Source of the DNA: Verrucomicrobiota bacterium
Lineage (GTDB): Bacteria; Verrucomicrobiota; Verrucomicrobiia; Verrucomicrobiales; DEV007
Reading direction: 5' to 3'
NCBI GenBank assembly: GCA_020630975.1
Contig: JAHDID010000045.1
Span: 1-46,399, forward strand
Length of the DNA: 46,399 nucleotides
Shown here: piece by piece, positions 1-46,399 of the stretch
Position numbering within the stretch: the first letter of the stretch is position 1
Layout: each line of letters starts with the position of its first letter
The notes under the pieces: generated by a model
Database searches by the model: none
What the model was told of the DNA's origin: nothing
The model's input: only the letters and a program-made list of their open reading frames with translations
Translations under genes and position numbers: made by a program

Positions 1-173
1 AATTTACCTAATATGCAGTTGTCAGAGATCATCTCTCCAGATAGGTCTCAAGAGAAGATCCCATTCTTCTCATTAATCCCATTCTTCCCAGACATAGTCG
101 GGAAGTATGAGAGTGATGTGAATAATAGGACCTGCCTCCAGAGCCGAGGGCTTTTCGTTTAAGAGCCTTTCAC
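1..173 (+). other. rRNA operon spacer upstream of 5S
   Basis: No protein gene is seen here. By position this should be the spacer between 23S and 5S rRNA, but I do not recognise the conserved 23S 3' end, so 23S probably ends before the window. Just upstream of 5S a CCAGAG segment near 138-143 could pair with CTCTGG at 173-178, which may be part of an rRNA processing stem. This is inference from position and complementarity only. Confidence 0.45.
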
Positions 174-289
174 TCTGGTGGTCACAGCGCAGTGGCACCA
201 CCCGGTCCCATCCCGAACCCGGAAGTGAAACACTGCAGCGCCGATGGTAGTGTGGTGATAGACCATGTGAGAGTAGGTCGCCGCCAGGT
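174..289 (+). rRNA. rrf: 5S ribosomal RNA
   Basis: The stretch holds hallmark bacterial 5S segments: CCCATCCCGAACCCGGAAGTGAAAC in shortened form (CCCGAACCCGGAAGTGAAAC), GCGCCGATGGTAGTGTGG and GAGAGTAGGTCGCCGCCAG. The 5' end (CTGGTGG) pairs with the 3' end (CCGCCAG), forming helix I, so both ends are set to within a few bases. Length is about 116 nt, normal for 5S. A strong intrinsic terminator follows within 10 nt, so this is the last gene of its rRNA operon. Confidence 0.95.
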
Positions 290-296
290 TAATAAG

Positions 297-328
297 AAAG
301 AGCCGGACTGGAAACAGTCCGGCTCTTT
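297..328 (+). terminator. Intrinsic terminator of the rRNA operon
   Basis: A perfect 14-bp stem, AAAGAGCCGGACTG / CAGTCCGGCTCTTT, closes on a GAAA tetraloop and ends in TTT. It lies 8 nt past the 5S 3' end on the same strand. Confidence 0.9.
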
Positions 329-386
329 GCGTTTCTGGGAAAGCTAGTTTTGGGCTCTAGGCCTTTGCGTGAAGTGCGCAGCTATG

Positions 387-421
387 GCTATAGGTCATAT
401 AGGACCTATTCGGCCTATAGC
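387..421. repeat. Nested inverted repeat between the rRNA operon and gdhA
   Basis: Outer arms GCTATAGG (387-394) and CCTATAGC (414-421) enclose a further palindrome, ATAGGACCTAT. There is no T-run on either strand next to it, so it is not a standard terminator. It sits just past the 3' end of gdhA (minus strand) and could act as a transcript-end hairpin; that is inference. Confidence 0.5.
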
Positions 422-458
422 GGAGGATCCGGGGCTGGGGTTTTCTCTCGGGGCCTAT

Positions 459-2365
<1,907 letters not shown>

Positions 2366-2422
2366 CGCCCTCAGGCTAGATCCGAAGTCTTTGCTCTGCA
2401 AGCAGCTAGGCCTATTGGCTTG

Positions 2423-2914
2423 TTAGTCCTCCATGTCGGGGAAAGCGACGGTGGCGATCGCGATCACTGCGATGCCTTCGCCTCTACCGACAAAGCCGAT
2501 TTGCTCGTTTGTGGTGGCCTTGATGCCGATGTCCTCAGCCGGTAGGCTGAGCACGCTGCTGATCTTTTTCTTCATTTGATCCGCGTGTGGCAGGATCTTT
2601 GGAGATTCAGCGATGACGGTGGCATCGATATTCTCGAGAAAGGCGTGTTTCCCCTCTACTAGGTCCTGGGCTTTCTTCAGGATCTTCATGCTGGAGATAC
2701 CCTCTAGCTCAGGATCGGTCGGTGGAAACCAATAGCCGATATCGGGCTCGCCCAGAGCACCGAGGATGGCATCGGCTATCGCGTGCGAAAGCACGTCGGC
2801 ATCGGAGTGCCCATCTAGCCCTTTTTCATGGGGGATCACGATCCCGCCCAGCACGAGGGGGCGCCCCTCGACTAGTCGGTGTACGTCGTAGCCTATGCCA
2901 TTTCGATATCTCAT
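2423..2914 (-). CDS. ispF: 2-C-methyl-D-erythritol 2,4-cyclodiphosphate synthase
   Basis: This is the fifth enzyme of the MEP isoprenoid pathway; it cyclises CDP-methylerythritol 2-phosphate, releasing CMP, as a cytoplasmic trimer. The protein (163 residues from MRYRNGIGYDVHRL) has the family length. The Zn ligands Asp10 and His12 lie in GYDVH and a third His in HSDADVLSHAI; LGALGEPDIGYWFPPTD, KATTNEQIGFVGRGEGIAVIAIATV and a complete C-terminus are all present. The frame is open to 2929, but MRYRNG fits family starts best. It lies between the inositol-phosphatase gene and the lipoprotein gene, all minus strand. No ispD is fused to it or visible nearby. Confidence 0.95.
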   Translation of the reverse strand: MRYRNGIGYDVHRLVEGRPLVLGGIVIPHEKGLDGHSDADVLSHAIADAILGALGEPDIGYWFPPTDPELEGISSMKILKKAQDLVEGKHAFLENIDATVIAESPKILPHADQMKKKISSVLSLPAEDIGIKATTNEQIGFVGRGEGIAVIAIATVAFPDMED

Positions 2915-3005
2915 AAAAGCTACTGCCACATAACGAGCATTCCGCCCGGCTTGCCAGCGGGTTTTTCGGGAAAATTAATGATATTACTTTTCGCGTGGAT
3001 GCGAC

Positions 3006-3758
3006 TTAGAGCACTTCATCGAGCGGCAGTTTGCCATTGTGCGCCACGATGCTCATTTTATCCTCAGCTGTGCTGGACTGCTGAGTCTGCACGAAACCAC
3101 CACTGCGCTCGACTAGTAGTTGGCCTGCTGCGATATCCCAGAGGCTGATCTGCTCCTCGATATAGGCATCGAGCCGGCCGCAGGCGATGTAGGCCATAGC
3201 TAGCGCGGCAGAGCCTAGCATCCGAGTTTTGCGCAGCCGATAGGCGTACTCGCGGTACTTTGCTAGCCCCGCATCCATCGATTCTTTGGTTTTAGAAAAG
3301 CCGATCATAGCGATCGCATCAGCTAGTTCATGGCGGCCGCTGACTTGTATCGTTTTTCCATTGCGAGTAGCGGGACCGTCATAGTCCACGGCGAACATCT
3401 CGTCCATCATTGGATCGTAGATCACGCCTAGTTTCAGTTCACCAGCCTCGCGCAGGGCAATCGATACACAGAAATGAGGGATACCGTAGAAATAGTTCAC
3501 CGTTCCATCGATCGGGTCGACGATCCATTGAGAAGAGCTCTCCTGATTGCCACCTATGCCCTCCTCGCCGTAGATCGCATGATCGGGGAAGCGTTCGAGG
3601 ATCCTCTCAGTGATCAGTTCCTGGGTCTTCACATCCAGCTCCAGCTTGATGTCGTGCGCCTTCAGCTCGTCGACATTCAGGTCGCTCTCGTAATTTTCGC
3701 GGAGCAAAGCGCCAGCCTCACGGGCAGCGGAGATAGTGAGTTCGAGTTCTGGAGACAT
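3006..3758 (-). CDS. Inositol monophosphatase family protein
   Basis: A 250-residue member of the Mg-dependent, Li-sensitive phosphatase family (inositol-1-phosphatase / SuhB / CysQ-like). Metal-binding motif 1 is seen as GEEGIGG (residues 64-70) followed by WIVDPIDGTVNYFYGIPHF (from residue 78), with the DPIDGT metal ligands Asp81 and Asp84. Motif 2 is SLWDIAAGQLLVERSGG near the C-terminus. These are the catalytic residues of the family, so it is probably active. Whether the substrate is inositol phosphate, PAP or another phosphate cannot be read from the sequence. It is first in a minus-strand run with ispF, separated by 91 nt. Confidence 0.9.
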   Translation of the reverse strand: MSPELELTISAAREAGALLRENYESDLNVDELKAHDIKLELDVKTQELITERILERFPDHAIYGEEGIGGNQESSSQWIVDPIDGTVNYFYGIPHFCVSIALREAGELKLGVIYDPMMDEMFAVDYDGPATRNGKTIQVSGRHELADAIAMIGFSKTKESMDAGLAKYREYAYRLRKTRMLGSAALAMAYIACGRLDAYIEEQISLWDIAAGQLLVERSGGFVQTQQSSTAEDKMSIVAHNGKLPLDEVL

Positions 3759-3975
3759 GATGAGGAGTTGATAAAGGCAGCTGAGGGTAATTCAAGGGTG
3801 AGGTCCGCTTAAATGGGGCCGAAGGAGGATGGAAGTGGAGTGAATACGCCTACTAATACAAGGTGCTCGGCTTCAGTTTCTTGTCCAGAATGTTACAATT
3901 TTCGTATTTTTGGTGATTCTTTCTGAAATTGGCTTGATTTGGACACTGGCTCGTTGAAAGATCGGCGATTCCCTT
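3759..3975. other. Divergent intergenic region
   Basis: A 217-bp gap lies between the inositol-monophosphatase gene (minus) and the secreted protease gene (plus). It must carry promoters for both. The half nearer the protease is AT-rich. I could not pick a convincing -35/-10 pair, and no repeat or RNA gene is evident. Confidence 0.5.
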
Positions 3976-6900
3976 ATGAAAAAATTCTGGTTCCTCTCGC
4001 TAGTTTTAGCAGCAGTGGTTGCGACAGCTTTTGTCTTTTTAAACCAATCAGCCGACCCAATAGCCACCTCTGACTCTCCTGAGGCAGGTGATCGCGGAGT
4101 AGAGGCTGTAGCGCCAGAAATCGTAAAAAAGGTCACTGTTGATCCAGTAGAAGAGGATGCCACTCTTGAAGTAGCGGCTCCAGCTACGGTATCGTTGTCT
4201 CCGGTTGCCACGCCGAAACCGAAACGCCTAGCAGGGAAGCGCGCTACCATGCCTCAGCAGGCAGATGATGCAGCCCTCGCCAAGGAGGCCGATGAGCAGG
4301 CGCCACCTGGAGTGTTTCGATTCGCTAAGCCGATCTACGTGAACTACACGCCGGAGAATTCTGGTGAGTGGACTGAAGGGGCTGACAATACCGCCGTCTG
4401 GTCCCTAGAGGTCGAGTCCGAGGCAGCTCAGTCGCTCAACTTTGGTTTCACGAAATACGCTATGCCCGCAGGTGGCGAGCTGCGACTTCTAGAGGAAGGA
4501 CAGACAGAGAGCCGCTACCGTTCCTTCACCGCAGCAGATAATGAGTCTCACGGCCAGCTCTGGACTCCTCTCCTCTCCGGCGATGTCGTTACTGTCGAGG
4601 TGAGCGTGCCTACTGAGAAAAAGGATGATCTCCAGCTCGTGCTCAGTCAGGTGAATCACGGTTTTCGCGGTATCCAGCCGCCGAAAGCAGGGGATTTGGA
4701 GAAAGTTGGCACTGGAGCCTCTTCAGACTGTCAGGTGGACGTTGCTTGCGATTCATCGACTTACCCTGCTGCAGGAGCTGTCATCGAGGCTTATGCCAAT
4801 CAATCCCGTGCCGTAGGAGCTGTCACTTTGGGTGGTTTCGATGCCTGTTCAGGAGCGGCCATCAATAATGCTCGCAATGACAATACGCCTTATTTCTTAA
4901 CCTGTGCTCATGTCAATATTGATCGCAGTAATGCTCCGTCGATGGTGGTTTACTGGAATTTCGAGAATTCGACTTGCCGCCCACTGGGCGATGCTAGTAA
5001 TGCGGCTCCTGGTGATGGATTGACTACTGATTTCAGTAGTGGGGCGACCTTTTGTTCATCCAGTCGCTTGTCAGACTTTTGCCTAGTCCAGCTCGATGAT
5101 CCGATCGATCCTAGTTACAATGTTCACTTCGCTGGCTGGGATCGGAGCACTGCTGATCCACAGTCTGCGGTATGTATTCATCATCCCGATGTGGCAGAAA
5201 AGCGCATCAGTATCGATGATGATCCTGCGTCGACTACTAAGCGATTTTCCGACCAAAAGAAGAGCGATGGCAGATTTGTCCGAGTCGGTGACTGGGAGCA
5301 TGGCTCTAGCGAAGGCGGGTCTTCGGGTTCGCCCTTGTTTAACGAAAACGGCCTCATCGTCGGGCAGCTTTTAGGCGGTTTCTCCGACTGCGGCAATAGT
5401 GAGCCGGACTGGTTTGGTCGAGTATCGGCATCCTGGGACGGTGAGGGTGCTTACTGGAATCGTCTGTCCGACTGGCTGGATCCTGATGATACCGGTGCGA
5501 CCTCGTTATCAGGTATCGACCAGTCGAATACCCTATCCGTCAGCGAAGTCTCGGTAACAGAGGGCGATAGCGGCACGACTGCAGCGGAGTTCACTATCAC
5601 GCTCGCGCGTATCAATGATGATGTGGTGACAGTAGACTGGCTGAGTGCTCATCTCGATACGGATGATAGTGACTTTGTACCCACGACAGGTAGCCTTTCC
5701 TTTGCTGCTGGCGAGACTACCAAGACAGTGACTATCGATATCATAGCAGACTCAGACGAGGAGGTAGATGAGACCTTCTACGTGGCGATTGGAAATGCGG
5801 TGTCTGCGATAACGACCTTCTACTATGGGATAGGAACGATTTCCAATGATGATTTCGCTTCTGTGCCTGTTATTACTAGTGCCACTACTGAAACACTAGG
5901 CGAGGGGGATCTTCTTTACTATCAGATCGTAGCCGATCATACGCCTCAGACTTTTGCCATATCAGGTGAACCCACTGATATGGAAGTTGATGCTGATGGT
6001 CTGGTGACGTGGACAGCTACGGCTGCGGGGACTTACTCTGTGCTGTTGGATGCGACTTCTCCGGCGGGGACCGGATCTGCCACTCTCACTGTCGAAGTTC
6101 TGCCAAGATCGATTGGTGAGGCTGTCGATAATTCGACCTACACCTACACCGATACGGGGGATTTTCCCATGCAACACACGACATTCCTCAGCTCGAATGG
6201 TGGTGATTCGATGACGACCCCTCGATTGTTGGATGGAGAGTCTGCGGGTTTTCAGTTCACCGTGAATGGACCTGATCATTTGGTATTTGATTGGCGTGTG
6301 TCGTCTGAGTATGGGGCCGATTTCTTCTCTGTAATCGTGAATGGTCAGTATGAAAAATGGATCCACGGAGAAGTTGATTGGACAGAGGCTGTTGTGGAGT
6401 TGCCTGCGGGCACAAATACAGTCGAGTTTCGTTATGCCAAAGATATAACGGATTCGGGCGGGTATGATGATGCTCACGTTGACAATATTCGGCTGGCTTC
6501 TTCTGAAGGGCGTCCTTTTGTGACGAGTCGCAATTTGTCAGAATGTGTAGAGGGGGCGCCATTTTCGACGCAGGTCACGACTGATAAGGGGGCGACATCG
6601 ATCACGGTAGAGGGTCTGCCTGAGGGATTGGAGTTTGATCCGAGTAATAATTGGATCGGTGGTATACCGGAAGATCACGGTATTTTCGAAGTCGCTATCA
6701 CGGCCGAGAATGCCAGTGGTAGTAGCTCGCATGTGTTGGAGCTAGATGTGGCTCGGCGGATTTCTGCTAGTTTGCCATCGCACTTTGGTGGTCTATCTTG
6801 GGGCGTCTTTGATCGTACAGGGTGGAAATTGAGTGATGAGACGTTTCCGCGACCTAGGAGTGCTGAAATAGCCGACGGGCGGAGTAGCTATATGGCCACG

Positions 6901-8241
6901 ATAGTGAATGGCCCTGGGGAGTTGACTCTCAGGCTTGAAGCGAGTTCTGAGCAAAATGGTGATTACCTAGATGTTTACGTGAATGGTCAGTTGGAGCAGT
7001 CGTTGTCGGGTTCCGTGACTCAGTATGTGTTTTTGGATCTACCGGATTCTCTGTGTTGGGTAGAGTTGGTCTACAGTAAGGATTTATCAATATCATCGGG
7101 TGATGATGCAGGTTTTCTGAATTCGGTTATCACTAGCCGTATGCCGCCTTTGCCGGTTGAATTTACTGCGACTCAAGGTTTGTCGAATCATGTCGTGCTC
7201 TCGTGGGACGAGCAATCGTTTACGGATTATTACATCTATCGTGCTCCTGTGGATGATAGCAGTCAGGCTGTGGGGCTGGCTGCGGTGGATAGCGATACTT
7301 ACACGGACACGACCGCGGATCCAGCTAAGGAGTATTATTACTGGATGCTGGCGCAGAATAATTACGGTATTTCCTTCTTATCGAATTCAGAATTGGGCTA
7401 TCGTAGTGGTGCTTTGCCGACCGCTCCGCTCAATGTGTCTGCAGCGGATGGTGCGCTCACTTCGATAGATGTGTCATGGGATGCTGTGGTGAATGCGACT
7501 GGGTACAGAGTTTTACGGTCGACTAGTGCTTCTGGTCCTTGGGATGTATTAGCCGAGGTGGATGCGGGTACGCTGGCTTATTCGGATAGCTCAAGTCTCA
7601 CAAATGGGGTTTTGTACTACTACTCCATTGAGGCGAGAAATGTCATGGGGTATGGGGTGGCAGGCGTCGATACCGGTTCGCTCCGAGCGGCAGCCCCCAC
7701 ATCTCTACAGATTACTAGCGAGAATACCGGCGGTGTCACCATGCAGTGGACTGCACCTAGCTACGCAGTGAGTGGCTACACTATTCTCCGCTCTGAGACG
7801 AGTGATGTGAGTGCTGCGATTCAGGTGGGATTAGTGGCTGGGGATGTGTTGGAGTTCCGAGATGTTAGTGGGGAGTCTGGCCAGCAGTACTATTATTTTG
7901 TCGAGGCGACTACCGATACTGGAGTTCAGTCGGTGCCATCTGCTGCAGCGTCTGGTTCGACTGCGTTTGTTATCGCTGTTGGCGGCGGATTGATGGATGT
8001 GGCAGGTCAGCAGCATCTCTTTATTCAGTTTACTCAACCGCTATCAGATCCGCCGGGTTATCTTTTCGAGCTTTCTGAGGATATGGAAACTTGGACGCCT
8101 GTCGATCCTGTAGATATGCAGTCAGTCGGCACGGCTGAACCCTACGATGCTCGTCATGAGAAGATTAGCATGCGTCTGAATGCACCGATTTCGCCGAGTG
8201 TTGATAAGCAGTTTCTGAGAGTGACTGCGCAGCCTCAGTAG
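3976..8241 (+). CDS. Secreted trypsin-like (lysyl-endopeptidase-type) protease with Calx-beta and FN3 modules
   Basis: A 1,421-residue exported protein. The N-terminal hydrophobic segment (MKKFWFLSLVLAAVVATAFVFL) is a signal peptide or anchor. A trypsin-fold domain follows: the catalytic His lies in FLTCAHV (about residue 311), the Asp in SDFCLVQLDD (about 366) and the Ser in GGSSGSPLFN (about 450). Paired cysteines around the domain suit an extracytoplasmic enzyme. A Calx-beta module (about 518-625) and an Ig/cadherin-like stretch (about 635-710) come next. Two related modules begin FTVNGPDHLVFDWRVSSE and IVNGPGELTLRLEASSE. Three fibronectin III-like modules end the protein. The architecture suggests degradation of external protein with binding domains; substrate specificity is inferred from family resemblance only. 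It stands alone. Confidence 0.85.
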   Translation: MKKFWFLSLVLAAVVATAFVFLNQSADPIATSDSPEAGDRGVEAVAPEIVKKVTVDPVEEDATLEVAAPATVSLSPVATPKPKRLAGKRATMPQQADDAALAKEADEQAPPGVFRFAKPIYVNYTPENSGEWTEGADNTAVWSLEVESEAAQSLNFGFTKYAMPAGGELRLLEEGQTESRYRSFTAADNESHGQLWTPLLSGDVVTVEVSVPTEKKDDLQLVLSQVNHGFRGIQPPKAGDLEKVGTGASSDCQVDVACDSSTYPAAGAVIEAYANQSRAVGAVTLGGFDACSGAAINNARNDNTPYFLTCAHVNIDRSNAPSMVVYWNFENSTCRPLGDASNAAPGDGLTTDFSSGATFCSSSRLSDFCLVQLDDPIDPSYNVHFAGWDRSTADPQSAVCIHHPDVAEKRISIDDDPASTTKRFSDQKKSDGRFVRVGDWEHGSSEGGSSGSPLFNENGLIVGQLLGGFSDCGNSEPDWFGRVSASWDGEGAYWNRLSDWLDPDDTGATSLSGIDQSNTLSVSEVSVTEGDSGTTAAEFTITLARINDDVVTVDWLSAHLDTDDSDFVPTTGSLSFAAGETTKTVTIDIIADSDEEVDETFYVAIGNAVSAITTFYYGIGTISNDDFASVPVITSATTETLGEGDLLYYQIVADHTPQTFAISGEPTDMEVDADGLVTWTATAAGTYSVLLDATSPAGTGSATLTVEVLPRSIGEAVDNSTYTYTDTGDFPMQHTTFLSSNGGDSMTTPRLLDGESAGFQFTVNGPDHLVFDWRVSSEYGADFFSVIVNGQYEKWIHGEVDWTEAVVELPAGTNTVEFRYAKDITDSGGYDDAHVDNIRLASSEGRPFVTSRNLSECVEGAPFSTQVTTDKGATSITVEGLPEGLEFDPSNNWIGGIPEDHGIFEVAITAENASGSSSHVLELDVARRISASLPSHFGGLSWGVFDRTGWKLSDETFPRPRSAEIADGRSSYMATIVNGPGELTLRLEASSEQNGDYLDVYVNGQLEQSLSGSVTQYVFLDLPDSLCWVELVYSKDLSISSGDDAGFLNSVITSRMPPLPVEFTATQGLSNHVVLSWDEQSFTDYYIYRAPVDDSSQAVGLAAVDSDTYTDTTADPAKEYYYWMLAQNNYGISFLSNSELGYRSGALPTAPLNVSAADGALTSIDVSWDAVVNATGYRVLRSTSASGPWDVLAEVDAGTLAYSDSSSLTNGVLYYYSIEARNVMGYGVAGVDTGSLRAAAPTSLQITSENTGGVTMQWTAPSYAVSGYTILRSETSDVSAAIQVGLVAGDVLEFRDVSGESGQQYYYFVEATTDTGVQSVPSAAASGSTAFVIAVGGGLMDVAGQQHLFIQFTQPLSDPPGYLFELSEDMETWTPVDPVDMQSVGTAEPYDARHEKISMRLNAPISPSVDKQFLRVTAQPQ

Positions 8242-8270
8242 GGGGGCGAGAAGGATGTGGCGGTGAGCGT

Positions 8271-8691
8271 CTAGCGAGTGGCGTTACGTCGTCTATGGCG
8301 GATTTGCCAGAATAGGAATCCAATGCCTAGCAGGGCAAGCCAGTGAGGTAAGATTAGGGCTTTGGCGTCATTATCGGTAGAGAGTGTGCCAATTTGAAAC
8401 CGACCTAGCAGCGTTCGGAGGGTGTTGATTTCTGGGAATTCGGGGGTGTCATCGAAGTTGTGTTGGTTTGGTGTCTCGATGAGTCGGTCAATTTCAAAAT
8501 ACCAGTTTGTGGGTGTATTGGTGGGGCAAACAATAATAAAAGTGCCGCATCTATTCACTAAATATACAGCAGCTACAGGAGTCGAAAAAGTAATGCCTGA
8601 AAAAGCGAAGCGGCTGTCGATCCAAAGAGTGGTGACGAGTAAGAATGGTAGCAGCCAGGACTAATTTTGCCTTCATTCGCAGAGATTTCAT
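8271..8691 (-). pseudogene. Frameshifted second copy of the small membrane protein
   Basis: This is the downstream member of a tandem duplicate. Its ATG (8691) overlaps the stop of the upstream copy as ATGA and reads MKSLRMKAKLVLAATIL, then runs out of frame. One base over, an open frame continues LLVTTLWIDSRFAFSG...VNRCGTFIIV...LLGRFQIG...LILPHWLALLGIGFLFWQIRHRRR, matching the upstream copy along its length (LWVDSR, NWCGALIF, LTGRFCIG, LIFPHWLAILLI). A single extra base within about 8620-8665 would explain the break. Alternatives are a sequencing error, programmed frameshifting, or translation from the GTG at 8558 giving a 95-residue product. The C-terminal half with its TM helix is intact. 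Confidence 0.7.
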
Positions 8692-9083
8692 AGCTGGGTG
8701 TTTTTCTTTTTCCGTCTGAGCTGGTGGAAGTATCCAGTTCCTGTGATTAAAAGAATAGCTAGCCAATGTGGGAATATGAGGACGAAGATGTCGGGTTCGT
8801 CAGAAGCGGGCCCGATACAGAATCGCCCTGTAAGAGTGTTCGAGATGGTGGGTTTTGGGAATTCTTTGGTGTAATTTTCGCTAGGTTGGGTTTCAGAATC
8901 CCGATAAATACTGCAATCCCAACCCCAGTCGGAATTTTCAGTCGCGAAGATTAGGGCTCCACACCAGTTCGCTGCATAGACGGTTCCATAGGGAGAGGAT
9001 ATTTCTGAAACGGTAGCAGCAAGGCGACTGTCGACCCAGAGAGCGACTATCACGACAGTTGGTATGATCCAAACGAGTTTCAC
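8688..9083 (-). CDS. Hypothetical membrane protein, intact copy of a tandem pair
   Basis: A 131-residue protein with a GTG start (MKLVWIIPTVVIVALWVDSR). It has an N-terminal hydrophobic segment, a central exported-looking region of about 80 residues with three cysteines (NWCG, DCSIY, GRFCIG), then a C-terminal TM helix (FVLIFPHWLAILLITGTGYF) and a basic tail (RRKKK). The shape predicts two TM helices with an extracytoplasmic domain and a cytoplasmic basic end. No known family is recognised. It shares about half of its anchor motifs with the frameshifted copy directly downstream, with an ATGA stop/start overlap that implies translational coupling. Confidence 0.7.
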   Translation of the reverse strand: MKLVWIIPTVVIVALWVDSRLAATVSEISSPYGTVYAANWCGALIFATENSDWGWDCSIYRDSETQPSENYTKEFPKPTISNTLTGRFCIGPASDEPDIFVLIFPHWLAILLITGTGYFHQLRRKKKNTQL

Positions 9084-9100
9084 ACCGCTATGATAGGATA

Positions 9101-9124
9101 AGAGGCGGCTGGAAAGCCACCTCT
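9101..9124 (-). terminator. Hairpin between cimA and the small membrane protein genes
   Basis: On the minus strand AGAGGTGGCT and AGCCGCCTCT form a 10-bp stem (one G-U pair) around TTCC. It lies 33 nt past the cimA stop. The T-run after it is poor, so termination strength is uncertain. Confidence 0.5.
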
Positions 9125-9156
9125 ACATTGGAGAAATCATCGTCAAAGGATGAGAT

Positions 9157-10740
9157 TTATTTCTGACGCATCAGGTAATACTCTACCGAGTCGACCAGTG
9201 CACGCCAGCTGGCTTGGATGATGTTGGAGCTTACGCCTACGGTATCCCAGCTGTCTTTGCCGTCGGTGCTTTCGATGAGCACGCGGGTCTTGGCGGCGGT
9301 GCCCGACTTGCTGTCGATGATGCGTACTTTGTAGTCGCAGAGCTCGACTTTCTCGATGGCGGGGTAGAATGGCACTAGCGCTTTGCGCAGGGCGGCGTCT
9401 AGAGCATTCACGGGGCCGTCGCCTTCGGCTACGCAGTATTCGTCTTTGTCCCCTACGCTTAGCTTCACAGTAGCTGAGCAGGTGTCGTAGTCGTGCTCGC
9501 CGTCGCGGCGGTAGGTGCAGTGGTATTCCTTGAGCTGGAAGAAGTCCTGGTGATCGGCTAGGTGCTTTTCGATGAGTAGGCGTAGCGATGCCTCGGCGGC
9601 CTCGAACTCATAGCCCTGCTCCTCGAGATTTTTTACCGCCTCTAGGATGTCGCGCACCTCGGGGCTGCCTTTCTCTAGCTCGATACCGAGTTCCTCGGCT
9701 TTCATCAGGATATTCGATCCACCGGATAGCTCCGATACGAGGATGCGCTGGCGATTGCCGACGGTCTCGGGGCGGATGTGCTCGAAGCTGTGGGCTACCT
9801 TTTGCACGGCATTCACATGCATGCCGCCTTTGTGGGCGAATGCGGTGGAGCCGATGTAGGGCGCACGGATGTTGTGGGCGCAGTTGGCCATATCATCCAC
9901 AAAGTGGCCTAGGGCGGTCAGCTCGGAGATGTTTTCCACCACGGGGCGGTCCATCTTGAGCTGTAGATTGGGGATGACAGAGGTGAGGTTGCAGTTACCG
10001 ACACGCTCGCCGTAGCCATTGATGGTGCCCTGCACCTGGGTAGCGCCAGCACGGATCGAGGCGAGTGCATTGGCCACGCCTACGCCGGTATCGTCGTGAG
10101 TGTGGATGCCCACTGGGATGCCGAGCTTTTCCATGACCACTTGGGTGATGTCGTAGACCTCGTCTGGCATGGTGCCGCCATTGGTGTCGCACAGCACTAG
10201 CCAGTCGGCGCCGCCTTCTTTGGCTGCGAGTAGGGTCTCCAGCGCGTAGTCGGGCGAGTCTTTATACCCGTCGAAAAAGTGCTCCGCATCGTAGCAGACC
10301 TCGCGGCCGTTTTCTTTGAAGTAGGCGGTGGTGTCGCGAATCATGGCGGCATTTTCCTCCGCTGTGGTGCTGAGCACCTCGGTCACGTGCAGGAGCCAGG
10401 TTTTGCCAAAAAAGGTTACCACTGGGGTACGCGCGTCGAGCAGGGTTTTGATCTGATTATCGTCTTCCACAGCCACGTTTTTGCGACGGGTACTGCCAAA
10501 TGCGGTGATCTTCGCATTTTTCCACTCCATGTCTGCTGCCTGCTCGAAGAAAGCCACATCTTTGGGATTCGACCCTGGCCAACCGCCCTCGATGTAGTGA
10601 ACACCAAATTCATCGAGCCGCTGTGCGATGCGGATCTTGTCCAGAGAGCTGAAGTTCACTCCTTCGCCCTGAGTGCCGTCGCGCAGGGTCGTATCGTAGA
10701 GCTTTACGGCTGGATGGTTGGCGGATGATGTTGGTTTCAT
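9157..10740 (-). CDS. cimA: (R)-citramalate synthase
   Basis: A 527-residue member of the isopropylmalate/homocitrate/citramalate synthase family. It condenses pyruvate and acetyl-CoA to citramalate, the threonine-independent entry to isoleucine synthesis. The TIM-barrel start LYDTTLRDGTQGEG, the IEGGWPGSNPKD segment, the HTHDDTGVGVANAL metal-binding motif and INGYGERVGNCNL are visible. GSTAFAHKGGMHVNAVQK matches the linker, and a C-terminal regulatory domain of about 120 residues follows (VRIIDSKSGTAAKTRVLIESTDG...SVEYYLMRQK). IEGGWPGSNPKD and the 527-residue length favour citramalate synthase of the long type over LeuA. The ATG at 10740 follows AAGAAG. About 250 nt upstream lies an Ile-rich leader ORF, supporting an isoleucine role. 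Confidence 0.9.
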   Translation of the reverse strand: MKPTSSANHPAVKLYDTTLRDGTQGEGVNFSSLDKIRIAQRLDEFGVHYIEGGWPGSNPKDVAFFEQAADMEWKNAKITAFGSTRRKNVAVEDDNQIKTLLDARTPVVTFFGKTWLLHVTEVLSTTAEENAAMIRDTTAYFKENGREVCYDAEHFFDGYKDSPDYALETLLAAKEGGADWLVLCDTNGGTMPDEVYDITQVVMEKLGIPVGIHTHDDTGVGVANALASIRAGATQVQGTINGYGERVGNCNLTSVIPNLQLKMDRPVVENISELTALGHFVDDMANCAHNIRAPYIGSTAFAHKGGMHVNAVQKVAHSFEHIRPETVGNRQRILVSELSGGSNILMKAEELGIELEKGSPEVRDILEAVKNLEEQGYEFEAAEASLRLLIEKHLADHQDFFQLKEYHCTYRRDGEHDYDTCSATVKLSVGDKDEYCVAEGDGPVNALDAALRKALVPFYPAIEKVELCDYKVRIIDSKSGTAAKTRVLIESTDGKDSWDTVGVSSNIIQASWRALVDSVEYYLMRQK

Positions 10741-10799
10741 CTTCTTCTTTGAGTTGTGTCGTCGTGGTGTGGTTAGGGAAAAAACGAATTTCCACCTAT

Positions 10800-10855
10800 T
10801 TGAATAGGGTACAGTCCGGATTCAATAGGGTACAATTTTGATTCAATAGGGTACA
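10800..10855 (+). repeat. 21-bp-phased repeat array, locus 1 (3 copies)
   Basis: Three copies of the 14-bp motif TTSAATAGGGTACA lie at 10800-10813, 10821-10834 and 10842-10855, exactly 21 bp apart. The 7-bp spacers are GTCCGGA and ATTTTGA, themselves similar to spacers at the other two loci. The array lies 60 nt upstream of the cimA start, within its 5' leader. In cimA sense the motif reads TGTACCCTATTSAA. The copy nearest cimA overlaps a CCTATT-CA-AATAGG hairpin. Confidence 0.85.
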
Positions 10856-10877
10856 AAAAGCGATTTTCGGGCTGCTA

Positions 10878-10900
10878 GGTAGTGGGTGGGGTGGTGATTG
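10878..10900 (-). promoter_or_regulatory. Downstream pairing segment of the cimA leader
   Basis: In cimA sense, CAATCACCAC (10891-10900) can pair over 10 bp (one G-U) with GTGGTGGTTG (10974-10983). CCACTACC (10878-10885) can pair with GGTAGTGG (10980-10987). Both compete with the hairpin at 10977-11007 for the same strand. This is a manual pairing analysis; no free energies were computed and no canonical terminator was identified between here and cimA. Confidence 0.5.
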
Positions 10901-10976
10901 ATCCCGGCTCGAGTCCCTTCTTCTTTTTGGCATGCATGACTCTCTGATCGAGAGAGAAAGAAAGACCGAATCGCAA

Positions 10977-11007
10977 CCACCACTACCCGCTTAGCGGATG
11001 GTGATGG
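10977..11007 (-). promoter_or_regulatory. Leader hairpin over the end of the Ile-rich leader ORF
   Basis: In cimA sense CCATCACCATCCGC (the last leader codons) pairs with GCGGGTAGTGGTGG across a TAA loop, which is the leader stop codon. Thirteen of 14 positions pair, two of them as G-U. A ribosome stalled in the leader would melt it and free the 3' arm to pair with 10878-10900. Confidence 0.6.
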
Positions 11008-11050
11008 TCTTCATAATTATCTCGATGATGGCTGCGGTCGCCTGAGTCAT
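10991..11050 (-). CDS. Isoleucine-rich leader peptide of cimA
   Basis: A 19-codon ORF, MTQATAAIIEIIMKTITIR, ends 250 nt before cimA on the same strand. Six residues are Ile (two tandem pairs) and four are Thr, far above chance for 19 codons. The Ile codons used are ATC, ATA and ATT. An internal ATG at 11014 would give the shorter MKTITIR. The end of the ORF forms one arm of a hairpin. Leader peptides rich in the end-product amino acid are characteristic of ribosome-mediated attenuation of branched-chain and threonine operons. No strong Shine-Dalgarno is seen, so translation is inferred. Confidence 0.65.
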   Translation of the reverse strand: MTQATAAIIEIIMKTITIR

Positions 11051-11156
11051 GCGTGCCGGTAAGGTTGGGCAAAATGAGCGGGATGCAAACGGCGATTTCA
11101 CCTCTAACTGCACAAAAAAACACTTGATCGATACATGTCTGTCTTTACTCTATTTT

Positions 11157-11546
11157 ATGGGAAGGATTGTCACCAGTGTCAGAGTTCAAAATGCATTGGA
11201 TCTGGAGTGTCAAAAAGAGTTCACCGCGCTCGTCGATACTGGAGCTGCATACCTATCTCTGCCGGCCGCATGGATTGATGATTTTGGAGACTTTCAGCGC
11301 ATCCGTGAAGAGAGCCTAGTCAATGCTACTGGGGATAAAGTGGTCGGCAAGATAGCCGGACCGGTTGCTATAACGATCAGTGGATTCGAGTTGGTCTATG
11401 GCGATGTGCTGTTCGTCGATATGAAACCGGATGAGAATGGCAATTACGAGCCTCTTCTCGGGTACATTCCGATGGAGCAGTCAAATGTGGCAGTCGATAT
11501 GGTCGCTCACCGGTTGATGTTGGCCAAGTTGGTGGATTTGAAATAA
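11157..11546 (+). CDS. Clan AA retropepsin-like aspartic protease
   Basis: A 129-residue protein from MGRIVTSVRVQNALD. The single active-site triad DTG lies at residues 27-29 (ALVDTGAAYLSLP), followed by a beta-rich segment (GKIAGPVAITISGFELVYGDVLFV) and LLGYIPMEQSNVAVD. The last is the hydrophobic-hydrophobic-Gly motif of the retropepsin fold; such monomers work as homodimers. The frame is open to 11049, but the extra 36 residues lie over the cimA leader and do not resemble the family, so 11157 is used. Small bacterial members are often called clan AA aspartic proteases; their substrates are mostly unknown. It lies 79 nt before the PQQ-type protein. Confidence 0.8.
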   Translation: MGRIVTSVRVQNALDLECQKEFTALVDTGAAYLSLPAAWIDDFGDFQRIREESLVNATGDKVVGKIAGPVAITISGFELVYGDVLFVDMKPDENGNYEPLLGYIPMEQSNVAVDMVAHRLMLAKLVDLK

Positions 11547-11625
11547 GCAGTGTGGTTTGAGCAAATCAGCTGAAACACCATCTACGCCAGTCGACTTTTC
11601 CTCCATTCGCTGCCAAGATACCGCT

Positions 11626-12882
11626 ATGAAATCGATCTGGGGACTCACTCTTTGCCTGTTTCTCACCTGCTCTCTGGCTGCCAATGACTGGCCTAGCTGG
11701 CGAGGGCCGTCGCACACGGGGAGCCTGACTGTAGAGGGTGATTACCCGACCGAGTGGACTCCGGAGTCGGCTGTGTGGCAGGTGAAACTACCAGGCAAAG
11801 GTGCCTCTTGCCCCGTGGTGTGGGAGGAGACGATCTACATCACCGCGCCGGATGAGGGTATCGATACCGCTTTGGCGTACGACGCTCAGGGCAAGCTGCT
11901 GTGGCAGACCAAGTTTGGTCCCGAGACTCCAGGCAAGCACAAGCAACTCGGCACCAGTAGCAATGCCTCGCCTGTCACCGATGGGACCGGAGTTTTCGTT
12001 TACTTCAAAAGCGGTACCCTCGCTTGGCTGGAGATGGATGGTAGCATCCGCTGGCAGCACGATCTGGTCGAGCAGTATGGCAAACAGAAGCTCTACTGGG
12101 ACCAGGGGGCGTCGCCCATTCTAGTGGGCGATCTCGTCATCCTACCGCGTCTGCACGGCGGCGATTCGTGGGTGGCGGCTTTTGATAAAAACACCGGCGA
12201 GATCCGCTGGAAGACCGAGCGCAATATCGAGGCACCAGCAGAGAATGATCACGGCTACGGGACGCCGGTGCTTTTCCAGCATGGCGATCGGCAGGCGCTG
12301 CTGGTCTGGTGCTCGGATCAGCTCAGTGCCTATGCTGTCGATGATGGTTCGCTGCTGTGGAGCTGTGAGGGTTTCAATAAAGAGGGCGCCAAGCTATGGC
12401 CACCTATCGCGACTCCTGTGATCGCAGGCGATATCGCCATCGTCCCTGTGGGGCGCGATGATCGCATGCAGGCACAGGTGCATGCGGTGCGGCTCGGCGG
12501 CGAGGGCGACGTGACTGCTACGCATCGTCTCTGGGAGCGAAAGGACTACGGTGTCTTTGTCTCGAGTCCGGCTCTGTATGATGGCCGCGTCTACTGCCTG
12601 CGGCACAAAGGCAAGCTCGTCTGCCTCGATCCCCAGACCGGTGAGCCGCTATGGACCGAGCAGCTACCGCGTGCAGCGGCTCCCTACTATGCCTCGCCAG
12701 TCATCGCAGGTGGTATCCTCTACGCCGCTCGCGAGGATGGCACGATCTTTTCCGTGCGGATCGGCGAGAGCTACGAGCTACTCGGCGAGAGCCCTATGGG
12801 CGAGCAGATCCTAGCGACACCTACGCCATTCGATGGCCAGCTGCTGGTGCGCACCGAGGGGCATTTGTATTGCGTGAAATAG
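11626..12882 (+). CDS. Exported PQQ-type beta-propeller protein
   Basis: A 418-residue exported protein starting MKSIWGLTLCLFLTCSLAANDWPSWRG, with a clear signal peptide cut after SLAA. The mature start DWPSWRGPSHTG is the usual opening of planctomycete/verrucomicrobial PQQ-binding-like propellers. Repeated Trp-docking blades are visible: LAYDAQGKLLWQTKFG, VAAFDKNTGEIRWKTE, SAYAVDDGSLLWSCEG, LVCLDPQTGEPLWTEQLP. The last strand (QLLVRTEGHLYCVK) closes the propeller. A TTG start at 11557 is open but places 23 residues before the signal peptide. These proteins may be scaffolds (BamB-like) or enzymes; no cofactor site can be assigned. Confidence 0.85.
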   Translation: MKSIWGLTLCLFLTCSLAANDWPSWRGPSHTGSLTVEGDYPTEWTPESAVWQVKLPGKGASCPVVWEETIYITAPDEGIDTALAYDAQGKLLWQTKFGPETPGKHKQLGTSSNASPVTDGTGVFVYFKSGTLAWLEMDGSIRWQHDLVEQYGKQKLYWDQGASPILVGDLVILPRLHGGDSWVAAFDKNTGEIRWKTERNIEAPAENDHGYGTPVLFQHGDRQALLVWCSDQLSAYAVDDGSLLWSCEGFNKEGAKLWPPIATPVIAGDIAIVPVGRDDRMQAQVHAVRLGGEGDVTATHRLWERKDYGVFVSSPALYDGRVYCLRHKGKLVCLDPQTGEPLWTEQLPRAAAPYYASPVIAGGILYAAREDGTIFSVRIGESYELLGESPMGEQILATPTPFDGQLLVRTEGHLYCVK

Positions 12883-12908
12883 TTACAAAATTGAAGTAAT
12901 CTAGTCTC

Positions 12909-13475
12909 ATGAGCGCAGTGCTGATTTCACCAGAGGACCTAGCCAAGGCGGAGGTGGATCATCATTCTTTTAATATCGCCGTCTGGGATCAGTTAGTTCT
13001 CGATCCTCAGTTATTGGCGCTAGATTTTCGTATCGAGACCAATCGTTACGGGCAGATCGTTATATCTCCACTACCAGGCCCTATGCACGGCAGCTATCAG
13101 TCAGAGATAGCGTTTCTCCTTAGATCTCAAAAAGTCTCAGGCAGAGTCATGACGGAATGTCCCGTCTCTACCGCTGAGGGAGTAAAGGGAGCGGATAATG
13201 CATGGTGCTCTGATGCGATATGGCAGTCGATAGGCGAGCCTCCTCATCGGCAGAGTTGCTTTACAGAGTGCCCGGAGCTGCTTGTCGAGATCTTGTCTCC
13301 ATCAAATACCCATGGTGAGATCGAGAATAAAAAACGTCTCTATTTTGAAAGCGGGGCGCAGGAGGTTTGGATCTGTGATCAGTTAGGAAAAGTGACTTTC
13401 TACACAGCGGAGGAAGAGCCGATGGCAGCTAGTTTGCTATTTCCTGATTTTCCTGAGCGGGTGACGGTCGGATGA
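12909..13475 (+). CDS. Uma2 family (DUF820) restriction-like nuclease
   Basis: A 188-residue protein with the PD-(D/E)XK-like layout of the Uma2 family. Visible signatures are GQIVISPLPGPMHGSYQSEIAFLL, the DNAWCSDAIW segment in place of the usual PDxxW, CPELLVEILSPSNTHGEIENKKRLYFESGAQEVWICD with the acidic/Lys pair (E...K), and GKVTFY. These genes are abundant in cyanobacteria, Chloroflexi and Verrucomicrobiota; biological targets are unknown. The start at 12909 lies 26 nt after the propeller gene. No frameshift or truncation is seen. Confidence 0.85.
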   Translation: MSAVLISPEDLAKAEVDHHSFNIAVWDQLVLDPQLLALDFRIETNRYGQIVISPLPGPMHGSYQSEIAFLLRSQKVSGRVMTECPVSTAEGVKGADNAWCSDAIWQSIGEPPHRQSCFTECPELLVEILSPSNTHGEIENKKRLYFESGAQEVWICDQLGKVTFYTAEEEPMAASLLFPDFPERVTVG

Positions 13476-13562
13476 GCCGCCAGACGAAATACACGGTCTG
13501 CATCTGTATTTTTACGATGCTCCTCTTTGCGGTCTCCTCCCGTGGATATCTAGCTGGATGAA

Positions 13563-13727
13563 AAATCGCACGCGGAGGCGCAGAGTCGCAGAGGCTTCCG
13601 AGGAAAACTAACATTCGTTAACTGGAATTTGATAAACTCATCTTTAGCTATGGAATTCCAAAAAAGAGCAAGTGACTTCCGAGCGTAGAAAATAACCTCT
13701 GCGTCTCAGCGCCTCTGCGTGCGATTT
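13563..13727. repeat. MITE-like element with 32-bp imperfect inverted ends
   Basis: The ends 13563-13594 and 13696-13727 are inverted copies with about four mismatches. Each holds the GCAGAGG/CGCAGAG heptamer pattern (for example GGCGCAGAGTCGCAGAG), common in intergenic repeats of several phyla. The approximately 100-bp core is AT-rich, codes for nothing and has its own TGGAATT/AATTCCA dyad. The right end reaches into the possible upstream extension of the glycoside hydrolase frame. No transposase is present. Confidence 0.7.
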
Positions 13728-13844
13728 CAGAGCACCGCTGGACACGGAAAGGTTGGTGGCGTAGGCGCTGGCGCCTGCCGAGTTAGTGGAAGTGACCTTA
13801 TTTTTAATGGCGCTTTGGTAGAAATCGGACAGAATCGTTTCCAT

Positions 13845-15203
13845 ATGCATTTGCGACTGTCGGTTTATTTGGCTTTGATCTTCTGCTCGGCATTCTTCGG
13901 GCAGTGGGGTATGTCGCAGACCGGCTTTTCTGTCGATGGGCGTACGATAAAGTGGGATGGCGAGCGCATCTTTCTGCGTGGTGTCTGCTACCAGCCCACA
14001 CCTATCGGGCAAAATCCCTCTCAGGCCGCACCGTATGGCGACTACTTCACAGCTGGCTACAGCTCGCTGTATGAGCGGGATATCCCGCTGATGCGCGCCA
14101 TGGGGTGCAATCTGATCCGCGTCTACGGCTGGACTCCCGGGGCAGATCATTCGGACTTTTTGGAGCAGTGCTACAATGGTGGCGATCGCCCGATCATGGT
14201 GCTGATCAACCGCTGGATTAATCCCGGCACGAATTGGAGCGATAGCAATGCCATCGACCAGATCGAGGCTGAGTACTTGGGCATGGTCACCGAGGCCAAT
14301 CAGCACCCCAATGTGATGGGGTTCCTCTTGGGAAATGAGAACAACATCTACAATGGTAATGGATCGAATGGGGCCTTCTGGGCTGCGCACGACACTATCG
14401 CTGAGACGCTGAAAGCGGCTGCTCCGCAGAAGTTGATCTCGATGCCGATCACCGATGCCATAGGCTCGGTCTCTAGCTACGACTCGGCCATGGAGCATCT
14501 CGATTTTTGGAGCATGCAGATCTACCGAGGCGAGTCGATGGGCAGTCTTTTCACTCAATATCGATCGGCCAGTAGCAAGCCGCTCGTGATCACCGAATTT
14601 GGCATGGATGCCTACGATGCGCGGGTGGATCAGGAGTTCAGCGATGATGCCAGCTACACCGCTCAGGTAGTCGGGCGGCTGTGGGGCGAGATAGCCGCCA
14701 ATATAGCGACCTGCGCGGGAGCTACTGTCTTTGAGTGGGCCGACGAGTGGTGGAAATCAGCCGGCTCGGCTAGCAGTCAGGATAGCGGCGGTTTTGCCAA
14801 TGGCGGCTACATCGATCAGCAGCTCAATGAGGAGTGGTGGGGGATCTACAGGATCGCCGACAATGGCGCGCAGCCAGACATCCTGACCCCGCGAGCGCTA
14901 CAGGGTACGCTACAGCAGGCGTGGACCCTGCCGGATATCCAGCTGTCGATCGCGACTGTCGGCGGCTTGCCTCAGCTGCGTGTGCCTAGCGTGCGGCGAG
15001 ATCTGATCGTGCAGATCGAGGCTTCTACCGATCAGCAGACATGGGTGCCGATGGCTGCGTCCGATGCCACGACAGGGCTGGTCACGGCTCAGTCTGGAGA
15101 GGTGCTGACGATCTCTGAGGTGGGTGGAGATGTTCTGATCACCGATCACATCGATGCGCCTAGGCGTTTTTACCGTATGGCAGTCGGGCAGATCGGTCCT
15201 TGA
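13845..15203 (+). CDS. Secreted glycoside hydrolase, TIM-barrel type
   Basis: A 452-residue exported protein from MHLRLSVYLALIFCSAFFGQWGMSQ, a signal peptide. The catalytic domain starts FSVDGRTIKWDGERIFLRGVCYQPTP, a typical opening for GH2/GH5-like barrels, and continues LIRVYGWTPG. The acid/base Glu is probably in FLLGNENNIY and the nucleophile Glu in LVITEFGMDA, the strand 4 and 7 positions of clan A hydrolases. The C-terminal 90 residues (IQLSIATVGGLPQLRV...RRFYRMAVGQ) resemble a beta-sandwich tail seen on other secreted proteins here. The exact family (GH2, GH5 or a GH72-like group) and glycan are uncertain. The frame opens at 13719 inside a repeat, so 13845 is used. Confidence 0.8.
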   Translation: MHLRLSVYLALIFCSAFFGQWGMSQTGFSVDGRTIKWDGERIFLRGVCYQPTPIGQNPSQAAPYGDYFTAGYSSLYERDIPLMRAMGCNLIRVYGWTPGADHSDFLEQCYNGGDRPIMVLINRWINPGTNWSDSNAIDQIEAEYLGMVTEANQHPNVMGFLLGNENNIYNGNGSNGAFWAAHDTIAETLKAAAPQKLISMPITDAIGSVSSYDSAMEHLDFWSMQIYRGESMGSLFTQYRSASSKPLVITEFGMDAYDARVDQEFSDDASYTAQVVGRLWGEIAANIATCAGATVFEWADEWWKSAGSASSQDSGGFANGGYIDQQLNEEWWGIYRIADNGAQPDILTPRALQGTLQQAWTLPDIQLSIATVGGLPQLRVPSVRRDLIVQIEASTDQQTWVPMAASDATTGLVTAQSGEVLTISEVGGDVLITDHIDAPRRFYRMAVGQIGP

Positions 15204-15277
15204 GTAAATTTGCAAAATTACGCTGAAGAGTGCTTTTCTAAGAGTTGACTTTTGCCCTCATTGGTTGAACAGAGCAT

Positions 15278-16129
15278 ATGGCGTTATCCCCTCTGAATGA
15301 GCAAGCAAATGCTGTCCTCATCAAAAAACTTACCAAAATTGAAGATATACTTGATGCGGATGTGATTGCTATTTCAAGTGAGATTCGGTTCGGGTTGGAG
15401 CGTGTTGTTCGAGACGCCATTGAAGCGTTTCCGAAGCGCCGGAAGCGGGTTGCTGTTATTATTCACACAATTGGCGGTATCGTGGAAGTTGTTGAAAGAA
15501 TGGTTAATTCGCTTAGGCACAACTACTCGGAAGTCTATTTTTTAGTTCCAGATATAGCGATGTCTGCAGGTACTGTGTTTGTGATGTCAGGGGATAAAAT
15601 CTATATGAGTTATTTCTCATGTTTGGGACCCACAGATCCACAGGTGGAGAAAGAGGGGAAACTAATCCCTGCACTTTCTTATCTCAATCAATTTGAAGAG
15701 CTGAACTCAAAAGGAGTCGGGGCGCTAACTACTGCAGAGTATGCACTGCTAAATAAACTTGATTTAGGAGAGCTAGACACTTTCAAACAGGCTCGTTTGC
15801 TTTCAACGAACCTCCTAAAAAATTGGCTATCGACATATAAATTTAAAGATTGGACAACTCATTCCTCTACTGGGAAAAAGGTAAGTCAAGAAGAGCGAGA
15901 AAGTAGGGCTGAAGAGATTGGCGATAAACTTAGTGATAATGCATTTTGGCACTCCCATAGTAGAGGGATTTCTAGAGAAGTTTTGATGAAAGAGTTGAAC
16001 CTGCAAATCGAGAAAATGGAGGATACCGAATCCCTTAATCAAGCGGTTGAAGAATACCACGCTCTTATGCAGGATTTCATGAAAACAATCAATTTAGCTT
16101 CATTTATCCACACTCGCTGTTATATTTAA
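15278..16129 (+). CDS. SDH family Clp-fold serine protease
   Basis: A 283-residue protein of the SDH_sah (PF01972-type) family, with a ClpP/SppA-like crotonase fold. Motifs seen are VAVIIHTIGGIVEVVERMV (oxyanion region, His63) and FLVPDIAMSAGTVFVMSGDKIYMS, in which Ser96 of MSAGT is the likely nucleophile. Then SCLGPTDPQV follows, as in SppA-type proteases. There is no signal peptide, so it is probably cytoplasmic. A charged helical C-terminus (KELNLQIEKMEDTESLNQAVEEYHALMQDF) could mediate oligomerisation. The DNA is clearly AT-richer than on both sides, suggesting acquisition. A 72-residue ORF follows after 6 nt. Confidence 0.8.
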   Translation: MALSPLNEQANAVLIKKLTKIEDILDADVIAISSEIRFGLERVVRDAIEAFPKRRKRVAVIIHTIGGIVEVVERMVNSLRHNYSEVYFLVPDIAMSAGTVFVMSGDKIYMSYFSCLGPTDPQVEKEGKLIPALSYLNQFEELNSKGVGALTTAEYALLNKLDLGELDTFKQARLLSTNLLKNWLSTYKFKDWTTHSSTGKKVSQEERESRAEEIGDKLSDNAFWHSHSRGISREVLMKELNLQIEKMEDTESLNQAVEEYHALMQDFMKTINLASFIHTRCYI

Positions 16130-16135
16130 CTTGCT

Positions 16136-16354
16136 ATGGCTGATCTTACAAAATCCGAAGCGGAAGTTACGCCTGATACATGTCCTAATGTGGATGCGGC
16201 GGTTGTAACAGATTTTGAAGCACTCAGGGACTCAGCTTCCTTTTCCGTCGAAAGTGGGGCTTCTTATGGTATTTCTAAGCCGTTCTCGGAGTCGAACACG
16301 TTCAGTTTCAATTCTTTAGGCGTCAATCCCTCTTCTAGTAGGTTGTTTAAGTAA
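16136..16354 (+). CDS. Small hypothetical protein paired with the SDH protease
   Basis: A 72-residue ORF starting 6 nt after the protease stop, in the same AT-rich patch. It is Ser/Asn/Phe-rich and acidic at its start (MADLTKSEAEVTPD), with no TM segment or recognised domain. Spacing and composition imply co-transcription with the protease. It may be a regulator or substrate of it; that is speculation. As a short ORF with no family match it could be spurious. Confidence 0.5.
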   Translation: MADLTKSEAEVTPDTCPNVDAAVVTDFEALRDSASFSVESGASYGISKPFSESNTFSFNSLGVNPSSSRLFK

Positions 16355-16466
16355 TTGGCACCGCACAGTGGTCTCTTCAATTGCGCCTTCGTACAGTGGA
16401 AATATCCGTGTTACGGCTATTTTACCACGGATCTACGGTTGGATTTCGGTGCGACTCTGTGGAAAC

Positions 16467-17141
16467 ATGATACGTACCTGTTTTGTGACGATGGTTCGTG
16501 TATTTTTCTATCTTTTACCCGCTACGGCAGCCCTGCTTCTCGCAGCCTGCGGAGGTAGCTCTGAGCCGATCGAGATCACCGATGTGCGTGAACTCGATCC
16601 TGAGAATACCTTCGAGCAGCCAGTGATCGCGGAGAGCGATAAGCAGCGCTTCCCTCGGCTGACAGCCGGTGGTGAGGACATGGCTGGCGGCGGCGAGAGC
16701 AGCGATGCCTCGACCACACTCGACTGGGTAGTCCCCGATGGCTGGACCGAGGTGCCTGCTACCCGCTTTCGCGATATCAATCTACGCTTCGGCGAGCAGA
16801 GCGAGGGCGAATGCTATATGACGCGTGGTATGCAGGGCGATCTGGCGGGCAATGTGAACCGCTGGAGAAAGCAAGTAGGTCTCGAGGCGCTGACGGCAGA
16901 GGAAATCGCCGAGCTACCGACCTTATCTTTATTTGGCCGTCCTGCGACTGTGGTGTCGGTAGATGGCCCCTACACTGGCATGGGTAGCAAGCCGATCTCG
17001 GATGCACGTCTCCACGGTGCGATTTTGAGCGTCGGAGGTGCCACGGTAACCGTAAAAATGGTAGGCCCAAAATCGCTTGTGGCCGAGAATGAAGGCAAAT
17101 TCGATGAGTTTTGTGCTTCGCTCAGCTTGAAAGGTCAGTAA
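16467..17141 (+). CDS. Hypothetical lipoprotein upstream of ResB/CcsA
   Basis: A protein of about 224 residues with a lipoprotein signal: VRVFFYLLPATAALLLAACGGSS, lipobox LAAC. The ATG at 16467 (preceded by GGAAAC) is chosen; an ATG at 16491 would give a shorter signal, and the frame is open to 16368. The mature part has a low-complexity acidic linker, then a compact domain (LDWVVPDGWTEVPATRFRDINLRFG...GECYMTRGMQGDLAGNVNRWRKQVGLE...KMVGPKSLVAENEGKFDEFCASL) resembling small periplasmic domains of verrucomicrobial lipoproteins. It lies 22 nt before ResB, so it may assist cytochrome c assembly. Function unknown. Confidence 0.75.
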   Translation: MIRTCFVTMVRVFFYLLPATAALLLAACGGSSEPIEITDVRELDPENTFEQPVIAESDKQRFPRLTAGGEDMAGGGESSDASTTLDWVVPDGWTEVPATRFRDINLRFGEQSEGECYMTRGMQGDLAGNVNRWRKQVGLEALTAEEIAELPTLSLFGRPATVVSVDGPYTGMGSKPISDARLHGAILSVGGATVTVKMVGPKSLVAENEGKFDEFCASLSLKGQ

Positions 17142-17163
17142 CTCGAAACCGGATCAGACCGCT

Positions 17164-18390
17164 ATGGACATACTGCGCTCCATTTACAAATTCTTCTCTT
17201 CCTTCGCACTGGCGACCATCGTGCTAGTGCTGCTGACACTTATCACGCTGCTGGGTACGCTCGATCAGGTTTACCTAGGCTTGTTCGTTTCGATCAAGAC
17301 CTATTTCCATTCGTGGTTTGTCCTCAGCGAGCTGCCATCGCGTGTGGGTATCCCGATTCCGCTGCCATTGCCTGGTGGCCTGCTGCTGATGATATTGATG
17401 TTTATCAATATGGCGCTGGGCTCTGTGGTGCACGTGCGCAAGCGTCTCAGAGGTCTGCCCAATCTGGTCACCCACTTCGGTATGCTGTTTTTGTTCATCA
17501 GCGCCTTCGTGACTTTCATCGGCAAGCGCGATGGCTACATCGATCTCTTCCCGGGGCAGTCGAGCAATATGATCAGCAGCTACAAGACGTGGCAGCTTGA
17601 GATCCTCGAGTTCAATGAGGAGGAAAAGCCGACCAAAGCTCACGTCATACCGTGGGAGCAGCTAGTCGGTATCAAAGATGGTCGAGAGCAGGAGTTCACT
17701 TCGGCTAGTCTGCCGTTTTCTTTGTCCGTCGATAGTTTTATACGCAATGCACGGGCGATTCACTCGACTCATGCCGACGCCTATCGGGCTGGTGGGCGCG
17801 AGGTAGATGGCTACAAGCTACTATCCGTACCGCGTGACAAGCGCGAGGAGCGCAATTACCCCGGCTGCTTTGTAGCGGTGAAGCCGAAGGATAGCAAAGA
17901 GGAAGAAAAGCCGGTCCTGCTATCGGGTCTGTCCTCAGCCTACATGGCAGGCGTGTCGCCCAAAGTCGCTGGCTTTCAGGTCGGCGGCAAGCAATACGGC
18001 CTGCAACTGGTCAAGACCAGCTGGCAGCTGCCCTACCACATCAAGCTCGATAAATTCATCTTCGAGAAGCACCCAGGCACGGACAAACCGAAGAACTACG
18101 AGAGCCGCATCACCCGCCTCGAGACGCGCGACGCTGCAGAGGGCAAAAAGGTGGCGGTGCGTATGAATGAGCCGATGCGCCACGATGGATTTGTGGTGTT
18201 TCAGGAGAGCTTTGGTCCGCCCAATCCCGAGGACGGTGTCTACTACAGCCAGTTCGCTATTTCCGACAATCCGAGTGATCAATGGCCGACCATCGCGTTG
18301 GTCATCATGACGATCGGATTGACCCTTCAGTTCCTCTGGAAGCTGATCGAGTACCTCAATAAAAGCCAAAAACGCAGCCGCAAAGCATGA
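17164..18390 (+). CDS. resB: Cytochrome c biogenesis protein ResB/Ccs1
   Basis: A 408-residue membrane protein of the ResB family, part of system II cytochrome c maturation, which delivers and covalently attaches haem on the outer face of the inner membrane. The N-terminus has TM helices (FFSSFALATIVLVLLTLITLLGTL and LLLMILMFINMAL, then FGMLFLFISAFVTFIG), followed by a large periplasmic domain (about 130-370). A last TM (WPTIALVIMTIGLTLQFLWKLIEYL) leads into a basic tail. SSFALATIVLVLL and the GTLDQ motif are typical. The gene overlaps ccsA by ATGA, which indicates translational coupling of the pair. Confidence 0.9.
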   Translation: MDILRSIYKFFSSFALATIVLVLLTLITLLGTLDQVYLGLFVSIKTYFHSWFVLSELPSRVGIPIPLPLPGGLLLMILMFINMALGSVVHVRKRLRGLPNLVTHFGMLFLFISAFVTFIGKRDGYIDLFPGQSSNMISSYKTWQLEILEFNEEEKPTKAHVIPWEQLVGIKDGREQEFTSASLPFSLSVDSFIRNARAIHSTHADAYRAGGREVDGYKLLSVPRDKREERNYPGCFVAVKPKDSKEEEKPVLLSGLSSAYMAGVSPKVAGFQVGGKQYGLQLVKTSWQLPYHIKLDKFIFEKHPGTDKPKNYESRITRLETRDAAEGKKVAVRMNEPMRHDGFVVFQESFGPPNPEDGVYYSQFAISDNPSDQWPTIALVIMTIGLTLQFLWKLIEYLNKSQKRSRKA

Positions 18391-20795
18391 GTACCAAACG
18401 CCAACTCCGAGAACAAGCCGAGGCCGAGCAGCAGGCTGTGCAGAGTGATAGCCGCACTCAGACGATGATGTGGGCTTACCTAGTGGTTTGCGCGCTACTA
18501 GTCGCTGCAGTGGTGATCTCTTGGATATCTGCCGATGTTTTGATCAAAAACATGCGCAGCTCGAAGAATGTGCAGACCTCCATCGCCTCCTACACACCAT
18601 GGCCAGACGAGGTGCGTGCTGAGTTTCAGAAAATGCTGGTGCAGAATGGTGGTCGGGTGAAGCCGATGAATACCTTTGCCCGCTACAGCCTGATGCAGAT
18701 CAACAATGGCGTGAAGGTGAAATTCCAGACTAAGGACGGCGAGCAGCACAAGATCAAAGCCGATGCCTGGATGCTCGATGCGCTATTCCGCACGGATCTG
18801 GCCAAGGAGTATCCGATCTTCAATGTCGACGATACGGCTGCTGTCAGCGAGCTAGGGCTCAGCCCGAAGCCAGGAGACTCCGAGCATCGCAAGCGCGATC
18901 GCTACTCCTACAATCAACTGGTGACCATCCGCCCCAAGCTGGCGGAGGAGACTTCTAGGATCTCCGAGAAACAGCAGAAATACACCGATAGCGATGAGGA
19001 TCCTGCCTACAAGCTGACCCGCATCGAGGAGCAGCTACTGCGGCTTGGGCGAAACATCAACTTCTTCGAGCACATGGCCGGTCAGTTTGGGCTGGTGAAA
19101 AAAGGCGAGCAGATGGTCTACCCCGGTATGCTACCAGCTAGTCTCGCAGAGTTCGCCGGTCGCATGGACGTGGCCGAGTTTCTCGAGATCATGCCGCAGA
19201 TGTCGCCACAGCAGTTATTCGGCATTGTGCAGGGGCCGGCCGATACTGAGGAGGCAAAGCTGCTACAGGCGCCGTTTTCACTGTTGTTTTTCTACGCCAA
19301 TTCTGGGCGCTATCTAGTAGCCTTTCCACCGATCGACGATTTGGATGATGAGTGGGGCGGTATTGGCGAGGGCTTGTTTCTGGCGATGGCCGATAAGTCG
19401 AAGCGCGAGTGGGTGACCAAAAATCTCCGTGCCGTCGAGGGCGTTTACACCGGCCAAAAGGCGATGTTTGCTGCTTTGGCGAAGTTGCCTTCCGGAGCCG
19501 ACGAGGCGTCGCGAGCCGCTATCATCAAGCCTGTGGCTGATTCGATTCGAGCGCTTGTCGATGGTCAGAATGAAACGGCCCAGAGCCGCTACGATGCGAG
19601 GATCGCTAGATTCGACGAGCAGATCGCTGCAAATGATGAGCCGCTAGAGGATCTTCGCCTGAAGCAAGAGAAAGCCCGTCTGAAGCTCGAGGGAGCGACG
19701 GCGCTGAAAGAGGTGAAGCACTACAATAAAGGCTATTTCCACAGTGCTGTGGGCTACTATGGGCTAGGATTCGTCGTGCTGGCTTTCAGCTGGTTTCTGC
19801 CCGGCACACGGGTGTCGAAATATCTGATCTGGGCGGCTGTCGCTCTGATTGTGTTTGGTCTCTACTACAATACTGCGGGCATCGTGATGCGCTCGATCGT
19901 GCGCGAACGTCCGCCGATCACCAATCTCTACGACACCGTCATCTTCATCACTGCCTGCTTGGTGCTGCTGTCGTTGTTGCTCGAGCTTTTCACTCGCAAG
20001 GGCATCGGCCTGATCGTCGCTGCTGTGGGCGGCATGGCGGGGATGTTTCTCTCCTTCCGCCATGAGACAGCTGAGGCTACCGATACCATGGATCCGCTCC
20101 AGGCTGTGCTGGATACCAATTTCTGGCTGGCGACACACGTGACCACGATCAATATCGGCTATGCTGCTGGTCTGCTGGCCATGCTGCTCGGCACCGTCTA
20201 TTTGCTGATTCGTTTTCTGCGCCCGATAGGTCGGGTCTTTTCTGCTCTCACAGGGGGCGAGCCGCTGCCTGAGGGTGGCATCTTCAAAGAGGATAAAAAG
20301 TCTCGCGATCTGCACCGCACCATCACGGGGATGACCTATGGAGTGGTGTGTTTCTGCCTGCTCTTCTCCATCGTCGGTACCATCCTCGGAGGGGTTTGGG
20401 CCAACTATAGCTGGGGCCGCTTCTGGGGCTGGGATCCAAAGGAAAACGGCGCTCTGATGATCTGCCTGTGGTCGCTAGTCATCCTCCACGCTCGGATGGG
20501 CGGCTACATTCGCGACATAGGTATCGCGGTGAATTCTATTTTCCTAGGTATGATCGTCACCTTCTCCTGGTGGGGTGTGAACAATCTGGGCATTGGTCTA
20601 CACAGCTATGGCTTCACCGAGGGTGTCTGGAAGGCGCTTTTCATCTCTTGGATTGTCAGTCTGTTGATCATGGCCTGTGCCATCCCGCTGTGGCTGCATG
20701 AGCGATTCAAAAAAGCGGCGAAGAAGCAGCGTAAGCAGGATCAAAACAGCGTCTCATCTGAGACCGATTTACCACCGGAGGGAGCTCCTGCCTGA
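18387..20795 (+). CDS. ccsA: Cytochrome c biogenesis protein CcsA/ResC
   Basis: An 802-residue protein, longer than the usual 300-400 residue CcsA. An N-terminal TM (about 32-55) is followed by a large soluble domain of about 400 residues. The CcsA core then has multiple TM helices, with the family hallmark WGRFWGWDPKENGALMICLWSLVILH, a Trp-rich haem-handling motif. NLYDTVIFITACLVLL and THVTTINIGYAAGLLAML match other core helices. It works with ResB as the system II haem lyase. The soluble domain probably faces the periplasm and is typical of long Bacteroidota/Verrucomicrobiota forms. The start ATGA overlaps the resB stop. Confidence 0.92.
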   Translation: MSTKRQLREQAEAEQQAVQSDSRTQTMMWAYLVVCALLVAAVVISWISADVLIKNMRSSKNVQTSIASYTPWPDEVRAEFQKMLVQNGGRVKPMNTFARYSLMQINNGVKVKFQTKDGEQHKIKADAWMLDALFRTDLAKEYPIFNVDDTAAVSELGLSPKPGDSEHRKRDRYSYNQLVTIRPKLAEETSRISEKQQKYTDSDEDPAYKLTRIEEQLLRLGRNINFFEHMAGQFGLVKKGEQMVYPGMLPASLAEFAGRMDVAEFLEIMPQMSPQQLFGIVQGPADTEEAKLLQAPFSLLFFYANSGRYLVAFPPIDDLDDEWGGIGEGLFLAMADKSKREWVTKNLRAVEGVYTGQKAMFAALAKLPSGADEASRAAIIKPVADSIRALVDGQNETAQSRYDARIARFDEQIAANDEPLEDLRLKQEKARLKLEGATALKEVKHYNKGYFHSAVGYYGLGFVVLAFSWFLPGTRVSKYLIWAAVALIVFGLYYNTAGIVMRSIVRERPPITNLYDTVIFITACLVLLSLLLELFTRKGIGLIVAAVGGMAGMFLSFRHETAEATDTMDPLQAVLDTNFWLATHVTTINIGYAAGLLAMLLGTVYLLIRFLRPIGRVFSALTGGEPLPEGGIFKEDKKSRDLHRTITGMTYGVVCFCLLFSIVGTILGGVWANYSWGRFWGWDPKENGALMICLWSLVILHARMGGYIRDIGIAVNSIFLGMIVTFSWWGVNNLGIGLHSYGFTEGVWKALFISWIVSLLIMACAIPLWLHERFKKAAKKQRKQDQNSVSSETDLPPEGAPA

Positions 20796-20877
20796 TTGAT
20801 AGGCAAGCGGTTGAAAAAAGTTAAACTCGTTTGGGATTCCGGCTGGAAAACCCACCATAACTGGGTATATCTAGCGC

Positions 20878-20961
20878 ATGGCAATTACTCTAGGAATTTT
20901 AATCGCAGCAGTTTTTCTGCTCCTCGGAGCAGCGGCGTTTCGCTATCTGGTGAAGGGCTAA
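20878..20961 (+). CDS. Probable 27-residue single-TM microprotein
   Basis: The ORF reads MAITLGILIAAVFLLLGA followed by AAFRYLVKG and a stop. Almost the whole length is one hydrophobic helix with a basic C-terminus (R, K), giving an N-out/C-in topology by the positive-inside rule. It lies 82 nt after ccsA and just before a terminator, so it may be the last gene of the operon. Size and shape recall small subunits of respiratory complexes (KdpF-, CydX- or CcoS-like), but no specific match is claimed. No Shine-Dalgarno is present. Confidence 0.5.
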   Translation: MAITLGILIAAVFLLLGAAAFRYLVKG

Positions 20962-21007
20962 ACCGTTGGGTCGCTTTATAGGCTCGCTGTTTTTTACCTA
21001 GGTTGGT

Positions 21008-21050
21008 TGCCGCTTTCGGGTGAAATCGAAGCTGGCAGTGACTTTTTTTT
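21008..21050 (+). terminator. Terminator of the ResB/CcsA operon
   Basis: Arms TGCC-GCTTTC and GAAGC-T-GGCA form a stem with one bulge, followed five bases later by a run of eight T (21043-21050). It lies 46 nt after the microprotein stop. Confidence 0.6.
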
Positions 21051-21123
21051 ATAGGCTTCGGTCTTAGGCACTGGCTGGCGGGGATTTATTTGGCCCCACA
21101 CACACCACACCAATCTCTTACTA

Positions 21124-22989
21124 ATGGACGAAAACGAAAAAAGAAACGAAGTCGCAGCCACTATCTTCAGTGTGCTGATGGGACTCGCCGTGCTCATGCT
21201 AGTCGCATGGGCTACGCTGGGTAGAAGCTGCTCTGAAAAAGGTGGCCAACTCGCAGACGGCACCAATGCTCTGCTACCCGCAGCTGCAGTGGATGCAGGA
21301 GACGACGATGCTGATATCGACGAGGCTGCACAGCAGGCCAAGGTAGACGCTGCGTCGGCGCAAGGCCGGATCGCAGAGCTAGAATCTGAGAAGAGCGATC
21401 TAGAAGATCGAGTCGCAGAGCTCGAAGCTAAGGGTGGCGATGTCGCTGCATCAGGCAATGCCAACGTAGCCGCTGCTGTCGATACCTCTGGTTTCGACGC
21501 AAAGATCAACGGTCTACAGGGGGATCTCGATGCGGCTAACGCAAAGATCAACCTAGCCAACACTGAGCGTGGCAACATCCAAGGTAAGCTAGATGCCGCT
21601 CTCAAAACCAATGCGGATCTGGAAGCCCAGCTCAAAGCACAGGGCGACTCTGCTGATAGCCTGAAGGCACTACAGGTCGAGCTAGACGGTGCGAAGAAAG
21701 CGAATGCTGATCTCCAGGCAAAGATCGACGCCAATGCTGATCTGTCTGGCAAGGTCGACTCTCTGACCGCTGAAAATGATGAGCTGAAGAAGCAGATCAA
21801 AGCAGGTTTCGAGGATGCTGGCGCTGCGGCTATGGCTGCGACTGCCGAGAAGGATAAGAGCCTGATCGCAGATCTGAAGACTAAGCTCGCAGACATGACC
21901 AAGGGCAACGAGACCGTCACCAAGGAGCGCGACGGATTCAAAACTCAGATTGCAGACTTCACCAAGAAGTTGGATTTGGCCAATGGCGAGCGCGATGCGT
22001 GGAAGTTGAAGTTCGAGAAGGCAGACGCTGAGAAGCCAGCCATGGACGACACTCAGATTAAGGCGCTGACTGATGAGAATGCGAGTCTGAAGGCTGCGGC
22101 GACTAAGATGACCAACGACTCCAAGGAGCGCATCGCTAAGCTCTCTGCTGATAACAAGTCTCTCACTGCTGAGCTCGCAAAGCTGAAGGCGAATCTCGCT
22201 GGTATGAGCTCTGGCTCGGATGAGGTGAAGAAGCTGACTGCTGACAATAAGGGGCTGAGCGAGCAGATCGCAGCTCTCAAGGCAGCTGCTGCCAAGATGG
22301 GTGGCGACACCGAGGCCAAGCTGGCCAAACTGACTGCTGATAATAAGTCTCTCTCCGACGAGCTGGCCAAGCTGAAGGCAATGGCTACCGACAAGCCTGC
22401 AGAGGATGGCGAAAAAGTAGCCGCTCTTACCAAAGAGAATGGCGAGCTGAAGCAGGAAGTATCGACACTGAAGAAGAAGATCGTGACCATCGAAAACAAG
22501 GACAAGCTCAAAGCTGCTGCTCCTGGTCCGGGTCTCGACCTGCCGCTGCTGGTCAACGATCCTAGCAACCTCGATGGTGAGCTGATCCCGCTTTTCGTCG
22601 AGCTACGCGGTATCGCAGACGATCCAGAGGCTCGCACAGCGACTTACTCCAAGATCGCAGAGGTTGGTAAGGCTAGCCCAGTGAAGACAGTGAAGTTCGA
22701 GTCTGGTAGCTCTGCTGTGCAGTGGAATGACCAAGAAGAACTGAAGAAGTTGATGTCTGATGATGACAACGCCAAGTATCTGGTAGTCGGTTACGCTTCA
22801 GTCGATGGCGATGCGGGCTCCAATGCTGTGCTTTCGTCCAAGCGCGCTTCTCAGGTCGGCCAGCTGATCGTAGGTGATCGCGAGAATAACGACCGTGTGC
22901 AGGCTGTATACTTCGGCCAGACCAATCGTTTCGACAAAGCCTACCGCAGCCCTAACCGGGTCGTAGAGGTCTGGAAGGTCTCCGAGTAA
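21124..22989 (+). CDS. Membrane-anchored coiled-coil protein with OmpA-like C-terminus
   Basis: A 621-residue protein. A short cytoplasmic start (MDENEKRNEVA) precedes a TM helix (ATIFSVLMGLAVLMLVAWATLG). A long Ala/Lys/Asp/Leu coiled coil runs from about 75 to 460 (LESEKSDLEDRVAELEAKG, KLSADNKSLTAELAKLKAN, repeated). The C-terminal 130 residues have an OmpA-like outline (VKTVKFESGSSAVQWNDQEELKKLM...LVVGYASVDGDAGSNAVLSSKRASQVGQLIV), in which the KRASQV segment resembles the peptidoglycan-binding helix. It probably spans the periplasm between inner membrane and cell wall. It has its own terminator. Family assignment of the C-domain is by pattern only. Confidence 0.7.
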   Translation: MDENEKRNEVAATIFSVLMGLAVLMLVAWATLGRSCSEKGGQLADGTNALLPAAAVDAGDDDADIDEAAQQAKVDAASAQGRIAELESEKSDLEDRVAELEAKGGDVAASGNANVAAAVDTSGFDAKINGLQGDLDAANAKINLANTERGNIQGKLDAALKTNADLEAQLKAQGDSADSLKALQVELDGAKKANADLQAKIDANADLSGKVDSLTAENDELKKQIKAGFEDAGAAAMAATAEKDKSLIADLKTKLADMTKGNETVTKERDGFKTQIADFTKKLDLANGERDAWKLKFEKADAEKPAMDDTQIKALTDENASLKAAATKMTNDSKERIAKLSADNKSLTAELAKLKANLAGMSSGSDEVKKLTADNKGLSEQIAALKAAAAKMGGDTEAKLAKLTADNKSLSDELAKLKAMATDKPAEDGEKVAALTKENGELKQEVSTLKKKIVTIENKDKLKAAAPGPGLDLPLLVNDPSNLDGELIPLFVELRGIADDPEARTATYSKIAEVGKASPVKTVKFESGSSAVQWNDQEELKKLMSDDDNAKYLVVGYASVDGDAGSNAVLSSKRASQVGQLIVGDRENNDRVQAVYFGQTNRFDKAYRSPNRVVEVWKVSE

Positions 22990-23026
22990 TCAGTCTTTAA
23001 GACGTTTACCAAACTTTTTTGGAAGG

Positions 23027-23055
23027 CCCGCTCTCATCTGAGAGCGGGTTTTTTT
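23027..23055 (+). terminator. Intrinsic terminator after the coiled-coil gene
   Basis: A perfect 9-bp stem, CCCGCTCTC / GAGAGCGGG, with loop ATCT is followed by seven T. It ends transcription from the coiled-coil gene. Confidence 0.9.
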
Positions 23056-23082
23056 GTGGCATCATTAATGCAACAGAATGTG

Positions 23083-23362
23083 GAATGTGGCGGCGAGTGC
23101 CAACGAGGGCCCACAGAGCCTCTAGCCCATTACCTACGCAAGCGGCCTAGCACGGCGCAAACCCACTCACTGGCGTTCGCGGCCACATTCCTTTTTGATG
23201 GAGTCGAAAAAGAATGTGGCGGCGAGTGTCAACGAGTGGCCGCAGAGCCTCCAGCCATTACCTACATAAGCGGCTTAGCACGGCGCAACACCACTCACGG
23301 GCGTTCGCGGCCACATGCCTTTAACGGAGTTGAAAAAGAATGTGGTGGTGAGTGCCAACGAG
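23083..23362. repeat. Tandem palindromic repeat units (2 full and 1 partial)
   Basis: Each full unit is about 108 bp with inverted ends: GAATGTGGCGGCGAGTGCCA at the left and an inverted relative (GGCGTTCGCGGCCACATTC) at the right. Units span 23083-23190 and 23212-23318; a third left arm lies at 23338-23362. Left arms begin 129 and 126 bp apart. The linkers between units share GGAGT(C/T)GAAAAAGAA. The pattern is that of REP/BIME-like or MITE-like elements, with no transposase. A 123-codon frame runs through it (23056-23427), but its repeats simply follow the DNA repeats. Confidence 0.8.
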
Positions 23363-23457
23363 TCACTATCGATGGCTTATGTGCAGTGCACTACAAAACG
23401 AAACTGGGCGAAAAAATCGCCGAGTGATAATGACTATCCTCTAAGTTTCGGCCTAGT

Positions 23458-24366
23458 TTACTCGCCGTCTTTCTTTGGCATGTTGAGCTTTGGCGCAGCT
23501 TTTTTGGCCGGTAGAGTCAGCTTTTTGGCTGGAGCACCGGCAGCGCCTGGGGCGGCTAGTTTCCTAGCTGGTGCAGCACCCGCAGGAGGTGCCAATTTCT
23601 TGGCCGGAGCGGCACCTGCACCTGGAGCGGCTAATTTTTTAGCTGGCGGAGCGAGCTTCTTGGCTGGTGCAGCAGCAGCACTAGCATCATCACCCTCTGT
23701 AGCGGCTGGTGCTGCTAGCTTCTTCGCCGGTGGAGCGAGTTTTTTGGAAGCAGGAGGTGCGAGTTTCTTCGATGCAGGCGGAGCTAGTTTCTTAGCGGCT
23801 GGAGAGCCTAGCTGAGGAGCGCCTACCTTCTTTTGAGTCAGCTTCACAGTCGCACTACCAGACTCAGACTCTGCGGCTGGAGTGGGCGATACTGGAGACA
23901 AAGGCTTGCTCACGGGTGGTTTCACCGATGGGATGCCAGCTTTCTTAGCAGCGGCCGGTAGGCCGATCTTTTTGACTGGCGGAGATAGTTTGGGTTTCTC
24001 GGCTTTTTTAGTCTCTTCGATCTCGGCGATCACTGCTTTCACATCGATGGATTCGCCTTCTTCAGTTCCGACGAAATAGGCGGGGATTGTCTCGCCTAGG
24101 AGTAGCGCGTCGCGATCGTTCAGGGCGATGCGGCCATTCTTGACCGATACTTCGTTTACCTTGGTGCCATTGGTCGATCCGACATCGGTGATCTCGTAGC
24201 CGCTCTCAGTCAGATAAAACTCTGCGTGAGCTGTAGACACTTCGCGGACGAGGATCTGGATATCGTTGTCAGGGGCACGGCCTAGCGTGACCTTCTCCCC
24301 AGATACATCATAGCTGACAGGTTCTTTGTCAGGTATCGCCACCAGGAGATGAAATGTTGTCGCCAT
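23458..24366 (-). CDS. FHA-domain protein with a Lys-Ala-Pro repeat tail
   Basis: A 302-residue protein. The N-terminal FHA domain (about 20-95) shows VTLGRAPDNDIQILVREVSTAHAEFYLTESGYEITDVGSTNGTKVNEV, with the usual GR, S.H and N.G.N-like residues that bind phosphothreonine. An acidic helix (DVKAVIAEIEETKKAEK) follows. From about residue 115 the chain is low-complexity, rich in Lys, Ala and Pro, with KKLAPP/KKLAAP repeated about ten times, a composition like bacterial histone H1-type tails. No TM segment is seen. It probably binds phosphorylated partners of a Ser/Thr kinase; the tail may bind nucleic acid or acidic surfaces, which is inference. It reads away from the repeat units. Confidence 0.85.
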   Translation of the reverse strand: MATTFHLLVAIPDKEPVSYDVSGEKVTLGRAPDNDIQILVREVSTAHAEFYLTESGYEITDVGSTNGTKVNEVSVKNGRIALNDRDALLLGETIPAYFVGTEEGESIDVKAVIAEIEETKKAEKPKLSPPVKKIGLPAAAKKAGIPSVKPPVSKPLSPVSPTPAAESESGSATVKLTQKKVGAPQLGSPAAKKLAPPASKKLAPPASKKLAPPAKKLAAPAATEGDDASAAAAPAKKLAPPAKKLAAPGAGAAPAKKLAPPAGAAPARKLAAPGAAGAPAKKLTLPAKKAAPKLNMPKKDGE

Positions 24367-24439
24367 GATGCATTGCTACAATAAATCGAACCCTTTTGCA
24401 ATGCTGATCCCTAACTTAACACCACAGCTTTAGTTGTAT

Positions 24440-25291
24440 TTAGCAATTATCCAGCCAGCGCTCGACTGCCGATAGGAAAGCGGCATTGTCGGGCTCGCGC
24501 AGAGGCTCGTGGCGGATCTCGGGGAATAGTTTGATCGTCTTGTCTGAGGCAGGCATACTTTCAAACCAATCGATGGCGTATCGAGCCGGGCAGACGCGGT
24601 CGCCCTCGCCCTGGGTCAGCAGTATGCGCAGCGGATCGTCTAGGGTGAGAGCGGCCTCTGCGACCTGCTCTTCCCACAGCAATAGGTCTCTGCCAAAGCG
24701 CACCGAGATCTGTGAGTGGCATCCCGCGAAGACTTTTTTGATCCGGGCGGTATCAAAATCGCTGATGTGGATGCACAGGGATGGGCGCACACCGGTGGGA
24801 ACTGTCATCTCCGGCACCCAATCGGCTAGGACACTGGAGGCGAGCTGTTTTAGCTTGGACTGGCCGTGCGATGGGCAGAGCAGTGGCGAGCTACACCATA
24901 GCCACTCCAGGTCAGGCAGTAGCTCGCGGTGATGGGTGAGAAAAGCCGCCGCTAGAAAGACACCTGTCGAGTGGCAGTAGAGACCTACGATCGGACTATC
25001 GATCGATGCGATCAGCTCGCGGATCACGTCCATGGCAGGTCGCACACCGGGGATATCGCCCCGCCGACCGGTTGATTGGCCATTGCCTGGCCAGTCCAGC
25101 CCCTCGACCGTGTAGCCGCGTTTTACCAGCATCTGCATAGCTACCTCGTGGCAGCCGATGTGGTCGCCCAGACCGTGCAGCACGATCACCGTGCCAGCCG
25201 ACTCTTGGGAGGTCGTGGCTGGGGAAATGGAGATCCTGTGGATAGCTGTGCCGGTGGCCTGAGACGGCACCGTCGAGTGGCGTGGCTTCAT
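24440..25291 (-). CDS. Alpha/beta hydrolase (serine aminopeptidase S33 / monoacylglycerol-lipase-like)
   Basis: A 283-residue soluble enzyme. The fold opens TVIVLHGLGDHIGCHEVAMQMLVKRGYTVEGLDWPGNGQSTGRRGD, the signature of the lysophospholipase/monoacylglycerol lipase group. The nucleophile elbow reads GLYCHSTGVFLAA, so the first Gly of GxSxG is Cys. The acid is probably in LTQGEGDRVCPARYAIDWF and the His in FPEIRHEPLREPDN. The C-terminus (FLSAVERWLDNC) is complete. There is no signal peptide. The substrate is probably a lipid ester, but this is not resolved by sequence. It stands alone between the FHA gene and tRNA-Val. Confidence 0.85.
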   Translation of the reverse strand: MKPRHSTVPSQATGTAIHRISISPATTSQESAGTVIVLHGLGDHIGCHEVAMQMLVKRGYTVEGLDWPGNGQSTGRRGDIPGVRPAMDVIRELIASIDSPIVGLYCHSTGVFLAAAFLTHHRELLPDLEWLWCSSPLLCPSHGQSKLKQLASSVLADWVPEMTVPTGVRPSLCIHISDFDTARIKKVFAGCHSQISVRFGRDLLLWEEQVAEAALTLDDPLRILLTQGEGDRVCPARYAIDWFESMPASDKTIKLFPEIRHEPLREPDNAAFLSAVERWLDNC

Positions 25292-25339
25292 AAATGGACG
25301 TCAGATGAGAAAGCTCGCATTCTAGATGCAGAATTCCAG

Positions 25340-25369
25340 TTGCGGTTTTCGCTGTGGGATGTTTATTCT
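25340..25369 (+). promoter_or_regulatory. Candidate promoter of tRNA-Val
   Basis: TTGCGG (25340-25345) and TATTCT (25364-25369) are 18 bp apart and end 33 nt before the mature tRNA. The match to the sigma-70 consensus is moderate. Confidence 0.35.
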
Positions 25370-25401
25370 CCGTCCCGCGAGCAATACAGCTCGTGGCCTA
25401 T

Positions 25402-25473
25402 GCGCGATTAGCTCAGGGGTAGAGCATCACCTTGACATGGTGGGAGTCACTGGTTCAAATCCAGTATCGCGCA
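25402..25473 (+). tRNA. tRNA-Val (GAC)
   Basis: A 72-nt cloverleaf: acceptor GCGCGAT / ATCGCGC, D-arm GCTCAGGGGTAGAGC, anticodon arm TCACC-TTGACAT-GGTGG with anticodon GAC, T-arm CTGGTTCAAATCCAG, discriminator A. The 3' CCA is not encoded. A T-rich stretch (CTCTCTTTTTTT) follows and may terminate the transcript. Confidence 0.95.
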
Positions 25474-25516
25474 CTCTCTCTTTTTTTCCCTCACACCTCT
25501 TACCCGCAGCGGGGAA

Positions 25517-27199
25517 TTACCGGTTGTGATCACCGATTTGGATCAGGCCGACTTTGGCCATCCACACGAGGCCTCTTTTGGCGGCAGCTGAATCGTCGTT
25601 GGCTTCTGTGAGCTCACCGACCGTGGCGTTGGGGCTTTGGGCCACGGCTTCGTAGAGGGCGGTGAGTGGCTCGCTTTCCAGAGGGGTGAAAAAGCGGTTC
25701 AGCGCTAGCGAGCTGACGGCATCGAATGTGGCGCGATCGGCCGAGTGGTGCAGCTGTACCGTCATCTCGCCTGTGAGCGACTGGGTGGGGTAGCTGTCGA
25801 AGGTGCGGAAAGGATCGTCGAACAGAGGGTGCGCAGGCCGGTCGGCTGGCCGCGCGCAGACCTCGGGGGTGTCGCTGGCGCGGATCTCTGCCAGATCCGA
25901 CCAGAGCTGCTGAAAGCGGGCAATGATCTGCGACCAGTCGTAGGTCTCTCGGGCGCGCTGCTGGCCAGCGGCTCCCATGCGGCTGCGCAGCTGGGGATCT
26001 AGGATGAGGGCAGAGTAGGCCTCGGCGCAGCGCGCGATATCGACAGAGGTCGACTGGCAGGCCACGCCCATGTATTTGCTGTAGCCATCCTGCTGGGTGC
26101 GGTAGCGTTCGCCGAGCGGCATGCCCTCGCCGGGTGGTGGCGCGAGCGTGGGCACGGTGTAGCCATCCACCTCGTGGCGCACGGTATCGCGGTAGCCATC
26201 CCAGTCGCTGACCACTACTGGCACGCCAGCGGCCATGGCCTCCAGTGGTGTCAGGCCGAAGCTTTCCTGAATGTTGTCCGATAGCGAGGTGAAGATATCC
26301 GCTGTGTGATAGATGTGATCGCGGATCTCAGGTGAGCGGCCATCGATGACACGGTACTTCACCGAGGGGCAGAGCTGCTCAGCGGCAGCGGCATAGATCT
26401 GCTCGCCGTCCTTTCTGCCAAACCAGCCTGAGAGCAGTATACAGACCTTCTTCCCGGTTCGCTTAGCGGCTTCTTCCAGCGCGATAAACATCGGCGCAGG
26501 GTGGGCTTTGCCATGGGCCGTCAGGCGACCGACGAATAGGACTACGATCACATCTTCGTCTATGCCTAGGCGCTTGCGTGTCTCCAGAGCCGCTGTGGCT
26601 CGCTGGGTAGTGCGCTCGTAGGCATCGCACTCCACTCCGAGCGGGATGATGGGGAGCTGTACTTTGAGCTCGGCTTTCGGCGCGGCGAAGCGGTCGGCGA
26701 TGTACGCGGCATAGCTATCGAAGACATTTTGCACGGTCTTTTGCACAGCGGTGGAGGTACAGATGAGCGCATCCCAGGGCTGGGTGGGCGCGGTAAAGAT
26801 ACGGCCAAAGGCCTCCATCTGAGAGATCTCGCAGATGGTGTGGGTGAGACCGGTCAGGCTGTAGGAGCGCTGATCGTGGCCGCGGCGGGTCCAGGCATAC
26901 TCGGCGATCGATGGCTCCGAGGCATGCAGGCAGCCGACCTCGCTCACCTGATGCTGCCGCTGGGGCGATACCCAGGCTTTGAGAGGGTTGGTCGCTTTGG
27001 GCCCAAAGCTATCCACCTGCTCGATGAAGCGGTCGAAGCCGTCGCGATCGTAGCAAAAGCTGTAGTAGGACTCGACATCTGCATGGCGGACAAAGGAGCG
27101 TAGGAAGCTTTCGTTGGCACTTTTGCGACCGACGAGGTGGGGACCATCGGTGCGAAAGCCTTCGGGTACGAAGCGGATAGCTGCGTTGGACTTTGACAT
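25517..27199 (-). CDS. Glycosyltransferase family 4 protein
   Basis: A 560-residue enzyme of the GT-B type. The C-terminal donor-binding half shows VVLFVGRLTAHGKAHPAPMFIALEEAA, KVCILLSGWFG, and the EX7E motif in ESFGLTPLEAMAAGVPVVVSDWDGYRDTV (about residue 315). The N-terminal acceptor half is less typical, lacking the usual G-G-x loop at the start. An extra C-terminal domain of about 110 residues (LTGEMTVQLHHSADRATFDAVSSLALNRFF...) follows, beyond the usual 380-400 residues. There is no TM helix, so it is cytosolic or peripheral. Substrate unknown. It lies 58 nt after one of the 21-bp repeat arrays. Confidence 0.85.
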   Translation of the reverse strand: MSKSNAAIRFVPEGFRTDGPHLVGRKSANESFLRSFVRHADVESYYSFCYDRDGFDRFIEQVDSFGPKATNPLKAWVSPQRQHQVSEVGCLHASEPSIAEYAWTRRGHDQRSYSLTGLTHTICEISQMEAFGRIFTAPTQPWDALICTSTAVQKTVQNVFDSYAAYIADRFAAPKAELKVQLPIIPLGVECDAYERTTQRATAALETRKRLGIDEDVIVVLFVGRLTAHGKAHPAPMFIALEEAAKRTGKKVCILLSGWFGRKDGEQIYAAAAEQLCPSVKYRVIDGRSPEIRDHIYHTADIFTSLSDNIQESFGLTPLEAMAAGVPVVVSDWDGYRDTVRHEVDGYTVPTLAPPPGEGMPLGERYRTQQDGYSKYMGVACQSTSVDIARCAEAYSALILDPQLRSRMGAAGQQRARETYDWSQIIARFQQLWSDLAEIRASDTPEVCARPADRPAHPLFDDPFRTFDSYPTQSLTGEMTVQLHHSADRATFDAVSSLALNRFFTPLESEPLTALYEAVAQSPNATVGELTEANDDSAAAKRGLVWMAKVGLIQIGDHNR

Positions 27200-27256
27200 G
27201 GGGTTTTTGAGATTTGTTAACCAATCTTAACTAAAATTATGGTTTTGCGAGAAGAT

Positions 27257-27291
27257 TGTACCCTATTCAGTCCAGACTGTACCCTATTGAA
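27257..27291 (-). repeat. 21-bp-phased repeat array, locus 2 (2 copies)
   Basis: On the minus strand TTCAATAGGGTACA (27278-27291) and CTGAATAGGGTACA (27257-27270) lie 21 bp apart with spacer GTCTGGA, close to GTCCGGA of locus 1. The array is 58 nt upstream of the glycosyltransferase start. Confidence 0.85.
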
Positions 27292-27309
27292 TCTGGCTGT
27301 TTTGTGGCC

Positions 27310-27333
27310 CTAGTGGCACCCGTCGCCACATTT
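27310..27333 (-). repeat. Degenerate arm of the palindromic repeat family
   Basis: On the minus strand AATGTGGCGACGGGTGCCAC is close to the left arm of the units at 23.1-23.36 kb (AATGTGGCGGCGAGTGCCAA). Only one arm is present. It sits 19 bp from the 21-bp repeat array. Confidence 0.5.
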
Positions 27334-27337
27334 GGGA

Positions 27338-30300
27338 TCACTCGTGATTTCGGCGGTGGGAGAATTGGCGGCTGAGGACGAGCGGCTTCACGGCTGCGCC
27401 CATGCTGTAGTTCCATTTTTTCAGGTTGGCGATCATCTCTTGGATGAGGAGCTGGTCGCTGGCACCGATCTCGCGGCCTAGGGCGTAGCCGGCTAGCTTG
27501 GTGCAGAAATGGTGCAGGAATTGGTCTTCCTCCTTTTTCATCCAGTCTTTTAGCCCGTCGATGCCGACTAGCTCCATGCCATCGCTGGTCTGGCCACGGT
27601 CGTCGATCGGTTGGCCGTGGGCATCGGTATCGCGCCAGCGGCCGATGGGGTCGAATTTCTCCAAGGCGAAGCCGAGCGGATCGATACGGTCGTGGCAGCT
27701 GGCGCAGGCGGCATCTTCGCGGTGGCGCTCGAGCTGCTCGCGGAGGGTCAGCGGGGTCTCGCCCTCGGCGGCTTCCTCTAGCTCAGGGATATTGTCTGGT
27801 GGCGGCGGAGTCGGGCGGCCGAGCACTTCGCGTAGCACCCAGTCGCCACGCAGCACGGGACTGGTGCGCACAGGGTAGCTGGTCTGCGCGTGAAATCCGG
27901 CCATGCCAAAGATGCCGCCGCGCCGCTGAGCGGCCACATCGATGTAGCGAAACTCATCGCCTGTCACGCCGTCGATGCCATAGTGAGCGGCTAGCTTTTC
28001 ATTGAGGTAAGTGTAGCTAGCCTGGGTGACATCGGTGATCGGGCGGCTCTCCTGAATGAGCTTGGCAAAGAAGCGCCACGCCTCCTCGTGCATCAGATGC
28101 TTTAGCTGCCAGGTGAACTCTGGGAAACGCTCGCGGTCGATGGTATTTAGCTGGTGCAGGTGATAAAAGCCCAGCCACTGACCGCCAAACTCCTGAGCCA
28201 GCGCGAAGCTGCGGTAGTCGGCCAGCATGCGATCGACGTGGTCGCAGATGGTCCGCCAATCGCCGAGCAGCTTACCCTCGCGGGCGCTTTTCGTAAGGGC
28301 CGCGTCGGGTGGTGTCGACCAGAGCAGGTAGCTGAGCCGAGCGGCATACTCGTAGTGCGAGATAGCCGTCTGGGTGTGCTCGCTGCTGCCCTGCTCGGCG
28401 CGGAAGAGAAAATTCGGCGATACGAGGATACTCACCAGCGCCTCGCGAGCGGCTGCCTCTCGGGTCATCTCCTGCGAGCGGCATTGGGTGTAGATTTTGC
28501 GCATGGCAGCGGCTTCCTCATCGCTAGCCGGGCGGCTCCAGGCGCGGCAGGCAAAGGCGCGTAGGTGGCCGATCAGCTTGTCGTCCCATTGTTTATCCAC
28601 ACGCTCGGGCATGTTTTTGTAGGCCAGAAAGCCGAGATCCGAGCGGCTATTGCGATACCACCATCTGGTGCCCTCATCGGGGATGCGCTCGAGCAGCTGG
28701 TCGTTGGTGAAATAGTAGACGCCTTCGATGGTGTTTTGCCAGCGGTAGAGATTCCACTCCACTTGGTCGAGCCGCTTACCTGGGTTGTTGGGGAAGCGCT
28801 TTTTCATCACCGAAAACTCATCCATCAGAGCGGTGTGAGCTGGGGATAGGCGGTGCCAGATAGTCAGTGCTCCGGGGATGATAGCGGGCACTGCCTCGGG
28901 CTGCTCGCCTGCTACGAGGGCCCACTGGGCGCTAGCTTTTTCCCGCTCGGGAGCGTCCTGCTCGAGCTTGCCTTTGGCCTTGAAGGCGACGGTGCCCTCC
29001 GGCACGGGAAAGCTAACGATAGATGGCGCCTGCACTGCGAAAGTCTGCTTGGCCATCTCGCGGCCGCTGGGGTGGGTCCTTTCCAGGAGCGAGTAGGGGC
29101 CTAGCCATTTTTTCACCTCCTCATCACCGGCCTCCTTGGTACGCCACATCCAGTTGAATAGATTGTCCCACTTGCCGTCGGGCCATTGGAAGTAGAGGTC
29201 GCTCCAGTAGACGATATCGCCAGCATTGCCATCGCCGACATCGCTGACCAGTAGGTGGACTTGCTTGTCGCCGGGCTTCAGTTTCACTTCTGTTGCGAAT
29301 TGGTTTAAGCCATCGACATCCTGCTGCAGGCGCTGTGGGCTAGCCCAGTCCCAGTCTTTCTGCGTGTACCAAGAGCGGCGCTGCTCGGCGATCGCATGGA
29401 TCTCTTGGCCTAGGGTGGGTGGCACTGGATCTTCGGTCTCGACTAGGGGCGGCGAGAGAGCGGCAAAGGCGTCGGTCGTCAGGGCCAGGTAGCGTGACTC
29501 GGGCTGTGGCTCGGTGAGGACGGTGTACCAGTTGGCGAGAAAGGTGGGGTCGAGCTGGTATTCCTCTGCCAGCTTTTGTAGCGACTCGGTGCCGAGCTGC
29601 TCGCGGTGGTGCCACTGCCAGCAGGCGAAGAGGTAGTCAGCCTCGCGCAGGTCTTCGCCCTCCTGGGGGAGCCGCTCGCCGGCTTCTTTGCGGATCCATT
29701 TGCGCAGGGTTTGCTCGACTTTGTCTTTGGCTAGGTCTTTGCTCCGCTCGCCGACCACTTCTTTCTGAAAGGTGATACCGGTCTCGGGCAGCAGCTCGGC
29801 ATGGCTGGCTATCTTGCGGGCACGGGCCAGGTATTTTTCCAGCTGCTCGGGGCTGACGAAAAGCACATCGCCGGTATTGGAAAAGCCCTCGCCACCACCG
29901 CCATCGGGCACGAAGCCCTCGGCCCAGTCCTGCCACAGGCCAGTTAGCTCGCGCACGCTGTGTTTGTATTCGGCATTAGTCAGCCGCCGCATGGTGACCA
30001 TCCCGGGATCGCCGGCATTTTCCTGGGCGGAGCGCTGTAGGGCAGCGGCTATCCATGCGGCTAGATCGGCACGCTCCTCTGGGTTGGGCTGCTTTTTGCG
30101 CTTTCGCGGTGGCATTTCGCCGGACTCCACCGAGTAGCGGGCACGCTCCCACAGCTTGTAGCCGTGTGGTGTCACGCGTCCGTCGCTATCGTAGATGCCA
30201 TCTAGAATCACATCGCCCTCGGCCGTATCGCGGTCGTGGCAGTCCAGGCAGTAGGCCTCCATGATGTCGGCCGCTTGGTCGAAAGAGATCAACGTTTCCT

Positions 30301-30358
30301 CCTCGGCCGAGAGGGCTAAGCTGCAAAGCAAAAGAAGGGCATGGCAGAGTGATCGCAT
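27338..30358 (-). CDS. Exported cytochrome-type protein with DUF1587/1595/1592/1588/1585
   Basis: A 1,006-residue exported protein from MRSLCHALLLLCSLALSAEE, a signal peptide. A haem c motif CLDCH (residues 37-41) starts a PSCyt1-like domain. DUF1587 (about 118-180, MRRLTNAEYKHSVRELTGL), a variable central region (about 180-590), DUF1595 (about 600-660, HLRAFACRAWSRPASDEE), DUF1592 (about 660-790, SPNFLFRAEQ), DUF1588 (about 800-905, with a second haem c motif in CASCHDRIDPLGFALEKFDPIGRWR) and DUF1585 (about 920-1000) follow in order. Such proteins occur almost only in Planctomycetota/Verrucomicrobiota and relatives; their function is unknown, though two CXXCH sites suggest redox. It is divergent from the DUF1800 gene; the usual partner DUF1552 is not in this window. 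Confidence 0.9.
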   Translation of the reverse strand: MRSLCHALLLLCSLALSAEEETLISFDQAADIMEAYCLDCHDRDTAEGDVILDGIYDSDGRVTPHGYKLWERARYSVESGEMPPRKRKKQPNPEERADLAAWIAAALQRSAQENAGDPGMVTMRRLTNAEYKHSVRELTGLWQDWAEGFVPDGGGGEGFSNTGDVLFVSPEQLEKYLARARKIASHAELLPETGITFQKEVVGERSKDLAKDKVEQTLRKWIRKEAGERLPQEGEDLREADYLFACWQWHHREQLGTESLQKLAEEYQLDPTFLANWYTVLTEPQPESRYLALTTDAFAALSPPLVETEDPVPPTLGQEIHAIAEQRRSWYTQKDWDWASPQRLQQDVDGLNQFATEVKLKPGDKQVHLLVSDVGDGNAGDIVYWSDLYFQWPDGKWDNLFNWMWRTKEAGDEEVKKWLGPYSLLERTHPSGREMAKQTFAVQAPSIVSFPVPEGTVAFKAKGKLEQDAPEREKASAQWALVAGEQPEAVPAIIPGALTIWHRLSPAHTALMDEFSVMKKRFPNNPGKRLDQVEWNLYRWQNTIEGVYYFTNDQLLERIPDEGTRWWYRNSRSDLGFLAYKNMPERVDKQWDDKLIGHLRAFACRAWSRPASDEEAAAMRKIYTQCRSQEMTREAAAREALVSILVSPNFLFRAEQGSSEHTQTAISHYEYAARLSYLLWSTPPDAALTKSAREGKLLGDWRTICDHVDRMLADYRSFALAQEFGGQWLGFYHLHQLNTIDRERFPEFTWQLKHLMHEEAWRFFAKLIQESRPITDVTQASYTYLNEKLAAHYGIDGVTGDEFRYIDVAAQRRGGIFGMAGFHAQTSYPVRTSPVLRGDWVLREVLGRPTPPPPDNIPELEEAAEGETPLTLREQLERHREDAACASCHDRIDPLGFALEKFDPIGRWRDTDAHGQPIDDRGQTSDGMELVGIDGLKDWMKKEEDQFLHHFCTKLAGYALGREIGASDQLLIQEMIANLKKWNYSMGAAVKPLVLSRQFSHRRNHE

Positions 30359-30496
30359 TTTTGGTCACTTTTAATACGCGTGATACTGAGAAGAAACTAG
30401 GGACGGATATTGGGTGCTCAATCTCAAAAACCAACGGACAAAAATTCGTCCGACTTGTTGGTTGAGAGGGCCTTTAGGGTCGCTTAACTTTATAAC
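30359..30496. other. Divergent promoter region of the DUF1592 and DUF1800 genes
   Basis: A 138-bp gap lies between the two divergently transcribed cell-surface gene sets. AT-rich stretches are present on both sides, but no clear -35/-10 or operator was identified. Confidence 0.4.
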
Positions 30497-33400
30497 GTGA
30501 AGGGACCGTTTCTGCACATCTGTGTGGCGTTTGCTGCTGCACTCACGGCGAGGGCTGAGTTTTCTACGATCTGGAGCATTGGTGAAGTCGATAATACGAC
30601 GACCGGCTTCAGCAGCGAGAGCTATGCCCCAGAGGCTTATCCGGGTAGTGCGACTGCCCGAGATGACCACTTCTATCAGGCGGGGGATTACCCAGCGCCT
30701 ATTGGCACCGTGGCGACGGACGAGCCTTTGGCGAATTTTGAGTGGGCGGTGACGACCAATGACCCATCGGTGAATCTGTACTTCAATCTGCCCGATGGCT
30801 ACAATAGAGCATCGACGCGGTTGCGGATCACGCTGCGGATGATATGGGGCGGGGCCAATAATGTGAGCGAGGCGACTCATATCCTCGGTTTTGACCTGAA
30901 TGGCACTCGATTTTACACCACGGAGGCTTACTCAGAGTACGTCACCTTTACCACCGAGGTGACGGCTTCTACCGGTGCGGTGAATGGCGAGGAGATGGTG
31001 CTGAGTATCTCTCGTATCGGTGGTGATCCTGAGGGGTGGACCGCTTTTGACTATGTGACCATCGAGGCAGATCCGACTGCGGAGCAGGATGCGGACTCGG
31101 ATAATATGCCGCGCTACTTCGAGGAGGAGTTTCACTTTGACGACAATGAAGCGAGCGACGCTGGCATCGATCATGATCAGGATGGCTTAGTGTCGTATGA
31201 TGAATTCCTCATCGGCACAGACCCTAGAAACCCAGACTCCGATGATGATGGCTTAAAGGATGGCAATGAGTCGACTTTCCAGGCTAAGCCCTTGGTGACA
31301 GATACTGATGATGATGGATTGAAGGACGGGGAGGAAGTCGCTGCAGGGAGTCTGCCGCATCTGCCCGACTCAGACGGCGATGGGGCTAGTGATTCGGTGG
31401 AGATAGCTACTGGATTTAATCCGCGAGATGAAACCTCGACTCCCCCCTCAGCAGGCAGTCTCATCGGGATAAACTTTGTGTCTATGTACGGTGAGACCGA
31501 AGGCACGCTCCCAGCCAATTACACATCGGGTATTATTCCACAGAGCAATTGGAATAATACCTCGGCACTGGTCCAGTGGGGTGTCGCAGATGATGCGCCT
31601 CTACGCACGATGGATACCAGCGATATCGCTAGCCCAGTAGCGTCTGCTATAGTGGATAGTGCTGGTAATACCCTGCCGGTGACGATCACTGCTGAGCATA
31701 ATGGTGCGGACTCCACATCGAATGCGCTTAACCCTAAGGTGCGGCTGTTTCATGGGTACCTAGAGAATAGAGCGGCTGACCCATCTTCGGTCCAGTTAGC
31801 CAATATTCCTTTCACTAACTGGGATCTCTATGTCTACGTCGGTGCAGGCTACACAGGGCCGACAGTGGCGCTGACGGCTAATGGTAAGACCACAAGTGTC
31901 CGTCCGCTATCGCGCAACCCTGTGGATGACTACATCGAGTGGCAGCCGACTGCTGGGCCGCATGAGCCATTGGCTAATGTGATTCGTTTTTCAGATCTGA
32001 CGGGGGCGACTCTCGATCTGACAGCTAATTATCAAGATGGAGCCTGTGGTATCGCGGCTATTCAAATCGTGGATACCACTGTGGATAGTGATGGTGATAC
32101 GATACCGGACTGGTATGAGCTGAGATACAAGACCGATGCCTCGGTAGCCAATGCCGCTGCTAATACTGATGGCGATCAACTGACATTGCTACAGGAGTAT
32201 CATGCTGGAAGTAACCCTAACTCTGCAGATACAGATGGGGATGGTCTGCTAGATCATACGGAAACCAATACGGGGACCTATGTGGATGCAAGTAATACGG
32301 GGTCGAATCCTAACTATGCGGACACCGATGGTGATGGTCTCAGTGATGGTGCTGAGGTGGCAGGGACTTATACCCATACCACATCGCCTGTTGATGGAGA
32401 TTCGGATGGTGATGGACAGAATGACTATGCAGAGACCAGGATCGGCGGCGATCCGAATACTAGTGGCCCGACAGCCATGCCTGTGCCGACAGTCACTAGT
32501 GATCAAGTGACGTGGCAACTGGATGATTTACAGATTATTTGGGATCACAATGCTTGGGTCGGACTGGAGTGGGGCGGCTGGAATCGTTTGTTTTGGCGCT
32601 GGACGATCGCTAATACCACAGCATCGACTAATGATGCCTTAGTTATTGGTTTGCAGGGCAGGGCGTCGGCTTTGACCTATCTGTTTCACAGTAACGATAA
32701 TGGAGGTTTTTCGGGAGAGGGAAATGCCTCTGATGATGTTTGGCTGTCGGATTGGGAGGGCTCCAATGATCTTTCATCGGCTCTTGGATTTAGCGGTTAC
32801 GGTAGCTACGATATATCGGACCCATTGACGGTTAGTTTGGTCGCCGATCGCGATGATTCGGACAATCTCTGGGACCTGACCTGGACGATTAGGAATCAGA
32901 GAACTAACCAGGTTGTGGAGCAGAGAGTGACTAATGACAGTACTCCGCATCCGTCCCTTTTGGATGGTACGTTTCAGTGGGAAGAATCTTCAGAGTTTAC
33001 GCTGGCAAATGGTATCGAGGCGTATCAGTCAGCCACGCCGCTGGAAGATCTACCCAAATATGCCAACTACAAGGATAGTGATGATGATGGTATGCCTGAC
33101 GTGTGGGAGACTCGGTATGGTCTGCCGATCAATACGGCTGATGGTCATTTGAATAGCGATGGTGATACTCTCACCAATGTACAGGAATACCTAGCAGGGA
33201 CGAACCCGACTGAAACGGATAGTGATAATGATGGCACTAATGACAGCGATGAGGTCATCTCCCTGAGTAATCCTAACTCCAGTCCTGAGACTTTAGATAT
33301 CGGTCAGCTGTTCCCCTATGGAGGTGATCTGGATCAGAGTGGGTACAGCGATGCGTGGGAGCAGATGTGGAATGTGCAAAACCTACTGCCGGCTGACGAT

Positions 33401-35479
33401 GCTGATCTGGATGGCTATACGAATAGCCAGGAGGAGAAGTTTGGCACTAATCCCTATGACTCAGCATCCGCTCCATCGATCAGTATATCGGTAGTCAATG
33501 GCTCTGATATTAAATTGGATTTCTCCAATCTGCCTAGCAAGACTGAGGTGCTGATGTCGACTGTCGATATGGAGGAGCCGTTCGAACTGTTTAATACCAC
33601 TCCGACGAATGATTCGGGGAATTGGACTGCGACTATCAGCTCTGATGATGAGCAGCGCTTCTTTAGGCTTGAGGCGCTGGATATCGATGCGGATTCAGAT
33701 GGATTGTCTCTTTTTGAAGAAGTTTGGCTGGGTAGCTCTGACGCGGCAGAAGATAGTTTGCATGTCTCGCTGCCTGTGGACACTGATGATAATGGCGAGT
33801 CTGATGCGACGCTGCCCGGTGATCGCTATGCCTATATCCAAAGAATGGCAGAACTCGGTGTCGTAGAGAATGCCGGCTCGCTGGTGGATCCCGGTGCCGA
33901 TGAGGCAGCCAGATTTCTCGTGCAAGCGACCTTTGGCCCAGATCTGAAGGCGATCGAGGAGGTCCGCGAGCTGGGTATCGAGGGCTGGCTGAATGATCAG
34001 ATGTATCAAAAGCCGCCGACTTGGCATCGTACTTTCATCGAGGAGGTCGAGGCGGACTTTCGTGGGCCGCGCACCAAGCTGCATCTCTACGCCTATGATG
34101 AGATGAACGATTTCGTCCACGACAGTGTGAGCATGTCGACCTTTGGTCGCGCGACGGTGATGGGTGAAGACCAGCTGCGTCAGCGGGTCGCCTTTGCGCT
34201 CAGCCAGATATTTGTGGTGTCGCGGCGCGATGCGAATCTCGTCGGCCACTCGATGGGGCTGGCTACCTATTACGATCTGTTTGTCGAGCATGCCTTTGGC
34301 AATTACATGGATCTGCTCACGGATGTGACTTATCACCCTGCGATGGGTGCTTACTTGTCGCATATCGGTAATCAGCCGCCTGCTCCAGAGATCAATCGCT
34401 ATCCGGATGAGAACTACGCTCGTGAGGTGATGCAGCTTTTCTCGATCGGTCTTTGGAAGCTGAATACCGATGGCTCGCGTCAGCTCGATGGAGGCGGATT
34501 GCCGATACCTACCTATAGCAATGCTGAGATCACCGAGATGGCACGGGTGTTGACGGGGTTTTGGTATGGGCAGAATAACTGGGGCAGCGGTGGCTGGCAG
34601 AGTGGCGACTTTGTCCTGCCGATGGATCTGCATGTCGATTATCACGATTTTGGTAGGAAGGAACTGCTCGATGGTTTCATCATTCCCAAGCGAGCGCCGA
34701 CTCTGGAGAATGCTAAACGCGACGTGGCTGATGCGCTACGTATGCTCTATGAGCACCCGAATACGCCGATTTTTATCAGCCAGCAGTTGATCCAGTTTTT
34801 GGTCACCGACAATCCGTCGCCTGCCTACATTCAGCGGATTCAGGATGTCTTTGTAGACAATGGTGCAGGTGAGCGCGGCGATCTGGGGGCGGTGGTGAAG
34901 GCGATTTTGATGGATCCTGAGGCTAGGCCAGCATCGGTGAGCGGCTCTGACTATACCGGTAGACTGCGTGAGCCGGTGATCCGCAATATGCATCTCGCTC
35001 GGGTGATGAATCTGCAGCGTCACGAGGAGCTGGTCTGGTGGGATTGGGGCGACTTCTCAGAGGCAGCATTTCAGGCGCCTCTTTACTCGCCGAGTGTGTT
35101 TAATTTCTATCGTCCAGATTATCAGCCGCCGGGTATTCTGGCAGACGGTGGTAAGGTGGGGCCGGTATTCCAGATCACCAATAGTTTCTCTGCGATCGCT
35201 TTCCCGAATCGACTCTGGTCGGTCGCGGCCTACGGTTTCGACTACCATAGCAATTATGAGTACCCGCCGGACTATGGTCAGGCCATGTTGCTGACCGATA
35301 ATCCTGCAGCTCTAGTCGAGTATGCCGATCTGCTCATCTGCCAGGGTATGATGTCTGCGGCGACCAAAGCGACGATCCAGGCATCGGTAGAGACGGTCCC
35401 TGCCTATGATGCAGCAGGTCGAGTGCGGGTGGCTATCTACCTAGCGGCTATGTCACCTGAAGGAGCTGTACAACGTTAA
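30497..35479 (+). CDS. Secreted DUF1800 protein with thrombospondin-3-like calcium repeats
   Basis: A 1,660-residue protein starting with GTG (MKGPFLHICVAFAAALTARAEF, signal peptide). Residues about 20-200 form a beta-rich domain. Then several blocks of Asp-rich calcium repeats appear (DHDQDGLVSYDEF, DSDDDGLKDGNES, DTDDDGLKDGEE, DTDGDGLLDHTE, DTDGDGLSDGAE, DSDGDGQNDYAE, DSDDDGMPDVWE). Two beta-rich regions lie between blocks. The last 520 residues are the DUF1800 domain (from ARFLVQATFGPDLKAIEEV to AIYLAAMSPEGAVQR). DUF1800 proteins occur next to DUF1501 proteins, as here, and are thought to act at the cell surface. Calcium binding is inferred from repeats; enzymatic activity is unknown. Confidence 0.9.
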   Translation: MKGPFLHICVAFAAALTARAEFSTIWSIGEVDNTTTGFSSESYAPEAYPGSATARDDHFYQAGDYPAPIGTVATDEPLANFEWAVTTNDPSVNLYFNLPDGYNRASTRLRITLRMIWGGANNVSEATHILGFDLNGTRFYTTEAYSEYVTFTTEVTASTGAVNGEEMVLSISRIGGDPEGWTAFDYVTIEADPTAEQDADSDNMPRYFEEEFHFDDNEASDAGIDHDQDGLVSYDEFLIGTDPRNPDSDDDGLKDGNESTFQAKPLVTDTDDDGLKDGEEVAAGSLPHLPDSDGDGASDSVEIATGFNPRDETSTPPSAGSLIGINFVSMYGETEGTLPANYTSGIIPQSNWNNTSALVQWGVADDAPLRTMDTSDIASPVASAIVDSAGNTLPVTITAEHNGADSTSNALNPKVRLFHGYLENRAADPSSVQLANIPFTNWDLYVYVGAGYTGPTVALTANGKTTSVRPLSRNPVDDYIEWQPTAGPHEPLANVIRFSDLTGATLDLTANYQDGACGIAAIQIVDTTVDSDGDTIPDWYELRYKTDASVANAAANTDGDQLTLLQEYHAGSNPNSADTDGDGLLDHTETNTGTYVDASNTGSNPNYADTDGDGLSDGAEVAGTYTHTTSPVDGDSDGDGQNDYAETRIGGDPNTSGPTAMPVPTVTSDQVTWQLDDLQIIWDHNAWVGLEWGGWNRLFWRWTIANTTASTNDALVIGLQGRASALTYLFHSNDNGGFSGEGNASDDVWLSDWEGSNDLSSALGFSGYGSYDISDPLTVSLVADRDDSDNLWDLTWTIRNQRTNQVVEQRVTNDSTPHPSLLDGTFQWEESSEFTLANGIEAYQSATPLEDLPKYANYKDSDDDGMPDVWETRYGLPINTADGHLNSDGDTLTNVQEYLAGTNPTETDSDNDGTNDSDEVISLSNPNSSPETLDIGQLFPYGGDLDQSGYSDAWEQMWNVQNLLPADDADLDGYTNSQEEKFGTNPYDSASAPSISISVVNGSDIKLDFSNLPSKTEVLMSTVDMEEPFELFNTTPTNDSGNWTATISSDDEQRFFRLEALDIDADSDGLSLFEEVWLGSSDAAEDSLHVSLPVDTDDNGESDATLPGDRYAYIQRMAELGVVENAGSLVDPGADEAARFLVQATFGPDLKAIEEVRELGIEGWLNDQMYQKPPTWHRTFIEEVEADFRGPRTKLHLYAYDEMNDFVHDSVSMSTFGRATVMGEDQLRQRVAFALSQIFVVSRRDANLVGHSMGLATYYDLFVEHAFGNYMDLLTDVTYHPAMGAYLSHIGNQPPAPEINRYPDENYAREVMQLFSIGLWKLNTDGSRQLDGGGLPIPTYSNAEITEMARVLTGFWYGQNNWGSGGWQSGDFVLPMDLHVDYHDFGRKELLDGFIIPKRAPTLENAKRDVADALRMLYEHPNTPIFISQQLIQFLVTDNPSPAYIQRIQDVFVDNGAGERGDLGAVVKAILMDPEARPASVSGSDYTGRLREPVIRNMHLARVMNLQRHEELVWWDWGDFSEAAFQAPLYSPSVFNFYRPDYQPPGILADGGKVGPVFQITNSFSAIAFPNRLWSVAAYGFDYHSNYEYPPDYGQAMLLTDNPAALVEYADLLICQGMMSAATKATIQASVETVPAYDAAGRVRVAIYLAAMSPEGAVQR

Positions 35480-35491
35480 AACTAATCCAAT

Positions 35492-36898
35492 ATGTCAGAT
35501 CTACTACATAGTCGCCGACAGTTCTTTCGCCAGTCGTGCGGTGCCATGACATCGACTTCTGTGCTGTCGTCGTTGTTGAGTTTGCGCTTGGCCAATAAAC
35601 TCTCTGCTCAGGGCGAGGGGACCGATCGGAAGACGTTGGTCTGTATCTTTCTCCCAGGAGGGATTGATTCTTTTAACGTCTTGGTGCCGACGGATGACAC
35701 TCGCTACAATGAGTATGCTGCATCGCGTAGTAATTTGGCTCTGCCGAAAGATGATCTGCTACCTCTGAACCAGGTAGCTGAGGGCGATGGTAATAGCTAT
35801 GGGGTTCATCCAGGGCTGGCCGATGTGCAGGAGATGTTTAATGGTCTGGGGGGCGATACCTCCAAACGTCGATTGTCGTTTGTGTCGAATGTCGGGACAC
35901 TGCTACGGCCTACGACGATTGCTGATTTCAATAGTAATAGTTTTCTGCCGCGAGCGTTGTTTTCTCACATCGATCAGATCGAGCAGTGGCAGACTGCGAT
36001 TCCGCAGGGCGGTGATAATCTGACTGGCTGGGCTGGTCGTGTCTCGGACTTGCTGCACGATAGTTACAATGGCGAAAACTCTGCCAGTCTGTCTTTCGCG
36101 GGGAATAATGCCTTTCAGGTGGGTAGCGATAGTATCCCATTTGTGGTGACCCCGAGTGGGGCGCTGTCCTTTGCCGGAGGCTACGATAGTAATAGTATCT
36201 TGCCCGAGCATGTGAAGAATGAGGGGATGACTGATCTGCTCTCAGCCACTTACACCAATCTGGTCGAGCAGGCCTTTGCGACGACGACGAAAAATAGCGT
36301 CGATGCGCAGTCTCGATTTCAGACAGTGTTTGATTCTTTTGATCAGACGATCACGACTAGTTTTCCAGGTAGTTACATCGCGTCTCAGCTAAGTGCTACG
36401 CTGCGCACTATCGCTCTACGCGAGGCACTCGGGCTGCGCCGTCAGACCATCTTTGTACAGTATGGGGGCTGGGATCATCATGGTGAGCTGCTGGAGACTC
36501 AGGATAGTATGCTGCGCACGCTGGGGCCAGCTATGAAGGCTTTTCAAAACGGCCTAGAGGAGCTCGGTTTGCAAGATGATGTGATTAGCTTCACCGCTTC
36601 AGACTTTGGCCGGACCCTGCGTTCCAATGGTCGTGGCACAGATCACGCCTGGGGTGGTAATCAGATGATATTTGGTGGTCCGGTCAATGGCGGTCGTGTC
36701 GCGGGTACCTTCCCGAGCCTAGCGCTCGATGGTGCTGATGATGTAGGGCGTGGCGGCCGTCTGTTGCCGACCACAGCGATCGATGAGTTTTTCTCTGAGA
36801 TGTTGACGTGGTTTGGCGTGTCGAATTCGGATATGACTACGATTTTGCCCAACTATGGAGAATTCACTGGTCGGCCGGCTCTGGATCTAGTTTCGTAA
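35492..36898 (+). CDS. DUF1501 family exported protein (Tat signal)
   Basis: A 468-residue protein, 12 nt after the DUF1800 gene. The N-terminus MSDLLHSRRQFFRQSCGAM carries an SRRQFFR twin-arginine motif, so it is probably exported folded. Family hallmarks are VCIFLPGGIDSFNVLVPTDD, YGVHPGLADVQEMF, QTIFVQYGGWDHHGELLETQDSML and FTASDFGRTLRSNGRGTDHAWGGNQMIFGG, related to the alkaline phosphatase/sulfatase fold. The D-H-H and DHAWGG segments look like metal-ligand sites. The DUF1800-DUF1501 pair is conserved across several phyla; its role is unknown. Confidence 0.92.
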   Translation: MSDLLHSRRQFFRQSCGAMTSTSVLSSLLSLRLANKLSAQGEGTDRKTLVCIFLPGGIDSFNVLVPTDDTRYNEYAASRSNLALPKDDLLPLNQVAEGDGNSYGVHPGLADVQEMFNGLGGDTSKRRLSFVSNVGTLLRPTTIADFNSNSFLPRALFSHIDQIEQWQTAIPQGGDNLTGWAGRVSDLLHDSYNGENSASLSFAGNNAFQVGSDSIPFVVTPSGALSFAGGYDSNSILPEHVKNEGMTDLLSATYTNLVEQAFATTTKNSVDAQSRFQTVFDSFDQTITTSFPGSYIASQLSATLRTIALREALGLRRQTIFVQYGGWDHHGELLETQDSMLRTLGPAMKAFQNGLEELGLQDDVISFTASDFGRTLRSNGRGTDHAWGGNQMIFGGPVNGGRVAGTFPSLALDGADDVGRGGRLLPTTAIDEFFSEMLTWFGVSNSDMTTILPNYGEFTGRPALDLVS

Positions 36899-36899
36899 A

Positions 36900-37454
36900 A
36901 TGGCGAGTCGGCGCATAGGAGTAGTGGTAGGTCTGCTGCTAGTGCTCATCGGCGGTGCTGTCTTTTTTGCATTGCGGCTTTCAGAGGAGAGGGAGGTATC
37001 TACTCCCAAAAGTCATCCTGAGGTCGTTAGTCGCCCGCCTACGTCAGAAGCTGTTTTGACTCCAGCTACGCAGACGCTCCCAGGAGAGGATATGCTGCAG
37101 ACTTATTTGAGCGAGGAGCAATCGGCTGTGCAGGATATGCGTCAGATCCAAGCTTTGGTGACTAATGCTCTTTTCATCGTAAAGCGCAGTGATCTTCGTG
37201 AGTATGCTACAAATGAAGATCTGGCTGATTTTTTGCGAGGAAAAAATCAGTATCAGCAAGCGATGCTGCCAGCGGGCCATCATGCCTTTGATGAGCGTGG
37301 GCGTCTCATCGATCGGTGGGGCAATCCATTGGTCGTCCATCCATTCAGCAGCAAGCACATAGAGATCTTTGCAGCAGGTCCAGATGGGGTGCCGTGGAAT
37401 GAGGATGATGTGGGCAGAAGGCCGCAGCAGGGTTACGATTTCTTAAAGCCGTAG
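36900..37454 (+). CDS. Pseudopilin (GspG)-like membrane protein
   Basis: A 184-residue protein starting 1 nt after the DUF1501 stop, so it is in the same operon. An N-terminal TM helix (IGVVVGLLLVLIGGAVFFAL) precedes a Pro/Ser/Thr-rich linker. The C-terminus reads LIDRWGNPLVVHPFSSKHIEIFAAGPDGVPWNEDDVG, the pattern of the type II secretion major pseudopilin end (D-WG-P, GPDG, DD). The usual pseudopilin methylation motif (GFTLIE) is absent, so it is not a standard pilin. It may be a surface-assembly partner of the DUF1800/1501 proteins; that is inference. Confidence 0.6.
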   Translation: MASRRIGVVVGLLLVLIGGAVFFALRLSEEREVSTPKSHPEVVSRPPTSEAVLTPATQTLPGEDMLQTYLSEEQSAVQDMRQIQALVTNALFIVKRSDLREYATNEDLADFLRGKNQYQQAMLPAGHHAFDERGRLIDRWGNPLVVHPFSSKHIEIFAAGPDGVPWNEDDVGRRPQQGYDFLKP

Positions 37455-37483
37455 CTGGGTAAGAGGCTTGGGCTAAATCAAAG

Positions 37484-37516
37484 AAAATTGCAATTTATGG
37501 AAATTATTGTAATTTT
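37484..37516. promoter_or_regulatory. Inverted repeat upstream of the H-NOX operon
   Basis: AAAATTGCAAT and ATTGTAATTTT are inverted copies matching at 10 of 11 positions, separated by 11 bp. Centres are 22 bp apart, about two turns of DNA, so the arms lie on one face. The site is 49 nt before the H-NOX start codon, where an operator is expected. Being AT-rich, it may also overlap the promoter. Confidence 0.5.
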
Positions 37517-37565
37517 AAATTGAGTGGTGTGACCGCTCACTGAAACCCAAACCCAAATCCCCATT

Positions 37566-38111
37566 ATGTACGGACTCGTTAATCGTGCGATACAAGAACT
37601 CGTCACCACAAATTTCGGCGAAGATAAGTGGCAAGAAGTCAGAAAAGTCGCCAAGATCGAAGAAGAGATCTTCATCAGCAATGAACCCTACCCCGATGAA
37701 ATCACTTACAATCTCGTAGGTGCAGTCGTGGAGACTACCGACCTCTCCTGTCGAGATGTGATGCATGCCTTCGGCGAGTATTGGATCCTAGAGACAGGGC
37801 GAAAACAGTATGGCGATATCGTCGAGGCAAATGGGGACAACTTTGTCGACTTCCTGTCGAATCTACCCGATCTACATGCTCGGATTCAGCTGATGTTTCC
37901 ACACCTGCAGCCGCCAATATTTGAGGTGACGGATGTGGATGGCAACTTCATGCATCTCCACTACACTTCAAAGCGCAAAGGACTCGAGGAATTTGTCGTA
38001 GGTTTGGTCAAAGGGACAGGGAAGCTCTTTCAGATCGAGCCTGAGTGTAAGCTGATCCAGCCGGCTACTGAAGACAGTGACGAGCGCATTTTCAGCATTA
38101 GTTGGGCGTAG
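37566..38111 (+). CDS. H-NOX haem-nitric oxide sensor
   Basis: A 181-residue H-NOX domain protein. It starts MYGLVNRAIQELV, as family members do. The proximal haem His is His104 in LPDLHARIQLMFPHLQPPIFEV, and the haem-propionate YxSxR motif is Tyr133-Thr-Ser135-Lys-Arg137 (HYTSKRKG). H-NOX proteins bind NO (and in some cases O2) through the haem. The gene is first of three; the next encodes a kinase with an HNOB-associated N-terminus, so the partner is clear. Gas specificity is not readable from the visible residues. Confidence 0.9.
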   Translation: MYGLVNRAIQELVTTNFGEDKWQEVRKVAKIEEEIFISNEPYPDEITYNLVGAVVETTDLSCRDVMHAFGEYWILETGRKQYGDIVEANGDNFVDFLSNLPDLHARIQLMFPHLQPPIFEVTDVDGNFMHLHYTSKRKGLEEFVVGLVKGTGKLFQIEPECKLIQPATEDSDERIFSISWA

Positions 38112-38125
38112 CCGCTACCGGCAGC

Positions 38126-39586
38126 ATGATCGAGTTCAGCTCAAGTGAGTTCGAGCGGACTTTTCCGTTCTACTTCAGTTTCGGTGATGATCTGGAGGTG
38201 TTTTCTTGTGGCCCTAAATTCGAGAAATTGCTAGGTAGAGACCCTGGTCATGTTTCACTACATGATCTATTTGAAATTCGGTCGCCAAAGATCGAGTTTT
38301 GTTTTGAAGAGATTGCGAACAATCTGAATCGTTTATTTATCTTCGGTCTGAAAGAGATCAATGTCTCGATGCGTGGGCAGATCTCCCGAGTTGCCGATGG
38401 GCATTTTTATTTCTTAGGAGCCCCTTGGATAGTAGATGGGCGCAGTCTCAATGAATTTGGATTGAAGTTGGACGACTTCGCTTTGCATGATCCGATCAGT
38501 GATTTTCTCAATGTGATCGGGGCACAGAGAGTTGCTTTGGAGGAAACTCAAGAACTCACGCAAATCTTGAGAACCAAGCAGGAGCAGCTCCAACAGGCGC
38601 GAGATGAAGCCGAGCAGGCGGATCGAGCGAAGTCCTTGTTTTTAGGTAATATGAGCCACGAGCTCAGGACGCCGATGAATGCGATACTGGGATTTGCTCA
38701 GCTCATTGAGCGCGAGGGCGGCTTATCCGAGCGGCATGCCGAATCGATGGGTCGAATCCTGAAGAGCGGGCAGTATCTGCTGGATCTGATGGACGATCTG
38801 CTACTGATGTCGAAGTTGGAGTCTACCTCCGATGAGCTGTATCCAGAAGAGACCGATCTCTATAAGACCGTATTTGGGATTTGGGAGATGTGTTCTGCCC
38901 AGGCGGTGACTAAAGAGTTGAGCTTTCCTTTTGAGTTTCACCCAGACCTGCCATCGGTGGTGAATGTCGATCACCGGAAGTTGAAGCAGATCCTGCTCAA
39001 TGTATTGGGTAATGCTATCAAGTTCACAGATGCTGGATCAGTCCTTCTGAAGTGTGAGCCTCTAGGTGAGGACAAGATTCAATTTATAATTAAGGATTCT
39101 GGAATAGGTATCGAGGCTGATCATTTGGAGCGGATCTTCCAGCCCTTTGAACGCGCTGGAATGGGGCGCCATAGTTATTCTGGAGCTGGTCTAGGGCTTG
39201 CCATTTCTTTCCGGTTTATCGATTTGATGGATGGTGAGATCGATGTGGTGAGTGCCAAAGGCGAAGGGACCACCTTTCGGATCTCTATACCCATAGAGGT
39301 AATTGATACTCAAGCTCACACAGCAGTGGAGAGCTATATCTGCGCTGAGCCTGTGTTTGATGAGGATGTGCTGGCAGCCGATCAGGAAGAGTGTCCACCG
39401 TCGTCCTGGGTTTCAGGCATGGTAGAAGCGGCTTCGAATTTTGATTTTAGTGCAGTTGAAAAGCAGTTGGAAGCGATAGGTGAATCCTATCCCGTGCTTC
39501 ATAGGTCGCTGTCAAAGCTGGCGGCGGATTTTATGTATGATGAAATAGTGGAAAAAGTAGGGGCGAGTTGTGCGCTTCCGCGTTAA
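38126..39586 (+). CDS. HNOBA-domain histidine kinase, partner of H-NOX
   Basis: About 486 residues from the ATG at 38126; the frame is open to a TTG at 38102 that overlaps the H-NOX stop. The N-terminus is an H-NOX-associated (HNOBA) domain ending in a coiled coil (LHDPISDFLNVIGAQRVALEETQELTQILRTKQEQLQQA). HisKA follows with the phospho-accepting His in FLGNMSHELRTPMNAIL. The HATPase domain shows the N-box (LLNVLGNAIKFTDAG), G1 (IKDSGIGIEAD) and G2 (YSGAGLGLAISF). A further 90-residue C-terminal region (YICAEPVFDEDVLAADQEE...) may carry an extra signalling role. NO binding by H-NOX would be expected to alter its autophosphorylation. Confidence 0.88.
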   Translation: MIEFSSSEFERTFPFYFSFGDDLEVFSCGPKFEKLLGRDPGHVSLHDLFEIRSPKIEFCFEEIANNLNRLFIFGLKEINVSMRGQISRVADGHFYFLGAPWIVDGRSLNEFGLKLDDFALHDPISDFLNVIGAQRVALEETQELTQILRTKQEQLQQARDEAEQADRAKSLFLGNMSHELRTPMNAILGFAQLIEREGGLSERHAESMGRILKSGQYLLDLMDDLLLMSKLESTSDELYPEETDLYKTVFGIWEMCSAQAVTKELSFPFEFHPDLPSVVNVDHRKLKQILLNVLGNAIKFTDAGSVLLKCEPLGEDKIQFIIKDSGIGIEADHLERIFQPFERAGMGRHSYSGAGLGLAISFRFIDLMDGEIDVVSAKGEGTTFRISIPIEVIDTQAHTAVESYICAEPVFDEDVLAADQEECPPSSWVSGMVEAASNFDFSAVEKQLEAIGESYPVLHRSLSKLAADFMYDEIVEKVGASCALPR

Positions 39587-39610
39587 ATTAACCATAGAAA
39601 GGCAAGTGGT

Positions 39611-40726
39611 ATGAAAGAGGTGAAAGAATCAGAATTGGGGACGGTCCTTGTAGTCGATGATCAGCCCCAAAACCTGCGAGTGCTGGCGCAGTTGCTGACC
39701 ATGGAGGGTTACTTAGTGCAGGTAGCGCGAAGTGGGGATCTGGCGCTGAAATCTATCGAGCGGCAGGCGCCCGATCTTATTCTGCTAGATGTGGATATGC
39801 CAGTCATGTCAGGTTTTGATGTGTGTGAGCGGCTGAAGAAAGATCCCGCGACCAGTGCGATTCCGATTTTGTTCGTCAGCGCTATGGAGGAGGCCGATAC
39901 CAAGATATCCAGCTTCAAATGCGGTGGTGTCGACTACATCACCAAGCCATTTGAGGCAGGCGAGATCTTAGCGCGGGTGTCGACGCATCTTCAGATCAGT
40001 CGATTGCAGAAGGCTCTCAAAGGCACGGTCGATCAGCTGGAGGAGCGCAATCAGCGATTGGAGATGTTTGGCAATACTCTGGCTCACGATCTGCGGTCGC
40101 ACCTGTGCTCGGTGCTCTACGGTAGCCAGCTACTGATGGAGAGCGAGACCGATGGCGAAGCCGGTGGTGAGAATCGGGATATCGCTGCCTCTGTGCACGA
40201 TGCTGGGCGCAAGATGGAGGACATCGTATCGGCGCTGCTTTTCCTCGCGACTAAAGATAAAGGGGCCGTGGTAGCTGCTCCGACCAAGATGGAGCTCGTC
40301 GCTGAAGAGTGTCTGAAAGGCTACAAAGACCGAGTGAAGGAGCTAGACGGAAAGATACGAGTCGATCACCTACCCGACTGCCGGGCGCATGCCCCGTGGA
40401 TCCGACGTATTTTCGACAACTACATCAGCAATGCGGTGAAGTTTGGTGGAGTGCCACCGGAGATCAGGATTTCATCCGAGGTGGTGGATACCGATTTGGA
40501 GGTGCCGAGGCACCGCTACTGGATCGAGGATAATGGCCGAGGTATCCCAGAGGATAACTTGCCGGAACTTTTTGAGCCATACTCGCGCCTCGATCCCGAC
40601 CGCCCCGATGGTGTGGGTATCGGATTGAGCTTGGTGAAAAAGATCGCCGAAGCGATGGATGGCTCGGTAGGTGTGGAGAGCGAGATCGGTAAAGGATCGC
40701 GCTTTTACGTCGAGTTGCCAGGCTAG
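39611..40726 (+). CDS. Response regulator-histidine kinase hybrid
   Basis: A 371-residue cytosolic protein. The N-terminal REC domain (about 10-125) has VVDDQ and the phosphoacceptor Asp in LILLDVDMPVMSGFD, with Lys in DYITKPFEAGE. A coiled linker (LQKALKGTVDQLEERNQRLEMFG) joins a kinase half: the HisKA-like segment NTLAHDLRSHLCSVLYGSQ, then HATPase motifs DNYISNAVKFGG, IEDNGRGIPE and DGVGIGLSLVKK. A GAAAGG stretch precedes the ATG, one of the few plausible ribosome sites here. It lies 24 nt after the HNOBA kinase and is probably its phosphorelay target. Confidence 0.9.
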   Translation: MKEVKESELGTVLVVDDQPQNLRVLAQLLTMEGYLVQVARSGDLALKSIERQAPDLILLDVDMPVMSGFDVCERLKKDPATSAIPILFVSAMEEADTKISSFKCGGVDYITKPFEAGEILARVSTHLQISRLQKALKGTVDQLEERNQRLEMFGNTLAHDLRSHLCSVLYGSQLLMESETDGEAGGENRDIAASVHDAGRKMEDIVSALLFLATKDKGAVVAAPTKMELVAEECLKGYKDRVKELDGKIRVDHLPDCRAHAPWIRRIFDNYISNAVKFGGVPPEIRISSEVVDTDLEVPRHRYWIEDNGRGIPEDNLPELFEPYSRLDPDRPDGVGIGLSLVKKIAEAMDGSVGVESEIGKGSRFYVELPG

Positions 40727-40734
40727 CTGGCTGG

Positions 40735-42546
40735 CTACACCGGCATTTCGATCACTTCGAGTATCTTTAGCGCATTGGTAGTCGTCGCCACTCCTTCGCG
40801 GATCTGGTAGTCGAAAGTCATCGATGGTTTGCCATCGGCATCGCGCTGGAAGTCCTCACGAAAATGGATGAGATCTGCGTGAGCAGTGAGAGCCTCCGAC
40901 TCGGCTAGTGCCAAGTCGTGCGTGGTGATCGCGCCGATGCCGCGGTGCTCGATGAGGTGCGCCACCACACGCTGCACGATCTCTCGGCGCTCTGTGGTAT
41001 TGGTCCCCTGCAGGATCTCATCGAGGAGGAATAGGACGGTACGCCCGGCCTTTCGCTCTTCGATGGTGAGATTGACGATGTCTTTGATGCGCTGCAGCTC
41101 CGCCATGAAAAACGAGATACCATCGACTAGGGAGTCGCTCACCCCCATGCTAGTCGCGATGGTCAGCGGCGGCAGGGATAGCGACTGAGCGCACACAGGA
41201 GCGCCCATCTGCGCCAGAGTGGCATTGAGTCCCAGTGTGCGTAGCAGCGTACTTTTGCCTGCCATATTCGATCCCGTCACCAGTAGGAAGCGGCCTTCGG
41301 GGCCTACCGATACATCATTGCACACGCGGGAGTCGGGCCCGATCAGCGGGTGCCCGAGTGCTTTGGCATCGATGCTGCCTTGTTGTTTGATCTCTGGCTG
41401 CACCCAGTCGGGCTCGTCGTAGGCGAGGCTGGCCAGGCTGACGAGCGCCTCGACTTCGCCCAGAGTCTCGAACCAATCGCGCACGTTGTCTTTATTTTCC
41501 GTCAGCCAATCCTCTAGCCGCTTCACCACTCGCAGATCGTAGGCGACGGTACCGATGAGCGGCAGGTGGATGATGGTGCCTCTGGCCGATGCGGCTGTCG
41601 CGATTCGGTTGAGCTCTTCCATCGAGGCGTTGGCGTGTTCGACCCGCTTGATCAGGTCGGCTAGGGCACCGGCCTTCTCAGGGCACTCCAGTAGGTGGAG
41701 GAAGATATCGCGAAAGGCGCGGATCTTTCGGTCGCTCTCCGATATGGCGGCTAGCGATTCGCCGATCTGCGCCCGTCTGCGCGATACGAGAGTGAAATGG
41801 AAGCCCACTGCGATCGCGATCATCGGCACGATGGGAAAAAAGATGGTGGCTAGCAGACTGGCACCGGTCACCCAGGGTGCCCATGGCAGGTAGCGTAGGA
41901 TGGATTTTTGTTCGCTCAGCCAGATCGGTAGGTCCAGCCAGTCGGGATAGACGGATGCGGTCTCATCGACGAGATCCTCGCCCAGCACCGCTAGCTCCTG
42001 TCGCCACTCGATGTGAGGGGCGAGAGCCTTTGCCGCCTGATAGCGTGCCTCGGCCTGGCTGGGCTCGGGCATCTCGACTAGCCATTCGGCCAGAGCGGCT
42101 CGGCCCTGCGGGCTTCTCTGGGTATTTAGCAGGTGAAAGAGTGAAGCATGGCCGAAGAGATCCAGATCGCGAGCCACGGCCTGCTCCTCGAGTGCCTCGG
42201 GAGAGAGCGGCACGGGGAGCTCGCTCCACTTTCGGTCGAGACGATGCGTGTGCTGTTGGTTTAGCTCCTTCAGCAGGCGAGCCCGGCGTAGCGTACGATC
42301 GAGCCGTAGGTGGCGAATCACAAAGTGCACAAATGCCGCTAGGCAGACAAAGGTCAGTAGGAAGAGTAGTGCCGTGAGCACCTGGTTTTTCACCCAGATA
42401 CTGGCGATCGACCCCAGAGCGACAGCTGCTAGGAAAGAGCATAGCCTGAGGTTGGATAGTTTATCAGACTGGGCAGAGAGCGTGTCCTCCTCTGCGGCAA
42501 ATGTCTTTTCCCTCGATTGGTAGGTTTCGGCAGGCGTCGCAGCCAT
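40735..42546 (-). CDS. Membrane-anchored MutS-family ATPase
   Basis: A 603-residue protein. After a charged start, two hydrophobic segments (about 34-75, FLAAVALGSIASIWVKNQVLTALLFLLTFVCLAAFVHFV) anchor it; another hydrophobic pair lies near 215-250. The core helical region is followed by the MutS-type ATPase: Walker A TGSNMAGKSTLLRTLG (about 425), SMGVSDSLVDGISFFMAELQRIKDI, Walker B FLLDEILQGTNTTER, and ITTHDLALAE. The N-terminal mismatch-binding domain of true MutS is absent, so this is a MutS-like protein of unknown role rather than a repair protein. Its ATG lies 2 bp from the 21-bp repeat array. Confidence 0.85.
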   Translation of the reverse strand: MAATPAETYQSREKTFAAEEDTLSAQSDKLSNLRLCSFLAAVALGSIASIWVKNQVLTALLFLLTFVCLAAFVHFVIRHLRLDRTLRRARLLKELNQQHTHRLDRKWSELPVPLSPEALEEQAVARDLDLFGHASLFHLLNTQRSPQGRAALAEWLVEMPEPSQAEARYQAAKALAPHIEWRQELAVLGEDLVDETASVYPDWLDLPIWLSEQKSILRYLPWAPWVTGASLLATIFFPIVPMIAIAVGFHFTLVSRRRAQIGESLAAISESDRKIRAFRDIFLHLLECPEKAGALADLIKRVEHANASMEELNRIATAASARGTIIHLPLIGTVAYDLRVVKRLEDWLTENKDNVRDWFETLGEVEALVSLASLAYDEPDWVQPEIKQQGSIDAKALGHPLIGPDSRVCNDVSVGPEGRFLLVTGSNMAGKSTLLRTLGLNATLAQMGAPVCAQSLSLPPLTIATSMGVSDSLVDGISFFMAELQRIKDIVNLTIEERKAGRTVLFLLDEILQGTNTTERREIVQRVVAHLIEHRGIGAITTHDLALAESEALTAHADLIHFREDFQRDADGKPSMTFDYQIREGVATTTNALKILEVIEMPV

Positions 42547-42548
42547 GA

Positions 42549-42625
42549 TTCAATAGGGTACAGTGGAAATTGAATAGGGTACAATCCTGACTCAATAGGG
42601 TACAATTTTGACTCAATAGGGTACA
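42549..42625 (+). repeat. 21-bp-phased repeat array, locus 3 (4 copies)
   Basis: Four copies of the 14-bp motif start at 42549, 42570, 42591 and 42612, exactly 21 bp apart. Spacers GTGGAAA, ATCCTGA and ATTTTGA resemble those of the other loci. The array fills the gap between the MutS-like start and the OsmC-like stop. Translated in one frame it yields a false repeat (LYPIES) that should not be called a gene. Confidence 0.85.
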
Positions 42626-42636
42626 GTCGTCGAGAC

Positions 42637-43047
42637 TTAGCCCTGCCAGCGAAATTCCACCAGCTTCTCAATATCGGTGTGTAGGCTGCGGTGCACTGGG
42701 CAGCCTAGAGCGGCTTGTTTGAGACCCTCGACGTGGGCGTGGTCAGCAGGGAGCGGCACCTCGATCACTGTATTGAGTTTTGCGATCATACGAGGCAGTT
42801 CACTGGTCATTTCTTTCTGCACCACAGCGGTAGCGCCTTCGATATCGATGTCATTATTTTTTGCATAGATGCCCATGATGGTGAGCATGCAGGTGGCCAT
42901 AGCTGTGCCGACCAGATCGGTAGGTGAGAATTCTTCTCCCTTGCCGCAGTTATCCACTGGGGCATCGGTCTCGAGTTTGGCCTGAGATGGACCGTGCACA
43001 GCTGTGGTGTGCAGGTCGCCTGTGTAGGTGACGGTGACTTCTACCAT
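42637..43047 (-). CDS. OsmC/YhfA family protein
   Basis: A protein of about 136 residues from MVEVTVTYTGDLHTTAVHGPSQ, matching OsmC/YhfA N-termini; the frame is open to 43104. Hallmarks are GKGEEFSPTDLVGTAMATCMLTIMGIYAKNN (first catalytic Cys) and EGLKQAALGCPVHRSLHTDIE (second Cys). These two cysteines form the thiol centre of OsmC-type peroxidases acting on organic hydroperoxides. The exact substrate is not defined. It ends 12 nt before the last 21-bp repeat copy, on the minus strand upstream of the MutS-like gene. Confidence 0.88.
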   Translation of the reverse strand: MVEVTVTYTGDLHTTAVHGPSQAKLETDAPVDNCGKGEEFSPTDLVGTAMATCMLTIMGIYAKNNDIDIEGATAVVQKEMTSELPRMIAKLNTVIEVPLPADHAHVEGLKQAALGCPVHRSLHTDIEKLVEFRWQG

Positions 43048-43104
43048 GTCGGCAAAGTCGGCTAGGAGGGTGGGGTTGCAAGTGGCGGTCTTTTCAAAAG
43101 TCAA

Positions 43105-43163
43105 AAATCACACTCATCATTCCGCTCAGAAAATTGGCGGCCGAATGACTGGAGTGGTGATTT
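43105..43163. repeat. Imperfect inverted repeat upstream of the OsmC-like gene
   Basis: AAATCACACTC...CATTC and GAATG...GAGTGGTGATTT form bulged complementary arms about 20 bp long around a 20-bp centre. It could be a hairpin in the 5' leader or a transcript-end structure of the upstream gene. No T-run is adjacent. Confidence 0.4.
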
Positions 43164-43183
43164 CTCAAGCGGGTTCCACAGTC

Positions 43184-43600
43184 TCACAGGAGTTGTTCTA
43201 GGTCGGGCTCTTGTATATTGTAATGGTTCAGTATCCATTCAGTTAAGAGCTTTTGGTCGTAGCCAATTAGACTTTCGACTTCACTTATGGATTCTTCCAT
43301 TTTCCAAACCAAGCAGGTGCAACATCCTCTATATAGGCTGATGACGAGCATATGTTTCTGTCCTTGGGAATGAAACTGAAATGCTGTCTCATCGATGGGG
43401 TGAGGCATAGGTGTTTGAAACAAGGTGTATGGCATTGCCCTCGATCCTTTGCGGGGGTTATTCCAAGTCAATGGCTTGGAATTGAAATAAGCTGCGGTCC
43501 TGACCTGTTTGGTTTTATGACCTACAGCGTGGATCTCGCTGGAAAATCCAGATCTCAAGGTCAGTAATCCGATGACCATACAAATTGCCCAGAGCCTCAT
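43184..43600 (-). CDS. Hypothetical exported protein
   Basis: A 138-residue ORF with an N-terminal hydrophobic segment (MRLWAICMVIGLLTLRSGFSS) that is probably a signal peptide. A WNNPRKGSRAMPYTLFQTPMPH region follows, then HMLVISLYRGCCTCLVWKMEE with three nearby cysteines, and an acidic helical end (EWILNHYNIQEPDLEQLL). No family is recognised. It is divergent from the sulfatase gene. The codon pattern is AT-richer than the neighbours; it may be a recent or rapidly changing gene. Confidence 0.55.
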   Translation of the reverse strand: MRLWAICMVIGLLTLRSGFSSEIHAVGHKTKQVRTAAYFNSKPLTWNNPRKGSRAMPYTLFQTPMPHPIDETAFQFHSQGQKHMLVISLYRGCCTCLVWKMEESISEVESLIGYDQKLLTEWILNHYNIQEPDLEQLL

Positions 43601-43709
43601 CCTGCCAGTGTATCAAATGGCTGCACTAGCAGGCAAGAGTTTGGAGTTAGAATTTTCTGAGCGTGATTGAGGCTATTGATCCCCATCGATTCTTCGCCAG
43701 TTTATTCTT

Positions 43710-45164
43710 ATGCGATTTATCACTTCTCTCGTAGCTGTTTGGATCCTAGCCGCAGCCGTTTCTTTTTCTGCTGAGCGGCCGCCGAATGTGATCTTGGTCC
43801 TAGTCGATGATATGGGCTGGATGGATCTGGCCTGTCAGGGATCGGACTACTACCAGACGCCACACATCGATCGGCTGGCGGCAGAGGGGATGCGCTTCAC
43901 CGATGGCTATGCAGCCTGTGCGGTGTGCTCGCCGACTCGGGTAGCTGTGCAGACGGGGCGCTACCCGCATCGCTCGGGGGTGACAGATTGGATACGCTCG
44001 CGCTTCCAGCGCGGTGGTATCGGCACGCCAGAGGCCAATCCTACCGAGTACGTCGGGGGCAAAAATCGCAAGCTTCTATGCCCGCCGAATCCCTACTGGA
44101 TGGAGCACGAGGAGATCACCATAGCCGAAGCGCTGGCGGCAAAGAACTACAAAACGGCCTATGTCGGCAAATGGCATCTGGGCGACGAGGCCTGGTACCC
44201 AGAGGCTCAGGGCTTTCATGAAAACCGGGGTGGCTGCGACTACGGTCAGCCACCGTCGTTTTTTGATCCTTACAATAACCCCAAGCACAAGCACGAGAGC
44301 ATCCGCGAAGGGATCTACAAACTCCCCGGCAGAGAAGAGGGCGAATACTTGACCTACCGCGAGGCGGACGAGGTCGAGGCTTTGATCCGCGAGTGGGCCG
44401 ATCAGCCATTCTTCATCCAGCTATCTCACTACGCCGTCCACACTCCGATCCAGGCCCCCGAAGAGATGGCCGCTAAGTATAAGCTCGAGGGGAAAAGTGA
44501 TGCTCATGCCAAGTATGCCGCGATGGTCCAGTCCGTAGACGATGCCATGGGCCAGATCCTCGATACACTCGACGAGCTGAAGCTGAATGGCGATACCATG
44601 ATCATCTTTACCAGCGATAATGGCGGTCTGATCGGCCGTGGTAAAACGCCAAGCCCGACGACCAATGCCCCGCTCCGCAGCGGCAAAGGCTACGCCTACG
44701 AGGGCGGTGTGCGTGTGCCATTCCTCGTGCGCTGGCCAGGACAGATCCCAGCTGATAAGGTATCGGCACAGCCGGTGTGCTCTATCGATCTGCTACCCAC
44801 GATCCTCGACGCAGCAGATGTCGCGCTACCGAGCGACCGAGATATCGATGGGCTCAGTCTACTGGCCCATCTGGAGTCAGGCGGCGAGGCAGCGCTAGAG
44901 CGCGATACTCTGATCTGGCACTTTCCCCACTACCGCCACGATCCCGGCCCCTACTCCATGATCCGCAAAGGTGAGCTAAAGCTGATCAAATTTTGGGAGG
45001 GCATCTACGAGCTCTACGACCTGAAAAACGACATCGGCGAGACCAAGAACCTAGCGGCAGTGATGCCCGCAGTGGTCGAGGAAATGGATCGCCTGCTGGT
45101 CGAGCAACTGAAGGCAGAAGGGGCAAAGCTACCGAAGGAGAATCCTGAGTATGCTGGGAAGTAG
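43710..45164 (+). CDS. Secreted sulfatase (arylsulfatase A type)
   Basis: A 484-residue exported enzyme from MRFITSLVAVWILAAAVSFSAE, a signal peptide. PPNVILVLVDDMGWMDL holds the metal-binding Asp pair. The active-site signature CSPTRVAVQTGRYPHRSGV begins at Cys73, the residue converted to formylglycine by a maturase not seen here. YVGKWHLG, PFFIQLSHYAVHTPIQAP and IIFTSDNGGLIG add further active-site and metal residues. Family members remove sulfate esters from polysaccharides or glycosaminoglycans, a common trait of marine Verrucomicrobiota. The particular glycan cannot be read. Confidence 0.93.
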   Translation: MRFITSLVAVWILAAAVSFSAERPPNVILVLVDDMGWMDLACQGSDYYQTPHIDRLAAEGMRFTDGYAACAVCSPTRVAVQTGRYPHRSGVTDWIRSRFQRGGIGTPEANPTEYVGGKNRKLLCPPNPYWMEHEEITIAEALAAKNYKTAYVGKWHLGDEAWYPEAQGFHENRGGCDYGQPPSFFDPYNNPKHKHESIREGIYKLPGREEGEYLTYREADEVEALIREWADQPFFIQLSHYAVHTPIQAPEEMAAKYKLEGKSDAHAKYAAMVQSVDDAMGQILDTLDELKLNGDTMIIFTSDNGGLIGRGKTPSPTTNAPLRSGKGYAYEGGVRVPFLVRWPGQIPADKVSAQPVCSIDLLPTILDAADVALPSDRDIDGLSLLAHLESGGEAALERDTLIWHFPHYRHDPGPYSMIRKGELKLIKFWEGIYELYDLKNDIGETKNLAAVMPAVVEEMDRLLVEQLKAEGAKLPKENPEYAGK

Positions 45165-45178
45165 AAAGTGTCTGTGGG

Positions 45179-45502
45179 ATGCAGTTTTGTGAGGCTGATA
45201 GAAAAGAATGCACCTATGAGCTGATAGTCGGCGAGTGGGAATCTGTATTTAGCGAGATACCAGATTTCGAAGGTGAAACGTGTACGTTCACAGCTGATCG
45301 AAAATTTTTTTATGAGACTAGCATGGATGGTGAAATGTACCGGAATGTGTATCCCTTTAGACTGAGGGGTTTAAAATTGGAGTACACTAAAGAGTATTGT
45401 CTATGGACTTCTGCCTGGATGGAGCGCGGAAGTTTAGTGTTTCAGCCCGAGCATGGGATGCGAACTGTGTATCGGAGGGTCGATTCGGCTCTGGAGAAAT
45501 AG
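45179..45502 (+). CDS. Small hypothetical protein after the sulfatase
   Basis: A 107-residue ORF 14 nt after the sulfatase, same strand. It reads ELIVGEWESVFSEIPDFEGETCTFTADRKFFYETSMDGEMYRNVYPFRL...GLKLEYTKEYCLWTSAWMERGSLVFQ, a beta-strand rhythm reminiscent of lipocalin-like small domains. It lacks a signal peptide at this start. No family is recognised. It is followed by a large hairpin. Confidence 0.6.
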   Translation: MQFCEADRKECTYELIVGEWESVFSEIPDFEGETCTFTADRKFFYETSMDGEMYRNVYPFRLRGLKLEYTKEYCLWTSAWMERGSLVFQPEHGMRTVYRRVDSALEK

Positions 45503-45513
45503 AGCAATTCGAG

Positions 45514-45604
45514 CTCAAGGAGGGGCTGCCTTTAGCTGCCCGGCTACCTCGGCTGAAGTCTTTGGCTCAGCCTGCCGGGCAGCTAAAAGCAGCCCCTCCT
45601 TGAG
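45514..45604. repeat. 91-bp near-perfect hairpin between convergent genes
   Basis: The 31-bp arms (45514-45544 and 45574-45604) match with a single mismatch. The 29-bp centre has a further GGCTGA/TCAGCC stem. It fills the gap between two convergent genes and would fold in the transcripts of both. There is no clear T-run, so it may be a bidirectional stem terminator or a MITE-like palindrome. Confidence 0.8.
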
Positions 45605-45606
45605 CC

Positions 45607-46245
45607 CTATGGATTCTCCCTAGCTGGGATCAGCTCTAAAATCGCTTTCCCGAGTTCCCGCTTCTCTTGCTTGGCCAAAGCCTGCCGGCTGCCGTCGGCA
45701 CCAAAGATGATCACTTCATTCTCATCCTGATCGAAGCCGATGTCTTTGCGGGAGACATCGTTGGCGACTAGGTAGTCGCAGCCTTTGCGCTCGAGTTTTG
45801 CTAGGGCGTTTGCCTCGAGATTTTCGGTCTCGGCGGCGAAGCCTATCAGTGTGCCCTCGAAACCAAATGGACTCCGGCAGCTGCCGAGGATGTCTTCGGT
45901 TTTCTCTAGCTCTAGAGTGAGATTTTCGGAGGTTTTTTTGAGCTTCTCGCTGGCGATTTGGGCTGGGCGGTAGTCGGCGACGGCAGCGCAGTGGATCGCC
46001 ACATCGCAGCGCAGTATCGCGACTCGTACAGCGGCATACATCTGTGCGGCAGACTCGACCGAGATGAGCTCGGCCTCGGCTGGTGCGGTGAGTGAGACGG
46101 GGCCGGAGACTAGGAGCACCTCGTGCCCGGCGGCGATGGCGGCCTCGGCTATGGCATAGCCCATCTTCCCTGAGGAGCGATTGCTCAGGTAGCGGACGGG
46201 ATCGATCGCCTCGCGTGTGGGTCCAGCGGTGATGAGGATGCGCAT
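45607..46245 (-). CDS. coaB: Phosphopantothenate-cysteine ligase (stand-alone CoaB)
   Basis: A 212-residue protein from MRILITAGPTREAIDPVRYLSNRSSGKMGYA, the exact start of the CoaB half of bifunctional CoaBC. Other CoaB features are DVAIHCAAVADYRPAQIASEKLKK (Lys of the substrate loop) and GFAAETENLEANALAKLERKGCDYLVANDVSRKDIGFDQDENEV. It joins cysteine to phosphopantothenate, the second step of the CoaBC pair, in the cytoplasm. The decarboxylase half (CoaC) is not fused here and not seen in the window, so it should lie elsewhere. The frame opens at 46275, but the family start is at 46245. Confidence 0.92.
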   Translation of the reverse strand: MRILITAGPTREAIDPVRYLSNRSSGKMGYAIAEAAIAAGHEVLLVSGPVSLTAPAEAELISVESAAQMYAAVRVAILRCDVAIHCAAVADYRPAQIASEKLKKTSENLTLELEKTEDILGSCRSPFGFEGTLIGFAAETENLEANALAKLERKGCDYLVANDVSRKDIGFDQDENEVIIFGADGSRQALAKQEKRELGKAILELIPARENP

Positions 46246-46308
46246 GACTTTCTTTTTCTCTACGAAGTTAGACAATCTAAACTTTTAAATCGGTAGAATG
46301 TCTTTGGC

Positions 46309-46399
46309 TCAAGTAGCGTTTATTTCCCCGAGCATCCAGCCATTACCGATTAGTGATTTAACCAGCTCGCCATCCTCCCAATAACGTTCGAGGGATTCT
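46309..46399 (-). CDS. C-terminal end of an unidentified protein
   Basis: A reading frame enters from the window edge on the minus strand and ends with TGA at 46309-46311. The visible 29 residues read ESLERYWEDGELVKSLIGNG followed by WMLGEINAT. This is too short to assign. It lies 64 nt upstream of coaB on the same strand. Confidence 0.4.
   Translation of the reverse strand, partial: ESLERYWEDGELVKSLIGNGWMLGEINAT

Follow-up and report, generated by a model that had tools for sequence, protein, structure and literature searches.

The cimA locus

The window, by which the whole analysed stretch of 46,399 nucleotides from a Verrucomicrobiota bacterium is meant, carries a citramalate synthase gene (cimA) and, upstream on the same strand, a short isoleucine-rich open reading frame (ORF):

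9157–10740, minus strand: cimA, citramalate synthase of 527 aa (TIGR00977, 754.6 bits; cut-off 450).
10991–11050, minus strand: leader ORF MTQATAAIIEIIMKTITIR, ATG to TAA, 19 codons, of which six encode Ile and four Thr.

The composition of the ORF and the identity of the gene behind it had been given in a preliminary description of this DNA, and both were confirmed, the ORF reading from 11050 to 10991. The leader stop codon is separated from the cimA ATG by 250 nt. Citramalate synthase is the entry enzyme of the threonine-independent isoleucine route and has been used in metabolic engineering. A threonine-dehydratase-like match is present in the genome, scoring 266 bits and thus less than the family cut-off of 378.75. 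Given this match, threonine independence is not sustained for the organism, and cimA may or may not be its sole route.

A divergent ORF is listed on the plus strand (11049–11546). Its listed ATG overlaps the leader start codon on the opposite strand, and the true start probably lies elsewhere. The ORF gave no NCBIfam match; it contains the string ALVDTGA, which we take to resemble clan AA aspartic proteases.

Occurrence among relatives

The comparison of regions upstream of cimA took in 30 loci from the window's genus, 34 from the remaining genera of its family and 17 from the order's remaining families. To these were added 79 further named cimA loci, which include some from Verrucomicrobiota. 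A leader was scored as present if an ORF of 8–22 codons with an ATG or GTG start and at least five Ile codons lay 50–350 nt upstream of cimA. Of 56 relatives, 49 had a citramalate synthase scoring above the family cut-off, and a protein search (E ≤1e-100) found it in 68 of the 74 genomes of the family; G003, G009 and G028 were without a usable cimA locus. Locus L164, with the leader MQKTGRIIGSIIIAITHD, was left out of the presence counts because its cimA start had been misplaced, and L060, whose leader is identical to that of L022, out of the named set. L021, a near-copy of L020, was excluded from the swap test and from the composition, switch and helper-pairing analyses. The CimA motif was not found in L170–L172, L184, L186, L187, L190 and L194–L196, where the gene start was placed near the end of the sequence.

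Ile-rich ORFs precede cimA in 23 of the 30 genus loci (expected from shuffled sequences: 0.00), e.g. MTRAAIICAIIRKAIIIR, MDRTISRSIIINAIIIG and MNRIFIISITSNAITIIG. They were found in 22 of the 34 loci from other genera of the family (expected 0.28), e.g. MLIEKAIADFSIIIAIIRD, MSERIIIRSILIAIIQD, MQRRIIGIISSIIAG, MQLSIRIPLIIIFIA and MHLFERIRISIESIAIIPA. One of 17 loci in the order's other families (expected 0.02) and none of the 79 other named loci (expected 0.38) carried one. Relatives had been proposed as a test of the leader, with Ile codons to be conserved in any order; the family supports it with 45 of 64 loci against 0 of 79 elsewhere. Lowering the threshold to at least four Ile admits four of the 17 other-family loci, all from family f4: MASQPAIFGIRIIIGLLCA, two similar peptides and a 13-residue peptide in L038. 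No leader was found in six of the 30 genus loci (L028, L032, L034, L035, L042, L043), in all four g3 loci, or in the single g2 and g24 loci. Family rows without a leader are L009, L039, L172–L175, L191 and L193; L191 and L193 carry MPLVNSIIIG, with three Ile only.

These counts bear on the most trivial explanation, a chance ORF without function. Many sites were read in the scan, and the window ORF by itself is just a 3-in-5000 event: an ORF of 8–22 codons with at least six Ile arose in three of 5000 dinucleotide-preserving shuffles of the 300 nt searched, the mean best shuffle reaching 1.21 Ile. Set against the 23 genus loci and the 22 from other genera, where shuffles predict practically none, chance is so improbable as to be negligible.

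Short ORFs rich in branched-chain residues also precede cimA in L116, L130 and L133 (Desulfobacteria, Deltaproteobacteria and Syntrophus), reading MQPQAITSTVGIIAVVVGIIISLLPAGGLVMA in L116 and MHYRNLNTIIGIIIGIISPGNSGA in L133. They are possibly independent cimA attenuators.

Composition of the leader peptides

The peptides are mostly unrelated in sequence and vary in length between genera, while Ile is kept. Among 56 chosen leaders, Ile accounts for 313 of 937 codons, compared with 5.0% in the accompanying cimA frames. Val takes eight of the 937 (8.1% in cimA) and Leu 53 (8.4% in cimA). As the leaders were picked for Ile, the low Val and Leu are the informative figures, not the high Ile. The scarcity of both residues argues for sensing of isoleucine rather than for a hydrophobic peptide, and a general branched-chain leader was ruled out, Leu and Val not being enriched. 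ATT supplies 184 of the 313 leader Ile codons; in the cimA frames it supplies 199 of 858. The leaders end with TAG (26), TGA (18) or TAA (12). Both the Ile and the Thr codons of the window ORF had been pointed out beforehand; relatives conserve Ile but not Thr.

A small hydrophobic protein acting in the membrane would likewise be short, Ile-rich and translated-looking. Such a protein would hardly be expected to change sequence and length from genus to genus, to avoid Val and Leu, to end in the loop of an RNA hairpin, or to have a Leu-rich counterpart at leuA (both described below), and this explanation is regarded as very improbable.

Leucine-rich leader at leuA and the ilvB genes

The leuA gene of the window's genome (L002, G000:C25; PRK03739, 790.9 bits, cut-off 455) is preceded by MNLSVANLSLDRLGLLTTDCRLGLRAQ, with eight Leu and no Ile. 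A short ORF with at least five Leu and zero to two Ile lies before leuA in 19 of 21 genus loci (L002, L215–L234). These leaders are typically 23 codons long, e.g. MNSTTRSTLLPLSALLLGRVLLG or MKITTLSTKILVLPLSLELVLLG, and 15 of the 21 loci reach p ≤0.05 against shuffles. Of the same 21, L218 lacks a Leu-rich ORF and L231 has four Leu. Judged from its sequence, the leader before leuA is probably a second attenuator, reading leucine. With an Ile leader at cimA and a Leu leader at leuA in the same genus, leader content tracks the end product of the pathway.

No common leader was seen before ilvB among the 12 of 14 genus loci scanned (L203 has just 21 nt upstream). Short ORFs rich in Ile, Leu or Val occur there in one genome each (L204, L207, L211), none of them shared. 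In place of a leader ORF, the ilvB upstream regions (L201–L212) are AT-rich, with GAAAATTGCGATTTT-like strings recurring by eye.

Predicted promoter and transcript start

A putative promoter lies directly upstream of the leader:

11061–11088, minus strand: predicted sigma-70-like promoter, TTGCAT (11088–11083), 16 nt, AACCTT (11066–11061); scored as TTTGCA-17-AACCTT.

The window ATG follows the -10 element by 10 nt. The -35 element is fair and the -10 element AACCTT poor; the latter is clearer in relatives. A consensus promoter scan of the window gave no site above threshold. Promoters were scored, blind to the position of the start codon, in 57 leader loci, which also served for the hairpin, duplex and terminator tests; having been picked for an Ile-rich ORF, they carry no information on its presence. 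The start codon lies 7–11 nt after the best predicted -10 element in 34 of the 57, with L018 and L019 (no usable promoter) and L015 (site inside the ORF) counted as misses. The -35 element reads TTGTCA in 12 of the 57 and begins with TTGC in 22. Transcription usually begins about 7 nt after the -10 element, and the predicted spacing points to a leader that is leaderless or nearly so. The transcript probably lacks a 5' UTR and would start at the ATG or a few nucleotides before it. A Shine-Dalgarno-like string occurs within 20 nt before the start in just one of 22 window ORFs examined.

RNA segments and alternative folds

The transcript can be divided into segments that are predicted to pair in alternative ways:

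11044–11057, minus strand: segment 0, GGCACGCATGACTC, at and around the leader ATG, pairing with segment L (inverted repeat, 93% over 14 nt; MFE fold).
10993–11010, minus strand: segment 1, the final Ile/Thr/Arg codons, 5' arm of the 1:2 hairpin (MFE fold, z -3.3).
10964–10990, minus strand: segment 2, GCGGGTAGTGGTGGTTGCGATTCGGTC, partner of segment 1 or 3 (MFE fold, shuffle tests).
10950–10963, minus strand: pyrimidine/U-rich tract directly after segment 2 (T count against background).
10929–10942, minus strand: segment L, GAGTCATGCATGCC, lying between 2 and 3 and complementary to segment 0 (inverted repeat, MFE fold, swap test).
10878–10923, minus strand: segment 3, partner of segment 2 once segment 1 is covered (duplex -31.4 kcal/mol, below all 300 shuffles).
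10892–11035, minus strand: match to covariance model R1 (42.7 bits, E 1.1e-7).

From 5' to 3', the order in the genus is segment 0, the Ile codons (segment 1), the stop codon, segment 2 (GGTGATTGCGAATCGGTC), the U-rich tract, segment L, segment 3 (ACCGAATCGGGATCACC), a C-rich, repeat-bearing stretch, and cimA. The last Ile codons form the 1:2 hairpin, and the leader stop codon sits in its loop. Compared with shuffled downstream sequence, the hairpin averaged a z of -2.61 over 24 genus loci, -3.72 over three g17 loci and -5.08 over three g15 loci. Mean z stayed above -1 in g16, g17b, g18b, g18c, g22, g23, g25, g28, g29 and f4d. For the competing 2:3 duplex, 30 of 57 loci gave p ≤0.05, as did the medians of seven of 20 groups; in the genus its stem is so conserved that covariation hardly tests it. 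RNAalifold returned 1:2 on one genus alignment and 2:3 on another, a difference that fits the expectation for competing folds.

In 55 of 57 loci the 0:L pairing did not outperform shuffles; the exceptions were L171 and the window, whose value lay below all 300. As a family-wide helix it was rejected on this test; for the genus it is retained on a swap test, in which pairing among 23 loci scored 370, against 311 ± 15 after loops had been swapped between species (p 0.0001, a value affected by shared ancestry and not a formal probability). Complementary changes within the genus include ACAGGGA:TCCCTGT, GCATGG:CCATGC and TTCCGGCA:TGCCGGAA. In L006, L008 and L036 the loops of other species pair equally well or better.

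Covariance model R1 was built from 20 genus sequences, the window not included. It gave exactly one match each in 24 of 33 genus genomes, that of the window among them. Across the order, 29 of 288 genomes were matched, comprising these 24 and five in other genera of the family. All 29 matches lie directly upstream of cimA by coordinates, in G166 by the CimA motif. Rfam gave no match in window positions 10000–12000 at E up to 1, and only a tRNA match in seven relatives at E up to 0.1; a T-box or another known RNA family was ruled out on this ground.

Simulated ribosome stalling

In a switch model, the bases covered by a ribosome on an Ile codon were masked and the expected pairs recomputed. The simulated ribosome lowered the genus mean for 1:2 from 11.2 to 4.2 pairs and raised that for 2:3 from 7.8 to 14.7. 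Placed on the stop codon, it left 2.0 pairs of 1:2 and 7.8 of 2:3; as 2:3 is then still partly formed, the OFF state would need release of the ribosome. The combined switch score of the genus was 26.8, compared with 9.5 for shuffled downstream sequence. All 12 shuffles were beaten by 26 of 56 loci, i.e. by 17 of 23 in the genus, 3 of 3 in g17, 3 of 3 in g15, 1 of 2 in f4b, and the single g17b and g21 loci. High scores were obtained for g20 and g27, yet not above all 12 shuffles. The score hardly exceeded shuffles in g28 and did not exceed them in g18, g16, g29 and f4d, all of which bear a leader; either these four groups have a switch of a different kind, or the segment limits fit them poorly. 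In g22, 2:3 forms regardless of the stall. Mutually exclusive folds that depend on ribosome position were computed for the window's genus, g17, g15 and g21.

Candidate OFF steps

A classical 3:4 terminator before cimA was sought in the window, in the genus alignments and at a shared place in the 57 leader loci, and was not found. Positions 10700–11250 of the window contain no terminator-like site, and a reading of the genus alignments showed no U-run after segment 3. Terminator-like sites do occur in 22 of the 57 leader regions (7.8 expected), at differing places and in related sequences. We lean towards premature transcription termination as the OFF step, brought about either by Rho on a C-rich, G-poor stretch or by release at a U-rich tract.

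With Rho, the sensor would be the same: the 1:2 hairpin would leave segment 3 and the C-rich stretch free for loading, and a stalled ribosome together with 2:3 would block it. The C/G ratio before cimA is 2.30 in the genus and at least 2 in 10 of 16 other groups. It is 0.94 at 61 other ORFs of at least 200 aa, drawn from L003–L036, some of which lie outside the genus, and 1.13 at 22 chosen window ORFs, cimA included. The ratio falls, however, to 0.75 in g22 and 1.10 in g15; C-rich upstream stretches are also seen at two other window genes, and the stretch before cimA is free in either state. Two Rho-like genes are present in the window's genome (G000:C79:169166-170263 and G000:C128:9265-10548, the latter split into two matches), but both fall below the family cut-off. 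The window without a terminator-like site and segment 3 without a following U-run accord with Rho, and this is a plausible reading, if somewhat short of a probable one.

In the second route the sensor is again the same, and 1:2 would itself act as an intrinsic terminator or a pause hairpin where the U-rich tract follows segment 2. It would be assisted by a helper pairing in which the opening codons of the leader bind the end of segment 2. The tract, with at least five T in 9 nt, occurs in 25 of 29 loci of g1, g17, g20 and g21, compared with 12% of background windows; L006, L008, L022 and L036 have fewer than five T. By reading, the 1:2 stem stops about 8 nt short of the tract. The helper pairing exceeds in sum all 500 shuffles, and it reaches 7 bp in L164 (AAGACCG:CGGTCTT), with a swapped version in g21. 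It is clear just in a subset, however, and with a swap test p of 0.08 it was dropped except as part of this route. Release at the U-rich tract is kept as possible but rather unlikely.

The fold might instead govern access to the cimA start or decay of the mRNA. The missing classical terminator would suit such control of translation or stability, as would L020, L021, L025 and L027, where segment 3 starts just 44–55 nt before the cimA ATG. In the remaining located genus loci this distance is 67–170 nt, and we think control at this level unlikely.

The gap between leader and cimA also contains a repeat that is found genome-wide:

10800–10855, minus strand: three copies of a 21-nt-spaced repeat (TGTACCCTATTGAATC...).

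The repeat forms arrays of two to four copies, which in the window lie between listed ORFs (10800–10855, 27257–27291 and 42549–42625); of eight further genome loci examined, one was inside a long ORF. The pattern TGWACCCTRTTGAA has 435 copies in the genome, its reversed form none. Repeats resembling ACCCTGTTGA stand before cimA in many genus loci, and a similar inverted repeat with a T-run lies upstream of ilvB in L208 and L210. A literature search on such 21-nt-spaced repeats gave no result. The repeats between leader and cimA could conceal a second promoter.

Proposed mechanism

Very probably, citramalate synthase is under the control of a leader-peptide attenuator whose signal is charged tRNA-Ile. 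Comparison and computation show the ORF, the conservation of Ile, the predicted promoter spacing, the leuA counterpart, 0:L pairing within the genus and, for the genus as well as several sister genera, folds in which 1:2 competes with 2:3. From these we infer that the leader is translated and responds to isoleucine; the ON and OFF states are assigned by pathway logic. Transcription would begin on the leader ATG or just a few bases ahead of it, and a ribosome would translate the Ile-rich peptide. With ample isoleucine, the ribosome would reach the stop codon and leave, so that segment 1 could pair with segment 2 and, in the genus at least, segment 0 with L (OFF). With scarce isoleucine, it would stall on the Ile codons and cover segment 1, and segment 2 would pair with segment 3 (ON).

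A fuller version is put forward tentatively, as a combination that is less likely than not. It would be a leaderless, Ile-only cimA attenuator in which 0:L hides the start codon after the ribosome has left, and which is gated without a classical terminator, via Rho or release at the U-rich tract. It would be family-wide, its sequence almost wholly replaced between genera and its logic kept, with a leucine-reading sister at leuA.

If the attenuator reading is right, ribosome-mediated attenuation reaches into Verrucomicrobiales in a form that is without the classical terminator and probably leaderless, and one genus holds separate gauges for isoleucine (cimA) and leucine (leuA). The strong sequence divergence between genera lets the working parts be read by comparison.

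Comparison with known systems

Ribosome-mediated attenuation had been proposed from the leader of the window. The Ile leader in the family, the stall-switchable folds and the Leu leader at leuA bear this out; the classical 3:4 terminator that belongs to such a system was not found. Leader control of cimA had also been called little described, and a search of titles and abstract openings, with few subscription journals covered, agrees: it found nothing on a cimA leader or on attenuation in Verrucomicrobia.

In the thr, ilvGMEDA and trp attenuators of E. coli, a short ORF rich in the end product precedes the biosynthetic gene, and the position of the ribosome sets alternative folds. The cimA leader shares the end-product-rich ORF, the ribosome-set folds and a 1:2 hairpin overlapping the ORF. 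In contrast to these systems, no classical 3:4 terminator with a U-run was found; the leader probably lacks a 5' UTR, precedes cimA and conserves Ile alone.

Closest in arrangement among the described motifs is the ilvB-II motif, the ilvBNC attenuator of Corynebacterium, as far as the consulted parts of its descriptions go. Its branched-chain-rich uORF is usually 15–17 aa long, and each genome has a single copy in a constant position. A terminator/antiterminator/antiantiterminator model has been given, in which the terminator has experimental support and three branched-chain amino acids act (PMC10272879, PMC11857589). The short uORF, the single copy and the fixed place recur here; the differences, within the same parts of these sources, are Ile alone, cimA as the gene, Verrucomicrobiales as the host and no terminator found. 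In the ilvB-OMG and ilvB motifs, according to the parts consulted, ilvB is preceded by variable uORFs in which branched-chain residues and Thr abound, ilvB-OMG occurring in several phyla (PMC10272879). The present leader resembles them as a variable branched-chain-rich uORF upstream of a branched-chain gene, but, going by the same parts, differs in preceding cimA, and no Rfam family matched it.

Leader peptides also act in Rho-dependent attenuation, as in tnaC and mgtL. As there, ribosome position on a short ORF would set the access of Rho; unlike there, a role of Rho at the cimA leader is suggested by base composition alone. The features that count as new are the missing classical terminator, the probable leaderless start, the 0:L pairing in the genus, the leuA counterpart, and the family-wide presence of the leader with near-complete sequence turnover.
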